57,320 bases of DNA, from NCBI RefSeq assembly GCF_000787775.1, contig NZ_BBPM01000006.1:74939-132258 (forward strand), read 5' to 3'. The notes under the pieces are model-generated. The model was not told where the DNA came from and ran no database searches. It saw nothing but the letters and a program-made list of their open reading frames with translations. This DNA comes from Streptacidiphilus carbonis (GTDB lineage Bacteria > Actinomycetota > Actinomycetes > Streptomycetales > Streptomycetaceae). Shown here one piece after another: positions 1 to 57,320 of the stretch (the stretch's first letter is position 1; each line of letters starts with the position of its first letter). The position numbers and the translations under genes were made by a program.

Positions 1-54
1 CGGTGGGGCGGTGGGGGTGGTGGGGGAACGGCCCGGCGGTCCTCTGACTCAGGG

Positions 55-1410
55 TCAGTCGCGTAGTTCGCCGTTCGGCTGCACCCGCTCCAGGACCTGG
101 CGCATCGCGGCGACGGCCTCCTTGGCCTCACCCTCCGTCATGATCAGGGCCGGGGACAGGACCAGTGAGTGCGCGCAGTCGCGGACGATGACGCCGGTCT
201 CGCGGCGGATCACGTCCGGCAGCAGCGGCTGGAGCATCGGCAGCGGCTCGCGGGTGGCGCGGTCGGCGACCAGCTCGACCGCGAGCATCATGCCGACCGA
301 GCGGATCTCACCGACCACGGGCAGGTCCCCGAGCTGCGCCTGCAGCTCCCGGTGCAGGAGGGCGCCGGTCTCGGTGGCGCGGGCCAGCAGGCCCTCGCGC
401 TCGATGATGTCCAGGTTCTCCAGGGCCACGGCGGCCGCGACCGGGTGGCCGTTGTAGGTGTAGCCCATCGGGAAGCCGAAGTCGGCGAGCAGCTGCTCGG
501 CGACGTGGTCTCCGACCAGCAGCGCCCCCAGCGGGATGTAGCCGGAGGTGATGCCCTTGGCGGTGACGATGATGTCGGGGGTGACGCCGAAGTGCTGGGC
601 GGCGAACCACTTTCCGACACGTCCGTAGGCGGTGACGACCTCGTCGAGGATGAGCAGGATGCCGTGGCGGTCCAACACCTCGCGCACCCGCGGCCAGTAG
701 TCGGCCGGAGGGACGAGCATGCCGCCCACGCCCATGATCGGCTCGCCGATCATGGCGGCGATGTTGCCCGGCCCGATCTCGGCGATCCGCTGCTCCAGCT
801 CGGCGATCAGGAAGTCCGTGGGGTCCTGGCCGTGGTAGAGCTCGCTGCGGTAGGGCCACGGCGGCGTCAGGTGGGAGACGTGCGGCATCATCGGAGCGAA
901 GCCCTCGTGGTAGACCGGGAAGCCGGTCGCCGAGCCGCCGCCGTAGCCGATGCCGTGGTAGGCCTTGTCCCGGGCCAGGATCCAGGTACGGTTCGCGTCG
1001 CCGCGCCGGTGGTGGTAGTAGCGGGCCATCTTGATGGCGGCCTCGTTGCCCTCCGAGCCGCCGGAGGTGAAGTAGACGTGGCCCAGGCCCTCGGGGGCGA
1101 TCGCGGTGAGCTTGGTGGCCAGCTCGATCGCGCGGTCGTTGGAGAACTCCCAGAAGCTGGTGAAGTACTCCAGCTTCGCCATCTGCTCATAGGCGGCGCG
1201 GGCCACCTCCTCGCGGCCGTGGCCGATCTGGGCGAGCCACAGGCCACCGGTCGCGTCCAGGTACTTGCGGCCGTCCACGTCGGTGAGGCGGCAGCCGGAG
1301 CCGCCGGTCATCACGACCCGTTCGGTGACCGAGCCGGGCAGGTAGGGGTGGATGATCCGGGCCCGGTCCGCGTCGCGGAGCTGGTCCGGGGTCATCGGGG
1401 TGCGGCTCAT
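55..1410 (-). CDS. Class III (omega-amino acid:pyruvate type) aminotransferase
   Basis: A 451-residue PLP enzyme of fold type I, expected to move an amino group from an omega-amino acid, amine or beta-amino acid to pyruvate or another keto acid in the cytosol. Visible family features are the phosphate-binding SGGSEGNE at residues 116-123, the LILDEV segment with the pyridine-nitrogen Asp at 256, and the Schiff-base lysine K285 in [10 protein letters not shown]. Length is normal for the class. It lies 49 nt downstream of the aldehyde dehydrogenase on the same strand, so the two probably form an operon in which deamination yields an aldehyde that the dehydrogenase oxidises. The substrate cannot be read from sequence; putrescine-, GABA- or beta-alanine-type compounds are all possible. 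Confidence 0.9.
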
Positions 1411-1459
1411 GGGGGGTGCCTTCCGTGCTGGGTTGGGAGTACGGCGTTCTGACCTGGCG

Positions 1460-3010
1460 TCAGCCGAAGGAGATCCAGGTGGTCTTCAGGCCGGAGTACT
1501 TGTCGAAGGAGTGCAGCGAGAGGTCGCGTCCGAAGCCGGACTGCTTGAACCCGCCGAAGGGCGTGACCGGGCTGAGCGCGTCGACGGTGTTGACCGAGAC
1601 GGTGCCGGCGTGGAGCGCGTCGGCGACGCGGTGGGCGCGGGCGAGGTCGCGGGTCCACACGGACGCGGCCAGGCCGTACGGGGAGTCGTTGGCGATCCGC
1701 ACGGCCTGTGCCTCGTCGCGGAACGGAAGGACCGTCAGTACCGGCCCGAACAGCTCCTCTCGGGCCAGCGGCGCGTCCGCCGGCAGGCCGGTGACGACGG
1801 TCGGGTCGAGGTAGGCGCCGACGCGGTCGGGCCGGGTGCCGCCGAGCACCGCCCGGCCGCCCTGCGCGCGTGCCGCGTCGACGGCGGCGAGCAGGCGCTG
1901 CGCCTGGGCCTCGTCGACCAGCGGGCCGAGCCGGGTGGCCGGGTCGAGCGGGTCGCCGGGGACGTAGGCAGCGGCGTGCTCGGCGACGCGGGCGGTGAAC
2001 TCGTTCGCGATGTCGGCGTGGACCAGCAGCCGGGTGTTGGCGGAGCAGACCTGGCCGGCGTTGAAGCAGAAGCCGAACGCGGCCCGCTCGGCGGCGGCGT
2101 CCAGGTCGGCGTCGGGGAAGACGAGGTTCGGGCTCTTGCCGCCGGCCTCCAGCCAGACCTGCTTTCCGTTGGACCGCGCGGCGTAGGACAGGAAGAGCCG
2201 TCCGACCGTGGTGGAGCCGGTGAAGGCCAGCACGTCCACGTCCGGGTGCAGCCCGAGTGCGCGCCCGGCCGTCTCGCCGAGGCCGGGGACGACGTTGAGC
2301 ACTCCGTCCGGGATGCCGGCCTCGACGGCGAGCCGGGCCAGCAGCAGTGCGGACTGCGGCGACTGCTCGGCGGGCTTGAGCACGACGCTGTTGCCGGCCG
2401 CCAGGGCCGGGGCGAGCTTCCAGGAGGCCAGGTCGAGCGGGAAGTTCCACGGCACGACCGCGCCGACCACGCCGAGCGGCACCCGCCGCACCAGCGCGAG
2501 GTTGCCGGGCGCCGTCGGGGCGATCTCGTCGTACAGCTTGTCGACCGCCTCGGCGTGCCAGGCGAAGCAGCCGGCCGCGCCGGGGACGTCGACGGCGAGG
2601 GCCTCGGCGACGGGCTTGCCCATGTCGAGCGAGTCGTACAGGGCGAGCTCGGGGCCGTGCTGCTCGATCAGCTCGGCCAGGCGGAGGAGGCGCTTCTTGC
2701 GTGCTTCGGGGGCCAGGCCGGACCAGCGGCCGTCGGCGAAGGCGGCCCGGGCGGAGCGGACGGCGGCGTCGACGTCCGCGGCGTCGCAGGCGGTGATCTC
2801 GGCGAGCGCCTTGCCGGTGGCCGGGTCGGTGTCGGTGAAGGTGGCGCCGGAACGGGCGTCGTGGTGGTCGCCGTCGACGAAGGCCCGGGTCTGCGGGGCC
2901 AGGCCCTCGGCCGAACGGCGCCACTCACCGGCGTCAGCGGGGACGGCGGAACCGGGAGCCGGACTTTCAGGGGCGGCGTTCTCAGGGGTGGCGGGGGTGG
3001 CGGTGCTCAT
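1460..3010 (-). CDS. Aldehyde dehydrogenase (PuuC-like, gamma-aminobutyraldehyde type)
   Basis: NAD(P)-dependent aldehyde dehydrogenase of 516 residues, oxidising an aldehyde to the acid. Conserved positions are N189 in PWNFP, K212 in VLKPAEQSP, the FTGSTTVG cofactor loop at 263-270, the general base E288 in LEAGGKSPN and the catalytic C322 in GQVCSANT. The C-terminal [11 protein letters not shown]...[11 protein letters not shown] pattern is typical of PuuC/gamma-glutamyl-gamma-aminobutyraldehyde dehydrogenases. The frame is open further upstream, but the ATG at 3010 follows a GAGG and begins the normal N-terminus. A linker rich in Ala/Pro fills residues 1-28. It is the first gene of the pair with the aminotransferase and diverges from a TetR regulator. 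Family is certain; the polyamine or amino-aldehyde substrate is inferred. Confidence 0.9.
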
Positions 3011-3097
3011 GGGGAACCTCAGGCGTCCTCGAAGGGCAGGTGACCCGCGGTCTCGTCCACGGGGTCTGGGGCTACTGCCCGAGTTCTTTGATGTCAG

Positions 3098-3126
3098 ATT
3101 CAAACAACTGGTTAAGGCAGCGTCAA
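3098..3126 (-). promoter_or_regulatory. Probable promoter of the aldehyde dehydrogenase-aminotransferase pair
   Basis: On the minus strand TTGACG (3126-3121) and TTGAAT (3103-3098) are 17 nt apart, a fair match to the housekeeping consensus, about 90 nt before the ATG at 3010. The TetR gene at 3181 diverges from the same 170-nt gap, so its product probably binds here. I see no convincing TetR palindrome. Confidence 0.35.
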
Positions 3127-3180
3127 TGGCTGGCGTCGATGGGAATTGAAAAACTGCGGCGAACATCAGAGAATGCGGTC

Positions 3181-3783
3181 ATGGCACGACCGAAGAACCA
3201 GGAAGCCCGCCGCGGGGCGCTGATCCACGCCGCCGGACGGGCCATCGCCGACCGGGGCATGGCCGGTCTGCGGATCAAGGACATCGCCGCCGAGGCAGGC
3301 GTATCGGCCGGATCGGTCCTGTACTACTACCCGGAGCTGGACGACCTCGTCCTGGCCGTCCACCAGGACTCGGTGGAGACCTACCTCGCCCAGCGCCAGC
3401 GCCGCAGCGAGGCGCCCGCGGGTCCGGTGGAACGGATGCGCGCCGTACTGGCGAGCGGGCTGCCGGAAGGTCCCGACGATCCGCTGCACCGGCGCCTGTT
3501 CGAGCTGCACGGCCTCGCCGACCGCAGCACCGGGCATGCGGCGCTGATGACCTCGCTCTTCGCCCGCGAGGTCGCGCTGTACTCGACGCTGCTCCAAGTC
3601 GGCGCGGCGGCAGGCGTGTTCACGCTCGCCGCGGCGGTGGCCGACACGGCGCGCAACCTGGTGGCACTGGAGGACGGCTACGGGCTCCACATCGTCACCC
3701 GCAACCCCACCGTCGACCGTCGCACCGCCCTGGAACTGCTCACCGCGCACGCCCGACTGGTCACCGCCTGCCCGGAGCTGTGA
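3181..3783 (+). CDS. TetR/AcrR family transcriptional regulator
   Basis: A 200-residue one-component repressor. The N-terminal DNA-binding domain spans about residues 8-55, with the helix-turn-helix in IKDIAAEAGVSAGSVLYYYPELDDLV, the BetI-like variant of the family. The C-terminal ligand domain is unassigned. The frame is open to 3040, but the ATG at 3181 starts the usual MARPKNQEAR N-terminus directly before the HTH, so the longer form is unlikely. Divergent orientation to the aldehyde dehydrogenase suggests that it controls that operon and itself, perhaps responding to an amine or aldehyde; that role is inferred from position only. Confidence 0.85.
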   Translation: MARPKNQEARRGALIHAAGRAIADRGMAGLRIKDIAAEAGVSAGSVLYYYPELDDLVLAVHQDSVETYLAQRQRRSEAPAGPVERMRAVLASGLPEGPDDPLHRRLFELHGLADRSTGHAALMTSLFAREVALYSTLLQVGAAAGVFTLAAAVADTARNLVALEDGYGLHIVTRNPTVDRRTALELLTAHARLVTACPEL

Positions 3784-3861
3784 ACTGCCAGCGCCGGGAA
3801 GGCCGGCGGGCCAGGCCGGCCGCCGGGAAGACCCGCGGGCCGGACGGCGGCCCAGGGCCGC

Positions 3862-5037
3862 TCAGCCGGGCGCGGTGAGGTCAGCCGCGGTCAGCGCAAG
3901 AGCGAGCGCGCCGTCGAGCAGGGCCGCGTCGGCTGCCGGGGTAGCGCAGACGGCGGCGAACTCGCGCTGGTGGTTGACCGCCGGAAGCGAGTCGATGCCG
4001 ATGTAGGGGTGCAGGGCGCGGATCACCCGCGAGACGTTGCCCATGTCGGTCGAGGCCCGGTTCATCCGCGCCGCCGGGTCGTCGGGCGCGGCGAAGCGTC
4101 GGCCGATCCCCTCGGCGTTGCGGCGGTAGAGCGCGACCAGCTCCGCGTCGTTGCGGAACTCCGAGTAGGGCAGGGACTCAGGCTCGATCTCCAGCGCGCA
4201 GCCGGTGGCGAGCGCCCCGGCCCGGAAGCAGGCCTCGACCCGGGGCTGGACCCGGTCCAGTTCCTCCAGGCTTCCCGCCCGCACGTACCAGCGCCCGTCC
4301 GTGCGCTCCGGGACGGCGTTGGGCGCCTCTCCCCCACGGGTCACCATCCCGTGCACCCGTGTGCTCGACGGCAGGTGCTGGCGCAGCAGGCCGATGCCGA
4401 CCTGGGCCACGGTGAACGCGTCGGCCGCGTTGCGTCCCTGCTCCGGGTAGGCGGCGGCGTGCGCGGCCCGGCCGGTGTAGTGGACGCCCAGGTGGGCGAC
4501 GGCGAAGGGCTCGGCCTCGGCGACGTCGACCGGACCGGGGTGGACCATCATCGCCACGTCCACGTCCTCGAAGGCACCGCGTTCCAGCATGACGATCTTG
4601 CCCCCGCCGCCCTCCTCGGCCGGGGTGCCCAGCACGGTGACGGTCAGTCCGAGGTCGTCCGCGACCCGGGCCAGCCCGGCGGCGGCGCCCACGGACGAGG
4701 CGGCGATCAGGTTGTGGCCGCAGGCGTGGCCGAGACCGGGGAGCGCGTCGTACTCGGCGCAGAGCGCGATGTGCAGCGGACCACTGCCGACCGTGGCGGC
4801 GAACGCGGTCGGCAGCCCGAAGGCGCCCGGCGTGACCGCATAGCCGAAGTCGTCCAGCAGCGAGGCGGTCCAGCGGGCCGCCTTCTCCTCCTCCCAGGCC
4901 GTCTCCGGGTTGGCGTGCAGCCGGTGCGACAGCGCCGACAGCTGGTCGGAGGCCCGATCCACCGTCTGCGCCAGCACCGCCCGGACGGCCGCGGAGGCCT
5001 GAACCGGCCTGCATTCCAAGGGGGTTGCGGGACTCAT
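3862..5037 (-). CDS. M20 family amidohydrolase
   Basis: Cytosolic zinc amidohydrolase of 391 residues, in the branch with IAA-amino acid and aminobenzoyl-glutamate hydrolases; it should release an amine or amino acid from an N-acyl or amide conjugate. Metal-site residues are visible: the D97/H104-CGH108 region in AEYDALPGLGHACGHN, E141-E142 in TPAEEGGGGK, H166 in MVHPGPVD and a late His in PAVNHQREF. The start at 5037 overlaps the stop of the DUF1028 gene as ATGA, indicating translational coupling; the frame continues upstream, but that reading is out of register with the real genes there. It is the last gene of the ridA-DUF1028-M20 operon. The substrate is unknown. Confidence 0.85.
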   Translation of the reverse strand: MSPATPLECRPVQASAAVRAVLAQTVDRASDQLSALSHRLHANPETAWEEEKAARWTASLLDDFGYAVTPGAFGLPTAFAATVGSGPLHIALCAEYDALPGLGHACGHNLIAASSVGAAAGLARVADDLGLTVTVLGTPAEEGGGGKIVMLERGAFEDVDVAMMVHPGPVDVAEAEPFAVAHLGVHYTGRAAHAAAYPEQGRNAADAFTVAQVGIGLLRQHLPSSTRVHGMVTRGGEAPNAVPERTDGRWYVRAGSLEELDRVQPRVEACFRAGALATGCALEIEPESLPYSEFRNDAELVALYRRNAEGIGRRFAAPDDPAARMNRASTDMGNVSRVIRALHPYIGIDSLPAVNHQREFAAVCATPAADAALLDGALALALTAADLTAPG

Positions 5038-5714
5038 CGCCGGTCTCCCAGGACGCCGTAGCCGGGCGCCGACTCGGGCGCGAGGGCCCGCTGGACGTAG
5101 GCGTCCTGCTGCGGCTCCCACAGCGCCCACAAGGCGCCGAGTTCGGCGACGGGATCGCCCTCGGTCCAGTCCACCCTCAGGTCGACGACCGGCCACGGCA
5201 CGGAGTCGGCGACCAGCAGGCCGGCCGAGTGGACCGGTCCCTCCTCGCCGCCCGCTTCGAGACCGGCCGCCAGCGCGTCCAGCAGGCGCTGCGCGAGCGG
5301 AAGTTCGGGCTGCACGGCGAAGGCCGCCGCCATCGCCGACGGCACGTCGCCGTGCAGCAGCATGTTGCCCGCCGCCACGCAGTCCGGACCGACGGCATGC
5401 GCATGGGTGCCGAGGGTGTGCTCGCCCGAGAACACGGCGGGACTCCCTTCGGTGCCCACGGCCGTCAGCTGCCGCCAGGCCACCAGCGTCTCGGTGTCGG
5501 CGGTGTGACGGACCGCGTCCGTGGCGCTCGACCCGGCGGCGATCAGGTCGAGCAGCCAGGGGCCGAGCCGGGGGTCGGTGACGTTCTGCGTGCACGCCGC
5601 GCCGACCCCGGCCCGCACGTGCGCGCAGCGGGAGGCGACCGCCGGACTGGAGGAGGCCACGGCGACCCCGACCTGTCCGGAGCGGTGGCACCGGGCCGCG
5701 ATGGAGAACGTCAC
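5034..5714 (-). CDS. DUF1028 family protein (Ntn-hydrolase-like)
   Basis: A 226-residue protein beginning TFSIAARCHRSGQVGVAVASSSPAVASRC, the hallmark of DUF1028, a family related in fold to N-terminal nucleophile hydrolases. The conserved GVGAACTQNVTDPRLG and the AGNMLLHGDVPSAM segment are present, and length is close to the family core. The start is a GTG at 5714 whose GTGA overlaps the TGA of the RidA gene, and its own TGA overlaps the ATG of the M20 gene. Such double overlap means the three are made together. DUF1028 enzymes have no settled reaction; amide or peptide hydrolysis upstream of the M20 step is an inference. Confidence 0.85.
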   Translation of the reverse strand: MTFSIAARCHRSGQVGVAVASSSPAVASRCAHVRAGVGAACTQNVTDPRLGPWLLDLIAAGSSATDAVRHTADTETLVAWRQLTAVGTEGSPAVFSGEHTLGTHAHAVGPDCVAAGNMLLHGDVPSAMAAAFAVQPELPLAQRLLDALAAGLEAGGEEGPVHSAGLLVADSVPWPVVDLRVDWTEGDPVAELGALWALWEPQQDAYVQRALAPESAPGYGVLGDRR

Positions 5715-6184
5715 AGCAGCTCCCCGCGTTGGGCGGCCTTGGCGTGCCGGATGCCGGCCGCCTCGGCCCGGCGCGAGACCGGGATGACGGCGGTGGCATC
5801 GATCTCCACCAGCCACTCCGGCCGGGCCAGAGCTGAGACCACGAGCCCGGTGGAGACGTAGTGCACGCCCTTGAGCCGGCGGCCCATGACCCGGTAGACC
5901 GGCTCGCGGTAGCGGGGGTCGACGAGGTAGATCGTGATCTTCGTGATCTCGTCCAGCGCGCTGCCGGACTCCTCCAGCAGCATGGCGATATTGGCCATCG
6001 CCTGCTCCGCCTGGGCCTCGACGTCGCCCACGCCCACGTTCTCGCGGGTCTCCAGGTCCTGCCCGATCTGGCCGCGCAGGTAGACGGTGCCTTCCGCGAC
6101 GACGGCCTGGGCCAGGTCGTTCGCGAGGTTCTGCTCGGGGTAGGTCTCGGCCGTGTTGAAGCGCCGGACGCGGTGGAACACCAA
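5711..6184 (-). CDS. RidA/YjgF family protein (reactive imine deaminase)
   Basis: About 157 residues of the RidA family, which hydrolyse reactive enamine/imine intermediates released by PLP or amine-oxidising enzymes, or carry out related hydrolyses. Family signatures include FNTAETYPEQNLANDLAQAVV, YLRGQIGQDL, AEQAMANIAMLLEESGSALDEITKITIYLVD and the C-terminal EWLVEIDATAV. A strong Shine-Dalgarno (AAAGGAGG, 6200-6193) lies inside the longest open frame, so I place the start at TTG 6184 (8 nt spacing) with GTG 6181 as the alternative; an ATG at 6235 lies upstream of that site and has no good ribosome site. First gene of the three-gene operon, divergent from a LysR regulator. Confidence 0.85.
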   Translation of the reverse strand: MVFHRVRRFNTAETYPEQNLANDLAQAVVAEGTVYLRGQIGQDLETRENVGVGDVEAQAEQAMANIAMLLEESGSALDEITKITIYLVDPRYREPVYRVMGRRLKGVHYVSTGLVVSALARPEWLVEIDATAVIPVSRRAEAAGIRHAKAAQRGELL

Positions 6185-6296
6185 GGCTCGGACCTCCTTT
6201 CCGGGGCTTGCGGGGGTGGGGGCATTGGGCCGCAAGGGGCCGCAGCACCACTATGGGAGCGGCGCTTCCTTTGGTAAAGCAGATCTTTTAGGGTTG

Positions 6297-6319
6297 GCTC
6301 ATCTCCATTTCAGATGAGC
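6297..6319. promoter_or_regulatory. LysR-type operator between ridA and lysR genes
   Basis: Perfect 8-bp inverted repeat GCTCATCT (6297-6304) and AGATGAGC (6312-6319) with a 7-nt spacer. Its core is ATC-N9-GAT (6301-6315), a classic form of the LysR T-N11-A box. It sits 26 nt before the LysR start and about 115 nt before the RidA start, in the shared divergent region, the normal place for a recognition site of this family. A second AGATC-rich stretch (6280-6290) could be the activation half-site. Confidence 0.6.
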
Positions 6320-6344
6320 GACGAGAGCCGGGAGCGGCGGACGC

Positions 6345-7280
6345 ATGACGGAAGCAGTCGGGTTCACGCTGACGCAGTTGCGGTACTTCGTCGTGGCCGC
6401 CGAGGCAGGCAGCATGACCGCGGCGGCCGAGCAGTTGCTGATCGCCCAGTCGGCCGTCTCCACTGCGGTCTCCAACCTGGAGCGCGAACTCGGTGTGCAG
6501 CTGTTCATCCGCCGCAAGGGCAAGGGCCTGGTCGCCACCTCCGACGGGGAGCGCTTGCTGCTGCAGGCCCGCGACCTCCTCAGCCACGCGCTCGACGTGG
6601 CCTCCGAAGCGCGGGGCGGCGAGGGCGGGCTGAGCGGACCGGTCCGACTGGGATGCTTCGTCACCCTGGCGCCCTTCGTCCTGCCGCGGCTGCTGGCCGC
6701 GGCGGCGGAACGCCACCCTCGCCTGCGGGTCGACGTCCTCGAAGGCGAAGCGGACGAGCTCGACCGCGCCCTGCGCACCGGGCGGATCGACTTCGCCCTC
6801 ACCTACGACCTGGGCCTCGGACCCGGCATCACGCGCGAGACCATCGCCGCCCTGCCCGCCCACGCGCTCGTCGCGGCCGACCACCAGCTGGCCGGACACG
6901 GCAGCGTCGACCTGGCCGAACTCGCGCACGAACCGTTCGTCCTGCTCGACCTGCCGCACAGCCGGGACTACTTCTGGTCGCTCGTCACCGCCACCGGCAT
7001 CACCCCCGTCGTCCGCCACCGCTCCCACAACTACGAGGCGGTGCGCTCACTGGTCGCCCTCGGCCACGGCTTCTCCGTTCTGCACCAGCGCCCGGCGACG
7101 GACGACACCTACAGCGGCGAGCGTGTGGCCGTCCTCACGCTCACCAACGCGCACCCGCCGCTCGACCTCGTCCTCGCCCGGATGGACGGCGTCCGCCAGA
7201 CCGCCCGCGCCACGGCCGTCATGGACCTGGCCCAGGAACTCCTGGCCCCGGCCCGGTCCGCCGACCTGCCGTCAGGATGA
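6345..7280 (+). CDS. LysR family transcriptional regulator
   Basis: A 311-residue LTTR. The winged HTH occupies about residues 8-67 (LTQLRYFVVAAEAGSMTAAAEQLLIAQSAVSTAVSNLERELGVQLF is cited here only by position 8-54), followed by a linker helix and a substrate-binding domain starting near GPVRLGCF at about 100. It diverges from the RidA-DUF1028-M20 operon with a clear ATC-N9-GAT palindrome between them, so it most likely activates that operon in response to a pathway compound and represses itself. Length and architecture are complete. The inducer is not identifiable. Confidence 0.9.
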   Translation: MTEAVGFTLTQLRYFVVAAEAGSMTAAAEQLLIAQSAVSTAVSNLERELGVQLFIRRKGKGLVATSDGERLLLQARDLLSHALDVASEARGGEGGLSGPVRLGCFVTLAPFVLPRLLAAAAERHPRLRVDVLEGEADELDRALRTGRIDFALTYDLGLGPGITRETIAALPAHALVAADHQLAGHGSVDLAELAHEPFVLLDLPHSRDYFWSLVTATGITPVVRHRSHNYEAVRSLVALGHGFSVLHQRPATDDTYSGERVAVLTLTNAHPPLDLVLARMDGVRQTARATAVMDLAQELLAPARSADLPSG

Positions 7281-7296
7281 GGCCCAGGAGCACGGG

Positions 7297-7920
7297 TCAG
7301 CGCCGACGTGGGGGTTCGAGCGCGGTCAGCAGGGGTTCGATGGTGGTGAGGGCCTGGTCGGTCAGGGTGGCGAGCGGGTTGGCGTCCGGATCGGCCGCCC
7401 ATCGTCGGGTGGCGGTGAACAGGACGGCGACGAGCACGAAGGCGACCAGTTCGACCTGGTAGTCGTCCGCGGGGCGGCCGGTGCGGCCGGCGAGCAGACG
7501 GGCCATCAGGTCGACACTCCTGCGCTCCTGGCCGGCATAACGGGCTTCGAGTGCGGGGACGTTCGCGATCAGCCGCATCCGAGCGAGGGTCTGCTCGCGG
7601 TCGGCTTCGGCGGCTGCCACGACCGCACTCAGGGCGGCGCGGATGGTCGCACTGAGCGGCTCGTCCGAGGGTCTCGTAGCCATGACGGGTTCGAACATCG
7701 CGGAGGCGTCGCTGCCGAGCACGACGTCCTCCTTGGTGGGAAAGTAGCGATAGAAGGTGGTGGTGGAGGTCTCGGCGGCTTCAGCGATCTGTTCGACGGT
7801 GGTGCTCTCGTAACCCTGCATCTCGAACAGGCGCAGTGCCTCGGTCCGGACAGCGCGCCGCAGCTTGATCTTCTTGCGTTCCCGCAGGCCGGGCGGTGGT
7901 GGGTCGGGCAGTGCGCTCAT
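7297..7920 (-). CDS. TetR family transcriptional regulator
   Basis: A 207-residue regulator with a TetR HTH at about residues 20-65 (VEQIAEAAETSTTTFYRYFPTKED), preceded by a basic RERKKIKLRRAVR arm. The C-terminal part (AATRRWAADPDANPLATLTDQAL) resembles the MftR-type C-terminal domain common in streptomycete regulators of oxidoreductase or efflux genes. It ends 16 nt from the LysR stop (convergent) and follows the ABM-domain gene by 80 nt on the same strand, so it may be co-transcribed with it and control the divergent region 8289-8557, where two dyads are found. Confidence 0.85.
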   Translation of the reverse strand: MSALPDPPPPGLRERKKIKLRRAVRTEALRLFEMQGYESTTVEQIAEAAETSTTTFYRYFPTKEDVVLGSDASAMFEPVMATRPSDEPLSATIRAALSAVVAAAEADREQTLARMRLIANVPALEARYAGQERRSVDLMARLLAGRTGRPADDYQVELVAFVLVAVLFTATRRWAADPDANPLATLTDQALTTIEPLLTALEPPRRR

Positions 7921-8000
7921 GGGGGTTGATCTTCACCCAAAGTGGTTGACGCGGCAATACGGGGGTGGACGGCGTGACGGGCGCAATGGGAGGGCGTCGG

Positions 8001-8288
8001 TCACCCCTGGAGCACCACCTCGTACATCTCGACAGGCGTGGGGGCGATACCCGCCTGCGAACTCGCCGCCTCACGGAGCTGAGCACCTCGGCCCTGGAAC
8101 TGCTGCAGATGGTCCTCGCCGTCCCACAGCGAGATGCTCACGATCTTGCCGCTCCGACGGTCGGCCAACAGGTAGAAACCCTTGAACCCGGGGGCTTCAC
8201 GGGCGTCCGGGAGCTGCTCCCGGGAGAACGTGATGAGGGCGTCGATGGTTTCGGGTTCCGCCTGGGCGGAGTTCACGCGGGCGATCAT
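8001..8288 (-). CDS. Antibiotic biosynthesis monooxygenase (ABM) domain protein
   Basis: A 95-residue single-domain protein with the dimeric alpha/beta-barrel ABM fold pattern: MIARVNSAQAEPETIDALI at the start, APGFKGFYLLADRRSGKIVSISLWDGEDHLQQF in the centre. Such proteins include cofactor-free quinone-forming monooxygenases and haem-degrading relatives, but many members have no known reaction. The ATG at 8288 follows a GAGAGG sequence; an open stretch of 17 codons upstream lacks support. It heads a probable two-gene unit with the TetR regulator and diverges from a RibD-like reductase. Confidence 0.75.
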   Translation of the reverse strand: MIARVNSAQAEPETIDALITFSREQLPDAREAPGFKGFYLLADRRSGKIVSISLWDGEDHLQQFQGRGAQLREAASSQAGIAPTPVEMYEVVLQG

Positions 8289-8363
8289 GGCATGCCTCTC
8301 GATCGGGCCGCCGACAGCCGACGCCGGTCCAGCCGACACCGCTCCCGGAGCATGCTGTTTTTC

Positions 8364-8412
8364 GGGTCAACAGCACAAATAGTAGTGCGACCCATATTTC
8401 TGCTGTCAACCC
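8364..8412. promoter_or_regulatory. Large dyad overlapping the ABM-gene promoter
   Basis: Two 18-nt arms (8364-8381 and 8395-8412) match as inverted repeats at 15 of 18 positions, around a 13-nt centre. On the minus strand the outer arm contains TTGACA (8409-8404) and the inner arm overlaps TACTAT (8384-8379), a -35/-10 pair with a longish 19-nt spacing, so the dyad covers the promoter of the ABM-TetR unit. This fits a repressor site, probably bound by the TetR protein at 7297-7920. Confidence 0.6.
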
Positions 8413-8461
8413 CTCGCTCCGGTCGCGCATCCCGACCGCGACTCCGCGCGGCCCCCGGTGA

Positions 8462-8490
8462 TTGCAAACCGCTGTCACTCTGTCTACGGT
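8462..8490 (+). promoter_or_regulatory. Promoter of the RibD-like reductase gene
   Basis: TTGCAA (8462-8467) and TACGGT (8485-8490) separated by 17 nt, a good housekeeping-type promoter with a predicted start near 8497 and a leader of about 60 nt to the ATG at 8558. Confidence 0.55.
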
Positions 8491-8498
8491 CGCCACAG

Positions 8499-8523
8499 AA
8501 GTGATGGTGACTCGCAATCACTT
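8499..8523. promoter_or_regulatory. Operator-like palindrome at the start point of the RibD-like gene
   Basis: AAGTGAT (8499-8505) and ATCACTT (8517-8523) are perfect 7-bp arms around 11 nt, just after the predicted transcription start. The same half-site recurs at 8458-8465 (GTGATTGC), which is an exact inverse of 8514-8521 (GCAATCAC) and overlaps the -35. A regulator bound at both could block or loop the promoter. It differs in sequence from the dyad at 8364-8412. Confidence 0.5.
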
Positions 8524-8557
8524 CGTGCGCGCGTCCGAGAAGCAGGGAGAACATGCC

Positions 8558-9202
8558 ATGTCCCGTGTGAGGGTCCACAACCTCTCCATCTCGCTCGACG
8601 GTTTCGGCACCGGCGAGGGGCAGAGCCTGGACGCACCCTTCGGCCATGCCGGCGTGCGGCTGCACGACTGGTTCTTCCAGACCCGGACCTTCCGCTCCAT
8701 GCAGGGGCAGGACGGCGGGGAGACCGGGGCCGATGACGCCTTCGCCGCCCGGTGGAACGAGGGCGTCGGCGCGGAGATCATGGGGCGCAACAAGTTCGGC
8801 CCGCAGCGCGGGCCGTGGCAGGACGAGGAGTGGAACGGGTGGTGGGGCGAGAACCCGCCGTTCCACACGCCCGTCTTCGTGCTGACCCACCATCCCCGCC
8901 CGTCGGTGTCGATGCAGGGCGGCACGACCTTCCACTTCGTCGACGCCCCGTTGCCGGAGGCCCTGCGCCAGGCCCGCGAGGCCGCAGACGGTCTCGACGT
9001 GCGGCTCGGCGGCGGTCCGTCCACCGTGCGCGCCTTCCTGCGCGAGGACCTGGTCGACCACCTGCACATCGTCGTCGTCCCGATCGTCCTGGGTCGCGGC
9101 GAACGGCTCTGGGACGGGAACGAGGGGCTCGAACAGCGATTCCGCGTCGAAACCGTGACCACGCCGAGCGGCGTCACCCACCTCACCTTCACCCGCCCGT
9201 AG
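8558..9202 (+). CDS. Dihydrofolate reductase/RibD C-terminal domain family protein
   Basis: A 214-residue NADPH-dependent reductase-like protein of the RibD-C/DHFR superfamily. Visible features are VHNLSISLDGFGTGEGQS at the N-terminus, an IMGRNKFGP motif, the FVLTHHPRPSVSMQGGTTFHFVD strand region and GLDVRLGGGPSTVRAFLREDLVDHLHIVVVPIVLGRGERLW, the cofactor-binding C-terminal half. The frame is open from 8462, but the ATG at 8558 has a GGGAGA ribosome site and starts the normal domain; the upstream part contains the promoter. Family assignment is safe; physiological substrate is unknown for this group. Confidence 0.85.
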   Translation: MSRVRVHNLSISLDGFGTGEGQSLDAPFGHAGVRLHDWFFQTRTFRSMQGQDGGETGADDAFAARWNEGVGAEIMGRNKFGPQRGPWQDEEWNGWWGENPPFHTPVFVLTHHPRPSVSMQGGTTFHFVDAPLPEALRQAREAADGLDVRLGGGPSTVRAFLREDLVDHLHIVVVPIVLGRGERLWDGNEGLEQRFRVETVTTPSGVTHLTFTRP

Positions 9203-9289
9203 GAGCGTCCGATTCCCGGCCCACGACGAGGCGGCAGGCGAGGTCCCGCCAGCGCATGCGGTGACGGTGCTGCGCGGTGGCAGAGTCCC

Positions 9290-10792
9290 ATGGAGGTCCG
9301 CAGGACGAGGAGCGGTTGGGTCCGAGGTCATCGACCCGCGGCGGATGTCGTTGCGTTCCTCGGGATTCCCTACGCTGCGGCGCCCTTTGGGATCAACCGG
9401 TTCAGGGAGCCGCGCCCGGTGCACGCCTGGGAGGGCGTCCGGGAGTGCCAGGACTTCGGCCCGGTGGCCCCGCAGTCGGCTCGGCTGCCGGGCGCGCCGT
9501 CCTGGTCACCCGGCGACGAGGACATTCTCACGCTCAATGTCTGGGCTTGCGCTTCTGAGGGTGGTCCTGCGCCGGTAGTCGTCTGGATCCACGGTGGCGC
9601 CTACACCTTCGGTTCCTCCGCGCAGCCCGACTTCGACGGCACCGCTCTGGCGCGAGCCGGGGTGGTCGCGGTGAGCTTCAACTACCGATTGGGCTTTGAA
9701 GGATTCGGTCACATACCGGGCGGGACCGAGCCCTCCTTCCCGGAGAACCGGGGTCTGCTGGACCAGGTCGCGGCGTTGCAGTGGGTTCGGGAGAACATCG
9801 CCGCCTTCGGTGGCGATCCGGAGAACGTCACCGTAGCCGGGCAGTCTTCCGGGGCGGCCTCGGCCGCCTGTCTGATGGTGATGGAGCGGGCACGGGGGCT
9901 GTTCCGTCGTGTGATCGCCCACAGTGTCGTCGGACCGTGCTACTCCGTGGAGTTGGCGGCCGAGACCACTCGGAGGGTTGCCGCCGCAGCCGCTGTCGCT
10001 GCCACGGCGGCCGAGGTGACGGCCGCGACTCCGCAGATGCTGGTCGCCGCCTCCGACCTTGTCGTCGACGGCTATCGGCGGGATCCGGGATCCGGGCCCC
10101 GGCACTACGACCCCGTGATCTACGGTCCCGTCGTCGACGGTGACGTCCTGCCGAACGATCCCCTGTCCGCCATGGCCGGCGGGGCCCGCGGCGAGGTGGA
10201 CCTCCTGGTCTGCCACACGGCCGAGGAGTACTGGCTGCTGGACGCCGTCGGCAGCAGCGCGAAGGTGACCACCGACCAACAACTGGCGGCTTTCGCCATG
10301 GACTTCCGTCTCCCGGACGACCTGGTGGCGGGCTACCGGGCGCTGATGCCCGGGGCCCCGGTCCTCGACGTCTACCTCGCGATCTTCGGCGACCTGCGGT
10401 TCAGCGAGTACACCAGCCGACTCGCCGAGCAGCATGCTCTGGCCGGTGGCCGCACGTTCATGTCCCGCTTCGAGCGCCGGCGCGAGGGTCCACAGGGAGT
10501 GGTGCGTGCCTGGCACTGCGCGGACATTCCCTTCGCCTTCGGGAACCTCGACGTCCAGAGCGTCGAGTTCCTCATCGGCGGTCCCCCCGATGCCGCGGAC
10601 CATGAACTGTCCCGACGGATGCTCGCGGCATGGGCCGGCTTCGCCGCCACCGGTGATCCCGGCTGGTCTCCCATGGACGGCGTCACGCCCACCGTGCACA
10701 TCTGGGACACGGCACAGGACGCCGCACGGCCGCAGAGCACCAGCACCCGTGCCCTGTGGAGCCGGACAGGGTTTCCCCTCCTGCGGCCCTGA
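9290..10792 (+). CDS. Type B carboxylesterase
   Basis: A 500-residue alpha/beta hydrolase of the carboxylesterase/lipase (COesterase) family. Seen in order: FLGIPYAAAPFGINRFREP near residue 25, EDILTLNVWACA, the oxyanion-hole HGGAYTFGS, the nucleophile elbow VAGQSSGAAS (GQSSG instead of the common GESAG), an acidic residue in HTAEEYWLLD and the His in RAWHCADIPFAFGN. No signal peptide, so it should act in the cytosol on carboxylic esters. Standard length. It ends 18 nt from the convergent glutaredoxin gene; no obvious partner. Confidence 0.9.
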   Translation: MEVRRTRSGWVRGHRPAADVVAFLGIPYAAAPFGINRFREPRPVHAWEGVRECQDFGPVAPQSARLPGAPSWSPGDEDILTLNVWACASEGGPAPVVVWIHGGAYTFGSSAQPDFDGTALARAGVVAVSFNYRLGFEGFGHIPGGTEPSFPENRGLLDQVAALQWVRENIAAFGGDPENVTVAGQSSGAASAACLMVMERARGLFRRVIAHSVVGPCYSVELAAETTRRVAAAAAVAATAAEVTAATPQMLVAASDLVVDGYRRDPGSGPRHYDPVIYGPVVDGDVLPNDPLSAMAGGARGEVDLLVCHTAEEYWLLDAVGSSAKVTTDQQLAAFAMDFRLPDDLVAGYRALMPGAPVLDVYLAIFGDLRFSEYTSRLAEQHALAGGRTFMSRFERRREGPQGVVRAWHCADIPFAFGNLDVQSVEFLIGGPPDAADHELSRRMLAAWAGFAATGDPGWSPMDGVTPTVHIWDTAQDAARPQSTSTRALWSRTGFPLLRP

Positions 10793-10810
10793 ACCGGATG
10801 TGATGCCGGG

Positions 10811-11083
10811 TCAGGAGGCCAGCAGGTGGGGCGCGTACTCGCGGACCGCCTCCAGCAGTTCTCGCTTCGAGGGGTTGACCATGGCGTGTCCGGCGACGGT
10901 GACCGTGGGGACCGTCTCGTTCCCGTCCGCCACGGAGCGTACGAACGCCGCCGCGTCCTTGTCGCGCCAGATGTTCCGCTTGGAGTAGCGCAGCCGGGTG
11001 AAGAGCAGGCCCAGCCGCAGGTTCATGCAGAAAGCACAACCCGGACGCCAGTACATGACGACGCCCTCGCGCTCCTCGGACAT
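10811..11083 (-). CDS. Glutaredoxin-like (mycoredoxin-type) protein
   Basis: A 90-residue thioredoxin-fold protein starting with VVMYWRPGCAFCMNLR. The redox pair is C16-A-F-C19, followed by the cis-Pro segment NETVPTVTVAG and a C-terminal helix. In actinobacteria such small proteins usually reduce mycothiol mixed disulfides, a role inferred here. The ATG at 11083 starts the domain cleanly; a longer upstream frame (to 11161) reads unconserved sequence. Monocistronic, convergent with the esterase and divergent from the ABC transporter across a repeat-bearing gap. Confidence 0.8.
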   Translation of the reverse strand: MSEEREGVVMYWRPGCAFCMNLRLGLLFTRLRYSKRNIWRDKDAAAFVRSVADGNETVPTVTVAGHAMVNPSKRELLEAVREYAPHLLAS

Positions 11084-11200
11084 GGCCCATCCCCCAACGG
11101 TGTCGCTGTCTCCGGCCGCCCAGCCTACTGGACGCCGAAGCGCGTACTGCAGGACGTGCAAGGGTGCGGGAGGGCAGCAGGACAGCGCCGAATCGGCCTG

Positions 11201-11239
11201 TGTCAGCGATATGTCAGCGGACGCCGCAGGCTGTCAGCG
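11201..11239 (+). promoter_or_regulatory. Three direct repeats TGTCAGCG upstream of the ABC exporter
   Basis: TGTCAGCG occurs at 11201-11208, 11212-11219 and 11232-11239, i.e. with 11-nt and 20-nt steps (about one and two helical turns), 33-71 nt before the ATG at 11272. Direct repeats with 11-nt period are the usual binding pattern of SARP and OmpR-type winged-helix activators. No such regulator gene lies next to it. Confidence 0.45.
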
Positions 11240-11271
11240 CTGTGGCCGCGGTGCCGGGCACCGTGGTGGGC

Positions 11272-12291
11272 ATGACGCGAATCGACAACTACTCCCCCTC
11301 GGGGCGCCCGGTGGCGGTGTCCGTGCGGGGACTGGTCAAGCACTTCGGCCGGACCAGGGCCCTGGACGGCGTGGACCTGGACGTGCACGAGGGCACCGTC
11401 CTGGGAGTCCTCGGCCCGAACGGCGCCGGAAAGACCACTCTGGTGCGCTGCCTGTCCACCCTGATCACGCCGGACGCCGGCAAGGCCGTCGTCGCCGGGT
11501 ACGACGTGGTGCAGCAGCCCCGGCAGCTGCGCCGCGTGATCGGCCTCACCGGCCAGTATGCCTCGGTCGACGAGAAGCTCTCCGGCCGCGAGAACCTGTA
11601 CCTCATCGGCCGGCTGCTCGACCTGTCCGGCAAGGAAGCCCGCTCCCGCGCGGACGCCCTGCTGGAGCGGTTCTCGCTGACCGACGCCGCGACCCGCCCG
11701 GCCCGTACCTACTCCGGCGGCATGCGCCGCCGCCTGGACCTGGCCGCGTCGATGATCGGCCGCCCGCACGTGCTGTACCTGGACGAGCCCACCACCGGGC
11801 TGGACCCCCGCACCCGCAACGAGGTGTGGGCCGAGGTCAAGGCCATGGTGCGGGACGGCGTGACCGTCCTGCTCACCACCCAGTACATGGAGGAGGCCGA
11901 GCAGCTGGCCGGCGAGCTGACCGTCATCGACCGCGGCAAGGTCATCGCCAACGGCGGCACCGACGAACTCAAGGCGAAAGTCGGCGGCCGCACCCTGCGG
12001 ATCCGCCCGGCCGACCCGCTGGAGCTGCGTCCGCTGGCCGAGGCCCTGGACCGGCTGCGCCTGGCCGGTTCCGCCACCACCGTCGACGCCGAGTCCGGCG
12101 AGGTCCTGGTGCCGATCGTCAGCGACGAGCAGCTGACCGGCGTGGTCGGCGCGGTCACCGCGCGCGGACTGACCATCGGCTCGATCACCACCGAACTGCC
12201 CAGCCTGGACGAAGTGTTCCTGTCCCTGACCGGCCAGAAGACCTCCGCCCCGCAGGACCTGCGGCCCGAGCTCGAGGAGGTCGCCGTATGA
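11272..12291 (+). CDS. ABC transporter ATP-binding protein, DrrA type
   Basis: A 339-residue ATPase of the daunorubicin-resistance family that powers drug or lipid export with the adjoining permease. Walker A GPNGAGKTT lies at residues 48-56, the Q-loop in GLTGQYASVDEKLSGRENL, the signature YSGGMRRRLDLA at 147-158, Walker B LYLDEPTTGLD at 168-178, and a C-terminal DrrA extension with SLDEVFLSLTG. The frame is open from 11164, but the ATG at 11272 begins the family N-terminus; the repeats at 11201-11239 lie upstream. The stop overlaps the permease start as ATGA, so the two are coupled. Substrate unknown; host self-resistance or multidrug export is possible. Confidence 0.93.
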   Translation: MTRIDNYSPSGRPVAVSVRGLVKHFGRTRALDGVDLDVHEGTVLGVLGPNGAGKTTLVRCLSTLITPDAGKAVVAGYDVVQQPRQLRRVIGLTGQYASVDEKLSGRENLYLIGRLLDLSGKEARSRADALLERFSLTDAATRPARTYSGGMRRRLDLAASMIGRPHVLYLDEPTTGLDPRTRNEVWAEVKAMVRDGVTVLLTTQYMEEAEQLAGELTVIDRGKVIANGGTDELKAKVGGRTLRIRPADPLELRPLAEALDRLRLAGSATTVDAESGEVLVPIVSDEQLTGVVGAVTARGLTIGSITTELPSLDEVFLSLTGQKTSAPQDLRPELEEVAV

Positions 12292-13133
12292 GCGCCGCCA
12301 CCGTCTCCCCCACAGCCCCCACGTCCCCCACCATCACCATCGTGGCCGACCCGAAGATCGGCCTGCGCGGCCACCTGCGCCACACCGGTGCGCTCATCCG
12401 CCGCAACCTGCTGTGGATCAAGCAGGACCCCGAGTCGATGATGGACGCGGTCCTGATGCCCGTCATCTTCACGCTTCTGTTCGTGTATGTCTTCGGCGGT
12501 TCCATCGGCCAGGCGCTCGGCGGCGGCCAGGGGGCGTACGTCCAGTACGTGATCCCCGGCATGATCGCGATGATGAGCATGAACATCGCCCAGGGTGTCG
12601 GCACCGGCTTCAACGAGGACTTCAACAAGGGCATCATGGACCGCTTCCGGTCCCTGCCCATCGGACGCGGCTCCGTCCTGGTCGCGAAGATCGCCGTGGA
12701 ACTCATCCGCCTCCTGGTCGCCACCACCGTCGTGATGGTCATCGCACTCCTGGTGGGGTTCCACGTGCACGGCCACTGGGGCGGTCTGCTGGCGTCCATC
12801 GGGCTGTCCGCGCTGTTCGGCTCCGCCGTCATGTGGATCTTCCTGGTCCTCGGCGTGACCATGAAGAACGCCCAGTCCGTGCAGGCCATGGGATTCCTGG
12901 TGATGATGCCGCTGCAGTTCGGCTCGTCGATCTTCGCTCCGACCAACTCGATGCCGGGCTGGCTGAGCAGCTTCACCGCGTACAACCCGATGTCCGGCCT
13001 GGCCGACGCCGCGCGCGGCCTGATGACCGGCGGCCCGATCACCCACGGCCTGACGGTGACCCTCGCCTGGACCGTCGGCCTCACTGTGATCATGGCACCG
13101 ATCGCGATCCGCAAGTTCACCCGCAAGACCTGA
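12288..13133 (+). CDS. ABC-2 type permease, DrrB family
   Basis: A 281-residue membrane subunit with about six hydrophobic segments (first one near residues 55-75, VLMPVIFTLLFVYVFGG). The cytosolic linker MDRFRSLPIGRGSVLVAKI and the late GSSIFAPTNSMPGWLSSFTAYNPMSGLADAARGLMTGGP segment are typical of DrrB/ABC-2 exporters. The N-terminal 20 residues are Thr/Ser/Pro rich. It starts inside the stop of the ATPase gene, so both subunits are made together; two copies of each are expected to form the exporter in the plasma membrane. Confidence 0.92.
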   Translation: MSAATVSPTAPTSPTITIVADPKIGLRGHLRHTGALIRRNLLWIKQDPESMMDAVLMPVIFTLLFVYVFGGSIGQALGGGQGAYVQYVIPGMIAMMSMNIAQGVGTGFNEDFNKGIMDRFRSLPIGRGSVLVAKIAVELIRLLVATTVVMVIALLVGFHVHGHWGGLLASIGLSALFGSAVMWIFLVLGVTMKNAQSVQAMGFLVMMPLQFGSSIFAPTNSMPGWLSSFTAYNPMSGLADAARGLMTGGPITHGLTVTLAWTVGLTVIMAPIAIRKFTRKT

Positions 13134-13298
13134 GCCCCGGGGGCCCGGTGCGCCGTACAGGCGGTTCGACCCACGGACATCATTGCTGCGCTCATGCCAT
13201 TCTCTTGCCGGTGTGGTGCAACGCGACGGGGAGTGTGGGGAGTCAAGGTAGGTGACAGATGGTGTGATTCGGATTCAAGAGCAAGGAAGTCCATCACA

Positions 13299-14075
13299 GT
13301 GACGCATGTTCTCCGCAGTCGTGTCGCCGCCGCGGCGGTCGTCGTGGGAATCGTCTGCGCCGGTGCGCCGGTCCTGGCCGGCCCCGCGGTCGCCGCTCCG
13401 CGGCCGTCCCTGACCCAGTCCCGGACGCTGCCGGACACGGATGTCGTCTCCCGCGCCGTCGAGGTCCGCTGGGCCGACGCACATTGGAACTGGACGGCCT
13501 GGAACGACAGCACCCCGGTCGCCTTCGGAAGCGCCCAGCCCGAGTACCAGTGCGCCGAGTTCGTGGCCCGGGCCATGGCCGCCGCCGGGTTGGTGCCCGG
13601 ACTGGGCCCCGACGACCCGCAGAGCGACTACTTCAACTACACCGCGCCCAACGGCAAGGTCTACGACCTGCTGCTGATCTCGGAACTGCCGCAGTACAAC
13701 AACCTCTACGCCTACCTGCAGGACAGCGGCGTCGGCCAGGACGTCGGCGACCAGCCGGGGCAGGCGCAGCCCGGGGACATCGTGGTCACCTACCTCGGCC
13801 CCGGGGGCACCCTCAGCCATGTCGGCCTGGTCGCCCAGGCGGCCACCGACACCACCGAGGCCACCGTGGACGCGCACAACAACGCCCGCCTGGACTACGG
13901 CTACCACTACTACGCCCCCTCGCACCTGGTCCGGCTGGTCCCCAACGCCCTGCTCGAAGTCTGGGCCTGGACCGCCGAGCAGCGACTGCTGCACCCGACC
14001 CCGGCAGCCCCTGCCACGCCGAGCCCCCGGTCCCGGCTCGCCCTGCCCACCGACCCCGCCGGCCCGCAGGTCTGA
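13299..14075 (+). CDS. Secreted amidase-like cysteine hydrolase (Amidase_6/CHAP-type)
   Basis: A 258-residue exported protein. The GTG at 13299 has an AAGGAAG ribosome site and starts a clear signal peptide (positively charged RSR, hydrophobic AAAAVVVGIVCAGAPVLAG, cleavage near AVAA). The mature part has a papain-like arrangement: Cys in YQCAEFVARAM, QPGDIVVTY, His in LSHVGLVAQ and a polar residue in VDAHNNARLDYGYHYY, matching putative amidase/CHAP peptidoglycan hydrolases. A Pro-rich tail of about 35 residues ends the protein. Cell-wall remodelling outside the membrane is the likely role; the bond cut is not known. Confidence 0.7.
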   Translation: MTHVLRSRVAAAAVVVGIVCAGAPVLAGPAVAAPRPSLTQSRTLPDTDVVSRAVEVRWADAHWNWTAWNDSTPVAFGSAQPEYQCAEFVARAMAAAGLVPGLGPDDPQSDYFNYTAPNGKVYDLLLISELPQYNNLYAYLQDSGVGQDVGDQPGQAQPGDIVVTYLGPGGTLSHVGLVAQAATDTTEATVDAHNNARLDYGYHYYAPSHLVRLVPNALLEVWAWTAEQRLLHPTPAAPATPSPRSRLALPTDPAGPQV

Positions 14076-14109
14076 CCCCCAGCGCGCGGCAATGTCCTGG
14101 AGACCCGCC

Positions 14110-14142
14110 GAGGGGCCGCCGGCTACGGCCGGGCGGCCCCTC
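14110..14142 (+). terminator. Stem-loop after the amidase-like gene
   Basis: GAGGGGCCGCC (14110-14120) and GGCGGCCCCTC (14132-14142) form a perfect 11-bp stem with an 11-nt loop, 35 nt past the stop at 14075. GC-rich stem without a T tract, common for terminators in this group. Confidence 0.55.
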
Positions 14143-14274
14143 GTGCCGTGTCGTGGCCGTGGCGGCCGTGGCGGCATTGCTGATCGTCCAAGCGCTCCGC
14201 TGGTACCGCAGCGGCTTCCCAGGATGCGCGAGGGTGATCAGCCGTCATGAGCCGTGGGCCCCTGCACCAGTGGG

Positions 14275-14490
14275 TCAGCGCGGGCCGCGCCCCGTCTGAC
14301 CGTCGATCAGTTCTCTGGCGATGTCCAGGTGGCCGGCATGCCGTGCGGTCTCCTCGATCATGTGCAGCACGACCCAGCGCACACTCGTCGGCTCCTCCAT
14401 CCCCGGGTCGCCGTGCCTGCCGAGTGGCCGTGCCGAGAGCGTCGTCGTCGCCAGTACCGCCTTGGAGCGTGCGCACTGCTCTCGCCCGCT
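14275..14490 (-). pseudogene. C-terminal fragment of a DinB/DUF664 family protein
   Basis: In the minus frame ending with TGA at 14277-14275 the last ~70 residues read EQCARSKAVL...VRWVVLHMIEETARHAGHLDIARELIDGQTG, the conserved C-terminal third of DinB-like DUF664 proteins (a four-helix metal-binding fold). Upstream of about 14490 the homology stops and the DNA encodes the end of an MFS transporter in another frame. No start codon or N-terminal two thirds remain, so this is a remnant, probably left by a deletion that fused the two gene ends. Confidence 0.65.
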
Positions 14491-15719
14491 GCGGGCCGCG
14501 CCGGGGATGTTTGCTGTGGCGGCGTCAGGTGGTGGGGGAAGCCGACACGCAGGAGGCCTGCGGACAGGGCCGAGGCGAGCACCACAGCGGCGGCAAGCAG
14601 CAGCGCCTGGTGGTAACCGTGCCGGAGCAGCGGCGTGACCACCAGCGGACCAAGGATCTGGCCAACGGAGTAGCCGGCGGTCAGCAGTGCGACCGAGCGC
14701 GGGAACCGTAGGTGGGAACCGGTGGCGAGGGCCAGCGTGCTGACGCCGATGAAGGTCGCACCGAACAGCACCGCGGAGGCCAGGGCGGATGCCACCCCCC
14801 CGACCAGGGCCGGCAGCGCGATGCCGACCGCCTGGATGACCAGCGCGGCGAGCAACAGGTCCGGCCGTGACCATATGCGTCCCAGCCACGCCCACAGCGC
14901 CGAGGACGGCACAGCGGCCAGCCCCACCAGGACCCACGCCCCGCTGCCGACCCAGCTCGGGGAGCCCTGCTCGATCGCGGAGACAAGGAACGTGCCCGCC
15001 ACGATGTAGCCGACGCCTTCCAGGCTGTAGGAGAGCAGGAGCGCCGTGAACCAGCGATGGGTGCGGATCCCCGCCGCACCGGGGCAAGCCCCGCCACCGT
15101 CCGCGGTCGTCGGCGAGGCCGTCTCCGGGCGGAGATTCCATGCCGCGGCTCCCAGCAGGCCGGCCAGCAGGGCCGAGGCGTACCAGGCGGCCCGCCAGTC
15201 GGCGAAGGAGTGCAGCACGAGGACCAGTAGGCCGGACAGCGCGATGCCGGCGCCCACTCCGCCGAAAGCCCAGCCTGGAAGGTGGGCCGGATGCTCCCGC
15301 AGGTGACTCAGGAGGGAGCTGACCGCGATGACGAAGACCAGGGCGCTCGCCGCCCCGGCGAGCAAGCGCAGAGCCATCCACACCGCCGTGCTGTGGGTAG
15401 CGGGCATGGCGGCCAGGGTTCCCGTCAGCACGATCAGGGAGGTCCGCAGCAGGACAGACGATCGGACCAGTGCGGGGAGCAGGATGCCGGCGAGCGCGCC
15501 TACGAGATAGCCGACGTAGTTGGCGGTGGCCAGGTTCGCCCCGGCGGCTGCGGACAGCCCGGCCCCGGTGTGCATCAACGGCAAGATCGGGGTGTAGACG
15601 AAGCGCCCGACCCCCATGCCGGCTGCGAGCGCTGCCGCGGCTTGGACGACGTGGCGCCAGGGTGAGTGGATCGGGCCGTGTCCTCGCGCTGAGGAGGCGC
15701 GCCGGAGTTGTACGCTCAT
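14358..15719 (-). CDS. YbfB/YjiJ family MFS transporter
   Basis: Inner-membrane transporter of 453 residues with about twelve hydrophobic segments; the N-terminal AAALAAGMGVGRFVYTPILPLM is the hallmark of the YbfB/YjiJ group, and LPGWAFGGVGAGIALSG and EGVGYIVAGTFL follow. The ATG at 15719 has a GGAG site. The transporter proper should end near GLLRVGFPHHL (about residue 400); the remaining ~50 residues are Arg/Ser/Pro rich and read through the DinB remnant in a different frame, so the natural stop seems lost. It lies 109 nt downstream of the muconolactone-isomerase-like gene, likely one unit. Substrate unknown, an aromatic acid is conceivable. Confidence 0.85.
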   Translation of the reverse strand: MSVQLRRASSARGHGPIHSPWRHVVQAAAALAAGMGVGRFVYTPILPLMHTGAGLSAAAGANLATANYVGYLVGALAGILLPALVRSSVLLRTSLIVLTGTLAAMPATHSTAVWMALRLLAGAASALVFVIAVSSLLSHLREHPAHLPGWAFGGVGAGIALSGLLVLVLHSFADWRAAWYASALLAGLLGAAAWNLRPETASPTTADGGGACPGAAGIRTHRWFTALLLSYSLEGVGYIVAGTFLVSAIEQGSPSWVGSGAWVLVGLAAVPSSALWAWLGRIWSRPDLLLAALVIQAVGIALPALVGGVASALASAVLFGATFIGVSTLALATGSHLRFPRSVALLTAGYSVGQILGPLVVTPLLRHGYHQALLLAAAVVLASALSAGLLRVGFPHHLTPPQQTSPARPAAGESSAHAPRRYWRRRRSRHGHSAGTATRGWRSRRVCAGSCCT

Positions 15720-15828
15720 CGCGAGCTCCCTGTCCGGACGGGTCGGTGGGTGGGCGGGCGGACTGCGGAGCTCGATGCACAACGCTGCCGCGGTCGGGCC
15801 GCGGCGGCAGCCAACGGGGTCGTGCTCA

Positions 15829-16131
15829 TCACTGTGTGCTCTTGCTGCGGCCCGGGTCGTTGGGGTGGGACTCGAGCGCCGTGACGACCAGGGTCATCCA
15901 CGGGCGCAGCGGGAGGGTGCCGAGAACCTTCTCGTGGAGTTCGGTCTCATCGGCGGCCAGCCAGATGCCGAGGCTGCGCAGCTCGCCGACCGGGCGCCAC
16001 AAGCGTGCCAGGTGGCCGTCGGCGGCCAGCTCTCGGGCGCGAACGGCCTCTGCCGCGCGTCGACGGTCGACCTCGTCCTGGCTGGTGCCCTCGGGAACGG
16101 TGGTGGTGATCTCGACCAGGAACTCTCGCAT
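15829..16131 (-). CDS. Muconolactone isomerase (CatC-like) family protein
   Basis: A 100-residue protein with the CatC fold signature: MREFLVEITTTVP at the start, RARELAADGHLARLWRPVGELRSLGIWLAADETELHEKVLGTLPLRPWMTLVVTALESHP. CatC moves a double bond in muconolactone in the beta-ketoadipate pathway, but no other catechol-branch genes are present, so the true substrate may be another small lactone or the protein may have a sensing role. The ATG at 16131 is preceded by GGAG at 8 nt; the longer open frame overlaps the divergent LysR gene and is unlikely. Probably regulated by that LysR protein. Confidence 0.75.
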   Translation of the reverse strand: MREFLVEITTTVPEGTSQDEVDRRRAAEAVRARELAADGHLARLWRPVGELRSLGIWLAADETELHEKVLGTLPLRPWMTLVVTALESHPNDPGRSKSTQ

Positions 16132-16311
16132 GACCCAGCTCCATTCGCTGGGGCGCCCGGCGCTGGGCGGGACGCCACCGGTTGTCGGTTCGGTGCTCGT
16201 TGCCTTCCGGCGGCTGACCGCCGCACTGCACCCATCCTCCGGCCCGCGCCGGGCCGGCGCCACGACCGGCATCCTCACTGCTGATAGGCGCAGCCTCCTA
16301 CACGACGTAGC

Positions 16312-17232
16312 ATGAGCGCTGTGGAGCTGCGCCAACTTCGCTACTTCGTAGCGGTCGCCGAGGATCTCAACTTCGGTCGGGCCGCCGCGCGGCTCCTGAT
16401 CGCCGGCCCGTCCCTGTCCCAGCAGATCAAAGCCCTCGAACGGGACCTCGGGGTGCGCCTGTTCGACCGCGACCGCCGGTCGGTCGCCCTCACCGCCGCC
16501 GGGTCCTCGCTGCTCCCGCAGGCGCGCGACCTGCTGGCCCGCGCCGACGACCTGGAACGCCGTGCCGGCACCCTGTCCGGATCGGAACCGGTACGGCTGG
16601 GCTATGTCAGCTGGCTACCGCCGGACCTGACCGCGCGGACCTCGGCGGCGGCCCGGGTCCATGTCGACGCCTGGGTCGCCCCGTCCCACGCCCAGGCCGC
16701 CCGGGTCGCCGACGGCAGCCTGGACCTGGCGGTGTGCTGGGTACGGACCGGGGACCTGGAGCGGCACCGGCTGCAGGCCCGACTGGTGGGCGCCGACCGG
16801 CTGTACGCGGTCTCCACAGGTGGCGACACCGGCGTCGTCCGCACCCACGACACCGCCGTCCTGCTCGACGCCGACACCACCTCCTGGTCGTCCTGGAACG
16901 TCTACGCCGAGAAACTGGTCCGGGACACCGGGGCCCGCGCGGTCCGCATCGCCGACAGCGGCATCACCGGGCCGGCCTTCTTCGACCACGTCCGCCGCAG
17001 CGACCGTCCCGTGGTCAACTCCCCCAAGGGCCAGACCGCCCCGCTGCCGCCCGATCTGGTCCGACGCCCGGTCGAGGCGCCGCAGATCCTGTGGACCTGG
17101 TCCCTGGTCCTGCGCGCCGGTGAGACCCGCGCCGCGGTCCTGGCCGTCGTCGACGCCCTGTGCGCCGACGTCGGCGACCTCGGCATCCACGCTCCGGACG
17201 CCTGGCTGCCCGACGACGATCCGCACCGGTAG
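16312..17232 (+). CDS. LysR family transcriptional regulator
   Basis: A 306-residue LTTR with the HTH at about residues 4-62 (ELRQLRYFVAVAEDLNFGRAAARLLIAGPSLSQQIKALE is spanned by 5-43), then a substrate-binding domain from about GSEPVRLGYVSW. It diverges from the CatC-like/MFS unit across a 180-nt gap and is followed by the SDR gene on its own strand. I do not see a convincing ATC-N9-GAT box in the gap; a short AGGC-GCA-GCCT dyad near 16286-16296 is the best candidate. Regulation of the divergent pair is inferred from orientation. Confidence 0.9.
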   Translation: MSAVELRQLRYFVAVAEDLNFGRAAARLLIAGPSLSQQIKALERDLGVRLFDRDRRSVALTAAGSSLLPQARDLLARADDLERRAGTLSGSEPVRLGYVSWLPPDLTARTSAAARVHVDAWVAPSHAQAARVADGSLDLAVCWVRTGDLERHRLQARLVGADRLYAVSTGGDTGVVRTHDTAVLLDADTTSWSSWNVYAEKLVRDTGARAVRIADSGITGPAFFDHVRRSDRPVVNSPKGQTAPLPPDLVRRPVEAPQILWTWSLVLRAGETRAAVLAVVDALCADVGDLGIHAPDAWLPDDDPHR

Positions 17233-17255
17233 GCCGGCCCCGCCCTGCTGACCTT

Positions 17256-17280
17256 TGCTGGGAGGCGCCGCCTCGCAGCA
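17256..17280 (+). terminator. Dyad after the LysR gene
   Basis: Twelve-bp arms 17256-17267 and 17269-17280 pair with one mismatch around a single central base, 24 nt after the LysR stop. It may end that transcript; the lack of a real loop also fits a protein-binding dyad ahead of the SDR gene. Confidence 0.4.
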
Positions 17281-17434
17281 GGGAGGAAGCTGGTCCTGAC
17301 CTGGACCCCCGTGGCCTTTGACGTCGGGTCCCACCAGTGCCTACGTTCCCAGTAGTCGACCGGCCGACCGGTCCCGGCCGGGAGATCCGGCCCGGATCCC
17401 CAGCTTTTCAGGACTGTCTCGAAGAAGGTTCACC

Positions 17435-18148
17435 ATGCGTCCGCACACCCAGAAGGTCGCCGTCGTCACCGGTGCATCGCAAGGCATCGGCGCCGGTCTG
17501 GTCGACGGCTACCGCAAACTCGGCTACGCCGTCGTCGCCACTTCGCGTTCGATCGCCCCCAGCGACGATCCCGACGTGCTCACGGTCCAGGGGGACATCG
17601 CCGATCCTGCCGCGGCCCAGCGCATCATCGCCGCCGGCGTCGAGCGGTTCGGCCGGATCGACACCCTGGTCAACAACGCTGGACTGTTCCTGGCCAAGCC
17701 CTTCACCGACTACACGGCGGACGACTACACCGCGGTGACCGCTGTGAACCTTGCCGGGTTCTTCCGCATCACGCAGCTGGCCGTCGCGCAAATGCTCGGT
17801 CAGAACAGCGGCCACATCGTCAATATCACCACCAGCCTGGTCGACAACGCCGACGCCCGGGTGCCGTCCGTGCTGGCCTCGTTGACCAAGGGCGGCCTGC
17901 AGTCCGCCACCAAGTCCCTGGCCATCGAGTACGCCGCCCGCGGCATCCGCGTCAACGCGGTCTCGCCGGGCATCATCAAGACCTCCATGCACCCCGAGGA
18001 CAGCCGTCCGGCCCTCGCCGCCCTCCACCCGGTCGGCCGGATGGGCGAGGTGGGCGACATCGTCGACGCCGTCCTCTACCTCGAGAACGCCCCGTTCGTG
18101 ACCGGCGAGATCCTCCACGTCGACGGCGGCCAGAGCGCCGGCCACTGA
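17435..18148 (+). CDS. SDR family oxidoreductase, atypical active site
   Basis: A 237-residue short-chain dehydrogenase-like protein. The Rossmann TGASQGIG (about residues 11-18), NNAG, the NITTSLVD strand with the Ser, and IRVNAVSPGIIKT are all present. The catalytic YxxxK is altered: at the expected place the protein reads VPSVLASLTKGGLQSATKSLA, so the Lys is kept but the Tyr position holds a non-Tyr residue. Catalysis may be impaired or use another residue. The ATG at 17435 follows GAAGAAGG. A 49-nt gap with four tandem ribosome-site repeats leads to the next gene, so the SDR and NTF2-like genes form a unit. Confidence 0.85.
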   Translation: MRPHTQKVAVVTGASQGIGAGLVDGYRKLGYAVVATSRSIAPSDDPDVLTVQGDIADPAAAQRIIAAGVERFGRIDTLVNNAGLFLAKPFTDYTADDYTAVTAVNLAGFFRITQLAVAQMLGQNSGHIVNITTSLVDNADARVPSVLASLTKGGLQSATKSLAIEYAARGIRVNAVSPGIIKTSMHPEDSRPALAALHPVGRMGEVGDIVDAVLYLENAPFVTGEILHVDGGQSAGH

Positions 18149-18154
18149 CCCGAC

Positions 18155-18190
18155 CACCAGGAGCACCAGGAGCACCAGGAGCACCAGGAG
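18155..18190 (+). repeat. Four tandem CACCAGGAG repeats carrying Shine-Dalgarno sequences
   Basis: Four perfect 9-nt copies (18155-18163, 18164-18172, 18173-18181, 18182-18190) lie between the SDR stop and the ATG at 18198. Each contains AGGAG; the last is 7 nt from the ATG and is the working ribosome site. The array can expand or contract by slippage and offers several ribosome docking sites. Confidence 0.85.
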
Positions 18191-18197
18191 CAGCACG

Positions 18198-18569
18198 ATG
18201 CACCCTGCACCAGACAGCGAAGCGATCCTGCGCACCGTCCTCGACCAGTGGAAGGCCGCCGTCGACAAGCACGAACCAACCCGGGTCGCCGACTTGTTCA
18301 CCAAGGATGCGATCTTCCAGGGACTGCACCCCTACAGCGTCGGCAGGTCCGGCGTCGCCGACTACTACGCCTCACAGCCCCTCGGGATTACAGCCCTGTA
18401 CCGGATCCTGGAGACCAGGCGCCCGGCCGACGACCTCGTGCTCGGCTACCTCAGCGTCGACTTCTCCTTCAGCGACCGCCCGTCGCTGGGCGTCAACCTC
18501 AGCCTCCTGCTGCGGCGCGAGGGAGATGCCTGGCACATCAGCCACTACCAGGTCTCCCTTCTCCCCTGA
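18198..18569 (+). CDS. NTF2-like (SnoaL/DUF4440-type) protein
   Basis: A 123-residue cone-shaped alpha+beta barrel protein by pattern: an N-terminal helix EAILRTVLDQWKAAVDKHEPTRVADLFTKDAIFQGLHPYSVGRSGVADYY, then strands ending in LLRREGDAWHISHYQVSLLP. The family contains small-molecule binding proteins, cyclases and hydrolases, and calcium-calmodulin-kinase-II association-like folds; no catalytic residue can be named. Its position 49 nt after the SDR suggests joint function on one small molecule. Confidence 0.75.
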   Translation: MHPAPDSEAILRTVLDQWKAAVDKHEPTRVADLFTKDAIFQGLHPYSVGRSGVADYYASQPLGITALYRILETRRPADDLVLGYLSVDFSFSDRPSLGVNLSLLLRREGDAWHISHYQVSLLP

Positions 18570-18711
18570 GCCGTCACCTGAGCTGTCACCGAGGCGCCTG
18601 ACCCTTGCGTGGCGTCCCGTCGTGGTCGGCCCACCGCCCCGAAGCGAGGTCGTCGCTGAGGTCCTCTACCTGCCCGCTAGGGTGATCCTGCGATTCGACG
18701 AGGGGGACCGG

Positions 18712-19404
18712 GTGGAGCAGCAGTTGAGCATCGCGGTGGCGCAGCCGAGGTGCGTCGCCCACGACGTCAGGGGCAATGCGCAGGCCCACGCGGAGGCCGT
18801 TCGGGCTGCGGACGCGCGGGTGGTGGTGTTCCCCGAGATGTCGCTGACGGGATACGAGCTGGACGCGGTGCCAGTCGCCCCGGACGACGAAAGGCTGGCT
18901 CCCATCGTTGCCGCTTGCGCCGAGACCGGTGCCGTCGCCCTGGTCGGCGCTGCCGTGCCAGGACCGTGCATCGGCGTCCTGGCTGTGGACGGGGACGGTG
19001 CCCGGGCCGTCTACGGAAAGGTCCACCTGCACGGCAGCGAGGCCGACCGCTTCGTGCCCGGCGAGCCCGCCGTGATCGAGGTGGACGGCTGGCGGCTGGG
19101 ACTCGCCGTCTGCCGTGACACCGGCGTGCCCGAGCACGCCGCGAGGACGGCGGCGCTGGGAATCGACGGCTACCTGGCCGGGGTCGTCCACGCCGACGAC
19201 GAGGTCGAGGTCCACGGCGAGCGCGCGCGTCGGGTCGCCGCCGACCACGGCGTGTGGGTCGCCACGGCCGCCTTCGCCGGTCCGACCGGCGGCGGCTTCG
19301 ACCGGACCTCCGGCCGCTCGGGGATCTGGTCCTCCGACGGAAAGCTGATCGCCGAGGCGGGCGCCGCCCCGGACGAGGTCGCACGGGCGGTCTTCCGCAA
19401 GTAG
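18712..19404 (+). CDS. Carbon-nitrogen hydrolase (nitrilase superfamily)
   Basis: A 230-residue amidase/nitrilase-fold protein. The Glu-Lys-Cys triad is visible as E42 in VVFPEMSLTGYE, K103 in VYGKVHLHG and C134 in LAVCRDTGVPEHA; GVHVAT-like strand sequence (HGVWVATAAFAG) follows. At 230 residues it is shorter than many members but covers the whole domain. The start is a GTG at 18712 after GAGGGGG; the frame is open upstream but overlaps the NTF2-like gene. Expected to hydrolyse a carboxamide in the cytosol. It may be the third gene of the SDR-NTF2 unit (142-nt gap) or independent. Confidence 0.85.
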   Translation: MEQQLSIAVAQPRCVAHDVRGNAQAHAEAVRAADARVVVFPEMSLTGYELDAVPVAPDDERLAPIVAACAETGAVALVGAAVPGPCIGVLAVDGDGARAVYGKVHLHGSEADRFVPGEPAVIEVDGWRLGLAVCRDTGVPEHAARTAALGIDGYLAGVVHADDEVEVHGERARRVAADHGVWVATAAFAGPTGGGFDRTSGRSGIWSSDGKLIAEAGAAPDEVARAVFRK

Positions 19405-19456
19405 CTGCCCTGACCCCCGCTCACCTGGCGCGAAGCGACGACTCCCCAGCGGGCCG

Positions 19457-20602
19457 TCAGCGACGTCGGTGGTTGTTGAGCCGCGCGGCCTGGCGTGTCA
19501 GATGGTCGCGTTCGGCGAGGTCGGGTGCCTTGTGGGCGGCCTCGGCGTACAGCCGTGCCGCCGTCGCCAGGTCGCCGTCGCGCTCATGGAGGTACGCCGC
19601 GACCGCGGTGTGACGGGGCAGTGAGTCGTCCAGTTGCGCCAGGGCTGCCAGGCCGGCGCGCGGTCCGTCGGCCTGGCCGACCGCGACCGCGCGGTTGAGC
19701 CGCACGACCGGACTGTCCGTCAGACGGGTGAGCTCGTCGTACCACTCGACGATCTGCACCCAGTCGGTCTCCTCGGCGGTGGGCGCGTCGGCGTGCAGCG
19801 CCGCGATGGCGGCCTGGGCCTGGAACTCGCCCAGCCGGTCGCGGGCGAGCGCCGCCTGCAGGATTCCGACGCCCTCGGCGATCATCCCGGTGTCCCACCG
19901 GCCGCGGTCCTGCTCGGCGAGAGGTACCAGGCTGCCGTCCGGCGCGGTCCTGGCGGGGCGCCGGGCGTGGTGGAGCAGCATGAGGGCGAGCAGTCCGGCC
20001 GCCTCGGGGTGGTCGACTGCGGCGGCGAGCTGGCGGGTGAGGCGGATGGCTTCGGCGGCGAGGTCGACGTCGCCGCCGTAGCCCTCGTTGAAGACCAGGT
20101 ACAGCACGCGCAGCACGGTGGCGACGTCGCCGGGCCGGTCGAAGCGCACGTCGGAGACGGTTCGCTTGGCCCGGCTGATCCGCTGCGCCATGGTCGCCTC
20201 GGGTACCAGGTAGGCCTGGGCGATCTGGCGGGTGGTCAGCCCGCCGACGGCGCGCAGGGTGAGCGCGACGGCGGACGCCGGGGTCAACGAGGGGTGGGCG
20301 CACAGGAAGTAGAGCTGGAGGGTGTCGTCCACCGCGGACGCGGGCCCGGGCGCCGGCTGTTCGTCGAGGAGGTCCTCACGGCGCCGGCGGGCGGCATCCG
20401 AGCGGGTGGCGTCGAGGAATTTGTGCCAGGCCACGGTGACCAGCCAGCCCTTCGCGTCGCGCGGAGGGTCGGCCGGCCAGAGGCGCGCGGCCTGGACCAG
20501 TGCGTCCTGGACGGCGTCCTCGGCCGCCGCGAAGTCGGCTCCGCGGCGGCCGAGGACGGTGAGCACGCTCGGGGTGAGGCTCCGGATCAGGGCCTCGTCC
20601 AT
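19457..20602 (-). CDS. ECF sigma factor, ECF42-type with C-terminal TPR-like region
   Basis: A 381-residue alternative sigma factor. Region 2 lies at about residues 10-75 (AAEDAVQDALVQAARLWP, GWLVTVAWHKFLDATRSDAARRRR), region 4 around 115-165 (LTTRQIAQAYLVPEATMAQRISRAKRTV) and a long alpha-helical C-terminus with LYLVFNEGYGG, WDTGMIAEGVGILQAA and ending AARLYAEAAHKAPDLAERDHLTRQAARL. This long C-terminus and the adjacent DGPF/YCII gene define the ECF42 group, where the C-terminal domain controls activity without an anti-sigma factor. I use ATG 20602; a GTG at 20614 overlapping the YCII stop (GTGA) is an equal alternative. Convergent with the nitrilase-like gene. Confidence 0.9.
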   Translation of the reverse strand: MDEALIRSLTPSVLTVLGRRGADFAAAEDAVQDALVQAARLWPADPPRDAKGWLVTVAWHKFLDATRSDAARRRREDLLDEQPAPGPASAVDDTLQLYFLCAHPSLTPASAVALTLRAVGGLTTRQIAQAYLVPEATMAQRISRAKRTVSDVRFDRPGDVATVLRVLYLVFNEGYGGDVDLAAEAIRLTRQLAAAVDHPEAAGLLALMLLHHARRPARTAPDGSLVPLAEQDRGRWDTGMIAEGVGILQAALARDRLGEFQAQAAIAALHADAPTAEETDWVQIVEWYDELTRLTDSPVVRLNRAVAVGQADGPRAGLAALAQLDDSLPRHTAVAAYLHERDGDLATAARLYAEAAHKAPDLAERDHLTRQAARLNNHRRR

Positions 20603-20610
20603 CGATGAGG

Positions 20611-21018
20611 TCACTCCGTGACGGTGGAGTGGCAGCCCAGGAACGGGCGCAGCTCCAGCCACTCGTGGATCGGCCTGCCGGCCGCCCCGGGGGCGGCCGA
20701 CAGTTCCCCGGCCAGGTCGAGTGCGCGCTGGTAGCTGTCGACGTCGATCACCATCCACCCGGCGATGAGATCCTTGGTCTCGGCGAACGGACCGTCGGTG
20801 ACCGGCGGGCGCCCCTCGCCGTCGTACCGCACGAACGTTCCGCCGGGGGCGAGCGCCTGGCTGTCGACGAACTCGCCGGTCTGCTCCAGCCGGGCCGCGA
20901 AGTCGTTCATGTACTGCATGTGGGCCGAGATCTCCTCCGGCGTCCACTTCTCCATCGGCACGTCGTTGACCGCGGCCGGGGCGCCCCGGTAGTGCTTGAG
21001 CAGCAGGTACTTGGCCAT
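20611..21018 (-). CDS. YCII/DGPF-domain protein
   Basis: A 135-residue protein with the defining TDGPFAETKDLIAGWMVIDVDSYQRAL motif, beginning MAKYLLLKHYRGAP. DGPF proteins are the regular genomic partner of ECF42 sigma factors, commonly under their control; a biochemical activity is not established. Strong ribosome site CGAGGAGG before ATG 21018. Its TGA overlaps a possible GTG start of the sigma gene, so the two are one operon with the YCII gene first. Confidence 0.88.
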   Translation of the reverse strand: MAKYLLLKHYRGAPAAVNDVPMEKWTPEEISAHMQYMNDFAARLEQTGEFVDSQALAPGGTFVRYDGEGRPPVTDGPFAETKDLIAGWMVIDVDSYQRALDLAGELSAAPGAAGRPIHEWLELRPFLGCHSTVTE

Positions 21019-21214
21019 GGTGATCCTCCTCGCTGGTGCGACCCATTGTGGTCGCGTTCACAGCCGGGACGGAGCCGGACACCCGATCTCGACATCGCCG
21101 ACAAACCTTTTTCCGGGGGCGGTGGTGCTGACGGCTGACCCGGGCCGGGGCGGGAGCGATCCTCCCACGGGCGGCCGGCCGCGGCGTCTCCCCGGAGGGG
21201 CGGCCGAGGCCCGG

Positions 21215-21243
21215 TTGACATGTGCAGGTCGCTCAACAATCCT
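21215..21243 (+). promoter_or_regulatory. Possible promoter of the G1 peptidase gene
   Basis: TTGACA (21215-21220) is a perfect -35; 17 nt on, AATCCT (21238-21243) is a weak -10, within a small CAACA-N6-TGTTG dyad (21234-21249). About 50 nt before the ATG at 21295. Confidence 0.35.
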
Positions 21244-21294
21244 CTGTTGCACCATCAGGTCGCCTGAATCCCAGGCGAGGACAGGGGGATCCGC

Positions 21295-22020
21295 ATGCGC
21301 CGCACCACGACCGCCGCACTGCTGGCACTCGGGCTCACCACCGCACTGGCAGCACCCGCCTCCGCCCACGCCGCACCCGCCGTCCGCCACCTCGACCACC
21401 GCCTGGTCCGGCACGCGGGCGCGAACGACAACTGGGGCGGCTACGCCGTCACCGGCGGCACGTACCGCACCGTCACCGGCGACTGGACCGTGCCCGCACT
21501 GGACTGCTCGGCCACGGCCGGCGACATATCCTTCTGGTCCGGCCTCGACGGCTGGACCAGCACCAGCGTCGAACAGATCGGCCTCGACGCGGTCTGCACC
21601 CGCAAGGGAGCCGTGCAGTACAACCCGTGGGTCGAGATGTACCCGGCGAACTCGATCTACTTCACCGAGACCGTCAAGGCCGGGGACGCCATGACCTCCT
21701 CGGTGACCACCAACGGCAGCGGCAGCTTCACCCTGACACTGGCCGACCCCACCCAGGGCTGGACCAAGACCTACACCAAGACCCTCACCGGCGCGCCGCT
21801 CAGCTCCGCCGAGGTGATCGTCGAGGCCATCGGCAGCCAGACCATCCCGCCCTGCCCCGACTTCCACCAGGTCCGGTTCACCGACGTCACCGCCAACGGC
21901 CAGGCCTTCGGCTCCGCGGGTACCGTCAGCACCACCAACCTGGAGCGCAACGGCGTGCTGCTCACCCAGGACGGCACACTGACCGGCACCGCCTTCCCCG
22001 TGACCTGGCTGCACACCTGA
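21295..22020 (+). CDS. Secreted glutamic endopeptidase (peptidase family G1)
   Basis: A 241-residue exported protease. A signal peptide covers about residues 1-27 (RRTT, then LLALGLTTALAAPASAHA). The mature part carries the G1 features: NWGGYAVTGGTYRTVTGDWTVP, FWSGLDGWTSTSVEQIGLD with the catalytic Gln at 94, WVEMYPANSIYF and SSAEVIVEAIG containing the partner Glu (E173 or E177). C71 and C101 could pair. G1 enzymes are acid-active and best known in fungi, with bacterial members mostly uncharacterised. GGGGG-type ribosome site before the ATG. Monocistronic; a scavenging role is likely. Confidence 0.85.
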   Translation: MRRTTTAALLALGLTTALAAPASAHAAPAVRHLDHRLVRHAGANDNWGGYAVTGGTYRTVTGDWTVPALDCSATAGDISFWSGLDGWTSTSVEQIGLDAVCTRKGAVQYNPWVEMYPANSIYFTETVKAGDAMTSSVTTNGSGSFTLTLADPTQGWTKTYTKTLTGAPLSSAEVIVEAIGSQTIPPCPDFHQVRFTDVTANGQAFGSAGTVSTTNLERNGVLLTQDGTLTGTAFPVTWLHT

Positions 22021-22062
22021 CCCTGCGGGGGCGGACCCGTCCGCGGGCGCGCGACGATCGTG

Positions 22063-22109
22063 CGTCAATTACGGATTGACGATTAGGGGTCGTCAATCTA
22101 CGATTGACG
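22063..22109 (+). promoter_or_regulatory. Twin palindromes embedded in a leaderless promoter
   Basis: CGTCAAT-N5-ATTGACG occurs twice, at 22063-22081 and 22091-22109, with perfect 7-bp arms and centres 28 bp apart. The same DNA holds TTGACG (22076-22081), 17 nt and TACGAT (22099-22104), a near-ideal promoter. One palindrome ends in the -35, the other contains the -10. The predicted start point is at about 22111, the first base of the ATG, and there is no Shine-Dalgarno, so the mRNA appears leaderless and under tight repression. Confidence 0.7.
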
Positions 22110-22110
22110 C

Positions 22111-22812
22111 ATGAGCCCACTCAACATCAACCTCGCGGACCTGATCGCCCGTCTCGCCGAGGAACTGCCCGACGCCGACGACCTGGCCCGTATCACCGAG
22201 GCGCAACTGCGCGCCCAGACCCTGTCCGACCTCGGCGACCAGCTCGTCGGCCACTACGTCGGCAAGGCCAAGCAGGCCGGCGCGTCGTGGAGCGAGATCG
22301 GCGACGCCATCGGAGTGTCCAAGCAGGCCGCCCAGCAACGCCACACGCCCGCCCCGTTCGATCGGTACACCGACCTGAACCGGCACAGCATCGTGCTGGC
22401 GCAGGAGGCCGCCCGGACCCACAGGCACGACTTCATCGGCACCGAGCACATGCTGCTCGGCCTGCTCGGCGAACCGCGGGGCCTGGCATACGAGGTGCTG
22501 CTGGCGAAGACCGAGTCGGAGCAGCGCATCCGCGACGCGGTCGAGGAAGCGCTGCCACCGGCCAAGAAGAAGGCACCGCGGGGTCACATCGCGTTCCGAG
22601 CGGACGGCAAGGAGGCTATCGAGCAGGCCCTGCGCGCGTCCGCCGACCTCGGCCACGACTGGGTCGGCACGGAGCACTCGCTGCTCGGCCTGATCCGGGT
22701 CGAGGACAGCCCGGCCGCGCAGATCCTGCGCAACCTCGGCTTCACCGCGGAGGAACTGCACGAGACGGTCCGGGCCGAGGCCCCCGACCGGTTCACCGAG
22801 CGGAACCAGTAG
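22111..22812 (+). CDS. Clp N-domain (ClpR repeat) protein with N-terminal helix-turn-helix
   Basis: A 233-residue cytosolic protein. Residues 1-80 hold helices with an HTH-like ASWSEIGDAIGVSKQAAQQRH (about 58-78). Residues ~85-147 and ~156-225 are two Clp_N repeats (IVLAQEAARTHRHDFIGTEHMLLGLLGE and EQALRASADLGHDWVGTEHSLLGLIR are the paired cores), as found at the N-terminus of ClpA/ClpC, but there is no AAA+ ATPase domain. The protein could bind Clp substrates or adaptors, or act as a DNA-binding sensor coupled to protein quality control. The twin palindromes at its promoter suggest autoregulation by its own HTH. No direct function is known to me. Confidence 0.85.
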   Translation: MSPLNINLADLIARLAEELPDADDLARITEAQLRAQTLSDLGDQLVGHYVGKAKQAGASWSEIGDAIGVSKQAAQQRHTPAPFDRYTDLNRHSIVLAQEAARTHRHDFIGTEHMLLGLLGEPRGLAYEVLLAKTESEQRIRDAVEEALPPAKKKAPRGHIAFRADGKEAIEQALRASADLGHDWVGTEHSLLGLIRVEDSPAAQILRNLGFTAEELHETVRAEAPDRFTERNQ

Positions 22813-22840
22813 CAGGGAGCCAGGAGCAACGGCAAGACAG

Positions 22841-22874
22841 GTGGACCCCGCACCCGCACGGATGCGGGGCCCAC
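22841..22874 (+). terminator. Stem-loop after the Clp_N gene
   Basis: GTGG-A-CCCCGCA (22841-22852) pairs with TGCGGGG-C-CCAC (22863-22874), an 11-bp stem with one mismatch and a 10-nt loop, 29 nt past the stop. It separates the Clp_N gene from the two-component operon. Confidence 0.55.
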
Positions 22875-22985
22875 CGGCGAGCGCTCCGTACGGCCGTGCG
22901 GTCCGGCGTCGGCGACCACCACGTACCGTGCCGTAAGCGCTTTTCGATACGCCGACGATATGCGCCGACTCGTAGCATCGGGAGC

Positions 22986-23681
22986 ATGCGTGTGCTGATC
23001 GTCGAGGACGAGCCCTACCTGGCCGAAGCCATCCGCGACGGCCTGCGCCTGGAGGCGATCGCGGCCGACATCGCGGGCGACGGCGACACCGCGCTGGAAC
23101 TGCTGGACGTCAACAGCTACGACATCGCCGTCCTGGACCGGGACGTCCCCGGGCCCTCCGGTGACGAGATCGCCCGACACATCGTCGCCTCCGGCAGCGG
23201 CATGCCGATCCTCATGCTCACCGCCGCCGACCGTCTCGACGACAAGGCGTCCGGTTTCGAACTCGGCGCCGACGACTACCTCACCAAACCCTTCGAACTC
23301 CGAGAACTCGGGCTCAGGCTCCGAGCCCTCGACCGCAGGCGCGCCCACAGCAGGCCTCCCGTGCTGGAGACCGCAGGCCTGCGGCTGGACCCGTTCCGCA
23401 GAGAGGTCTACCGGGACGGCCGCTTCGTCGCGCTGACCCGGAAGCAGTTCGCCGTGCTCGAAGTCCTGCTGGCCGCCGACGGCGGTGTCGTCAGCGCCGA
23501 GGAACTCCTGGAACGCGCCTGGGACGAGAACGCCGACCCGTTCACCAACGCCGTGCGCATCACGGTCTCGGCACTGCGCAAGCGTCTCGGCGAGCCCTGG
23601 ACCATCGCCACCGTGCCGGGCGTCGGCTACCGCATCGACCGCCGTCCGGGATCCGGGCCCGAGGGAGGAGAGCGTGGATAG
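22986..23681 (+). CDS. OmpR-family response regulator
   Basis: A 231-residue regulator: receiver domain at 1-115 with acidic pocket E7-D8, phospho-acceptor D51 in DIAVLDRDVPGPSG and K101 in YLTKPFE, then a winged-helix DNA-binding domain (about 130-225, LTRKQFAVLEVLLAADGGVVSAEELLERAW and VRITVSALRKRLG). It overlaps the following sensor kinase gene by 8 nt, so the pair is translated together. GGGAGC before the ATG. Direct repeats (GATACGCCGAC, GATATGCGCCGAC) at 22946-22970 are possible self-binding sites. The output is probably the VanJ-like gene downstream. Confidence 0.93.
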   Translation: MRVLIVEDEPYLAEAIRDGLRLEAIAADIAGDGDTALELLDVNSYDIAVLDRDVPGPSGDEIARHIVASGSGMPILMLTAADRLDDKASGFELGADDYLTKPFELRELGLRLRALDRRRAHSRPPVLETAGLRLDPFRREVYRDGRFVALTRKQFAVLEVLLAADGGVVSAEELLERAWDENADPFTNAVRITVSALRKRLGEPWTIATVPGVGYRIDRRPGSGPEGGERG

Positions 23682-24765
23682 GGACCCCGGTCTGAGCGTC
23701 CGCGTCAAACTCACCCTCAGCTACGCCGGATTCCTCATGGTCGCAGGCGTCCTGCTGCTCGCGGCGATGGGGGTGTACCTGGAGCATTCCCTGCCCAACG
23801 TGACCACCATCATCGGCGGAGGACTGCTGATCCGCTCCGAGCTCCTGCGCGGCTTCCTGCCGGCGGCCGCCGCCGTCATGGCGTCGCTGCTGGCGTTCGG
23901 ACTGCTGGGAGGATGGATCCTGGCCGGGCGCATGCTCGCCCCGCTGACCCGCATCACGGACGCCACCCGGATGGCCACCAACGGATCGCTCTCGCACCGG
24001 ATCCGGCTGCCGGGCCCCAGCGACGAGTTCCGCGCACTCGCCGACGACTTCGACACGATGCTCGCCCGACTCGAAGCGCACGTCGCCGAACAGCAGAGAT
24101 TCGCCGCCAACGCCTCTCACGAGCTGCGCACCCCGCTAGCGATCTCGAAGGCCCTCCTCGACGTGGCCCGCACCGATCCGGACCGCGACACCGGCGAACT
24201 CCTCGACCGCCTCCGCACCGTCAACACCCGGGCGATCGACCTCACCGAGGCGCTGCTGGTGCTCAGCCGCGCCGACCGGGACACGTTCACCCGGGAGCCC
24301 GTCGACCTCTCCCTCCTCGTGGAGGAGGCCGCCGAGACTCTGCTGCCGCTCGCCGAGAAGCACGGTGTCACCGTCGACGCCTCCGGTGACATCGCCCCGG
24401 CCTTCGGATCGCCGGCGCTGCTGCGGCAGATGACGACGAACCTGGTGCACAACGCCATCGTGCACAACACGCCGGAGCAGGGCGCGGTCCGGATCAGGAC
24501 CGGCCTCCGCCCCGGGACCGCGGTGCTCACGGTCGAGAACACCGGCGAGAAGCTCTCCCCGGACCTGGTCTCGACCCTCACCGAGCCCTTCCGGCGCGGC
24601 ACCGAGCGCATCCGCGACGACCACGGAGGCGTCGGCCTGGGCCTGGCGATCGTCAAGAGGATCATCCAGGTGCACGACGGATCCCTCGCCATCACCCCGC
24701 GCTCCGCGGGCGGCCTGCACATCACCGTCGAACTGCCCGCACCGCCGCCGCATGCGGCCGCATGA
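23674..24765 (+). CDS. Sensor histidine kinase
   Basis: A 363-residue membrane kinase. Two transmembrane helices (about 13-35 and 62-84) enclose a short outer loop of ~27 residues; HAMP-like region 85-137; H-box FAANASHELRTPLA with H149; N-box NLVHNAIVHN; G-boxes in VENTG and GGVGLGLAIVKRI. The start is GTG 23674 after GGGAGGAG, overlapping the regulator stop. The small sensor loop suggests detection within or near the membrane, as in cell-envelope stress kinases. With the VanJ-like gene next, a glycopeptide or lipid II-cycle signal is plausible but unproven. Confidence 0.93.
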   Translation: MDRDPGLSVRVKLTLSYAGFLMVAGVLLLAAMGVYLEHSLPNVTTIIGGGLLIRSELLRGFLPAAAAVMASLLAFGLLGGWILAGRMLAPLTRITDATRMATNGSLSHRIRLPGPSDEFRALADDFDTMLARLEAHVAEQQRFAANASHELRTPLAISKALLDVARTDPDRDTGELLDRLRTVNTRAIDLTEALLVLSRADRDTFTREPVDLSLLVEEAAETLLPLAEKHGVTVDASGDIAPAFGSPALLRQMTTNLVHNAIVHNTPEQGAVRIRTGLRPGTAVLTVENTGEKLSPDLVSTLTEPFRRGTERIRDDHGGVGLGLAIVKRIIQVHDGSLAITPRSAGGLHITVELPAPPPHAAA

Positions 24766-24813
24766 GCCCCACCAGCAACCCTTCCACCATTTCAGATTTC
24801 GGGAACGTCACCA

Positions 24814-25890
24814 GTGAGCGATGCGACACGAGAACACGCGGACACGCGGCAGCAGGACGCGGCCCAGGAGCGGCCCGGGACCTGGACCGCGGGCATGCGC
24901 CGGGCGATACGCGGCGGCCTCCGGCCGGGGCCGTGGAAGCGCGGCCCGGTGCTCGCGGCGCTCGCCCTGCTGCTCGGCCTGGTCATGCTGCTGCACGCCG
25001 ACATCCCGAACCGGATCTGGAACATCGGCAGCCTGGTGGAGACCCTGCTGCCGTGGTTCGGCCTGTTCGTCCCGGTGCTGCTGGCAGCGGCGCTCTGGCG
25101 CCGCTCCGCCTCCGCGGCGGTCGCGCTGCTGCTGCCGGTCGCGGTGTGGCTGAACCTCTTCGGCGGAACGCTCGGCGACAAGTCCCACCCGGGCGGGGAC
25201 CTCACCGTGGCCGAGCAGAACGTCGACGCGGGCAACCCCGACCCGGCGGGCACCGCCCGCGACCTGGCCGCCTCCGGCGCGGACGTACTGGCCCTGGTGG
25301 AGCTGACCCCGCAGGCCACCGGCGTGTACGAGAAGGGGCTGGCGAAGGCGTACCCGTACCACACGGTGCAGGGCACGGTCGGGCTGTGGAGCAGGCTGCC
25401 GCTGTCGGACACCCGGCCGATCGACGTCATGGACTACGGGCCGCTGGCGGCCACCAAACCGGCCGTCACGGAACTGGCCTCGAACCGGGCGCTGCGCACC
25501 ACGGTGGCCACCGACCGCGGACCGCTGACGGTGTACGTGGCCCATCTGGGATCCGTGCGGGTGAATCTCAGGGCGGGCTTCTGGACCGGCTCGCGGGACA
25601 TCGGCATCCAGGCCCTCGGCAGGGCCGTCGCCACCGCTCCGAGCCGGCGGGTGGTGCTGCTGGGCGACCTCAACGGCAGCACGGACGACCGGGCGTTCGC
25701 CGCGCTCACCTCGCAGCTGCGCTCGGCCCAGGACGCGGCCGGGAACGGCTTCGGCTTCACCTGGCCGGCACGGTTCCCGGTCGCGCGGATCGACCAGATC
25801 CTGGTCCGCGGCGTGCGGCCGGACAGCTCCTGGGTGCTCCCGGCCGACGGCAGCGACCACCGGCCGGTCGCGTCCCGCATCAGCTGGTGA
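24814..25890 (+). CDS. VanJ-like membrane endonuclease/exonuclease/phosphatase family protein
   Basis: A 358-residue membrane protein. Three transmembrane segments (about 44-62, 70-92, 98-117) are followed by an extracytoplasmic EEP domain with NVDAGNPDP near 137, the metal Glu in LALVELTPQ, HLGSVRVNL, the GDLNGSTDD metal site and the final SDHRPVASRISW. This layout is that of VanJ/StaP, which act on undecaprenyl pyrophosphate-type lipids and protect against teicoplanin-like agents. GTG start at 24814, 48 nt after the kinase stop, so it is the third gene of the regulator-kinase operon. The assignment rests on architecture; I cannot exclude another EEP membrane enzyme. Confidence 0.8.
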   Translation: MSDATREHADTRQQDAAQERPGTWTAGMRRAIRGGLRPGPWKRGPVLAALALLLGLVMLLHADIPNRIWNIGSLVETLLPWFGLFVPVLLAAALWRRSASAAVALLLPVAVWLNLFGGTLGDKSHPGGDLTVAEQNVDAGNPDPAGTARDLAASGADVLALVELTPQATGVYEKGLAKAYPYHTVQGTVGLWSRLPLSDTRPIDVMDYGPLAATKPAVTELASNRALRTTVATDRGPLTVYVAHLGSVRVNLRAGFWTGSRDIGIQALGRAVATAPSRRVVLLGDLNGSTDDRAFAALTSQLRSAQDAAGNGFGFTWPARFPVARIDQILVRGVRPDSSWVLPADGSDHRPVASRISW

Positions 25891-26011
25891 ACGCGGCAGG
25901 CCGCCCACAAGCACGGCCTCGTCGTCCCGCACCGCGGGTCCCGCTGACTGCGGCACGTTCGTTCGCGTATGGTCTCCTCGGCGGTTCCCCGATGGAGAGC
26001 AGGTTTCGTCC

Positions 26012-26392
26012 ATGGCATGTCGGATCAGCGAACTGGTGCTGGGTTGCCGCGACCCCGAACTGCTGGCGCGGTTCTGGTGCGAGGTCCTGGACTTCGTCGT
26101 GCTCGACCGCGAGGACGACGGCACCTTGGAGATCGGGCCGCGCGAAGGGTTCGGCGGACCGCAGCCGACCATCATCCTCAGCATCAGGGAGCAGCCGGAA
26201 CCCGGGAAGTCCCGGCTGCACATCGACGTCAACGCCACCGACCGCGATCAGGACGCCGAGCTCGAACGCCTGCTGAAGCTCGGCGCGCGGCCGGCCGACA
26301 TCGGTCAGACCGGGCAGGAGAACTGGCATGTCCTGGCCGATCCCGAAGGCAATGAGTTCTGCCTGCTCAAGGCCCGTCTCAACCCGCTCTGA
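26012..26392 (+). CDS. VOC/glyoxalase-like family protein
   Basis: A 126-residue protein with paired beta-alpha-beta-beta-beta units: ISELVLGCRDPELLARFWCEVLDFVVLDRED in the first half and HIDVNATDRDQDAELERLLKLGA...WHVLADPEGNEFCLLKA in the second. The DPEGNEFCL ending is typical of the glyoxalase-like branch; metal ligands may be H74 region and E in GNEF. Members include resistance proteins, dioxygenases and isomerases, so no substrate is claimed. Converges with the next gene across 3 nt. Confidence 0.8.
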   Translation: MACRISELVLGCRDPELLARFWCEVLDFVVLDREDDGTLEIGPREGFGGPQPTIILSIREQPEPGKSRLHIDVNATDRDQDAELERLLKLGARPADIGQTGQENWHVLADPEGNEFCLLKARLNPL

Positions 26393-26395
26393 CGC

Positions 26396-26911
26396 TCAAC
26401 AATCGAACACCGACCAGCAGATCCCGGTGCGCAACCGCTGGTCGTCCAGAACGAGTTCGCGGATCGCGTCCGACAGCTGCTCGCGCTGCCAACGGCACTC
26501 GAGCCGTCCGGCGCTGTCGGCCCGGTCCGCGGGTGCCGCCGCCCGTACTGTCTTGATCGCGTAGGCGGCGGCCCCGAGCTCATGTGCGGCGACATGCGCG
26601 ACCACCGCCGCCTGACCGGCGGCGAATGCGGCGTGCCGGGCGGCACCGCTCAACGGGCGTGCCGCCGCCATGGCATGGCCCCCCGCCGCGCGCGAGTCCG
26701 ACATCCTGACCTCGCCCCGCGCCCAGGCCCGAATCCGCTCGATCGCCTGGCGGGGCCGGGGGTCCGACGGCCGCACGGCCTCGAAGTGGTGCAGCACGTG
26801 CTCGGCGCACACGGCCGCCCACAGCGCGAGGAGCCGGTGGTCGGAGTCGGTGAGCGTCCCCCCGCGGCGGATGGTGGTGAACCTGGGGTCGCGCTCCTTG
26901 GGCAGGATCAC
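26396..26911 (-). CDS. Putative immunity protein (Imm5-like)
   Basis: A 171-residue all-alpha protein: DSDHRLLALWAAVCAEHVLHHFEAVRPSDPRPRQAIERIRAWARGEVRMSDSRAAGGHAMAAARPLSGAARHAAFAAGQAAVVAHVAAHELGAAAYAIK (residues ~22-120, cited by position), then a C-terminal RWQREQLSDAIRELVLDDQRLR. This matches proteins annotated as Imm5-like putative immunity proteins, presumed to neutralise polymorphic toxins. No toxin gene is adjacent, so it is an orphan and the function is uncertain. Convergent with the VOC gene. Confidence 0.6.
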   Translation of the reverse strand: MILPKERDPRFTTIRRGGTLTDSDHRLLALWAAVCAEHVLHHFEAVRPSDPRPRQAIERIRAWARGEVRMSDSRAAGGHAMAAARPLSGAARHAAFAAGQAAVVAHVAAHELGAAAYAIKTVRAAAPADRADSAGRLECRWQREQLSDAIRELVLDDQRLRTGICWSVFDC

Positions 26912-26950
26912 CGCTCCACCCTACGCGGCCCGGGCACGGCCCGGACCGCC

Positions 26951-28078
26951 CTACCGTTCGGTCCAGTTCTCGCTGGCGCTGCCGTTGCAGTCGTAGATGT
27001 CGGCCTTCGCGCCGTCGGCCACCGAGGCGCCGGTGACGCTCAGGCATCTGCCCGACCGGTCCCCGACGATGGTGCCCGCGGAGGTGACGGTCCAGCTCTG
27101 GTCGGCCCCGCCGTTGCAGGCGGCGATGTCGACGGCCGCGTAGTTCGCCGTTGATCCGCCGCTGACCTCAAGGCATTTGCCGGACAGTCCGCCGACGATG
27201 GTGCCGTTCGGGCCGGGCGTCCAGTTCTCGCTGCCGCTGCCGTTGCAGGCGTAGATGTCGGCCGTGGCGCCGGTGGCCGTCGAACCGCCGGTGACGCTCA
27301 GGCACTTGCCGGACAGGCCGCCGACGAAGGTGGTGCTCGGGCTGCTGCCGCCGCTTCCGCCGAGGGTGAGCAGCGCCGCGCTGCCTGCCGCCACGGTGAC
27401 GGTCAGGGTGCTGCCGTTGACGGCCACCGGGGTGGCGGTGGGAGCCGGCAGGCTGCCGTCGGCCTGGACCGTCCGGCCGCCGAGGGTGATGCCGGTGGTG
27501 GCGGCCAGACCGCCCGCGGTGAGGTCGACCCGCTGACCGGTGGTGTAGGAGGCGCCGAGGTTCAACTGCAGGGTCGTGGCGCCGTTGCCGGCCGGGTCCT
27601 GCACATCGTCCAGCACCACGGTCATCGTGCCGTCGGCGTGCTTGACGGCGTAGGTGCGCACGGTCGCCCAGGCGGGGTTGTCGACGTTGAGGAAGCTTCC
27701 CGTGCCGACCTGGTGCACGGCGGCCAGCCCGTAGTACTCCGGTTGCGCGGCCAGGGTTCCGGCGGCCGCGTCGGCGGCGGTCGGGGCGCACAGCGGCGTG
27801 TAATACATGAACAGGGGCTTGGGTGCGTTGCACTGGATCACGGTCCCGTGCATGTAGTCGCCGGCCACGCCCTCGCGGGCCAGGTCCAGTTGCTCGTCGA
27901 TCTCCCAGAGGGCCGAGGCGAAGACATTGCTGACGCCCTGCTGGCCCTCGCACACCACCGAGTTGCCCTCGTCGATCACAGCCTGGCAGATGAGCGGATG
28001 GAGGGTTCCACCGACAGCGCTCGGCCGGGGCGGTCGCGAGAGGCGTCGCGCGGGCGCGGGCGAAGCCGACCGGTCCGT
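26951..28078 (-). pseudogene. 5'-truncated GH79-like glycosidase with ricin-B lectin tail
   Basis: The open frame runs from the TAG at 28081-28079 to the stop at 26951, with only a GTG at 27979 as a start. No signal peptide or N-terminal catalytic half exists. The first residues (VIDEGNSVVCEGQQGVSNVFASALWEIDE) match the region around the nucleophile Glu of GH79-like heparanase/glucuronidase enzymes, followed by a C-terminal beta domain (DGTMTVVLDDVQDP...VDLTAGGLAA) and, after a Gly/Ser linker, a beta-trefoil with three GLSGKCLxVxG / QxW-type repeats. The front of the gene has been lost; the remaining DNA is still clean in frame, so the loss looks recent. A short cytosolic product from GTG 27979 is possible. 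Confidence 0.7.
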
Positions 28079-28156
28079 CTACCGTTCGGCCCCGCCCGAC
28101 AGGCGCCGGCGCACGCCGTCATCACCCGTACCTGCTCAACGCCGCCCCGGCGCCTG

Positions 28157-28549
28157 CTACTGCTTGGTGCAGTGGCTAGGGCGGACCACGACCTTCACGC
28201 GGTAGGGGGCGTCGTCGAGGCCCCCGCGGTCGATGGCGGGGCCGTAGCGCTCGGCGAGGACGAAGAAGAAGTCGCCGTCCGTGTCGGGCTCCATCCGCTC
28301 GACGGTGCCCCGAACTTCGAGGTACCGATAGGGCTGCTCCGGGTCGTTGACCGACAACGCGACGGCCGGATTCTTCTCCATGTGCCGGTACTTGGCCCGC
28401 TGCGTGGACGTGGTGAAACTGAGGAACTCGCCGTCCCACTGGAACCAGACCGGCGTCACCTGCGGCGCGCCGTCCGCCTTGACCGTGCCCAGGTGGCCGA
28501 AGAGAGGGCGCTCCAGAAGGTCGAGATGACTTGCGGGGATCGTGCTCAT
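28157..28549 (-). CDS. PPOX-class (F420-dependent type) oxidoreductase
   Basis: A 130-residue split-barrel flavin/F420-binding protein: IPASHLDLLERPLFGHLGTVKADGAPQVTPVWFQWDGEFLSFTTSTQRAKYRHMEKNPAVALSVNDPEQPYRYLEVRGTVE (residues ~4-85). The GHLGTV..G.PQ..PVWF and KYR segments are typical of Rv1155-like F420-binding members rather than FMN-dependent PdxH. ATG 28549; the longer frame upstream lacks support. Substrate unknown. Upstream of it lies an 11-codon gap to a possible promoter in 28560-28620. Confidence 0.85.
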   Translation of the reverse strand: MSTIPASHLDLLERPLFGHLGTVKADGAPQVTPVWFQWDGEFLSFTTSTQRAKYRHMEKNPAVALSVNDPEQPYRYLEVRGTVERMEPDTDGDFFFVLAERYGPAIDRGGLDDAPYRVKVVVRPSHCTKQ

Positions 28550-28884
28550 CGATGGCGCTCCTGCCTTGTGAACGGGCTGAGCAGCCAAATTATCACCATG
28601 CCACATACCAAGATCTACTTGGATTCGACCTGCCCGAACGCGTCCGGGCCGGTGGCCAGTCGGTCCTGTGCGGCCTGCCAGGCACTGTCGTCGCGCGGAG
28701 CAATGTTCCGGTCAGCAACCGGAACCCCGACCGGCGCGCGTGCTGACGCCGCGCAGACAGACGACTTCCTAGACTGGTCGGAGCCCCCGACGCCGAGCCG
28801 AGGACATCAGCCATCCACCGACACATCCGACACCTCAAGCACGCCGCAGTCATCCTGGCCGGGTCGGTCCTGCTGCTCGCCGGC
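28550..28884. other. Intergenic region between the PPOX and PGPGW genes
   Basis: About 335 nt. It holds the PPOX promoter region, with AT-rich sequence at 28585-28625 (unusual here) including CCAAG-N5-CTTGG (28608-28622), a possible operator. From about 28813 it very likely encodes the real N-terminus of the PGPGW protein without a standard start codon. Confidence 0.5.
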
Positions 28885-29247
28885 GTGGCCCTGCTGATCC
28901 TGCCGGGCCCCGGGCTGCTGCTCGTCCTGGCCGGCCTGATCACCCTGTCCACGGCCTTCCCGCGACTGGAGCGCTACGTCGAACCGGTACGGCGCCGGGC
29001 GCTGAAAGCGGCGGAGGACAGCGTCGCCTCACCGCTGCGCATCGCCGGCTCGGTGCTGGCCGGCCTGGCACTGATCGCGGCAGGCGTCCTCTGGGGCACC
29101 GTACCGGGGCTCCCGCTGGAAGGCTGGCCGACCGGCTCCGGCCTGATCCTCTCCGGCCTGATCCTGCTCGCCCTACTCACCTACAGCTACCGCCGCACCC
29201 ACCCGCACCCCGCATCCGGACACGCATCCGCCCCGGACCACGACTGA
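28885..29247 (+). CDS. PGPGW-type small membrane protein, start uncertain
   Basis: At least 120 residues, with VALLILPGPGLLLVLAGLITLSTAFPRLERYVEPVRRR at the front and two further hydrophobic helices (about 53-72 and 82-97). The PGPG motif between helices defines this actinobacterial membrane family. The first standard start (GTG 28885) falls inside the first transmembrane helix. The frame is open upstream to 28747 and codes for HRHIRHLKHAAVILAGSVLLLAG just before it, which is the expected N-terminus; there an ATC at 28813 sits 9 nt after GAGG (28800-28803) where family members begin with ATG. Either a non-standard start is used or the start codon has mutated. Function unknown. Confidence 0.75.
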   Translation: MALLILPGPGLLLVLAGLITLSTAFPRLERYVEPVRRRALKAAEDSVASPLRIAGSVLAGLALIAAGVLWGTVPGLPLEGWPTGSGLILSGLILLALLTYSYRRTHPHPASGHASAPDHD

Positions 29248-29263
29248 CCGGCCGCGGACCGCC

Positions 29264-29806
29264 TCAGCCTGCCGCGGGCGCGGGCGTTCGTGCTGCCGTG
29301 ACCGGCTCCAGGAGCCGGCGTGAGGTGGTGATCGCCTCGGAGACGGGGTCGGACTCGGTCGGCTCGAAACCGGGGCCGCGTTCGATGCGGATCTCCGGGA
29401 CCCGGACGACCGTGCCGCACTCCTGACAGCGTCCGTCCTGGTCGATCAGGCCCGCGTCCTGGTCGTGGCGGAAGGTGCGCTTCGCTCCGGCCGGGGAGTA
29501 GAACTCGTCCCCCCAGTTCATGAAGGCGCGCAGAGCCGGCCACAGCGCGATGCCCTTGGCGGTCAGCCGGTACTCGACGCCGCCCGGGGCATCCCCCTCG
29601 CGCGTCAGTACGCCCTCCTGCACCAGCGACTTCAGTCGGCTGGTCAGCACGGCGCGCGGGATGCCCAGCTCGGCGGCGAAGTCGCCGAAGCGGGTCACGC
29701 CGAAGAACGCGTCGCGAACGATCATGAGCGTCCACCGCTCGCCGACGACCTCCAGCGTTCTCGCCAGCGAGCAGTTGCGGTCCGCGTACGTGCTGGGGAG
29801 TGTCAT
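29264..29806 (-). CDS. HxlR family transcriptional regulator
   Basis: A 180-residue winged-helix regulator. The domain starts with DRNCSLARTLEVVGERWTLMIVRDAFFGVTRFGDF, carrying the conserved Cys at residue 12 and W25 region, then IPRAVLTSRLKSLVQEGVLTRE and EYRLTAKGIALWPAL. A C-terminal extension contains CQECG, a possible metal- or redox-sensing pair. It diverges from an SDR gene with two matching palindromes between them, so it most likely represses that gene and itself, perhaps responding to electrophiles, as many HxlR proteins do. Confidence 0.88.
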   Translation of the reverse strand: MTLPSTYADRNCSLARTLEVVGERWTLMIVRDAFFGVTRFGDFAAELGIPRAVLTSRLKSLVQEGVLTREGDAPGGVEYRLTAKGIALWPALRAFMNWGDEFYSPAGAKRTFRHDQDAGLIDQDGRCQECGTVVRVPEIRIERGPGFEPTESDPVSEAITTSRRLLEPVTAARTPAPAAG

Positions 29807-29827
29807 GGACCCATTCTAGCGCCAGCT

Positions 29828-29891
29828 AGTTCAGTCATTGAACTGACACATGCTACGGTTTCCAACGAAGAGCAGTTCAGTCAGTGAACTG
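29828..29891. promoter_or_regulatory. Twin AGTTCA-N5-TGAACT operators (HxlR sites)
   Basis: Two copies of AGTTCA-N5-TGAACT, at 29828-29844 and 29874-29890 (the second extends to CAGTTCA/TGAACTG, 29873-29891), centres 46 bp apart. They flank a possible -10 TACGGT (29854-29859) for the SDR gene, and the first lies 22 nt from the HxlR start. Typical arrangement for a dimeric repressor controlling both divergent genes. Confidence 0.7.
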
Positions 29892-29960
29892 ATGCCAATT
29901 CGCCGCGCTCACAGCCGCTGCCCGAGCGGACCACCGAGCCATCGAAGCAGGAGATCAACC

Positions 29961-30728
29961 ATGTCGTCCGTACTGATCACCGGCGCCTCCCGGGGTATCG
30001 GCCGAGCCGTCGCCGTCGAACTGGCCGGCCGCGGCCACCGGGTGGTCGCCACCGCCCGCCGCCCCGAGGCGCTGGGCGACCTTCCTGTCGACCAGCGCCT
30101 GCGCCTCGACGTCACCGACCAGGAGAGCGTGGACCAGGCCGTCCGGGACGCCGGCAGCATCGACACCGTCGTCAGCAACGCCGGCGACACCGTTCGCGCG
30201 CCGCTGGAGAGCGTCCCGCTCGCCGAGGTCGAACGGCTCTTCCAACTCAACACCCTCGGTGCACTGCGAGTCGCGCAGGCAGTGCTTCCGGCCATGCGCG
30301 AGCGGGGAAGCGGCCGCCTGGTCTTCGTCTCCAGCGTCCAGGGGCGGCTGGTGCTCCCGCTGATCGGCCCCTACGGCGCCAGCAAGTGGGCGCTGGAGGC
30401 CCTCGCCGAAACCCTCGCCATCGAGACCGGCCGCTTCGGCGTCAAGGTGAGCATCGTGCAGCCCGGCGCAGTCTCTTCAGGAGGCGCCGAACGCTCCAAA
30501 GTGCTGCTGCAGGACGACGACCCCTACGCTGGGCTCTACCGGGCGCTGCCCGCGCTCCGCGGCGAACCGATCACCCCGCAGCTGGTGGCGGCAGCGGTCG
30601 CAGACACGGTCGAGAACCCCGACCCCGCCCTGCGTGTGCCGGTCGGCGCACCCGCCGAGCGCGCGCTCCGGGCCCGCAAGGAGGCCCCGGAGGACAGGCC
30701 GTTCCTGGCAGTCGACATCGACTGGTAG
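29961..30728 (+). CDS. SDR family oxidoreductase
   Basis: A 255-residue NAD(P)-dependent classical SDR: TGASRGIG at about 7-14, SNAGDTV, catalytic Ser in VFVSSVQG, YGASKWALEALAETLAIE with the full YxxxK, and VSIVQPGAV. The ATG at 29961 follows AGGAG; the longer frame contains the operators. Its divergent HxlR regulator suggests induction by a toxic aldehyde, ketone or quinone. Substrate unknown. Confidence 0.9.
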   Translation: MSSVLITGASRGIGRAVAVELAGRGHRVVATARRPEALGDLPVDQRLRLDVTDQESVDQAVRDAGSIDTVVSNAGDTVRAPLESVPLAEVERLFQLNTLGALRVAQAVLPAMRERGSGRLVFVSSVQGRLVLPLIGPYGASKWALEALAETLAIETGRFGVKVSIVQPGAVSSGGAERSKVLLQDDDPYAGLYRALPALRGEPITPQLVAAAVADTVENPDPALRVPVGAPAERALRARKEAPEDRPFLAVDIDW

Positions 30729-30747
30729 CGGTCGCACGGTCCGCCGG

Positions 30748-30993
30748 TCAGGAGGCGGCGGTCAGGAAGTCAACTGCTCTCGCCAGGTTCGACGGCAGGT
30801 CGACCATCGCGTCCAGCACCAGTCGTCGATCGCTCCACGGGGCGAACTCCTTCTGCTGGAGTGCCACGTCCTCCCATGTCGGTTCGGCGAAGCCCTCGAT
30901 CCCCCGGGACCGGCCCTCCAGCCGTCGGCGATGGACCACCGGGCAGCGGCGGTCCTGGTCCCAGTTGGCCTTGAGCTCCTCCGCGCGGATCAC
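30748..30993 (-). CDS. Small conserved-looking protein coupled to glpF
   Basis: An 81-residue soluble, charged protein: VIRAEELKANWDQDRRCPVVHRRRLEGRSRGIEGFAEPTWEDVALQQKEFAPWSDRRLVLDAMVDLPSNLARAVDFLTAAS in outline (start and end cited). Its GTG start at 30993 overlaps the TGA of the glpF-like gene as GTGA, so it is translated by re-initiation after the channel protein. I do not recognise a family. The coupling is the main evidence that it is real; a role in glycerol uptake or its control is only suggested by position. Confidence 0.5.
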   Translation of the reverse strand: MIRAEELKANWDQDRRCPVVHRRRLEGRSRGIEGFAEPTWEDVALQQKEFAPWSDRRLVLDAMVDLPSNLARAVDFLTAAS

Positions 30994-31829
30994 TCGTCGT
31001 CGGTCAGGACCCGACCGGCCTGCACCTCCTGGATGGGCAGGAACCGCGCGATCAGGAACTGGTAGGCACCGGCCCCGAGCAGGCCGCCGATCAGCGGCCC
31101 CACGATGGGGACCCAGAAGTAGAGGTCCCCGTACTGGTCGCGCCAGGCGTGCCGGTAGCCGGTCAGGAAGCTCGCCAGCCGCGGACCGAAGTCACGGGCC
31201 GGGTTGATGGCGTAGCCGGCGTCCGCGCCGAACGCCATGCCGATCGCCACCACCAGCAGTCCGGTGATGAACGCGCCCATGTTGGCCCTGGGCGCCGTGT
31301 TCCTGACGTCGGTCAGCGCCATGATGACCAGCAGCAGGATGGCGGTCCCGATGATCTGGTCGCGCAGCGCCCCCCACTGGCTGATCGGCAGCGTGCCGTT
31401 GCCGGGCAGGGTCGAGAACACGAACTGGGTCTTGATGGTGTGCCCGGGGTCGGCCTTGGCCAGTACTTCGGTGTAGTTCCAGCGGACCAGCAGCGCCGCG
31501 ACGAACGCGCCCGCGGTCTGCGCCAGCGCGTAAGGGACTACCTTCGCCCAGGAGAAGCCGCGGAACGCGGCCAGGGCGACGGTGACCGCCGGATTGAGAT
31601 GGGCTCCGGAGATCCGGGCCGCGACGTAGACGCCCAGCATCACACCCAGACCCCAGGCCCAGGCGATGCTGTCGTGGTTGCCGATGCCGGCGGCGACCAC
31701 CTGGGCCACCACCCCCACGCCGAACAGGATGAGGATCATCGTTCCGGCGAACTCGGCCAGCAGTTCACCGATCAGTTCCCGCGACGCGCTGGGTTCCAGC
31801 GATCGGGCCGACAGGGTGGCCGAGGCCAT
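30990..31829 (-). CDS. glpF: MIP family glycerol uptake facilitator (aquaglyceroporin)
   Basis: A 279-residue membrane channel with six helices and the two pore half-helices: SGAHLNPAVTVALAAF and AINPARDFGPR. The Asp after the second NPAR is the mark of glycerol-conducting members rather than pure water channels. It lies 75 nt after glpD on the same strand. That gap contains two direct copies of GTTTCGGCGCA (31855-31865 and 31870-31880 approximately). It should carry glycerol into the cell; the kinase glpK that normally lies between glpF and glpD is absent from this locus. Confidence 0.92.
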   Translation of the reverse strand: MASATLSARSLEPSASRELIGELLAEFAGTMILILFGVGVVAQVVAAGIGNHDSIAWAWGLGVMLGVYVAARISGAHLNPAVTVALAAFRGFSWAKVVPYALAQTAGAFVAALLVRWNYTEVLAKADPGHTIKTQFVFSTLPGNGTLPISQWGALRDQIIGTAILLLVIMALTDVRNTAPRANMGAFITGLLVVAIGMAFGADAGYAINPARDFGPRLASFLTGYRHAWRDQYGDLYFWVPIVGPLIGGLLGAGAYQFLIARFLPIQEVQAGRVLTDDE

Positions 31830-31904
31830 GGTCGTTGTCCTTTCTCAGCGCACGTTTCGGCGCAGGTTTCGGCGCAGCCTCCGACGCGGTCGCCAACGCA
31901 GCTC

Positions 31905-33620
31905 TCAGCGCAGCGGAAGGATGTCGGGGGCGCCGAGCCTGGCGGCGTCGGCTGTGTGGTCGTCAGGCTGCTGCTGCGCCTCGCGCTCGGCCTCCACCCG
32001 CTTGCGGTAGTGCTCGACCTCGTCGCGGACAGTGTCCTGGTCCCAGCCGAGCGGCCCGGCCATCAGGTCGGCCGCCTGCTGCGCGGCCGCCAGGCCCCGG
32101 TCCCAGGACTCGATCGAGGCACGGGTGCGCCGGGTCAGGACGTCGTCCAGGTGGCGGGCGCCCTCATGGGTGACCGCGTACACCACCTCCGCCTCCAGGT
32201 AGTCGTCCGCGCCGGCCAGCGGGGCGCCCAGCGACGGATCGGTCCGGACCAGGTCCAGCACCTCGCCGACCATCGACCCGTAGCGGTTGAGCAGGTGCTC
32301 GATCCGGGCGACGTGCAGCCCCGCGTCCCGGGCCATGCTCTGGCGGCGGTTCCACAGCGCCCGGTAGCCGTCCGCGCCCACCAGCGGCACGTCCTCGGTC
32401 ACCGAGGTCGCCGGGGTGCCGCCGTCCAGGGTGCGCACCGCCTCGTCGACGGCGTCCTTGGCCATCACCCGGTAGGTGGTGTACTTGCCGCCGGCCACCA
32501 CGACCAGGCCGGGCACCGGGTGGCCCACCAGGTGCTCGCGCGAGAGCTTGCTGGTCTCGGCGGCGTCCCCGGACAGCAGCGGCCGCAGCCCGGCGTACAC
32601 CCCCTCCACGTCGTCCCGGGTCAGCGGTGTGGCCAGCACCCCGTTGACGTGCTCCAGCAGGTAGTCGGTGTCGCGCGAGCTGACGGCGGGATGCTGCTTG
32701 TCCAGGTCCCAGTCGGTGTCGGTGGTGCCGATCAGCCAGTGCCGGCCCCAGGGGATGACGAACAGCACGCTCTTCTCGGTGCGCAGGATCAGCCCGGACT
32801 GGGAGTTGATCCGGTCCCGGGGCACCAGGATGTGCACGCCCTTGGAGGCCCGGACGTGGAACTGGCCGCGGGTGTCGGCCATGGCCTGGGTGTCGTCGGT
32901 CCACACCCCGGTCGCATTGATCACCTGCCGGGCGTGGACCTCGAACCTGCGGCCCGACTCCAGGTCGTACGCCAGCACCCCGGTGACCCGTTCGCCCTGC
33001 CGCAGAAACCCCTCGACCCTGGTCCGGTTGGCCACCAGCGCGCCGTAGGACGCCGCGGTACGGGTGAGCGTCATGGTGTGCCGGGCGTCGTCGACCTGCG
33101 CGTCCCAGTACTGGACCGCTCCCACCAGGGAGTCCGCCTTCAGCGCGGGCACCTCGCGCAGCGCGTGGCGCCGGGTCAGATGCCGGTGGCGCGGAAGGCC
33201 GCGGGAGTTGCCCGAGGTCACGCCCAGGGTGTCGTACAGCAGCACGCCGGCGCCCACGTAGGGGCGCTCCCAGACGCGGTGCTTGAGCGGGTAGAGGAAC
33301 TTCACCGGGTGCACCAGGTGCGGCGCCAGCCGCTGGATCAGCAGGCCGCGTTCCTTCAGCGCCTCCTGCACCAGCCGGAAGTCGAGCATCTCCAGGTAGC
33401 GCAGGCCGCCGTGGATCAGCTTGCTGGAGCGGCTGGACGTGCCGCTGGCCCAGTCCCTCGCCTCCAGCAGCCCGACGGTGAGCCCGCGGGTGACGGCGTC
33501 GAGCGCGCATCCTGCCCCGACCACACCGCCGCCCACCACCAGGACGTCCAGTTCGCCGGCCGACTCCATGGCGTGCAATGCGTCCTCACGGGCCTGCGGC
33601 GATAGGGCGACCGGCCTCAT
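31905..33620 (-). CDS. glpD: Glycerol-3-phosphate dehydrogenase (FAD)
   Basis: A 571-residue flavoenzyme oxidising glycerol-3-phosphate to dihydroxyacetone phosphate and passing electrons to quinones at the membrane. FAD-binding LDVLVVGGGVVGAG at about 24-36, followed by GTSSRSSKLIHGGLRYLEML, the second signature; RASKGVHILVPRD, WGRHWLIGTTDTDWD and the C-terminal DAO domain (VDAVTHEGARHLDDVLTRRTR) are all present. Length is normal. It is the first gene of a unit with glpF and the small coupled gene. Confidence 0.95.
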   Translation of the reverse strand: MRPVALSPQAREDALHAMESAGELDVLVVGGGVVGAGCALDAVTRGLTVGLLEARDWASGTSSRSSKLIHGGLRYLEMLDFRLVQEALKERGLLIQRLAPHLVHPVKFLYPLKHRVWERPYVGAGVLLYDTLGVTSGNSRGLPRHRHLTRRHALREVPALKADSLVGAVQYWDAQVDDARHTMTLTRTAASYGALVANRTRVEGFLRQGERVTGVLAYDLESGRRFEVHARQVINATGVWTDDTQAMADTRGQFHVRASKGVHILVPRDRINSQSGLILRTEKSVLFVIPWGRHWLIGTTDTDWDLDKQHPAVSSRDTDYLLEHVNGVLATPLTRDDVEGVYAGLRPLLSGDAAETSKLSREHLVGHPVPGLVVVAGGKYTTYRVMAKDAVDEAVRTLDGGTPATSVTEDVPLVGADGYRALWNRRQSMARDAGLHVARIEHLLNRYGSMVGEVLDLVRTDPSLGAPLAGADDYLEAEVVYAVTHEGARHLDDVLTRRTRASIESWDRGLAAAQQAADLMAGPLGWDQDTVRDEVEHYRKRVEAEREAQQQPDDHTADAARLGAPDILPLR

Positions 33621-33755
33621 CAGCCATCTCCTTGTCAGACGACGGGAACCACGACGCCTTCATCTGACCAACCGTCGGCCGGGGCCGCACCCACAGCGCC
33701 CCCAGCCGCCGCCGGACGGGTGAGCGCGTGAAGCCCGGAGGCACATGGAGAAAAT

Positions 33756-33789
33756 GACCGGCGACCACCCGTTCGGGTGGTCGCCGGTC
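33756..33789 (-). terminator. Intrinsic terminator of the bL37 gene
   Basis: A perfect 15-bp stem (33756-33770 with 33775-33789) and a GTTC loop. Read on the minus strand it lies 24 nt after the bL37 stop and is followed by ATTTTC, giving a textbook stem plus U tract. Confidence 0.85.
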
Positions 33790-33813
33790 CTCGGTCGGCT
33801 CCTGGTCCAGGTC

Positions 33814-33891
33814 TCAGGACTGGGGACGACGGCCGTGATTGGCCTTGTGCTTCACACGTGCCTTCTTCTTGCGGCGACGCTTCGACGACAT
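33814..33891 (-). CDS. Ribosomal protein bL37 (25 residues)
   Basis: A 25-residue highly basic peptide, MSSKRRRKKKARVKHKANHG followed by RRPQS, nearly identical in form to the actinobacterial ribosomal protein bL37 (AURKAIP1/COX24-like). It binds the large ribosomal subunit of actinobacteria. The ATG at 33891 has AGAGGAG 5-6 nt ahead, and a strong terminator follows the stop, so it is a separate short transcription unit or the tail of one with the HTH gene 90 nt upstream. Confidence 0.9.
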   Translation of the reverse strand: MSSKRRRKKKARVKHKANHGRRPQS

Positions 33892-33980
33892 GACCACTCC
33901 TCTCACCGGGGCGGACTCCTGCTGCCTCACGTCCAAGCTCGCACACCGGGGCTCGGACGGCGCGCCGCTCAGCCCCGGCG

Positions 33981-34196
33981 TCAGTCCCAGCGGGGGTCGA
34001 GTGCCGCGAAGCGGTTCCCCCGGCCCGGCTCGGCGCAGGCCAGGCCGAGCGCGACCAGGGAGTCCAGATCCCGCCGGACCCGCTGCTCGCCGGCGCCGAG
34101 CAGGTCGGCGAGTTCGGCGGCGGTGGCCGGCGAGTGGGCGACCAGGTAGCGGTATGTCTCCTCGGCGCGGTCGTCGAGCCCCACGGATTCGAGCAT
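33981..34196 (-). CDS. Small TrmB/DeoR-like helix-turn-helix protein
   Basis: About 71 residues: MLESVGLDDRAEETYRYLVAHSPATAAELADLLGAGEQRVRRDLDSLVALGLACAEPGRGNRFAALDPRWD in outline (residues 1-71, winged HTH from ~10 to 60). It resembles the N-terminal TrmB-like domain of large streptomycete LuxR regulators but stands alone, ending soon after the DNA-binding unit. The ATG at 34196 follows AGGAGG at 10 nt; ATG 34226 and a GTG further up are alternatives. Could be a free-standing regulator or a remnant of a larger one. Confidence 0.65.
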   Translation of the reverse strand: MLESVGLDDRAEETYRYLVAHSPATAAELADLLGAGEQRVRRDLDSLVALGLACAEPGRGNRFAALDPRWD

Positions 34197-34335
34197 GCGG
34201 TGCGTCCTCCTGGTTTCGGGCACCATGACCTCTGCCCTCACCACTGTTCTACCCGCCCTGGTTCAACGCCCCCTGTGCAACGGGTGAACTTTGGGCCCCG
34301 CAGGGGAAAACCCGGGAACCCCGGGAACCCCCTCC

Positions 34336-35586
34336 TCAGAGGCGCTGCCCCTCGAGAACGCCCTGGCCCGGCAGAACCGGCTGCCCGTCGCCCCCGGAAG
34401 ACTCGGGCCGGGGCCCGCGCCGCAGCGCGGACGGGCGCGGCGGCGTCCAGTCCTTCAGCCTGAGCGCCTGACGCTCCACCAGGTGCCAGGACAGGAACGC
34501 CAGCGCCAGGGTCCCCGCCACCGACAGCGACAGGTAGACGGCCATGCCGTGCTTCGGCACCCCGTACAGGGTGAGCAGCTGCTCCGCCAGGAAGCCGTAG
34601 ATGTACGCGCCGTAGGAGTAGTCGTGCTTCCGCCCCACCCAGTGCAGCCAGGACGGGAGCCGCACGCCGAGGTAGAACAGCAGGTAGGCGAAGGCCGGGT
34701 AGCCGAACACCAGGAACCCGCCGTAGTGCATCGTCACCAGCAGCACTGCGGCGGCGCCGAGCGCCAGCAGGCCGTTGATGTGGATCCGGTGCTGGAACAG
34801 CCGCATGGTCGCGCCCAGCATGAAGCAGAACCCCAGGTACACCAGGAAGTGTGTCTCCAACCCGCCCAGGAGCGGGACGGCCACGGCGGCTGAGGGCTCG
34901 CGCGCCTCCGAGGCCCGGGCCGGCGCGTCGACGAAGTTGACCAGCATGCTGCTCCACAGCCCGACGGTGATCAGCAGCACCGTCCTGGGAGCACGCTTCA
35001 GCACTCCGCCTGCGGCGAGGATCCCCACCACGACGTAGCAGAAGATCTCGTACGAGAGCGACCACAGGGTGCCCTCGAAAGCCGGGTTGTGGACCAGGCC
35101 GCGGTGGGTCGCGGCCGACATCACTCCGGAGATGTCGAAACCGGAGCTCATCGCGGTGATCCAGGAGCCCTTCAGATAGGCCAGGGGTCCGGACCGGGAC
35201 GACCAGAAGCCGGCCGTCGAACCGAACAGTCGGATGTGCACCAAGGGGGCCACCACCAGTGCGGTGACCAGGAGGGAGGCCCACAGGCCGGGCAGGATCC
35301 GCAGGGCCCGGTGCCAGGCGAAGCGCGCGCTGGACAGCCGGGTGCCACTGGAGGTGATCATGAAGCCCGAGAGCACGAAGAACCCGGCCACGGCCAGGGT
35401 GCTGCAGTCGACCGGGGAGACGCTCAGAGCCCAGAGCGGCTTCCAGCCCCGATCGCTTCCGTAGCCGAGCACATAGGCGTGGGCGTAGACCACGGACAGC
35501 GCCAGGAGCAGACGCAGCAGGCCGAAACTGTTGGCACGTCCGACGAGCAGCCGGTCCAGAGTCCCTCGGGAGCGTATCCAGGACAT
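34336..35586 (-). CDS. Acyltransferase family 3 membrane protein (OafA-like)
   Basis: A 416-residue integral membrane acyltransferase with about ten hydrophobic segments. The first helices carry ANSFGLLRLLLALSVVYAHAYVLGYG with the family His, then FFVLSGFMITSS, the catalytic-region RALRILPGLWASLL, and TLWSLSYEIFCYVVVG. It should transfer an acetyl or other acyl group to a sugar, polyketide or envelope polymer. The last ~40 residues are Pro/Arg/Gly rich. The ATG at 35586 gives the usual N-terminus; the upstream frame overlaps the regulatory gap. Two CCGGGAACC copies (34312-34329) lie just past its stop. Confidence 0.85.
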   Translation of the reverse strand: MSWIRSRGTLDRLLVGRANSFGLLRLLLALSVVYAHAYVLGYGSDRGWKPLWALSVSPVDCSTLAVAGFFVLSGFMITSSGTRLSSARFAWHRALRILPGLWASLLVTALVVAPLVHIRLFGSTAGFWSSRSGPLAYLKGSWITAMSSGFDISGVMSAATHRGLVHNPAFEGTLWSLSYEIFCYVVVGILAAGGVLKRAPRTVLLITVGLWSSMLVNFVDAPARASEAREPSAAVAVPLLGGLETHFLVYLGFCFMLGATMRLFQHRIHINGLLALGAAAVLLVTMHYGGFLVFGYPAFAYLLFYLGVRLPSWLHWVGRKHDYSYGAYIYGFLAEQLLTLYGVPKHGMAVYLSLSVAGTLALAFLSWHLVERQALRLKDWTPPRPSALRRGPRPESSGGDGQPVLPGQGVLEGQRL

Positions 35587-35932
35587 GATCGGTTGGAGAT
35601 CCCCTCGCTGACGGCGCCGCAGCGACCCCGCGACGAGGAGCACACGTCCCTGTTCAGGGAATGAGCCCGGGCTGTGGGACAGCATATAGTCCGGCAGCGG
35701 CCACCCGACTGCCCCGTCGCACCCGCTGCGCCACAGTCCCTCGGGCGGGAGTCGATACCGGTTCGCGGGGCCCCAAACCTGCTGGGGGCGGGGAATTTCA
35801 CTCCTTGCACATGAAAGCGCGTAAATCCCACTAGTATGCACATGCCAATGGGGGGCAACCGATCTGCTGCTGCGTCAGCACGCTCGACGCAGACGATGCC
35901 GCGGGCCCCCGGAACCATCGAAAGGGCAAGGC
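35587..35932. other. Divergent intergenic region, acyltransferase / thioester protein
   Basis: A 346-nt gap without a credible gene. Near the thioester gene it has direct repeats TGCACATG at 35806-35813 and 35837-35844 (31 nt apart), a TTTCA-N11-TGAAA dyad (35796-35816) and AT-rich ACTAGTAT (35830-35837). These look regulatory; a clean -35/-10 pair with normal spacing is not visible. A ribosome site GAAAGGG precedes ATG 35933. Confidence 0.5.
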
Positions 35933-37315
35933 ATGATCGGAATACCACGGCGGGGAGCAGCGCAGCTCACCGCCGCGCTGCTGGCGACGGGTGCGTTCGC
36001 GGCGGGTGGGCTGGCGACGGCGACCACCGCGACGGCGGCCGACCCGAACGGCAGTGCGGTTGCCACGCTGGGCAACGTGCTGCACGGCCAGAGCGTGGAC
36101 ATCCCCCGCGAGGGGCAGGGTGTCGCGGGAACGGTGGCGCTCAAGGAGGACGGGCAGAAGCTGGAGGTCTACTGCATCGACCTCTACCACGGCACCCGTG
36201 CCGGGGTGAAGTACCAGGAGACCGGCTGGGACCAGTCCGTGCTCTCCGCCAACCCGGACCGCGGCAAGATCCAGTGGATCCTGGAGCACAGCTACCCGGT
36301 GCTCAATGCGTCGGCCCTGGCGCAGGAGGCCGGCGTCGGCAGCCTGACCGCGGACGAGGCGGCGGCCGCGACCCAGATCGCGATCTGGCACTTCTCCGAC
36401 AAGACGGACGCGACCAGCAAGGACCAGACCACCACGGCGGTCGCCGGCTGGCTGGAGCAGAACGCCACCGACGCCTCCGAGCCGGCTCCCTCGCTGGCCC
36501 TCTCGCCGGCCTCGGTCGCGGGCAGGAGCGGCGACAAGCTCGGACCGATCACGGTGACCACCAACGCCAAGTCGGTCGACCTCAAGTTCACCGCGCCCAG
36601 CGGCGTCGCGCTCGTCGACGGCAGCGGTCAGGCGGTGACCAGCGCGGGCAACAACGACAAGCTGTACGTGAAGGTGCCCGCGGGCACTGACGCGGGCACC
36701 GCCCAGCTCAGCGCCTCGGCGACGGCCAGCCTTCCGGTCGGCCGGGCGTTCAAGGCGCTGACGGGCAACAGCCAGACGATGATCCTCGCGGGCACCGCCC
36801 CGGTGCGGGTCGACGCCGCGGCCTCGGCGCAGTGGGCGCCCAAGGGCGCGGTCCCGGCGGCGAACGCCACCGAGGACTGCAAGCAGGGCGGTGTCGACGT
36901 CACCGTGACCAACGGCGGCGACCAGCCGTGGACCGCGCAGGTCAACGGCAAGTCGGTCAGCGTCGCGCCGGGCGCGGGCGAGACCGTGCTCGTCCCGGTC
37001 AAGGAGGGTGACACCTACAGCATCACCGTCACCGGGCCGAACGGGTTCAGCAAGACCTTCACCGGCGCGCTGAAGTGCCGGCCGACCGGCGGCGGAACGC
37101 CGAGCGGCAGTGCGAGCCCGTCGGCCTCAGCCTCGGCGTCCACCCCCGCCTCGGCTCCGGCGGTCCCGTCGCCGTCCGCCAGCGGTGGTCTGGCCGAGAC
37201 CGGTGCGAGCAGCAACACCCCGGTCATCGCCGGTGTCGGTGCGGCGCTCGTGGTCCTCGGCGGCGGTGCGGTGTTCTTCGTGCGCAGGCGGCGCGGCGGC
37301 GTCCACGCCGGCTGA
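35933..37315 (+). CDS. Sortase-anchored thioester-domain surface protein (LAETG)
   Basis: A 460-residue cell-surface protein. Signal peptide about 1-36 ([23 protein letters not shown]). A thioester (TQXA-type) domain follows: C81 in [10 protein letters not shown] and Q148 in [13 protein letters not shown] are the residues that form the internal Cys-Gln thioester, which lets such adhesins bind covalently to surface nucleophiles. Two beta-rich domains (about 185-370), a Ser/Ala/Pro linker ([27 protein letters not shown]), then [11 protein letters not shown], a hydrophobic helix and RRRRGG. LAxTG fits class E sortases of actinobacteria. Next to polysaccharide hydrolases, it may tether hyphae to plant or fungal material. 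No sortase gene is in the window. Confidence 0.9.
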
Positions 37316-37360
37316 AGTCCTGGTGAACCTCCCGGACACTGAGTCCGGACGCTGAAGTCC

Positions 37361-37390
37361 GAGCGTTCGAGTCCCGAGCGTTCGAGTCCC
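37361..37390 (+). repeat. Tandem 15-bp repeat
   Basis: GAGCGTTCGAGTCCC occurs twice in tandem (37361-37375, 37376-37390), preceded by the related GCTGAAGTCC, between the thioester gene and its terminator. Probably slippage; no function seen. Confidence 0.7.
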
Positions 37391-37391
37391 G

Positions 37392-37434
37392 AAGGGGGGC
37401 GTGCACGGCCGAGTCGGCCGTGCACGCCCCCCTT
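37392..37434. terminator. Strong bidirectional-looking terminator stem
   Basis: Two perfectly complementary 21-nt arms (37392-37412, 37414-37434) around one base; the practical loop is GAGTC. Beginning with AA and ending with TT, it can stop transcription from either side, here chiefly that of the thioester gene (stop 37315). Confidence 0.8.
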
Positions 37435-37450
37435 CATTGGTCCAGACCCA

Positions 37451-37485
37451 TTGACATCCCTTCGTTTCTTCTGAGTTCATGTCAA
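37451..37485 (+). promoter_or_regulatory. Inverted repeat with -35 hexamer upstream of the GH3 gene
   Basis: TTGACAT (37451-37457) and ATGTCAA (37479-37485) are perfect inverse copies 21 nt apart. TTGACA is an ideal -35 but no clear -10 follows at 16-18 nt (GTTCAT at 37475 is weak). Likely part of the GH3 promoter, 150 nt before its GTG. Confidence 0.35.
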
Positions 37486-37549
37486 GTGGCCCCGGCCGGA
37501 GCGCATCCGGCTCCGAAGCCACGGCGAGATGCATGCCTCTGCCCACCGA

Positions 37550-37561
37550 GAGAGCGCTCTC
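37550..37561. promoter_or_regulatory. LacI/CebR-type operator upstream of GH3
   Basis: GAGAGCGCTCTC, a perfect 12-bp palindrome centred on AGCGCT, 39 nt before the GTG at 37600. It shares its core with the sites at 47988-48001 and 56912-56925 and resembles CebR/CelR/BxlR-family operators for beta-glucoside and cellulose genes. Confidence 0.6.
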
Positions 37562-37599
37562 CCACCCGGGAGCGGGGGCGGAAGATCCTTGGAGGTCCC

Positions 37600-40416
37600 G
37601 TGCGCACGACCCGAACAGGGGCGAGAAGGCCCACGTCCTACCTGGTCACCCTGGCCCTGGTGGCCGCCGGCGCAGGCGCCCTGGGCGCGGGGGCTCCCGC
37701 AGCCGCCGGCGCCCCCGCGACGGTCCGCGCGGCCGCCACCGCCGCCTGCCCCTGGGTGCAGTCCACCGCCCCGATCCCGCAGCGGGTGAGCCAGCTGCTG
37801 GCGCAGATGTCCACCGCCCAGAAGGTCTCCCTGGCCACTGGGGCCGGCGGCTCCAGCTACGTCGGCTTCACCCCGGCCATCGGCTCGCTGTGCATACCGT
37901 CGATGAACCTGGAGGACGGACCGGCCGGCGTCGCGGACGGGATGACCGGCGTCACCCAACTCCCCGCCCCGGTCGACGCCGCCGCCACCTGGGACACCGC
38001 GGCCGAGCAGACCTACGGCCGGATCGTCGGCTCCGAGGAGGCCGCCAAGGGGACCACCGTCGACCTGGGGCCGACCATCAACATCGACCGCGACCCGCGC
38101 TGGGGCCGGGCCTTCGAGTCGGTCGGTGAGGACCCCTACCTCAACGGCCGACTCGGCGCCGCCGACATCCGCGGTGTGCAGTCCACCGGGGTGATGGCCC
38201 AGGTGAAACACCTGGCCGTGTACAACCAGGAGACCAACCGCAACACCCCGTCCGACAACGCCGTCATCAGCGACCGCGCGATGCAGGAGATCTACCTGCC
38301 CGCCTTCCGGGACGCGGTGCAGCAGGGCGCGGCCTCCTCGGTGATGTGCTCGTACAGCACCGTCAACGGCACCTACGCCTGCCAGAACCCGTACCTGCTG
38401 AACACGACGCTGCGTCAGCAGTTCGGCTTCCAGGGCTTCGTCACCTCGGACTGGGGCGCCACCCACTCCACCGCGGCCTCCGCCGACGCCGGCCTGGACC
38501 AGGACATGCCCGGCAACGACGGCTACTACGGCAGCAGCCTGCAGAACGCCGTCAGCTCCGGCTCCGTCAGCCAGGCCACGCTGGACACCATGACGTCCCG
38601 GGTGCTGTCCCAGATGTTCGGGTTCGGACTCTTCGACAAGGCGCCGACCGGCTCCCCCTCGCAGACCGCCACCAGCGCCGCGGACCAGAGCGCCGGCACG
38701 CAGATCGCCCAGGAGGGCACGGTGCTGCTGAAGAACAGCGGCAGTGTGCTCCCGTTCGGCTCCTCCACCTCGTCCATCGCGGTGATCGGCGCCGACGCCT
38801 CCACCTCGCCGCAGACCGCCGGGGGCGGCAGCGCGGCCGTCAACTCCAGCGGCACGGTCACCCCGCTCCAGGGGATCACCGCCCGGGCCGCCAGCAGCGG
38901 CGCGACCGTGCGCTACGACAGCGGCTCGTCCACCGGCTCGGCCGCCTCACTGGCCGCGTCCTCCAGCGTGGCGGTCGTCTTCGTCAGCGACTTCGAGTCC
39001 GAGGGCAGCGACCTGGGCGGCATCGACCTGCCGAGCTCGGAGAACTCGCTGATCTCGGCCGTCGCCGCGGCCAACCCCGACACGGTCGTGGTGCTCAACA
39101 CCGGTTCGGCGGTGACCATGCCCTGGCTCGCCTCGGTCAAGGGCGTGCTGGAGGCCTGGTACCCGGGCCAGGGGGCCGGCACCGCCATCGCCTCGCTGCT
39201 GTTCGGCGACACCGACCCCTCCGGCCACCTGCCGGTGACCTTCCCGACCTCGCTCAGCCAGGTCCCGGCGAACACCACCGCGCAGTGGCCGGGCACCAAC
39301 GGCACGGTGCAGTACTCCGAGGGCGTGGACGTCGGCTACCGGTACTACGACGCCAACCACCTGACGCCGCTGTTCCCCTTCGGCTACGGCCTGTCCTACA
39401 CCAGCTTCGCCTTCAGCAACCTGAGCGTCGGCACCCTGCCGAAGGGCGGGGCGGCCACCGTCACCGCGACCGTCACCAACACCGGCTCGCGGGCCGGCGC
39501 CGACATCGCCCAGCTCTACGTCACCCAGCCGGCCTCGGCCGGCGAACCGCCCAAGCAGCTGCAGGGCTTCGCCCGGGTCTCGCTGCAGCCGGGAGCCGGC
39601 CAGACCGTCAGCTTCCCGCTGGCGCAGGCCGATCTGCAGCACTACGACACCGCCTCCGACACATTGGCCGTCAGCACCGGCAGCTACGGCATCTCGGTCG
39701 GCGACTCCGACGCCGACCTGCCGCTGACCGGGACCCTGCAGGTCGCCGCGGCCCAGCTCGGCCAGCCGCTGACCGTCACCGCGCCCGGGGCGCAGGAGGA
39801 CGCGACCGGCGCCCCGGTCTCGGTGCAGGTGGCTGCGAGCGACAGCACCAGCGGCCAGAGCCCGAGCTTCACCGCGACCGGGCTGCCGGCCGGCACCTCG
39901 ATCTCCGCCTCGGGGCTGATCAGCGGATCCCCGACCGCGGCAGGCACCAGCACGGTCACCGTCACCGCCGAGGACGCGGCCGGAGCGCTGGCCACGACCA
40001 CCTTCCTGTGGACCGTGTACCCGGCCGGATCGGCCGTCGCCGGACCGCTGGTGGGCTACGCCGGGCTGTGCCTGGACGTGGCCGGGGCCAACACCGCCGA
40101 CCGGACCAAGGTGGACGTCTACACCTGCAACGGCACCGCGGCCCAGCTGTGGTCGGCGGGGTCCGGTCAGACCCTGCAGGCGCTGGGCAAGTGCCTGGAC
40201 GTGAACGGCGCCGGCACCGCCGACGGCACCCTGGTGCAGCTCTACACCTGCAACGGCACCGGCGCCCAGGTCTGGCAGCGGCAGTCGAACGGCGCTCTGC
40301 TCAACCCCGCCTCGGGCAAGTGCCTGGACGACACCGGATTCTCGACGACGCCCGGCACCCAGGTGCAGATCTGGTCCTGCACCGGCGCCGCCAACCAGTC
40401 CTGGACGCCGAGCTGA
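37600..40416 (+). CDS. Secreted GH3 beta-glucosidase/xylosidase with ricin-B lectin domain
   Basis: A 938-residue exported glycosidase. GTG start at 37600 with GGAGG; signal peptide about 1-47. GH3 N-terminal domain ~55-330 with NLEDGPAGVADG, RDPRWGRAFESVGEDPYL, the KH pair at 203-204 and the nucleophile D284 in VTSDWGATHS. GH3 C-terminal domain ~360-570 (GTVLLKNSGSVLPFG, AVIGADA, YPGQGAGTAIASLLFGD), fibronectin-III-like domain (~600-700), a putative Ig domain (SPSFTATGLPAGTSIS), and a carbohydrate-binding beta-trefoil with three LCLDV/KCLDV and QxW repeats at the end. It should release glucose or xylose from oligosaccharides outside the cell, held on the polymer by its lectin. Probably controlled through the operator at 37550. 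Confidence 0.93.
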   Translation: MRTTRTGARRPTSYLVTLALVAAGAGALGAGAPAAAGAPATVRAAATAACPWVQSTAPIPQRVSQLLAQMSTAQKVSLATGAGGSSYVGFTPAIGSLCIPSMNLEDGPAGVADGMTGVTQLPAPVDAAATWDTAAEQTYGRIVGSEEAAKGTTVDLGPTINIDRDPRWGRAFESVGEDPYLNGRLGAADIRGVQSTGVMAQVKHLAVYNQETNRNTPSDNAVISDRAMQEIYLPAFRDAVQQGAASSVMCSYSTVNGTYACQNPYLLNTTLRQQFGFQGFVTSDWGATHSTAASADAGLDQDMPGNDGYYGSSLQNAVSSGSVSQATLDTMTSRVLSQMFGFGLFDKAPTGSPSQTATSAADQSAGTQIAQEGTVLLKNSGSVLPFGSSTSSIAVIGADASTSPQTAGGGSAAVNSSGTVTPLQGITARAASSGATVRYDSGSSTGSAASLAASSSVAVVFVSDFESEGSDLGGIDLPSSENSLISAVAAANPDTVVVLNTGSAVTMPWLASVKGVLEAWYPGQGAGTAIASLLFGDTDPSGHLPVTFPTSLSQVPANTTAQWPGTNGTVQYSEGVDVGYRYYDANHLTPLFPFGYGLSYTSFAFSNLSVGTLPKGGAATVTATVTNTGSRAGADIAQLYVTQPASAGEPPKQLQGFARVSLQPGAGQTVSFPLAQADLQHYDTASDTLAVSTGSYGISVGDSDADLPLTGTLQVAAAQLGQPLTVTAPGAQEDATGAPVSVQVAASDSTSGQSPSFTATGLPAGTSISASGLISGSPTAAGTSTVTVTAEDAAGALATTTFLWTVYPAGSAVAGPLVGYAGLCLDVAGANTADRTKVDVYTCNGTAAQLWSAGSGQTLQALGKCLDVNGAGTADGTLVQLYTCNGTGAQVWQRQSNGALLNPASGKCLDDTGFSTTPGTQVQIWSCTGAANQSWTPS

Positions 40417-40463
40417 CCGTACGTCGGGCGGCGGGCTCCCGGAGCCGGTCCCGGCCCGCCGAA

Positions 40464-40506
40464 GGCCTCGCCCACCGCCGCGCGGACGGCGGCGGCGGGC
40501 GAGGCC
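40464..40506. terminator. Stem-loop between convergent GH3 and chitosanase genes
   Basis: GGCCTCGCCC (40464-40473) pairs with GGGCGAGGCC (40497-40506), with further CCGCCG/CGGCGG pairing inside. It lies between the two stops (40416 and 40525) and can serve both. Confidence 0.6.
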
Positions 40507-40524
40507 CTGCGGGGTTCGGGCGCG

Positions 40525-41385
40525 TCAGTTCTTGATGGTGTAGCTGTCGCCGTAGGTCTTCCAGGTCAGCGGGGGGTTGAGATCGAGGTTGCCGGCCTTG
40601 AGGAAGACGCGCTGCTCGGTGTCGACCCGGCTGGTGTCGTCGTGGGCGGCCTCGGTGAGCATGGCGGCCTTGCGGGCGTCCAGGAAGGCGTTGAGGTAGG
40701 TGGTCTCGTTGCCGCCCTGGGCGGGGGTCCTGGCCTTCTTCATGGCGGTCTTGCGGATGCCGCCGAAGCTGGTCGGGTCGTCGCCGGGGCCGTGCATGAC
40801 GATGGCGTCGTAGTAGATGAACTGGCCCAGCGCGCGCAGCCCGTCGGCCTCGGCCTGCTGGACCGCCGGGTTGAAGTAGACCCGGTCGCGCTCATTGTTC
40901 TGCGCGGTCTGGAACACGGTGTCCTTGGCCGCCGTCCTCCAGTCGTTGACGAAGGCCGTCCCCAGGCCGCTGTGCGAAGCGGTGCCGTTGTCCTTCCTCA
41001 GCGCGGGCAGGTACTTGGCCAGGATGTTTCCGGGCTTCGTGTCGGTGTAGGCCTGCACCAGTTCCAGCATGTCGCCGGTGCCCGAGCAGAAGCCGATGAT
41101 CCCGGCGGTGTACCCGCGCCCGTCGCCGATGTCCTCGATGTACTTGTACTGCGCCTTCCAGTCCAGCGAGGAGTTCTCGGCGCTGGAGACGAGCTCCATC
41201 GCTATCTCCTTCTTGTGCGCGTCGGTGAGGTTGACGCCGCTGGAGGCGTTGGCGTGCGGGGTGGACGCCGCCATCGCCTGGACGCCGGTGAAGGCCAGGC
41301 CGCCCGCGACCAGGGTCGAGGCTGCGGCGAGGACCGCGGTGCGCTTGGGCTTGCGGTGGCGGGTGCCGGTCGCACGAGTGGTCAT
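40525..41385 (-). CDS. csn: Secreted GH46 chitosanase
   Basis: A 286-residue chitosan hydrolase, endo-acting and inverting. Basic N-terminus RHRKPKR, hydrophobic VLAAASTLVAGGLAFTGVQAMA (signal peptide to about 40). Catalytic acid E70 in SSAENSSLDW and base D88 in DIGDGRGYTAGIIGF keep the exact 18-residue spacing of the Streptomyces N174 enzyme (E22/D40). GTGDMLELV and the C-terminal DLNPPLTWKTYGDSYTIKN are also typical. Start at ATG 41385, 5 nt after AGGAG; ATG 41388 and a longer frame are less likely. A dyad at 41465-41489 upstream suggests chitosan-dependent control. Confidence 0.95.
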   Translation of the reverse strand: MTTRATGTRHRKPKRTAVLAAASTLVAGGLAFTGVQAMAASTPHANASSGVNLTDAHKKEIAMELVSSAENSSLDWKAQYKYIEDIGDGRGYTAGIIGFCSGTGDMLELVQAYTDTKPGNILAKYLPALRKDNGTASHSGLGTAFVNDWRTAAKDTVFQTAQNNERDRVYFNPAVQQAEADGLRALGQFIYYDAIVMHGPGDDPTSFGGIRKTAMKKARTPAQGGNETTYLNAFLDARKAAMLTEAAHDDTSRVDTEQRVFLKAGNLDLNPPLTWKTYGDSYTIKN

Positions 41386-41757
41386 CATGACTCCTGTGAG
41401 GGTTGTCCGCCGGGGCGGCGGGGCGGCACGGAGCGACTGCGCGTCAGAACAGCAGCACCCCAAACGAGTTAGGAAGTATTACTAACTCGGGTGGAAGTGA
41501 TTCTGCTGGCCTGAAGCGTCCCCGTCAATGAGTCCGACTCTGGGGAGATTCGTGCCGTCATGTCCCGGGGGCGGATCCGCAGCCGGACCTGGGACTCCGT
41601 CAGCAGCCCTGCCACCAGGCGGACTCCCTCGGCGGTGGGCCGGCGGCGCCTGCCGCGTACAGGGCCCGCGCAGGGTTACCGGGGCCGGGCACCCTAACCG
41701 GCTTTGTGGCGCCCCTAAGACGCCCTTAAGCTGCCGCTCGGGTCCGATGCCGCCCGG
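41386..41757. other. Intergenic region upstream of the chitosanase gene
   Basis: About 372 nt. Holds the chitosanase ribosome site, its operator at 41465-41489 and presumably its promoter near 41470-41530. The part from 41560 to 41757 is very GC-rich, and GGTTA...TAACC (41676-41699) could form a weak hairpin beyond the lipoprotein stop at 41758. No gene seen. Confidence 0.5.
41465..41489. promoter_or_regulatory. Chitosanase operator (CsnR-like dyad)
   Basis: CGAGTTAG (41465-41472) and CTAACTCG (41482-41489) are perfect 8-bp arms; the inner bases GAA-GTA-TTA extend the symmetry, giving TTAGGAA-N3-TTACTAA. This resembles the TTAGGAAA/TTTCCTAA palindrome described upstream of actinomycete chitosanase genes and bound by the ROK-type repressor CsnR. 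It is about 80-104 nt before the start. No CsnR gene is in the window. Confidence 0.65.
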
Positions 41758-42357
41758 TCAGGGGGCGGAGCACCCGTTCCAGACAGCCGCCAGGGCGGTC
41801 GGCACCTGGGCGGCGCAGTGGCCGTTCGAGGGGGAGCCGTCGCTGGCCAGATCGGTCCAGCTGCCCGACTCGAGGACGAGGTACTTGCGCACGCTGCCCT
41901 CGTCCTGCATCGCGACCTGCTCGTCCAGGGTGGCGCCGGCGGTCGGGCGGAACCTGGCGGCTGCGTAGGTGACGCCGGCGCACTCGCCGTAGAGGAACGA
42001 ACCCGGCTGGGGTTCGATGTGCTTGAGCGGCGGATTCTGGCGCGCGTACGCCTGGGTGACCGCGTCCTTGACGCCCGCGGAGGCGACCAGGTCCCGGCAG
42101 CCGGGATCCGCCGACTCGGAAGTGGCCTGCGTCGACGGCGACGCGGACGGGGCTGACGTGGGCTGAGTCGACGTCGACCGGGCCGGAGCCGACTGCGCCG
42201 GCGTGCTTCCCGCCGTCCCGGAGACGGCGATCGGGTTCGACGGGATGCCGCCGCCCGGGTGGTCCTTGGTGTTGCAGCCGCTGAGCAGCGCGGCGGCGCA
42301 CAGGACGGCGGCGACGGCAGCCGGGCGAGCAGCGAGTTCACAATGACGACGCTTCAT
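41758..42357 (-). CDS. DUF3558-type lipoprotein
   Basis: A 199-residue lipoprotein. Signal AVAAVLCAAALLSGC with the lipobox LLSGC (C28), then a low-complexity Ser/Thr/Ala/Pro stretch (about 45-82) and a compact C-terminal domain with CRDLVASAGVKDAV, FLYGECAGVTYAAARFRP, LVLESGSWTDLASDGSPSNGHCAAQVPTALAAVWNGC. The pattern of Cys residues and position fits DUF3558, surface lipoproteins of actinobacteria with no known reaction. Stop-to-start distance to neighbours suggests its own transcript. Family assignment is moderate. Confidence 0.7.
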   Translation of the reverse strand: MKRRHCELAARPAAVAAVLCAAALLSGCNTKDHPGGGIPSNPIAVSGTAGSTPAQSAPARSTSTQPTSAPSASPSTQATSESADPGCRDLVASAGVKDAVTQAYARQNPPLKHIEPQPGSFLYGECAGVTYAAARFRPTAGATLDEQVAMQDEGSVRKYLVLESGSWTDLASDGSPSNGHCAAQVPTALAAVWNGCSAP

Positions 42358-42647
42358 ATGTCTTCTCGTTCAGGAGGGTTCGATCCGTGGGGGCGACGAC
42401 CCGGCGGCGCCCGAACACGGCGCCGACGCTGGGCCCAGGTGTTACACCGCTGAGGGGCCGCCCCGGTTGCATGTCGCGGGCAGGTTTTCCGCCGCGGCCG
42501 GCGTCGACGCGCGGGAGCAGCGCACGGATCTGATCTACCCTCCCCGCGCCGTGCAGACCGAGCTGTTCCCGCGCAGGTGAGCGGCGGGACGGCTCGTTGG
42601 TCCAGTGACCGCGTTCCCACCGCGGCACGGGTTGTAGGGTGACGGGC

Positions 42648-43829
42648 ATGGCTGACGCTGCGCCTCGTCCCGAGCCGTTCAGTCCGCGGACCGACCCCGC
42701 GGCACTGGAGGATCTCCGCACCCGGCTGCGCGCGACGCGCTGGCCGGACGCGCCCGAGGACGCCGGGTGGTCGCTCGGGACCGACCTCGACTACCTCCGC
42801 GAGCTCGTCGCCTACTGGGCCGACGGGTTCGACTGGCCGGCGCAGGAGGCGGCGCTCGCCGAGCTGCCCCGCTTCCGGGTCCCGATCGGCGGCCTGGGGA
42901 TCCACTTCGTGCATGCCCGCGCGGTCGAACCGGCCGCCCCCGTCCTGCCGCTGGTGCTCAGCCACGGCTGGCCGGACTCGTTCTGGCGCTACACCAAGGT
43001 CATCCCGCTGCTCACCGATCCCGGCGCGCACGGCGCCGACCCCGCGGACGCCTTCGACGTAGTGGTTCCCGACCTGCCGGGCTACGGGTACTCCGAACGT
43101 CCGACCGGCCCGCCCCTGGACTCCGTCGCCGTCGCCGGCCTGTGGGCCGAACTCATGGGCGTCCTCGGCTACCCCCGGTTCGGCGCGGCCGGCGGCGACA
43201 TCGGCAGCCACGTCAGCCGCTACCTGGCGCTGGACCACCCCCACCGGGTGGTCGCGGTCCACCGCACCGACGGCGGCCTTCCCGTCCCCACCGGTGACCC
43301 CGCGGACCTCGAACCCGAGGAGCGCGCCTGGTTCGAAACCGCCGTGGCCTGGGGCGAGGCCGAGGGCGCGTATGCCGCCGTGCACCGCAGCAAGCCGCAG
43401 ACCGCCGCGTTCGGGCTCACCGACTCGCCCGCCGGGCTCGCCGCCTGGATCGTGGAGAAGCTCCGGGCCTGGAGCGACTGCGGCGGTGACATCGAGCAGA
43501 GCTTCACCAAGGACGAGATCCTCACCAATGTCACGCTGTACTGGCTCACCGGGACCATCGGCTCCTCGATGCGGATGTACAGCGCGAACGCCGCGATTCC
43601 GCTCGATCAGCGCGCCCGCCGGGTGGAGGTGCCGTCCGGGTTCTCGATCTTCCAGGGCGATGTCGTGCGGCCGCCGCGGGCCTGGCTGGAGCGCACAACC
43701 AACGCCGTACGCGTGACCGAGCCCGAGCGCGGCGGCCACTTCGCGCCCTTCGAGGAGCCCGAGCTCTACGCCGAGGAGCTGCGCGCCTTCTTCCGCCCCT
43801 ACCGGGCGGCGGCGGGCCGCCGGCCCTGA
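42648..43829 (+). CDS. Epoxide hydrolase (EHN-type, alpha/beta hydrolase)
   Basis: A 393-residue enzyme that opens epoxides to diols. N-terminal EHN lid domain (about 8-90: LEDLRTRLRATRWPD, LRELVAYWADGFDWPAQEAALAELPRF), oxyanion-hole HGWP at 106-109, DLPGYGYS, nucleophile D184 in GGDIGSHVSR, lid Tyr residues and the final His in ERGGHFAPFEEP. ATG 42648 follows AGGGTG at 7 nt; GTG 42639 is possible. Cytosolic; neighbours are a cupin and OsmC gene, suggesting a detoxification setting. Confidence 0.9.
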   Translation: MADAAPRPEPFSPRTDPAALEDLRTRLRATRWPDAPEDAGWSLGTDLDYLRELVAYWADGFDWPAQEAALAELPRFRVPIGGLGIHFVHARAVEPAAPVLPLVLSHGWPDSFWRYTKVIPLLTDPGAHGADPADAFDVVVPDLPGYGYSERPTGPPLDSVAVAGLWAELMGVLGYPRFGAAGGDIGSHVSRYLALDHPHRVVAVHRTDGGLPVPTGDPADLEPEERAWFETAVAWGEAEGAYAAVHRSKPQTAAFGLTDSPAGLAAWIVEKLRAWSDCGGDIEQSFTKDEILTNVTLYWLTGTIGSSMRMYSANAAIPLDQRARRVEVPSGFSIFQGDVVRPPRAWLERTTNAVRVTEPERGGHFAPFEEPELYAEELRAFFRPYRAAAGRRP

Positions 43830-43929
43830 CGGGAGGGCCAGGTCTCGGCCATGTCCTTTTTCTCGCCGACCTGCGGTCCCGGACCGGACCGGGCGTGCGG
43901 GAGGCCTCCCGCTCAGCCACACTGATGCC

Positions 43930-44253
43930 ATGGTCGAACTCTCCCTGGTGGCCGAGGCCCAGCTCGCTCAGGCGCGCCAGTCCCCGCACGGCCGCTCCGC
44001 ACGGCTCCTGCTGCACCAGAACCTGCTGCGCCAGACGCTGATCGCGCTGACCCGGGGCTCCGTCCTCGGCGAGCACGAATCGCCGCATGCCGCGAGTCTG
44101 CAGGTGCTCTCCGGCCAGGTGCGGATCAGCACCGGGAGCGGTGAAGTGGTGGGTCTCGGACCCGGGGAACTCGCCGAGGTGCCGCAGGAGCGCCACGACC
44201 TGCTGGCCCTCAGCGACGCCATCGTGCTGCTGACCACCGTCACCGGGGTCTGA
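43930..44253 (+). CDS. Small cupin-domain protein
   Basis: A 107-residue single cupin: RQTLIALTRGSVLGEHESPHAASLQVLSGQVRISTGSGEVVGLGPGELAEVPQERHDLLALSDAIVLLTTV covers both cupin motifs. Of the usual metal ligands, H49/E50, H53 and a His in QERHDLLA are present. Such proteins act as dioxygenases, isomerases or ligand-binding units; none can be chosen here. It lies 100 nt after the epoxide hydrolase and 49 nt before the OsmC gene. Confidence 0.75.
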   Translation: MVELSLVAEAQLAQARQSPHGRSARLLLHQNLLRQTLIALTRGSVLGEHESPHAASLQVLSGQVRISTGSGEVVGLGPGELAEVPQERHDLLALSDAIVLLTTVTGV

Positions 44254-44302
44254 CGCGGCCGACGACGGGCCCCCTGGGACCTTACTGGTTACCCTCGTCG
44301 CT

Positions 44303-44743
44303 ATGACCGACGAATCACTGCGCTCCGTCCGCATCGAGCGGACCGCCACCGGCCACTTCACGGCGACCAATGCCCGCGGCGGCACGATCAGCTTCGGTAC
44401 GAGCTCCGACCCCGACGGCGGGGCCGGGTTCACTCCGGTGGAGCTGCTGCTCGCGGCCATCGGGGGCTGCACCGCGGCCGATGTGGACGTCGCCACCGGC
44501 AGGCACGTGGAGCCGAGCAGATTCGACGTCACCGTCACCGGTAACAAGGTCAGCGATGAGCTCGGCAACCGCATGACCGACCTGGCGGTCACCTTCACCG
44601 TCGCCTTCCCGGACGGGGAGCCCGGCGACCGGGCCCGGACGATCCTCCCGCGCGCGGTCAGGACCTCCCACGACCGGCTCTGCACCGTCAGCCGAACGGT
44701 CGAGGCGGGCACGCCCGTGCGGGTGACCGTCGCGGACGTCTGA
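44303..44743 (+). CDS. OsmC family peroxiredoxin-like protein
   Basis: A 146-residue OsmC/Ohr-superfamily protein that reduces hydroperoxides through two cysteines: the first in LLLAAIGGCTAADVDVATGR (C57) and the second in SHDRLCTVSRTVE (about C131), the latter in the position of the OsmC resolving Cys. The N-terminal strands RIERTATGHFTATNARGGTISFG are typical. Together with the cupin and epoxide hydrolase it suggests a small oxidative-detoxification group. Confidence 0.85.
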   Translation: MTDESLRSVRIERTATGHFTATNARGGTISFGTSSDPDGGAGFTPVELLLAAIGGCTAADVDVATGRHVEPSRFDVTVTGNKVSDELGNRMTDLAVTFTVAFPDGEPGDRARTILPRAVRTSHDRLCTVSRTVEAGTPVRVTVADV

Positions 44744-44749
44744 CGCCGA

Positions 44750-44793
44750 GCGGTCCCCGGGCCCGGAGGGTGGATCCGGTGCCCGGGGACCGC
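44750..44793. terminator. Stem-loop between convergent OsmC and GH12 genes
   Basis: GCGGTCCCCGGGC (44750-44762) and GCCCGGGGACCGC (44781-44793) form a perfect 13-bp stem with an 18-nt loop, 6 nt past the OsmC stop and 8 nt past the GH12 stop. Confidence 0.7.
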
Positions 44794-44800
44794 GCCCGGG

Positions 44801-46204
44801 TCAGCTCGCGGTGCAGCTGAGCGTGGGTGTGCCGTTGCTGCCGTTCCAGGTGCCCTGGAGGCCGAAGGTGGTGTTGCCCCCGGCCGGGATCGCGCCGTTG
44901 TAGCTGAGGTTGGTCGCGGTGACCGCGCTGCCGGTCTGGGTCAGTGCGGCGTTCCAGTAGCTGGTCTCCTGCTGGCCGTTGGGCCAGGTCCAGGTGACGG
45001 TCCAGCCGTGGGTGGCCGCGCTGCCCTTGTTGGTGACGGTGACGGTGTCGGTGAATCCGGGCGTCCACTGGTTGGTGACCGCGAGCACCGCCGAGCAGCC
45101 GCCGCCTCCGCCGGACGCCGCCTGGGTGGTCGCGGTCGCGCTGCCCGACGCGGGCGAGAGGTTCCCGGCCGCGTCGAATGCCTTCACGGTGTACGTGTAG
45201 GCGGTGGCGGCGCTGAGGCCGGTGTCCGTGTAGGAGGTGCCGGCGGTCGTGCCGACCAGGGTTCCGCCCCGGTACACGTCGTAACCGGTGACGCCGACGT
45301 TGTCGGTCGCCGCGCCCCAGGTGAGCGAGGCGGAGTCGCTGGTGGTGGCGCTGACCGCGAGGCCGGCCGGCGCGCTCGGGGGCGTGGTGTCGGTGCCTCC
45401 GCCGCTGCCCGTCGTCGAGGCGGCGAAGGAGAAGCTGTTGGTGCCGAGCCCCTGGCCGCCCTGCCAGATCTCGAAGCCGGCCTCGGCGTCGATCAGGTAG
45501 TGCGCCGGGTTCACCGAACCGCGCGACACCGCGTCGCTGATCAGCGACTTGACGTCGAGGTCCGTGACGGAGGTGCCGCCGCCCTGCAGCACATAGGAGA
45601 TGATCTTCCAGGAGGTCTGCTGGCCGGTCCACACGTTCCAGTTGTGGCCGGCGGCGGTGGAGGTCCCGGTCTGCGACCCGAAGGGCTGGACGCCGCCGCG
45701 GCTGTTGAGCCAGATCATGATCTCGGTGCCGTCGGGCTGGCCGGTCGTGGTGGGGGTGGAGTTGATCCACAGGTCGTAGGCCACGTCATAGGCGCCGCTG
45801 GCCGGCTGGACGGTGCTCCAGGAGGAGGTGGCGCTGCCGAGTTGGCTGATCTGGATCGGCAGGCCGCTGCCGGTGGTGCAGGCGCCCCAGTGGCAGCCCT
45901 TGTAGAGCGAGGGGTAGGTGGCGGGGGCCCCGCCGGAGAGGTTGAAGTTCGCCGTGGACACCGACCAGGCGGTGCCCCCGGTCGAGGTGACGCACTGTGC
46001 GGCGGTGGAGTTCCACTCGTTCGACTGCAGGGTGTACTCGCCGTTGGCGACCGGCAGGGTGCCGGTCGGGGTGCAGATCGAGGTGCCGCCGGCCGCGTGC
46101 GCCGCCGGGGCTGCGGCGACGGGCGCGATCAGCCCGGCGAGGGCGAGGACCAGGAGGGACGCTCTGAGGCGTCGGACCAGGGGAATCAATGGACGGAGCT
46201 GCAC
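44801..46204 (-). CDS. Secreted GH12 endoglucanase with FnIII and CBM2
   Basis: A 467-residue exported cellulase. Signal peptide about 1-37 (RRLRASLLVLALAGLIAPVAAAPAAHA). GH12 domain ~42-258 with NEWNSTAAQCV, nucleophile E161 in DGTEIMIWLN and acid/base E245 in DAEAGFEIWQGG. Then a fibronectin-III module (~272-362, PPSAPAGLAVSATTSDSASLTW) and a C-terminal CBM2 (~370-467) with the surface Trp residues in NQWTPGF, TWTWPNG and GTWNGSNG that lie flat on crystalline cellulose. It is 133 nt downstream of the GH5 cellulase on the same strand, so both probably share the CebR-type operator at 47988. It should cut internal beta-1,4-glucan bonds. Confidence 0.93.
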   Translation of the reverse strand: MQLRPLIPLVRRLRASLLVLALAGLIAPVAAAPAAHAAGGTSICTPTGTLPVANGEYTLQSNEWNSTAAQCVTSTGGTAWSVSTANFNLSGGAPATYPSLYKGCHWGACTTGSGLPIQISQLGSATSSWSTVQPASGAYDVAYDLWINSTPTTTGQPDGTEIMIWLNSRGGVQPFGSQTGTSTAAGHNWNVWTGQQTSWKIISYVLQGGGTSVTDLDVKSLISDAVSRGSVNPAHYLIDAEAGFEIWQGGQGLGTNSFSFAASTTGSGGGTDTTPPSAPAGLAVSATTSDSASLTWGAATDNVGVTGYDVYRGGTLVGTTAGTSYTDTGLSAATAYTYTVKAFDAAGNLSPASGSATATTQAASGGGGGCSAVLAVTNQWTPGFTDTVTVTNKGSAATHGWTVTWTWPNGQQETSYWNAALTQTGSAVTATNLSYNGAIPAGGNTTFGLQGTWNGSNGTPTLSCTAS

Positions 46205-46337
46205 GAAGGTGTCCTTCCCGGGTGGGGGGTGAGGGCTGTCCGCAGGGGTGGTGCTCCGGGCGCACGGGTGCGGGTACTACTGCGTGCGCCCGGAGGTCGG
46301 GGGCGGCTTCCGGTACCGGTGCCGCAGCCGCAGCCGG

Positions 46338-48008
46338 TCAGCTGCAGGGGACGCCGTTGAGGGCGAACCCGGACGGCGCGGCGTCGCTGCTGGTCCAGGT
46401 GCCCTGGAAGCCGAAGCTGACGTCGGCCGCGGGGGCGATCGCCGAGTTGTAGGCGAGGTTGGCGGCGGTGACCTTGGCCCCGCTCTGGGTGATGGCGGCG
46501 CTGTAGAAGTTGGTGATCTTCTGGTCGCCGCCGAAGGTGAAGGCCAGGCTCCAGCCGTTGACGGAGGTGGCGCCGGTGTTCTTGATGTCCACCACACCGT
46601 TGAAGCCCCCGGCCCACTCGCTCGACAGCGTGTAGGTGGCCTTGCAACTGCCGCTGCCCGCACCGGAGCTGGGGCTTGCGCTGGCACTGGCGCTCGCACT
46701 GGCACTGGCACTGCTGCTCGGGCCGCCCGTGCTGCCGCTGCCGGTGAGCGGGAACTCGATCGTGTCGAGTGCCGACTGCTTGGCCGCCGAGACCGGCGTC
46801 GGGTCGTAGCCGTTGTCGAGCAGCGCGTACGGGTCCTCGCCGTTGAGCGCCCAGTAGGTCCAGCTCAGGCTGTTGGCCTTGATGTAGCCGACGAGGCTGC
46901 TGAACCACTGCCCCTGGGAGCCCGCCGTGCTGTCGGCCGCGTCCGTGGCTGCGTTGGGGGTGCCGAACTCGCCCACCCAGACCGGGGCGATGCCCTGTTC
47001 CGCCAGGTAGCCCCAGTGCTTGTCCCACACCACCGCCAGACTGGCCGGGGTGGTGCCGGAGTTGAACCAGGTCTGCGCGTACTCGTGCGGCCCGTAGTCG
47101 TGCGCGGAGTAGACGACGTGTCCGGCCGAGGTCAGGGTGACCGGGTAGGCGGCGGCGCCGTCCAGGTTGCCGCCCCACCAGTCGGTCGAGTAGCCGCCGC
47201 TGACGGTGGCGTCCGGGTAGTTGCTGATCCCCTCGACGAACACCAGCGCGCCGGGGTCGTCCGCGATGACCCGGTCGCCGGCGGCCTGCGCCGCCAGCCG
47301 CCAGTCCGTGGCGGGGTCGCCGCTGCCCCAGGTGGCGCCTGCCGCGTAGGCCGTGTAGGCGGGGGTGTGCGGCTCGTTGCGCAGGTCGAACCCGATCACC
47401 GTGGGGTTGCCCGCGTAGCGCTTGGCCATGGTGTCCCAGTCGGCCAGCCAGGCCGAGGCCGGGTAGGCGCTGGTGTACCAGAGGCCGTTCTGCTCGGCGC
47501 TGTTGCCCGCCTCGGACCGGTGGTCGTCCAGGATGATCCGCAGGCCGTCCTGGCCCGCGTACGCCACGATCTTGTCCAGGATCTGCAGCGAGGTCAGCCC
47601 TTTGAGATCGGTGTTGATCGGACCGCCGTTGCCGTAGTAGCCGAGGTTGGACGGCACCGGGTCGGTCTCCACCATCTGGTTGGAGAAGGGGATCCGGATG
47701 GTGTTGTAGCCGAGGTTCCTCATGTCGTCGATGACGGCCTTGTAGTCGGCGCTCCAGAGGCCGTGGGCCACCGCGTCGGGGGTCTCGAAGCCGTACCAGT
47801 TGATACCGGCGATGCGCACGGTGTTGCCCGCGCTGTCGAGGATGCGGCTGCCGGAGGTGTGCCAGTAGCCGGATCCGACCGCTCCGGCGGCGCCGGCGGC
47901 GGGCGGAAGTGCGACGGCGGCCCCCAGCGCCGCACCGATCGCGGCCAGGGCCAGCCCGATCCGCATGCATGCGCGGCCTGCCGTGGGTGGGAGCGCTCCC
48001 AATCTCAT
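46338..48008 (-). CDS. Secreted GH5 cellulase (endoglucanase) with CBM2
   Basis: A 556-residue exported endoglucanase. Signal region about 15-43, GH5 domain ~45-420 with GINWYGFET, NLGYNTIRIPFSNQM, the acid/base E212 in DLRNEPH, H303/Y305 in SAHDYGPH and the nucleophile E347 in VWVGEFGT. An alternating Ser-Ala linker (about 431-448) leads to a CBM2 (454-556) with C455/C555 ends and Trp in GWSLAF and GTWTSSD. ATG 48008 has a distant AAAGG; ATG 47966 is a good alternative and would place the CebR operator (47988-48001) fully in the leader. First gene of the GH5-GH12 operon. Confidence 0.93.
   Translation of the reverse strand: MRLGALPPTAGRACMRIGLALAAIGAALGAAVALPPAAGAAGAVGSGYWHTSGSRILDSAGNTVRIAGINWYGFETPDAVAHGLWSADYKAVIDDMRNLGYNTIRIPFSNQMVETDPVPSNLGYYGNGGPINTDLKGLTSLQILDKIVAYAGQDGLRIILDDHRSEAGNSAEQNGLWYTSAYPASAWLADWDTMAKRYAGNPTVIGFDLRNEPHTPAYTAYAAGATWGSGDPATDWRLAAQAAGDRVIADDPGALVFVEGISNYPDATVSGGYSTDWWGGNLDGAAAYPVTLTSAGHVVYSAHDYGPHEYAQTWFNSGTTPASLAVVWDKHWGYLAEQGIAPVWVGEFGTPNAATDAADSTAGSQGQWFSSLVGYIKANSLSWTYWALNGEDPYALLDNGYDPTPVSAAKQSALDTIEFPLTGSGSTGGPSSSASASASASASASPSSGAGSGSCKATYTLSSEWAGGFNGVVDIKNTGATSVNGWSLAFTFGGDQKITNFYSAAITQSGAKVTAANLAYNSAIAPAADVSFGFQGTWTSSDAAPSGFALNGVPCS
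47988..48001. promoter_or_regulatory. CebR operator TGGGAGCGCTCCCA
   Basis: Exact 14-bp TGGGAGCGCTCCCA palindrome, the known binding sequence of CebR/CelR, the cello-oligosaccharide-responsive LacI-family repressors of actinomycete cellulase genes. It overlaps codons 3-7 if GH5 starts at 48008, or lies in the leader if it starts at 47966. Confidence 0.85.
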
Positions 48009-48222
48009 GGTGCGTCAGACCTTTCCTGGGTGGATGAAAGGTGGCGACCGGGTCCGGGCGGGGAGTGGCCGGGCTCTCGGTTCAAGTCCCGCAGGCTCGC
48101 CGCATGTTTGACGCCGTGTCATATCAAGACAGGAGTGTGAATGGGCGTCAAGGGGTCTGGCATTGTTCATTTGTCGAACGCGTGACAGTGATCCGCCGGA
48201 GCGGGCCGGACACGCGGATCCG

Positions 48223-50294
<2,072 letters not shown>

Positions 50295-50423
50295 CCCGCT
50301 CAGTTCCGGCCGGGGTGGTCCGGCGAGCGGCCGGTGGCAGGACACCGCCGGGTCGATCGGCACGGGGGGCGCCGGCGCACCCTGACTGGCCGGTTGATCG
50401 GTGCAGGCCCTACCGTCTTGCCA

Positions 50424-50897
50424 ATGACGACCTTCTCCTCCCCCGCCCACGGCGCCGGCAGCGCCGCCCACGAGTTCCCCGGCCGCAACGGACCCACCGC
50501 GACGACCGAGGCCGACCCCCACCGGGTCGGGCCGGTCCGCACCGAGTTCGCGCCCGACCACGACGGCGACCCCGACCCCGGCGAGATCGTCTGGACCTGG
50601 GTGCCCTACGAGGAGAACGACGGGCGCGGCAAGGACCGTCCGGTGCTCGTGGTGGCGCGCGAGGAGCAGGGCACGCTGCTCGCCGTGCAGCTCTCCAGCA
50701 AGCGCCACGACCGGGACGCCGACTGGGTGGCCCTCGGCCAGGGACCCTGGGACCGCGAGGGACGCGACTCCTGGATCGCCGTCGACCGGGTGATCCGACT
50801 GCACGAGCAGGGCATGCGGCGCGAGGCCTGCGCCCTGGACCGGGGCCGGTTCAATCTGGTCGTCAACCGGCTCAGGGAGCGCTACGGCTGGAGCTGA
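50424..50897 (+). CDS. PemK/MazF-family protein (orphan toxin-like)
   Basis: A 157-residue protein whose C-terminal ~105 residues have the MazF/PemK fold: DPGEIVWTWVPYEENDGRGKDRPVLVVAREEQGTLLAVQLSSKRHDRD, then DSWIAVDRVIRLHEQGM and NLVVNRLRERYGW. The first ~50 residues are disordered by composition. MazF toxins cut RNA at short motifs. No antitoxin-like small gene is adjacent on either side, and the extended N-terminus is unlike compact MazF toxins, so it may be a domesticated, non-toxic member common in streptomycetes. ATG 50424; longer frames run into non-coding sequence. Confidence 0.8.
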   Translation: MTTFSSPAHGAGSAAHEFPGRNGPTATTEADPHRVGPVRTEFAPDHDGDPDPGEIVWTWVPYEENDGRGKDRPVLVVAREEQGTLLAVQLSSKRHDRDADWVALGQGPWDREGRDSWIAVDRVIRLHEQGMRREACALDRGRFNLVVNRLRERYGWS

Positions 50898-50934
50898 CCG
50901 GCCGCGGCGGTGCTCAGCCGCGGCGGCACGTGTG

Positions 50935-50969
50935 AATCCCGGGACGGCGTCGGACGCCGTCCCGGGATT
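50935..50969. terminator. Bidirectional terminator
   Basis: Perfect 16-bp stem (50935-50950 with 50954-50969) and a CGG loop, starting with AA and ending with TT, between the MazF-like stop at 50897 and the MFS stop at 50983. Confidence 0.85.
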
Positions 50970-50982
50970 TCGTTGCGCGGTG

Positions 50983-52473
50983 TCATGCGGGGTCGTAGGA
51001 GGGTTCCAGTCCGTGTCGGCTTTCCGGTAGGGCGGCGGGTTCGCCGCGGGTGTTGGAGGCGCGCAGCCCGATGGCTCCGGCTGCCAGCAGGCAGAGGGCG
51101 CTGACGAGCAGGGCCCGCTGGAATCCGGCGGTGAGTGCCTCCGAGGGCGGGGTGTGCGCGGCCAGCAGACGGCTGGTGCGGCTGGTCGCGATCCCGCTGA
51201 ACACCGCCAGGCCGAGCGCTGACCCGAGCTGGAACGAAGTGGTGATCAGAGCCGCGGCCAGTCCGGCCTGTTCCTCGGGCACGCCCGCGTTCGCGGCCGT
51301 CTGCACACCGGCGTACAGCAGTCCGAGCCCGGCCCCCATGAGTACCAGCGGGGCGAGCAGGTCGCCGAGATAGGTGCCGTCCACCGGGATGCGGGAGAGC
51401 CAGAAGATGCCGCCGGCGGCGATCAGCGCACCGGAGACGATGACCGGACGGGTACCGGTCCGGACGAACATCTTCGTCGCCACGGTCGAGCCGAACCCGA
51501 TGCCTACGGTCACCGGCAGGTACGAGAGCCCGGTCCGCAACTGGGAGTAGCCCAGCACGTCCTGCATGTACAGAGTGACGAAGAAGAACATCGAGTAGAA
51601 CCCGGCCCAGGCGATCACCTGGGTGGCGTCGGCCGCGGCCAGGCCCTTGATCCGGAAGATCGACATCGGGACCAGCGGATGGGCCCGCCGCTGCTCGTTG
51701 ACCACGAACGCGGCCATCAGCACCGCCGAGGCGGCCAGCCCGCCGATGGTGCGTCCGGCACCCCAGCCCTCGTCCGGCGCCTTCACCAAGGTGAAGATCA
51801 GCAGCAGCATGCCGGCGGTGACCAGCACCGCTCCGACCGCGTCGAAACCGCCCGGCACGGACCGGCCGCGGTCGGCCTTCAGGATCCGGATGGCTCCGAC
51901 CAGCACCAGCGCGCACAGCGGAAGGTTCACGAAGAACACCCAGCGCCAGCCGAGGTCCTGGGTGAGCAGCCCGCCGAAGAACACCCCGACCGCCGCGGCC
52001 AGTCCGCTGATCCCGGCCCACACGCCCAGCGCCTTGTGCCGGTCCGAGTTCTGGAAGGTGGTGGTCAGGATGGACAGCGCGGCCGGGGACATCATCGCCG
52101 CCCCGAATCCCTGGGCGAGCCGGGCGCCGACCAGCAGCCCCTGGCTGTCCGCCAACCCGCAGGCCAGCGAGGACGCCGCGAACAACGCGGTCCCGGCGAT
52201 CAGCAGCCGCCGCCTCCCCAGCAGGTCCCCGGCCCGACCGCCGAGCAGCAGGAACCCGCCATAGGTGACCAGGTAGCCGCTGACCACCCACTGCAGGTTC
52301 TGCACCGAGAACCCCAGATGCGTACGGATGGTCGGCAGCGCGACGTTCACGATCGAGCCGTCCACGACGTCAAGGAACGTCACCGCGCACAGCAGCGCCA
52401 GCGTGACCCTGCCGCGCCCGGTCGCCAGGAACGACCCCTGCGGCGGTGCCGTCGCGGTCATGGCGTCGCTCAC
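50983..52473 (-). CDS. MFS multidrug transporter, DHA2 (EmrB/QacA) family
   Basis: A 496-residue membrane antiporter with 14 predicted helices. Motifs: FLDVVDGSIVNVALPTIRTHLGFS in helix 1, LLGGRAGDLLGRRR (motif A), GARLAQGFGAAMMSPAALSIL, and GVFFGGLLTQDLGWRWVFFVNLP (motif C region). It exports hydrophobic compounds using the proton gradient. The GTG at 52473 overlaps the stop of the YCII gene (GTGA), giving translational coupling; ATG 52461 is the alternative. Operon YCII-MFS, divergent from the ECF sigma factor gene. Confidence 0.9.
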   Translation of the reverse strand: MSDAMTATAPPQGSFLATGRGRVTLALLCAVTFLDVVDGSIVNVALPTIRTHLGFSVQNLQWVVSGYLVTYGGFLLLGGRAGDLLGRRRLLIAGTALFAASSLACGLADSQGLLVGARLAQGFGAAMMSPAALSILTTTFQNSDRHKALGVWAGISGLAAAVGVFFGGLLTQDLGWRWVFFVNLPLCALVLVGAIRILKADRGRSVPGGFDAVGAVLVTAGMLLLIFTLVKAPDEGWGAGRTIGGLAASAVLMAAFVVNEQRRAHPLVPMSIFRIKGLAAADATQVIAWAGFYSMFFFVTLYMQDVLGYSQLRTGLSYLPVTVGIGFGSTVATKMFVRTGTRPVIVSGALIAAGGIFWLSRIPVDGTYLGDLLAPLVLMGAGLGLLYAGVQTAANAGVPEEQAGLAAALITTSFQLGSALGLAVFSGIATSRTSRLLAAHTPPSEALTAGFQRALLVSALCLLAAGAIGLRASNTRGEPAALPESRHGLEPSYDPA

Positions 52474-52769
52474 GATCCGGCGGCTTCCATGACGGGGCCG
52501 ACCTCGACGCCGCCGCCGACCCGCAGCACCGGGCAGTCCTTGGCCAGCGCCAGCGCGGAATCCATGTCCTCGGCGGACACCACCGAGTAGGCGACCATCC
52601 GGGAGCCGCTGCCGCCGACCTCGCCGACCGAGGCGTAACCGGTCACCGCGTTGCCGACGTCCACCAGGGCCGGGCCCAACTCCCCGAACCAGGCCTGCCA
52701 CTCGGCCGGCGTTCCGGCGTCGGGCGCGTAGTCGGAGGGCACACGGAAGGAGAAGACGTACTTGGTCAT
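52470..52769 (-). CDS. YCII-related protein
   Basis: A 99-residue protein beginning MTKYVFSFRVPSDYAPDAGTPAEWQAWFGELGPALVDVG and ending in ALAKDCPVLRVGGGVEVGPVMEAAG, the dimeric alpha/beta-barrel pattern of YCII-like proteins that sit next to ECF sigma factors. It lacks the DGPF motif of the copy at 20611. No reaction is known. ATG 52769; coupled to the MFS gene by a 4-nt overlap. Likely regulated with it by the divergent sigma factor or through the dyad at 52847. Confidence 0.75.
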   Translation of the reverse strand: MTKYVFSFRVPSDYAPDAGTPAEWQAWFGELGPALVDVGNAVTGYASVGEVGGSGSRMVAYSVVSAEDMDSALALAKDCPVLRVGGGVEVGPVMEAAGS

Positions 52770-52846
52770 GATCTGTGGTCCTGTTCTGTTTCGGGCGCCC
52801 CGGGCCGGGACCGCCTCCAATCGGGTAGACGCCACCGCCCTCCCGG

Positions 52847-52873
52847 AATTGGGCGGCGCAACACCGCCCAATT
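52847..52873. promoter_or_regulatory. Perfect dyad between YCII-MFS operon and ECF sigma gene
   Basis: AATTGGGCGG (52847-52856) and CCGCCCAATT (52864-52873), perfect 10-bp arms with a 7-nt spacer, roughly midway between the divergent starts at 52769 and 52943. Its position suits a single operator for both units; as RNA it would also be a stable hairpin in the sigma-gene leader. Confidence 0.55.
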
Positions 52874-52942
52874 TGCCGAGCCGACGGGATCCATACCGTT
52901 GAGCGGCCGAACGCGCTGCGAAGAGACGAAAGGCGAGGATGC

Positions 52943-54013
52943 ATGCCTACGGAGACGGACACGACGGACCTGATCGCTCGGGCCCGGGCCGGAGACCACA
53001 ACGCGTTCCGCGACCTGGTCCAGGGCCACTCCCACGAGTTGCAGGTGCACTGCTACCGCATCCTGGGATCCCTGCAGGACGCCGAGGACGCACTCCAGGA
53101 GACCCTCGTGTCCGCCTGGCGTAACCTCGGCGAGTTCGGCCAGCGGTCCTCACTGCGGACCTGGCTGTACCAGATCGCGACCAACCGGTGCCTGAGCATG
53201 CTGCGCGCCGACAGCCGACGCCCCCGCACCGCCCCCACGGCTCCTGAGGCCACCCTGCCGGAACCCTCCGGCGCCGGCGACGCCCCGCCCTGGTTGGAGC
53301 CCTACCCCGACGTCCTGCTCGACCGACTCGTCGACCAGCGCCCCGGGCCGGAGGCCCGCTACGAGACCACCGAGGCCATCTCCCTGGCCTTCATCACCGC
53401 CCTGCAGCTGCTGCCCCCGCGCCAACGCGCCGCGCTGGTCCTCCGCGACGTCCTGGGCTACCACGCCGCCGAAGCGGCCCGGATGCTCGACACCACCCAG
53501 GAAGCCGTGAGCAGCGCCCTCAAACGCGCCCGCGCCACCGTCGACAACCACCTCGCCGGATCCGGCAGCAGCGGCGGCGGCGCCAGCAGCACCGACGCCG
53601 GCAGCCGCCGGGCCGACCGCCAACCCGACACCGCCGCCGAACAACGGCTGGTCGCCCGGTTCACCGATGCCATGGAACGCGCCGACCTGGACGCCCTGAT
53701 CGAACTGCTGGTCACCGACGTGCGGCTCTCCATGCCCCCGGCCATGGTCGAGTACCGCGGCATCGAGACAGCCGAGCGCATCTTCGCCTCCGTCACCTTC
53801 CGCCCCGGCCACGCCTACCGCGTGGTACCCACCCGCGCCAACGGCCAGCCCGCCTTCGGCCTGTACCTGGCAGAACCCGATGCCCGCGTCTACCGCGCCT
53901 CCTGCTTCCTGGTCATCACCACCGCGGGCGACCGCATCACCGCCATCACCAGCTTCAGCACCGAGGTCATGACGCGCTTCGGACTGCCCCGAACGTTCCC
54001 CGAAGCGGACTGA
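52943..54013 (+). CDS. ECF sigma factor with C-terminal SnoaL-like domain (SigG/ECF56-like)
   Basis: A 356-residue sigma factor. Region 2 at ~8-75 (DHNAFRDLVQGHSHELQVHCYRILGSLQDAEDALQETLVSAWRNL, then SSLRTWLYQIATNRCLSMLRADSRR), region 4 at ~145-200 (LQLLPPRQRAALVLRDVLGYHAAEAARMLDTTQEAVSSALKRARATV), a Ser/Gly/Ala linker, and an NTF2/SnoaL-like domain at ~222-345 (LVARFTDAMERADLDALIELLVTDVRLSMPP...). In such ECF groups the SnoaL-like domain replaces an anti-sigma factor and tunes activity. ATG 52943 with GGCGAGG. Divergent YCII-MFS operon is the probable target. Confidence 0.92.
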   Translation: MPTETDTTDLIARARAGDHNAFRDLVQGHSHELQVHCYRILGSLQDAEDALQETLVSAWRNLGEFGQRSSLRTWLYQIATNRCLSMLRADSRRPRTAPTAPEATLPEPSGAGDAPPWLEPYPDVLLDRLVDQRPGPEARYETTEAISLAFITALQLLPPRQRAALVLRDVLGYHAAEAARMLDTTQEAVSSALKRARATVDNHLAGSGSSGGGASSTDAGSRRADRQPDTAAEQRLVARFTDAMERADLDALIELLVTDVRLSMPPAMVEYRGIETAERIFASVTFRPGHAYRVVPTRANGQPAFGLYLAEPDARVYRASCFLVITTAGDRITAITSFSTEVMTRFGLPRTFPEAD

Positions 54014-54139
54014 CTCCTGGCGCGGGATGACTGCGTCACGGTCGGATAACGAAGCCGATCCCGTGCAGCAGCACCGGGGCGACTGCCGTCTGTTCCTGGT
54101 GCCGCCGATGACGGCGGACCGACTCTGGGGGGATCAGTC

Positions 54140-55291
54140 GTGCGGAAGTCAGGAAAGTACACAGCGACGTCGCTGATGGCGCTCGCGCTGGTGGGCGCGG
54201 CGGGGACGGGCTCGGTCGGCCTCGCGCCCGCCGCGGCCGCCGCGGCCGTCACCACGCCCACCGCGGCGGCCGGGTACTGCCAGGTGGCCACGCCGCCGCA
54301 GTGGACCAGGGCGATGCAGTCCGGCCGGCTGCCCGGCGTCGCCGGCCTGCACAGCCAGACCCTCGCGGTGTCGGCCGACGGGCTCACCCGCTTCGTGGTC
54401 CTGTCCGACGCCACCAGCCAGCGACTGGTGGAGATGCACGGCAAGTCGACGGCCTACCGGGTGATCGCCCGGTACCCGTCCGGCTGGCAGTCGGGCACCG
54501 GTTTCGGCATGGCGGGCTTCGACGGCCGACACCTGGCCTACCTGGTGAACACCGACTCGTCCGACACCACCTGGAAGATCTACTCCTACGACACCCGTGG
54601 CACCGCCGCGCCCCGGCTGATCGGCGCCCAGCAGGACCTGGAGGTGCCGGCCGGGCCCTTCGTGGTCCCGCAGGTCAGCGCCGGGCTGGCCACCTGGGTG
54701 CAGCCGCTGCGGGACGGCACCAGGCAGGTGCACGCCTACGACCTGGCCGCCCACCGGGACCGCGTGGTCACCACCGCGCACGTCTACCGATCGGTCTTCG
54801 CCGGAGACCTGCTGGTCTGGCAGGTCTCCCCGGCGCCGGACGCGCCGACCGTGCTGCGGGCGGTGGACGTCAGGACCTGGGCGCCGGTGCGGCTCCCCGC
54901 GCCGCTCGCCGCGGTGCGCGACGCCTGGGAGGTCGTCTCGGACGGCACCCGGTGGTTCTGGCTCTCGTCCGACTTCTCCGGCATCAGCGCCTGGCAGCCC
55001 GGCTGGGCCCGACCGGTGACGGTGCTCGCGGGCGGCGCGGGGGTGCAGGGCCTCGGCCTGGCCGGGCGGCTGCTCAGCTACACCGACGACACCGCCACCT
55101 ACCTGGTCGACCTGAGCAGCCACAGCCGCACCCGGGCCACCCCGCGCTGGGGCCTCTCGGAGGTCAACGGCACGCGGATGGAGATCGGCTACCTGGCCAC
55201 CGACAGCAAGACCGCGCCCCTGGTCGAATACGAGGTGAACAGCGCCGCCCTTCCGCGACTGCCGCACTGCCCGGCACCGAGCGCGCCCTAG
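54140..55291 (+). CDS. Secreted beta-propeller-like protein of unknown function
   Basis: A 383-residue exported protein. GTG at 54140 with GGGGGGA; signal peptide about 1-37 (KYTATSLMALALVGAAGTGSVGLAPAAAAAA). The mature part shows repeated strand pairs with W-rich blocks (FVVLSDATSQRLVE, HLAYLVNTDSSDTTWKIYSYDTRG, AGLATWVQPLRDGTRQVHAYDLAAHRDRVV, DLLVWQVSPAPDA, WFWLSSDFSGISAWQPG, LLSYTDDTATYLVDLSS), spaced ~45-55 residues apart as in six- or seven-bladed propellers. No enzyme motif is visible. C47 and C378 are the only mature cysteines and may link N- and C-termini. Confidence 0.75.
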   Translation: MRKSGKYTATSLMALALVGAAGTGSVGLAPAAAAAAVTTPTAAAGYCQVATPPQWTRAMQSGRLPGVAGLHSQTLAVSADGLTRFVVLSDATSQRLVEMHGKSTAYRVIARYPSGWQSGTGFGMAGFDGRHLAYLVNTDSSDTTWKIYSYDTRGTAAPRLIGAQQDLEVPAGPFVVPQVSAGLATWVQPLRDGTRQVHAYDLAAHRDRVVTTAHVYRSVFAGDLLVWQVSPAPDAPTVLRAVDVRTWAPVRLPAPLAAVRDAWEVVSDGTRWFWLSSDFSGISAWQPGWARPVTVLAGGAGVQGLGLAGRLLSYTDDTATYLVDLSSHSRTRATPRWGLSEVNGTRMEIGYLATDSKTAPLVEYEVNSAALPRLPHCPAPSAP

Positions 55292-55306
55292 CCGGGGCTT
55301 CGCCGT

Positions 55307-56494
55307 CTATGCCGGGTCCAGTACGGAGAAGCGCAGCCCCGCGGCGGTGAGGCGGTCGATGAGGGCGGTGCCGAGAGCCTCGGCGGTGGTCACCTGGCCG
55401 GACGTGGGCGGCAGTTGGTCGAAGGCCAGCGAGAGCGCGGACTCGGCGAGCATCACCGCGGTCTCGCTGTAGCCGGGGTCTCCGCCGGAGACCTCGGCGA
55501 CCACCCGCCGGCCGCCGCTCTCGCCGACGAACCTGACGGTGAACCAACTGTCGGCCCGCTGCTGCTCGCTGGGCCCCTGGCCCGGTCTCCGCAGGGCGGA
55601 GACGGCCCGGCGCAGCGGCGGGACCTGGGCCAGACCGACCACGACGACGGCGCCGACGACTGCGGCCAGCGCCACCGGCAGCCGTTTGACGGCCGCGTGG
55701 TGCGCATAGCGGAAGTCCGGGCCGTAGCCGGGCAGCGCCGCCGCGGAGCGCGCCACGATCTGCCCGTCGATGCTGGGCAGCGGCAGCACCCAGGCCCTCG
55801 CCGCGCGGGACCGGCGCGGCAGGCTGGTGACGGCCCTGACCCGGCGTCCGGCCGGACGCGGCTCGACGGCCCGGCGCGCACGGGCGGTGCGGGCCATCGG
55901 CAGCAGCCGGGAGAAGGCGGTCAGAGCGGAGTCCAGGGTGCCGCCGGAGATCGTCCCGCCGGCCCGTACGAAGCCCTGCACGTTGATGGGCAGTTTGTCG
56001 CTGCCCGGCGGCAGGGCGTTGACCGTGAACAGGACGCCGAGGTCGTGCGGGACCGAGTCGAACCCGCAGGCGTGCACGAGGCGTGCGCCGGTCTCCCGGG
56101 CGCGCTGGTGCCAGCGCAGATACATCAGGTCCACGAACTCCGGCTCACCGGTCAGGTCGACGTAGTCGGTGCCCGCGTCCGCGCAGGCCGCCACCAGGGG
56201 TTCGCCGTGGCGCAGATAGGGGCCGACCGTGGAGATCACCACCCGGGTGGACGCCGCCACCTGGCGCAGCCCGGCGGGAACGGCCGAGTCGGCGACCAGC
56301 AGCGGCAGTTCGGCCAGAACGGGACGGTCGGCGGCGAGCCGGGCGCGCAGCGCCTCCAGCTTCTCGCGGTCCCGGCCGGCCAGCGCCCAGCGGCAGCCGG
56401 CCGGGGCCGCCGAGGCGAGGTGGGCGGCGGTCAGCCGCCCGGTGAAGCCGGTCGCGCCGAACAGCACCACGTCGAACTCGCGCTCCGGCTCCAT
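55307..56494 (-). CDS. Saccharopine dehydrogenase-like / trans-acting enoyl reductase family protein
   Basis: A 395-residue NAD(P)-binding protein: FDVVLFGATGFTGRLTAAHL (Rossmann, about 8-27), WALAGRDREKLEALRARL, STVGPYLRHGEPLVAACADAGTDYVDLTGEPEFVD, ARLVHACGFDSVPHDLGVLF, and a membrane-apt segment (VALAAVVGAVVVVGLAQVPPLRRAV, ~272-296). These are features of the family containing mycobacterial trans-acting enoyl reductases for lipid synthesis. The substrate is unknown. ATG 56494; it converges with the secreted propeller-like gene across 15 nt. Confidence 0.88.
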   Translation of the reverse strand: MEPEREFDVVLFGATGFTGRLTAAHLASAAPAGCRWALAGRDREKLEALRARLAADRPVLAELPLLVADSAVPAGLRQVAASTRVVISTVGPYLRHGEPLVAACADAGTDYVDLTGEPEFVDLMYLRWHQRARETGARLVHACGFDSVPHDLGVLFTVNALPPGSDKLPINVQGFVRAGGTISGGTLDSALTAFSRLLPMARTARARRAVEPRPAGRRVRAVTSLPRRSRAARAWVLPLPSIDGQIVARSAAALPGYGPDFRYAHHAAVKRLPVALAAVVGAVVVVGLAQVPPLRRAVSALRRPGQGPSEQQRADSWFTVRFVGESGGRRVVAEVSGGDPGYSETAVMLAESALSLAFDQLPPTSGQVTTAEALGTALIDRLTAAGLRFSVLDPA

Positions 56495-56664
56495 GCCCGC
56501 CCACACCTTACTGTCGAGTAGCATCCCAGCGGCCACGCTAGGTACGCGCCGGCCCGGCTGTCAACGCCGGCACCGCAGGACACTGCCGGAGCCGGCCCGG
56601 CCTGGGCAACGGACGAAGCCGCGCCGTCCCAGGCGCCCTGCCCGAGACGCTTCCTGACCTCAGG

Positions 56665-56787
56665 TCAGCGGCGCCCCGAACGGAACGCACCGACGACTGT
56701 GGCCACGACTGCGGCGGCGAGGACGGCGAAGAGGACGCTATTGATGATCCAGTAACCGGTGTCGGATACAGCGGCAAGGTAGCTCAT
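56665..56787 (-). CDS. Small single-pass membrane protein
   Basis: A 40-residue peptide: MSYLAAVSDTGYWIINSVLF followed by AVLAAAVVATVVGAFRSGRR. One transmembrane helix (about 12-34) ends in a basic RSGRR. The ATG at 56787 has GGCAGG at ~9 nt; the longer frame upstream is unconserved-looking. I do not know a function. It stands alone between two longer genes. Evidence is the membrane helix with positive-inside ending and normal codon bias. Confidence 0.45.
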   Translation of the reverse strand: MSYLAAVSDTGYWIINSVLFAVLAAAVVATVVGAFRSGRR

Positions 56788-56874
56788 ACCGAACGCCTGC
56801 CCCGAATCGGCCGCCGCGCGCGTCCGGGAATCCGAACAGATCCGTTCCGCACCCGGTTCCGGTCTGCCAACTCG

Positions 56875-56904
56875 TTGACATGTCTGCCGCACCGCCCTTA
56901 TACC
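56875..56904 (+). promoter_or_regulatory. Promoter of the discoidin-domain gene
   Basis: TTGACA (56875-56880), 18 nt, TATACC (56899-56904): a near-consensus promoter. The predicted start is at about 56911, at the edge of the palindrome 56912-56925. Confidence 0.65.
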
Positions 56905-56911
56905 TCATGGG

Positions 56912-56925
56912 AGAGAGCGCTCTCT
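56912..56925. promoter_or_regulatory. LacI/CebR-type operator at the transcription start
   Basis: AGAGAGCGCTCTCT, a perfect 14-bp palindrome directly after the -10 region and 39 nt before the ATG at 56965. It shares the GAGAGCGCTCTC core exactly with 37550-37561; a repressor here would block initiation. Confidence 0.65.
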
Positions 56926-56964
56926 GGAAACCCCACCCTTCCCTTTGACCAAGCTGGAGCCGCC

Positions 56965-57320
56965 ATGCAGGCCCACCCCTCCGAAGGATCACTCCTCAGA
57001 GGTGCTCTGCTCCGCCCGGCGCACGCCGCCTTCCTCTTCTGCGTAGCCCTGTGCCTGGCGATCTGCACGATCGCCGCGCCCTCCGCCCACGCCGCCGACA
57101 CCCTGCTGTCGCAGGGAAGGACGACCACCGCGTCCTCCACCGAGAACGCCGGCACCCCGGCCGCCGACGCCACCGACGGCAACACCGGCACCCGGTGGTC
57201 CAGCGCGTTCAGCGACCCGCAGTGGCTGGAGGTCGACCTCGGCGCCACGGCCACCATTGACAAGGTGGTGCTGAACTGGGAGGCCGCCTACGGCACCGCG
57301 TTCCAGATCCAGACCTCCAA
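56965..57320 (+). CDS. Secreted discoidin (F5/8 type C, CBM32) domain protein, 3' end outside window
   Basis: The first 118 codons of a larger gene cut by the window edge. Signal peptide about 1-43 (LLRPAHAAFLFCVALCLAICTIAAPSAHAA), then the start of a discoidin/CBM32 domain: LLSQGRTTTASSTENAGTPAADATDGNTGTRWSSAFSDPQWLEVDLGATATIDKVVLNWEAAYGTAFQIQTS. The W...W and D-G-N-x-x-T-R-W pattern is characteristic. Such domains bind sugars and often lead glycoside hydrolases. ATG 56965 after GGAG. Its LacI-type operator links it to the GH3 gene. Confidence 0.85.
   Translation, partial: MQAHPSEGSLLRGALLRPAHAAFLFCVALCLAICTIAAPSAHAADTLLSQGRTTTASSTENAGTPAADATDGNTGTRWSSAFSDPQWLEVDLGATATIDKVVLNWEAAYGTAFQIQTS

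What the first reader, a model, noticed from the sequence alone, without database searches (positions are those of the whole stretch)
22063..22812. Leaderless Clp_N/HTH gene behind twin identical palindromes
Two perfect CGTCAAT-N5-ATTGACG palindromes are built into a TTGACG-N17-TACGAT promoter, one at the -35, one over the -10, and the predicted start point coincides with the ATG; no Shine-Dalgarno exists. The product joins an HTH-like segment to two Clp_N repeats without an ATPase. A stand-alone Clp substrate-recognition module that appears to control its own leaderless transcript would be a new kind of proteolysis sensor: binding of damaged protein or ClpC partner could release DNA.
Basis: partly seen in the sequence, partly recalled or inferred. 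Interest (0 to 1): 0.8.

Follow-up and report, generated by a model that had tools for sequence, protein, structure and literature searches.

The report
Self-repressing decoy of a Clp chaperone
This actinomycete gene encodes a DNA-binding protein fused to a copy of the antibiotic-binding front end of the Clp protease machine, and it most likely shuts off its own leaderless gene until a Clp-directed compound or misfolded protein pulls it away; that kind of switch is already published for mycobacterial ClpC2, and what is added here is a divergent branch of it and a clue to which part reads the DNA.

Summary
Two perfect CGTCAAT-N5-ATTGACG palindromes (22063-22081, 22091-22109) lie in a TTGACG-N17-TACGAT promoter. 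The predicted start is the ATG at 22111, without a Shine-Dalgarno. The 233-aa product is a helix-turn-helix (HTH) domain plus a double Clp_N domain, without an ATPase.

The proposed "new kind" is not new. Mycobacterial ClpC2 is a published, putatively leaderless autorepressor with the same doubled operator (CGTCAAC-n5-GTTGACG), released by cyclomarin A (PMC10030653).

The window gene belongs to a divergent ClpC2-like branch. In 57 of 59 genes read (window included) both palindromes sit at fixed positions. The window genome (inferred Streptacidiphilus) also holds a second ClpC2-type gene and a split HTH/Clp_N pair, each with its own variant operator.

New evidence bears on an open mechanistic point. 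Residue 71, in the HTH recognition helix, covaries with the outermost operator base: Lys with C/G, Arg with T/A. It is the top column of 245 scored; 19 of 20 independent contrasts agree, one tie. The proposed DNA-contact arginine R189 is acidic or Ala in all 60 branch genes examined. So the HTH, absent from the truncated crystal structure, probably reads the operator. Three HTH-only genes of another genus are exceptions. Repression and ligand are inferred, not shown.

The parts
22063..22081 (+). distal operator palindrome CGTCAAT-TACGG-ATTGACG, its right half being the -35 element
   Evidence: exact match; CGTCAA-N7-TTGACG at -48/-49 in 58 of 59 genes
22091..22109 (+). proximal operator palindrome CGTCAAT-CTACG-ATTGACG, overlapping the -10 element
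   Evidence: exact match; CGTCAA-N7-TTGACG at -20/-21 in 58 of 59 genes
22076..22081 (+). -35 hexamer TTGACG
   Evidence: only promoter-like hit in 21900-23100
22099..22104 (+). -10 hexamer TACGAT; T-12, A-11 and T-7 conserved although T-12 and A-11 lie in the palindrome's spacer
22111..22812 (+). ClpC2-like gene, 233 aa: HTH domain plus Clp_N double repeat, no ATPase; predicted leaderless, start point at the A of ATG
22132..22275 (+). N-terminal helices 8-18 and 24-55 (dimerisation region by homology; D43/K54 equal the D46-R57 salt bridge of ClpC2)
   Evidence: AlphaFold2 N-terminal model pLDDT 90.9; phmmer to 8ADA E 1.3e-9; residue table
22288..22344 (+). helix-turn-helix, helices 60-67 and 71-78
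22321..22323 (+). codon of Lys71, the residue that covaries with the outermost operator base
22399..22554 (+). Clp_N repeat 1
22630..22773 (+). Clp_N repeat 2
22357..22359 (+). Phe83, equivalent of ClpC1 F2 / ClpC2 F96 (cyclomarin contact); F162 and E171 match F80 and E89
   Evidence: alignment; F83 60/60, F162 60/60, E171 41/60 in this branch

Best explanation
The gene is a ClpC2-type autorepressor and decoy. A dimer of the 233-aa protein binds the two palindromes through the HTH of its N-terminal domain (Lys71 at the start of the recognition helix reading the outer C:G pair of each half-site), covers the -35 and -10 elements and keeps its own leaderless transcript low. When the Clp_N double repeat, a copy of the ClpC1 N-terminal domain, binds a ClpC1-directed compound (cyclomarin-like cyclic peptides being the known case) or an unfolded client, the DNA is released, the protein is made in bulk and soaks up the ligand, sparing ClpC1. 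Shown here: anatomy, operator conservation and geometry, residue-71/operator covariation, conserved ligand residues. Taken from the literature for the mycobacterial relative: autorepression, release by cyclomarin, sponge effect. Inferred: that this protein does the same, and which ligand it senses.
For: Doubled palindrome at fixed positions before 57 of 59 genes read. In the genus of the window 12 of 14 genomes have one double operator; 11 of the 12 precede an intact 229-237 aa HTH-Clp_N gene whose ATG follows the palindrome by 1 nt (the window's own copy L099). In 396 genomes sampled across the phylum 18 double operators were found in 16 genomes; 16 of the 18 lie before HTH-Clp_N genes. Same operator form and position as published for ClpC2. 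Sequence match to the ClpC2 N-terminal crystal chain 8ADA (1.3e-9) and to ClpC1/ClpC2 Clp_N structures. Residue 71 holds 0.774 bits about operator type against 0.331 for the next of 245 columns, after leaving out loci chosen by their operator. In ClpC2-type genes Lys goes with C/G in 252 of 264 outer positions and Arg with T/A in 208 of 284. 19 of 20 independent contrasts agree, 1 tie (20 of 21 with all loci); it is the best of 171 columns tested the same way, two-sided p 3.8e-6, next 0.0018 at residue 70 beside it. Later set: 20 Arg genes and 1 Lys gene follow the rule in 74 of 80 and 4 of 4 outer positions (counted by hand from the rows; at least 3 of these 21 genes were already in the first set).
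Against: No expression or binding data for this protein. R185A/R189A in ClpC2 weakened DNA binding, which the HTH model must explain indirectly; the R185 equivalent is kept in 53 of 60 branch genes. Exceptions to the code: 11 of 71 Arg ClpC2-type genes have C/G-leaning (6) or mixed (5) operators, and the three intact HTH-only genes read in another genus (L316, L324, L332) have Arg with C/G operators; those loci were fetched with a pattern that demands C/G at two of the four outer positions, so T/A cases there could not be seen. The solved homologue 8ADA is not among the 50 rows shown of the Foldseek or VIA lists for the N-terminal model, so the modelled helix packing is not confirmed. Ecumicin and ilamycin bind ClpC2 but do not induce it (passages of PMC12913811), so ligand binding alone need not derepress.
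Confidence: 0.78

Rival explanations
1. DNA is read by the Clp_N domain, through the helix with R185/R189 as Taylor et al. propose for ClpC2; the N-terminal domain only dimerises.
For: R185A/R189A weakens DNA binding, and the matching double mutant raises expression 2.0-fold, in the published work. The R185 equivalent is kept in 53 of 60 branch genes.
Against: The R189 equivalent is Asp, Glu or Ala in 60 of 60 genes of this branch, which keep the same kind of operator. Residue 179 gives 3 informative contrasts (p 0.25) and residue 175 varied too little to enter the test, so neither is shown to track operator type, while residue 71 of the HTH does. The crystal chain ends at the equivalent of residue 69, before the recognition helix. 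In the paper gel shifts with the dimer-deficient variant and the C-terminal domain alone supported the need for the dimer for high-affinity binding, which fits an N-terminal reader too.
Confidence: 0.12
2. The physiological signal is unfolded or aggregated protein, not an antibiotic: a heat or proteotoxic stress holdase that makes itself when clients pull it off DNA.
For: About twofold heat induction and casein binding of ClpC2; restated in PMC12913811 (passages).
Against: Heat induction is weak next to 263-fold by cyclomarin; cyclomarin-contact residues F83 and F162 are invariant in 60 of 60 genes of this branch, though E171 is kept in only 41 of 60.
Confidence: 0.3
3. The palindromes belong to another regulator (one of the two paralogous systems in the genome or an unrelated repressor), and the Clp_N protein is only a target.
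For: Three HTH/Clp_N systems with related operators exist in this genome.
Against: The other two have Arg at position 71 and mostly T/A outer bases; the exact operator lies nowhere else in the genome and travels with this gene; 25 of 46 genomes with this gene gave no ClpC2-type match at E 1e-20.
Confidence: 0.06

Closest known systems
ClpC2 of mycobacteria (Rv2667 family; Taylor et al. 2023, PMC10030653)
   Same: HTH-like dimerising N-terminal domain plus ClpC1-NTD-like C-terminal domain, no ATPase; doubled CGTCAA-n7-TTGACG operator over -35 and -10; putative leaderless start 1-2 nt downstream; cyclomarin contacts kept
   Different: 38% identity to the ClpC2-type protein of its own genome; R189 replaced by Asp; a ClpC2-type gene is found beside it in 21 of 46 genomes tested; half-site CAAT/ATTG rather than CAAC/GTTG in the window; function not tested
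ClpC3, a second small Clp protein of mycobacteria (named in a review, PMC10864484, passages)
   Same: said there to share the ligand-binding site of ClpC1
   Different: not compared here; its sequence and promoter were not examined
N-terminal domain of ClpC1/ClpC (PDB 3WDB, 6CN8 and others)
   Same: Clp_N double repeat, phmmer 3.3e-29
   Different: no AAA+ modules here; a DNA-binding domain instead
RelI antitoxin, Rv2664 (PDB 9SDC; PMC13284704, passages read)
   Same: HTH domain similar in sequence to this N-terminal domain (E 2.8e-4); that paper already notes an HTH region shared with ClpC2
   Different: toxin partner, no Clp_N in the 84-residue chain; no doubled leaderless operator mentioned in the passages seen
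Streptomyces ClpC2 ATPase (PMC9765437, passages read)
   Same: name only
   Different: called a Clp-ATPase that works with ClpP there; not this protein

Membership tests
ClpC2-type autorepressor/decoy | ClpC1-NTD-like Clp_N double repeat without ATPase | tested here: met
   two Clp_N stretches, 233 aa
ClpC2-type autorepressor/decoy | N-terminal dimerisation domain of the ClpC2 kind with the D46-R57 salt bridge | tested here: met
   phmmer to 8ADA 1.3e-9; D43 in 59/60, K54 or R in 60/60; dimerisation itself not tested
ClpC2-type autorepressor/decoy | doubled CGTCAA-n7-TTGACG operator over the promoter, 1-2 nt before a leaderless ORF | tested here: met
   the transcript start is predicted, not mapped
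ClpC2-type autorepressor/decoy | cyclomarin-contact residues F96, F172, E181 | tested here: met
   F83, F162, E171 in the window protein
ClpC2-type autorepressor/decoy | proposed DNA-contact arginines R185 and R189 | tested here: not met
   R175 kept in the window protein, D179 in place of R189; at 179 there are 52 D, 5 E, 3 A among 60 genes. Treated as a proposed, not an established, defining feature
ClpC2-type autorepressor/decoy | represses its own promoter and is released by a ClpC1 ligand | not testable with these tools
   needs binding and expression assays
Fis-like fold for the N-terminal domain | significant structural match over the domain | tested here: inconclusive

The most novel reading that the evidence does not exclude
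Actinomycetes carry a modular family of leaderless, doubly operated autorepressors whose HTH is the DNA reader and whose residue 71 (Lys or Arg) tunes it to a C:G or T:A outer base. Genomes such as this one run several such switches side by side, kept apart by operator letters, each with its own sensor (Clp_N fused, Clp_N split off, or, elsewhere, an HTH-only gene beside a monooxygenase and a PEP-utiliser-type domain), so that each answers a different antibiotic or stress.
Probability: 0.35. Interest if true: 0.68.

Novelty: new variant of a known kind. Interest (0 to 1): 0.47.

Why it matters
ClpC1 is an antibiotic target, and ClpC2 blunts a drug against it. A second, divergent decoy branch with its own operator widens where such inducible protection may be found among actinomycetes, a group known (recalled) for peptide antibiotics. 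The residue-71 rule gives a direct, cheap test of which domain of ClpC2 reads DNA, a point on which the published model rests on a truncated crystal structure and one double mutant, and it offers a way to predict operators from protein sequence.

Tried and rejected
Chance palindromes: rejected. A wider regulon in the window genome: none seen; two-mismatch sites only moderately exceed the reversed control (116 against 78), and I did not read the neighbours of the 8 one-mismatch sites listed. An operon or conserved neighbourhood: the upstream peptidase A4/G1 gene and the downstream response regulator each matched (tblastn, 1e-10) in 0 of 60 related loci, 58 of which hold full 3 kb flanks (in one search the regulator query and another were cut wrongly and are not used). 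Sigma-like or Fis-like identity of the N-terminal domain: only weak structural matches; 8ADA is not among the rows shown.

Rows dropped: L065 (N-terminus and operator not homologous) and L073 (no operator) from the 59- and 212-gene counts; L075-L080 as distant matches; three HTH-only genes under 150 aa (L004, L078, L079) from the covariation count; 15 genes of the range L087-L104, fetched because of their operators, from the final statistics. Alignment A1 holds 31 of the 61 close sequences. The covariation set came from protein-similarity hits: the 30 ranked loci each, 25 further hits and 60 further hits, besides the loci; it is not a random sample. The tree was built without window residues 55-82. 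Hoi et al., Cell 2023 is not held, so whether it discusses the ClpC2 HTH is unknown to me. Searches for ClpC2 with cyclomarin, Streptomyces/repressor, helix-turn-helix, operator/autorepress and Streptomyces/Clp, and for Clp_N with leaderless, showed no title or abstract start about residue 71 or this branch; I judged from the listings, and searches listed only 15 of 34 and 8 of 157 papers.

Full report
WHAT IS THERE. The pattern is not chance: 0 mismatches twice, against 0.79 expected sites with up to 3 mismatches, and no other exact GTCAAY-N5-RTTGAC in 8.46 Mb. TTGACG-N17-TACGAT is the sole sigma-70-like hit in 1.2 kb. Counting the A of ATG as the start point, the -35 hexamer ends at -30 and the -10 hexamer lies at -12 to -7, the textbook positions. 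The bases T-12 and A-11 lie in the otherwise variable spacer of the proximal palindrome yet are conserved in 58 of 59 genes, which argues for a real -10 element and a leaderless start.

RELATIVES. A pattern-based scan of the species-genome collection, which finds close relatives only, gave 66 related loci. Of the 60 close ones, 58 plus the window gene were read: 57 of 59 have both CGTCAA-N7-TTGACG palindromes at -20/-21 and -48/-49, and the other two have one each intact; no Shine-Dalgarno-like 4-mer in 59 of 59. They come from Streptomyces, Streptacidiphilus, Kitasatospora, Actinacidiphila, Microbispora, Actinomadura, Actinoallomurus, Yinghuangia and others. The two neighbouring genes tested are not shared (0 of 60 loci for either), so this looks like a stand-alone unit. 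The window genome's genus is inferred to be Streptacidiphilus: a genome called same genus (G655) shows the same match place and score as the genome of L043, S. jeojiense (G900). In that genus 12 of 14 genomes have one double operator, 11 of them before an intact HTH-Clp_N gene of this kind (229-237 aa); the twelfth is before a ClpC2-type gene whose frame is broken. Across 396 sampled genomes of the phylum, 16 of 18 double operators lie before HTH-Clp_N genes and the other two beside a monooxygenase gene.

WHAT IS KNOWN. Taylor et al. 2023 (PMC10030653; Results and Discussion read) describe this architecture for mycobacterial ClpC2: CGTCAAC-n5-GTTGACG one to two nucleotides before the ORF, repeated upstream in many of the actinobacteria they looked at, overlapping -35 and -10, putatively leaderless; ClpC2 represses itself, cyclomarin A binds its Clp_N domain and lifts repression, and the protein then sequesters the drug. 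The mechanism class is therefore published. Their crystal structure covers residues 4-72; the chain aligns to window residues 20-69 and stops before the recognition helix, which begins at 71, and they placed DNA binding on a Clp_N-domain helix with R185 and R189. A 2026 paper notes by profile search that ClpC2 has an HTH region shared with the RelI antitoxin (PMC13284704, passages).

WHICH PART READS DNA. AlphaFold2 gives a confident N-terminal domain (pLDDT 90.9) with helices 60-67 and 71-78 as an HTH (71-76 in the full-length model). I read upstream regions of 217 distinct HTH genes and kept 212 HTH-Clp_N genes with both palindromes at up to 2 mismatches. Among protein columns, residue 71 is by far the best predictor of the outermost operator base: Lys with C...G, Arg with T...A. 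After leaving out the 15 genes fetched by their operator, 197 remain (60 of this branch, 137 ClpC2-type). In the ClpC2-type set Lys genes have C/G in 252 of 264 outer positions (3 T/A, 9 other) and Arg genes T/A in 208 of 284 (47 C/G, 29 other); the information is 0.774 bits against 0.331 for the next of 245 columns. On a tree built without the HTH columns, parsimony counts 21 changes of residue 71. Of 20 independent contrasts 19 point the same way with one tie (20 of 21 with all loci), and among 171 columns tested alike residue 71 leads with two-sided p 3.8e-6; residues 70, 144 and 80 follow with 0.0018, 0.021 and 0.039, which do not stand after correction for 171 columns. In the window's own branch 59 of 60 genes have Lys, with C/G in 235 of 236 outer positions; the one Arg gene (L028) has one T/A of four. 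The R189 equivalent is D, E or A in 60 of 60 genes of the branch although their operators are of the published form; the R185 equivalent is kept in 53. Counter-evidence: 6 Arg ClpC2-type genes have C/G-leaning operators and 5 are mixed; three intact HTH-only genes of another genus combine Arg with C/G, in loci fetched with a C/G-demanding pattern; and the published R185A/R189A mutant did weaken binding.

SEVERAL SWITCHES IN ONE GENOME. Beyond the window gene the genome has Clp_N matches at five places: three in open frames of 867-936 codons, taken to be full Clp ATPases, and two in short ones. One of the latter is a ClpC2-type gene 125 kb downstream on the same contig (38% identical to the window protein), with Arg at position 71 and the operator TGACAAC-N5-GTTGACA / TGTCAAC-N5-GTTGTCA directly before its ATG. 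The other is a split pair: a 79-aa HTH gene (Arg) with TGTCAA-N6-TTGACG / TGTCAA-N6-TTGACA before its ATG, then a separate Clp_N gene. Of 46 genomes carrying the window's type, 21 also carry a ClpC2-type gene, 20 of these with Arg and mostly T/A operators, one (Microbispora oryzae) with Lys and C/G. This fits insulation between paralogues but could be lineage history.

MECHANISM. Most likely: a dimer on both operators blocks RNA polymerase; a Clp_N ligand releases it; the leaderless transcript rises; the protein acts as decoy for ClpC1. The ligand contacts F83, F162 and E171 match ClpC1 F2, F80 and E89. Binding, repression, start site and ligand remain to be measured for this protein. A contact of Arg with the G of a TpG step and of Lys with the G of a CpG step would be one chemical reading of the rule; that is recalled knowledge, not tested.

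VERDICT. Observation confirmed, mechanism class already published, gene a member of a divergent ClpC2-like branch; the residue-71 rule is the new, testable part.

Noticed in passing
L097/L105, L103, and 14 of the 48 loci L274-L301 and L313-L332 (unnamed genus of G235): In this genus a further ClpC2-type double operator lies beside an FAD-dependent monooxygenase gene. Of the 48 loci classified, 28 have an HTH-Clp_N gene behind the operator, 14 the monooxygenase, 2 only a PEP-utiliser mobile-domain gene, 1 only an HTH-only gene and 3 none of these. On the other side of some monooxygenase sites lies a short HTH-only gene (88-90 aa, predicted leaderless, related to the ClpC2 N-terminal domain) or a PEP-utiliser gene. 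It suggests that the HTH module also controls non-Clp genes, perhaps detoxifying ones.
   Followed up: partly
G000 contig C57, L004/L106: Split version of the system: a 79-aa HTH gene with a double operator of N6 spacing, followed by a separate Clp_N gene; 74-aa HTH-only genes of similar kind stand at the start of the matched regions of L078 and L079 (their Clp_N parts were not read).
   Followed up: partly
G000 contig C134 about 221.8-222.6 kb, L009/L010: Canonical ClpC2-type paralogue in the same genome, with Arg at position 71 and a T/A operator.
   Followed up: yes
L065 (Microbispora bryophytorum) and L111 (G507): Copies in which the first 30 residues and the operator are not recognisable (match begins at residue 30 or 31); natural loss of the promoter and N-terminus.
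   Followed up: no
L312 (G712), L315 (G989): Genes behind double operators whose reading frames appear broken (ClpC2-type in L312, HTH-only in L315); described only.
   Followed up: no
PDB 9SDC: The RelI antitoxin shares the HTH domain, so the domain occurs in toxin-antitoxin systems too (also noted in PMC13284704).
   Followed up: partly
window 21295-22020 and 22986-23681: Flanking genes: a peptidase A4 family protein upstream and a response regulator with a Trans_reg_C domain downstream; the next ORF looks like a histidine kinase (read by eye). Neither tested neighbour travels with the ClpC2-like gene.
   Followed up: yes
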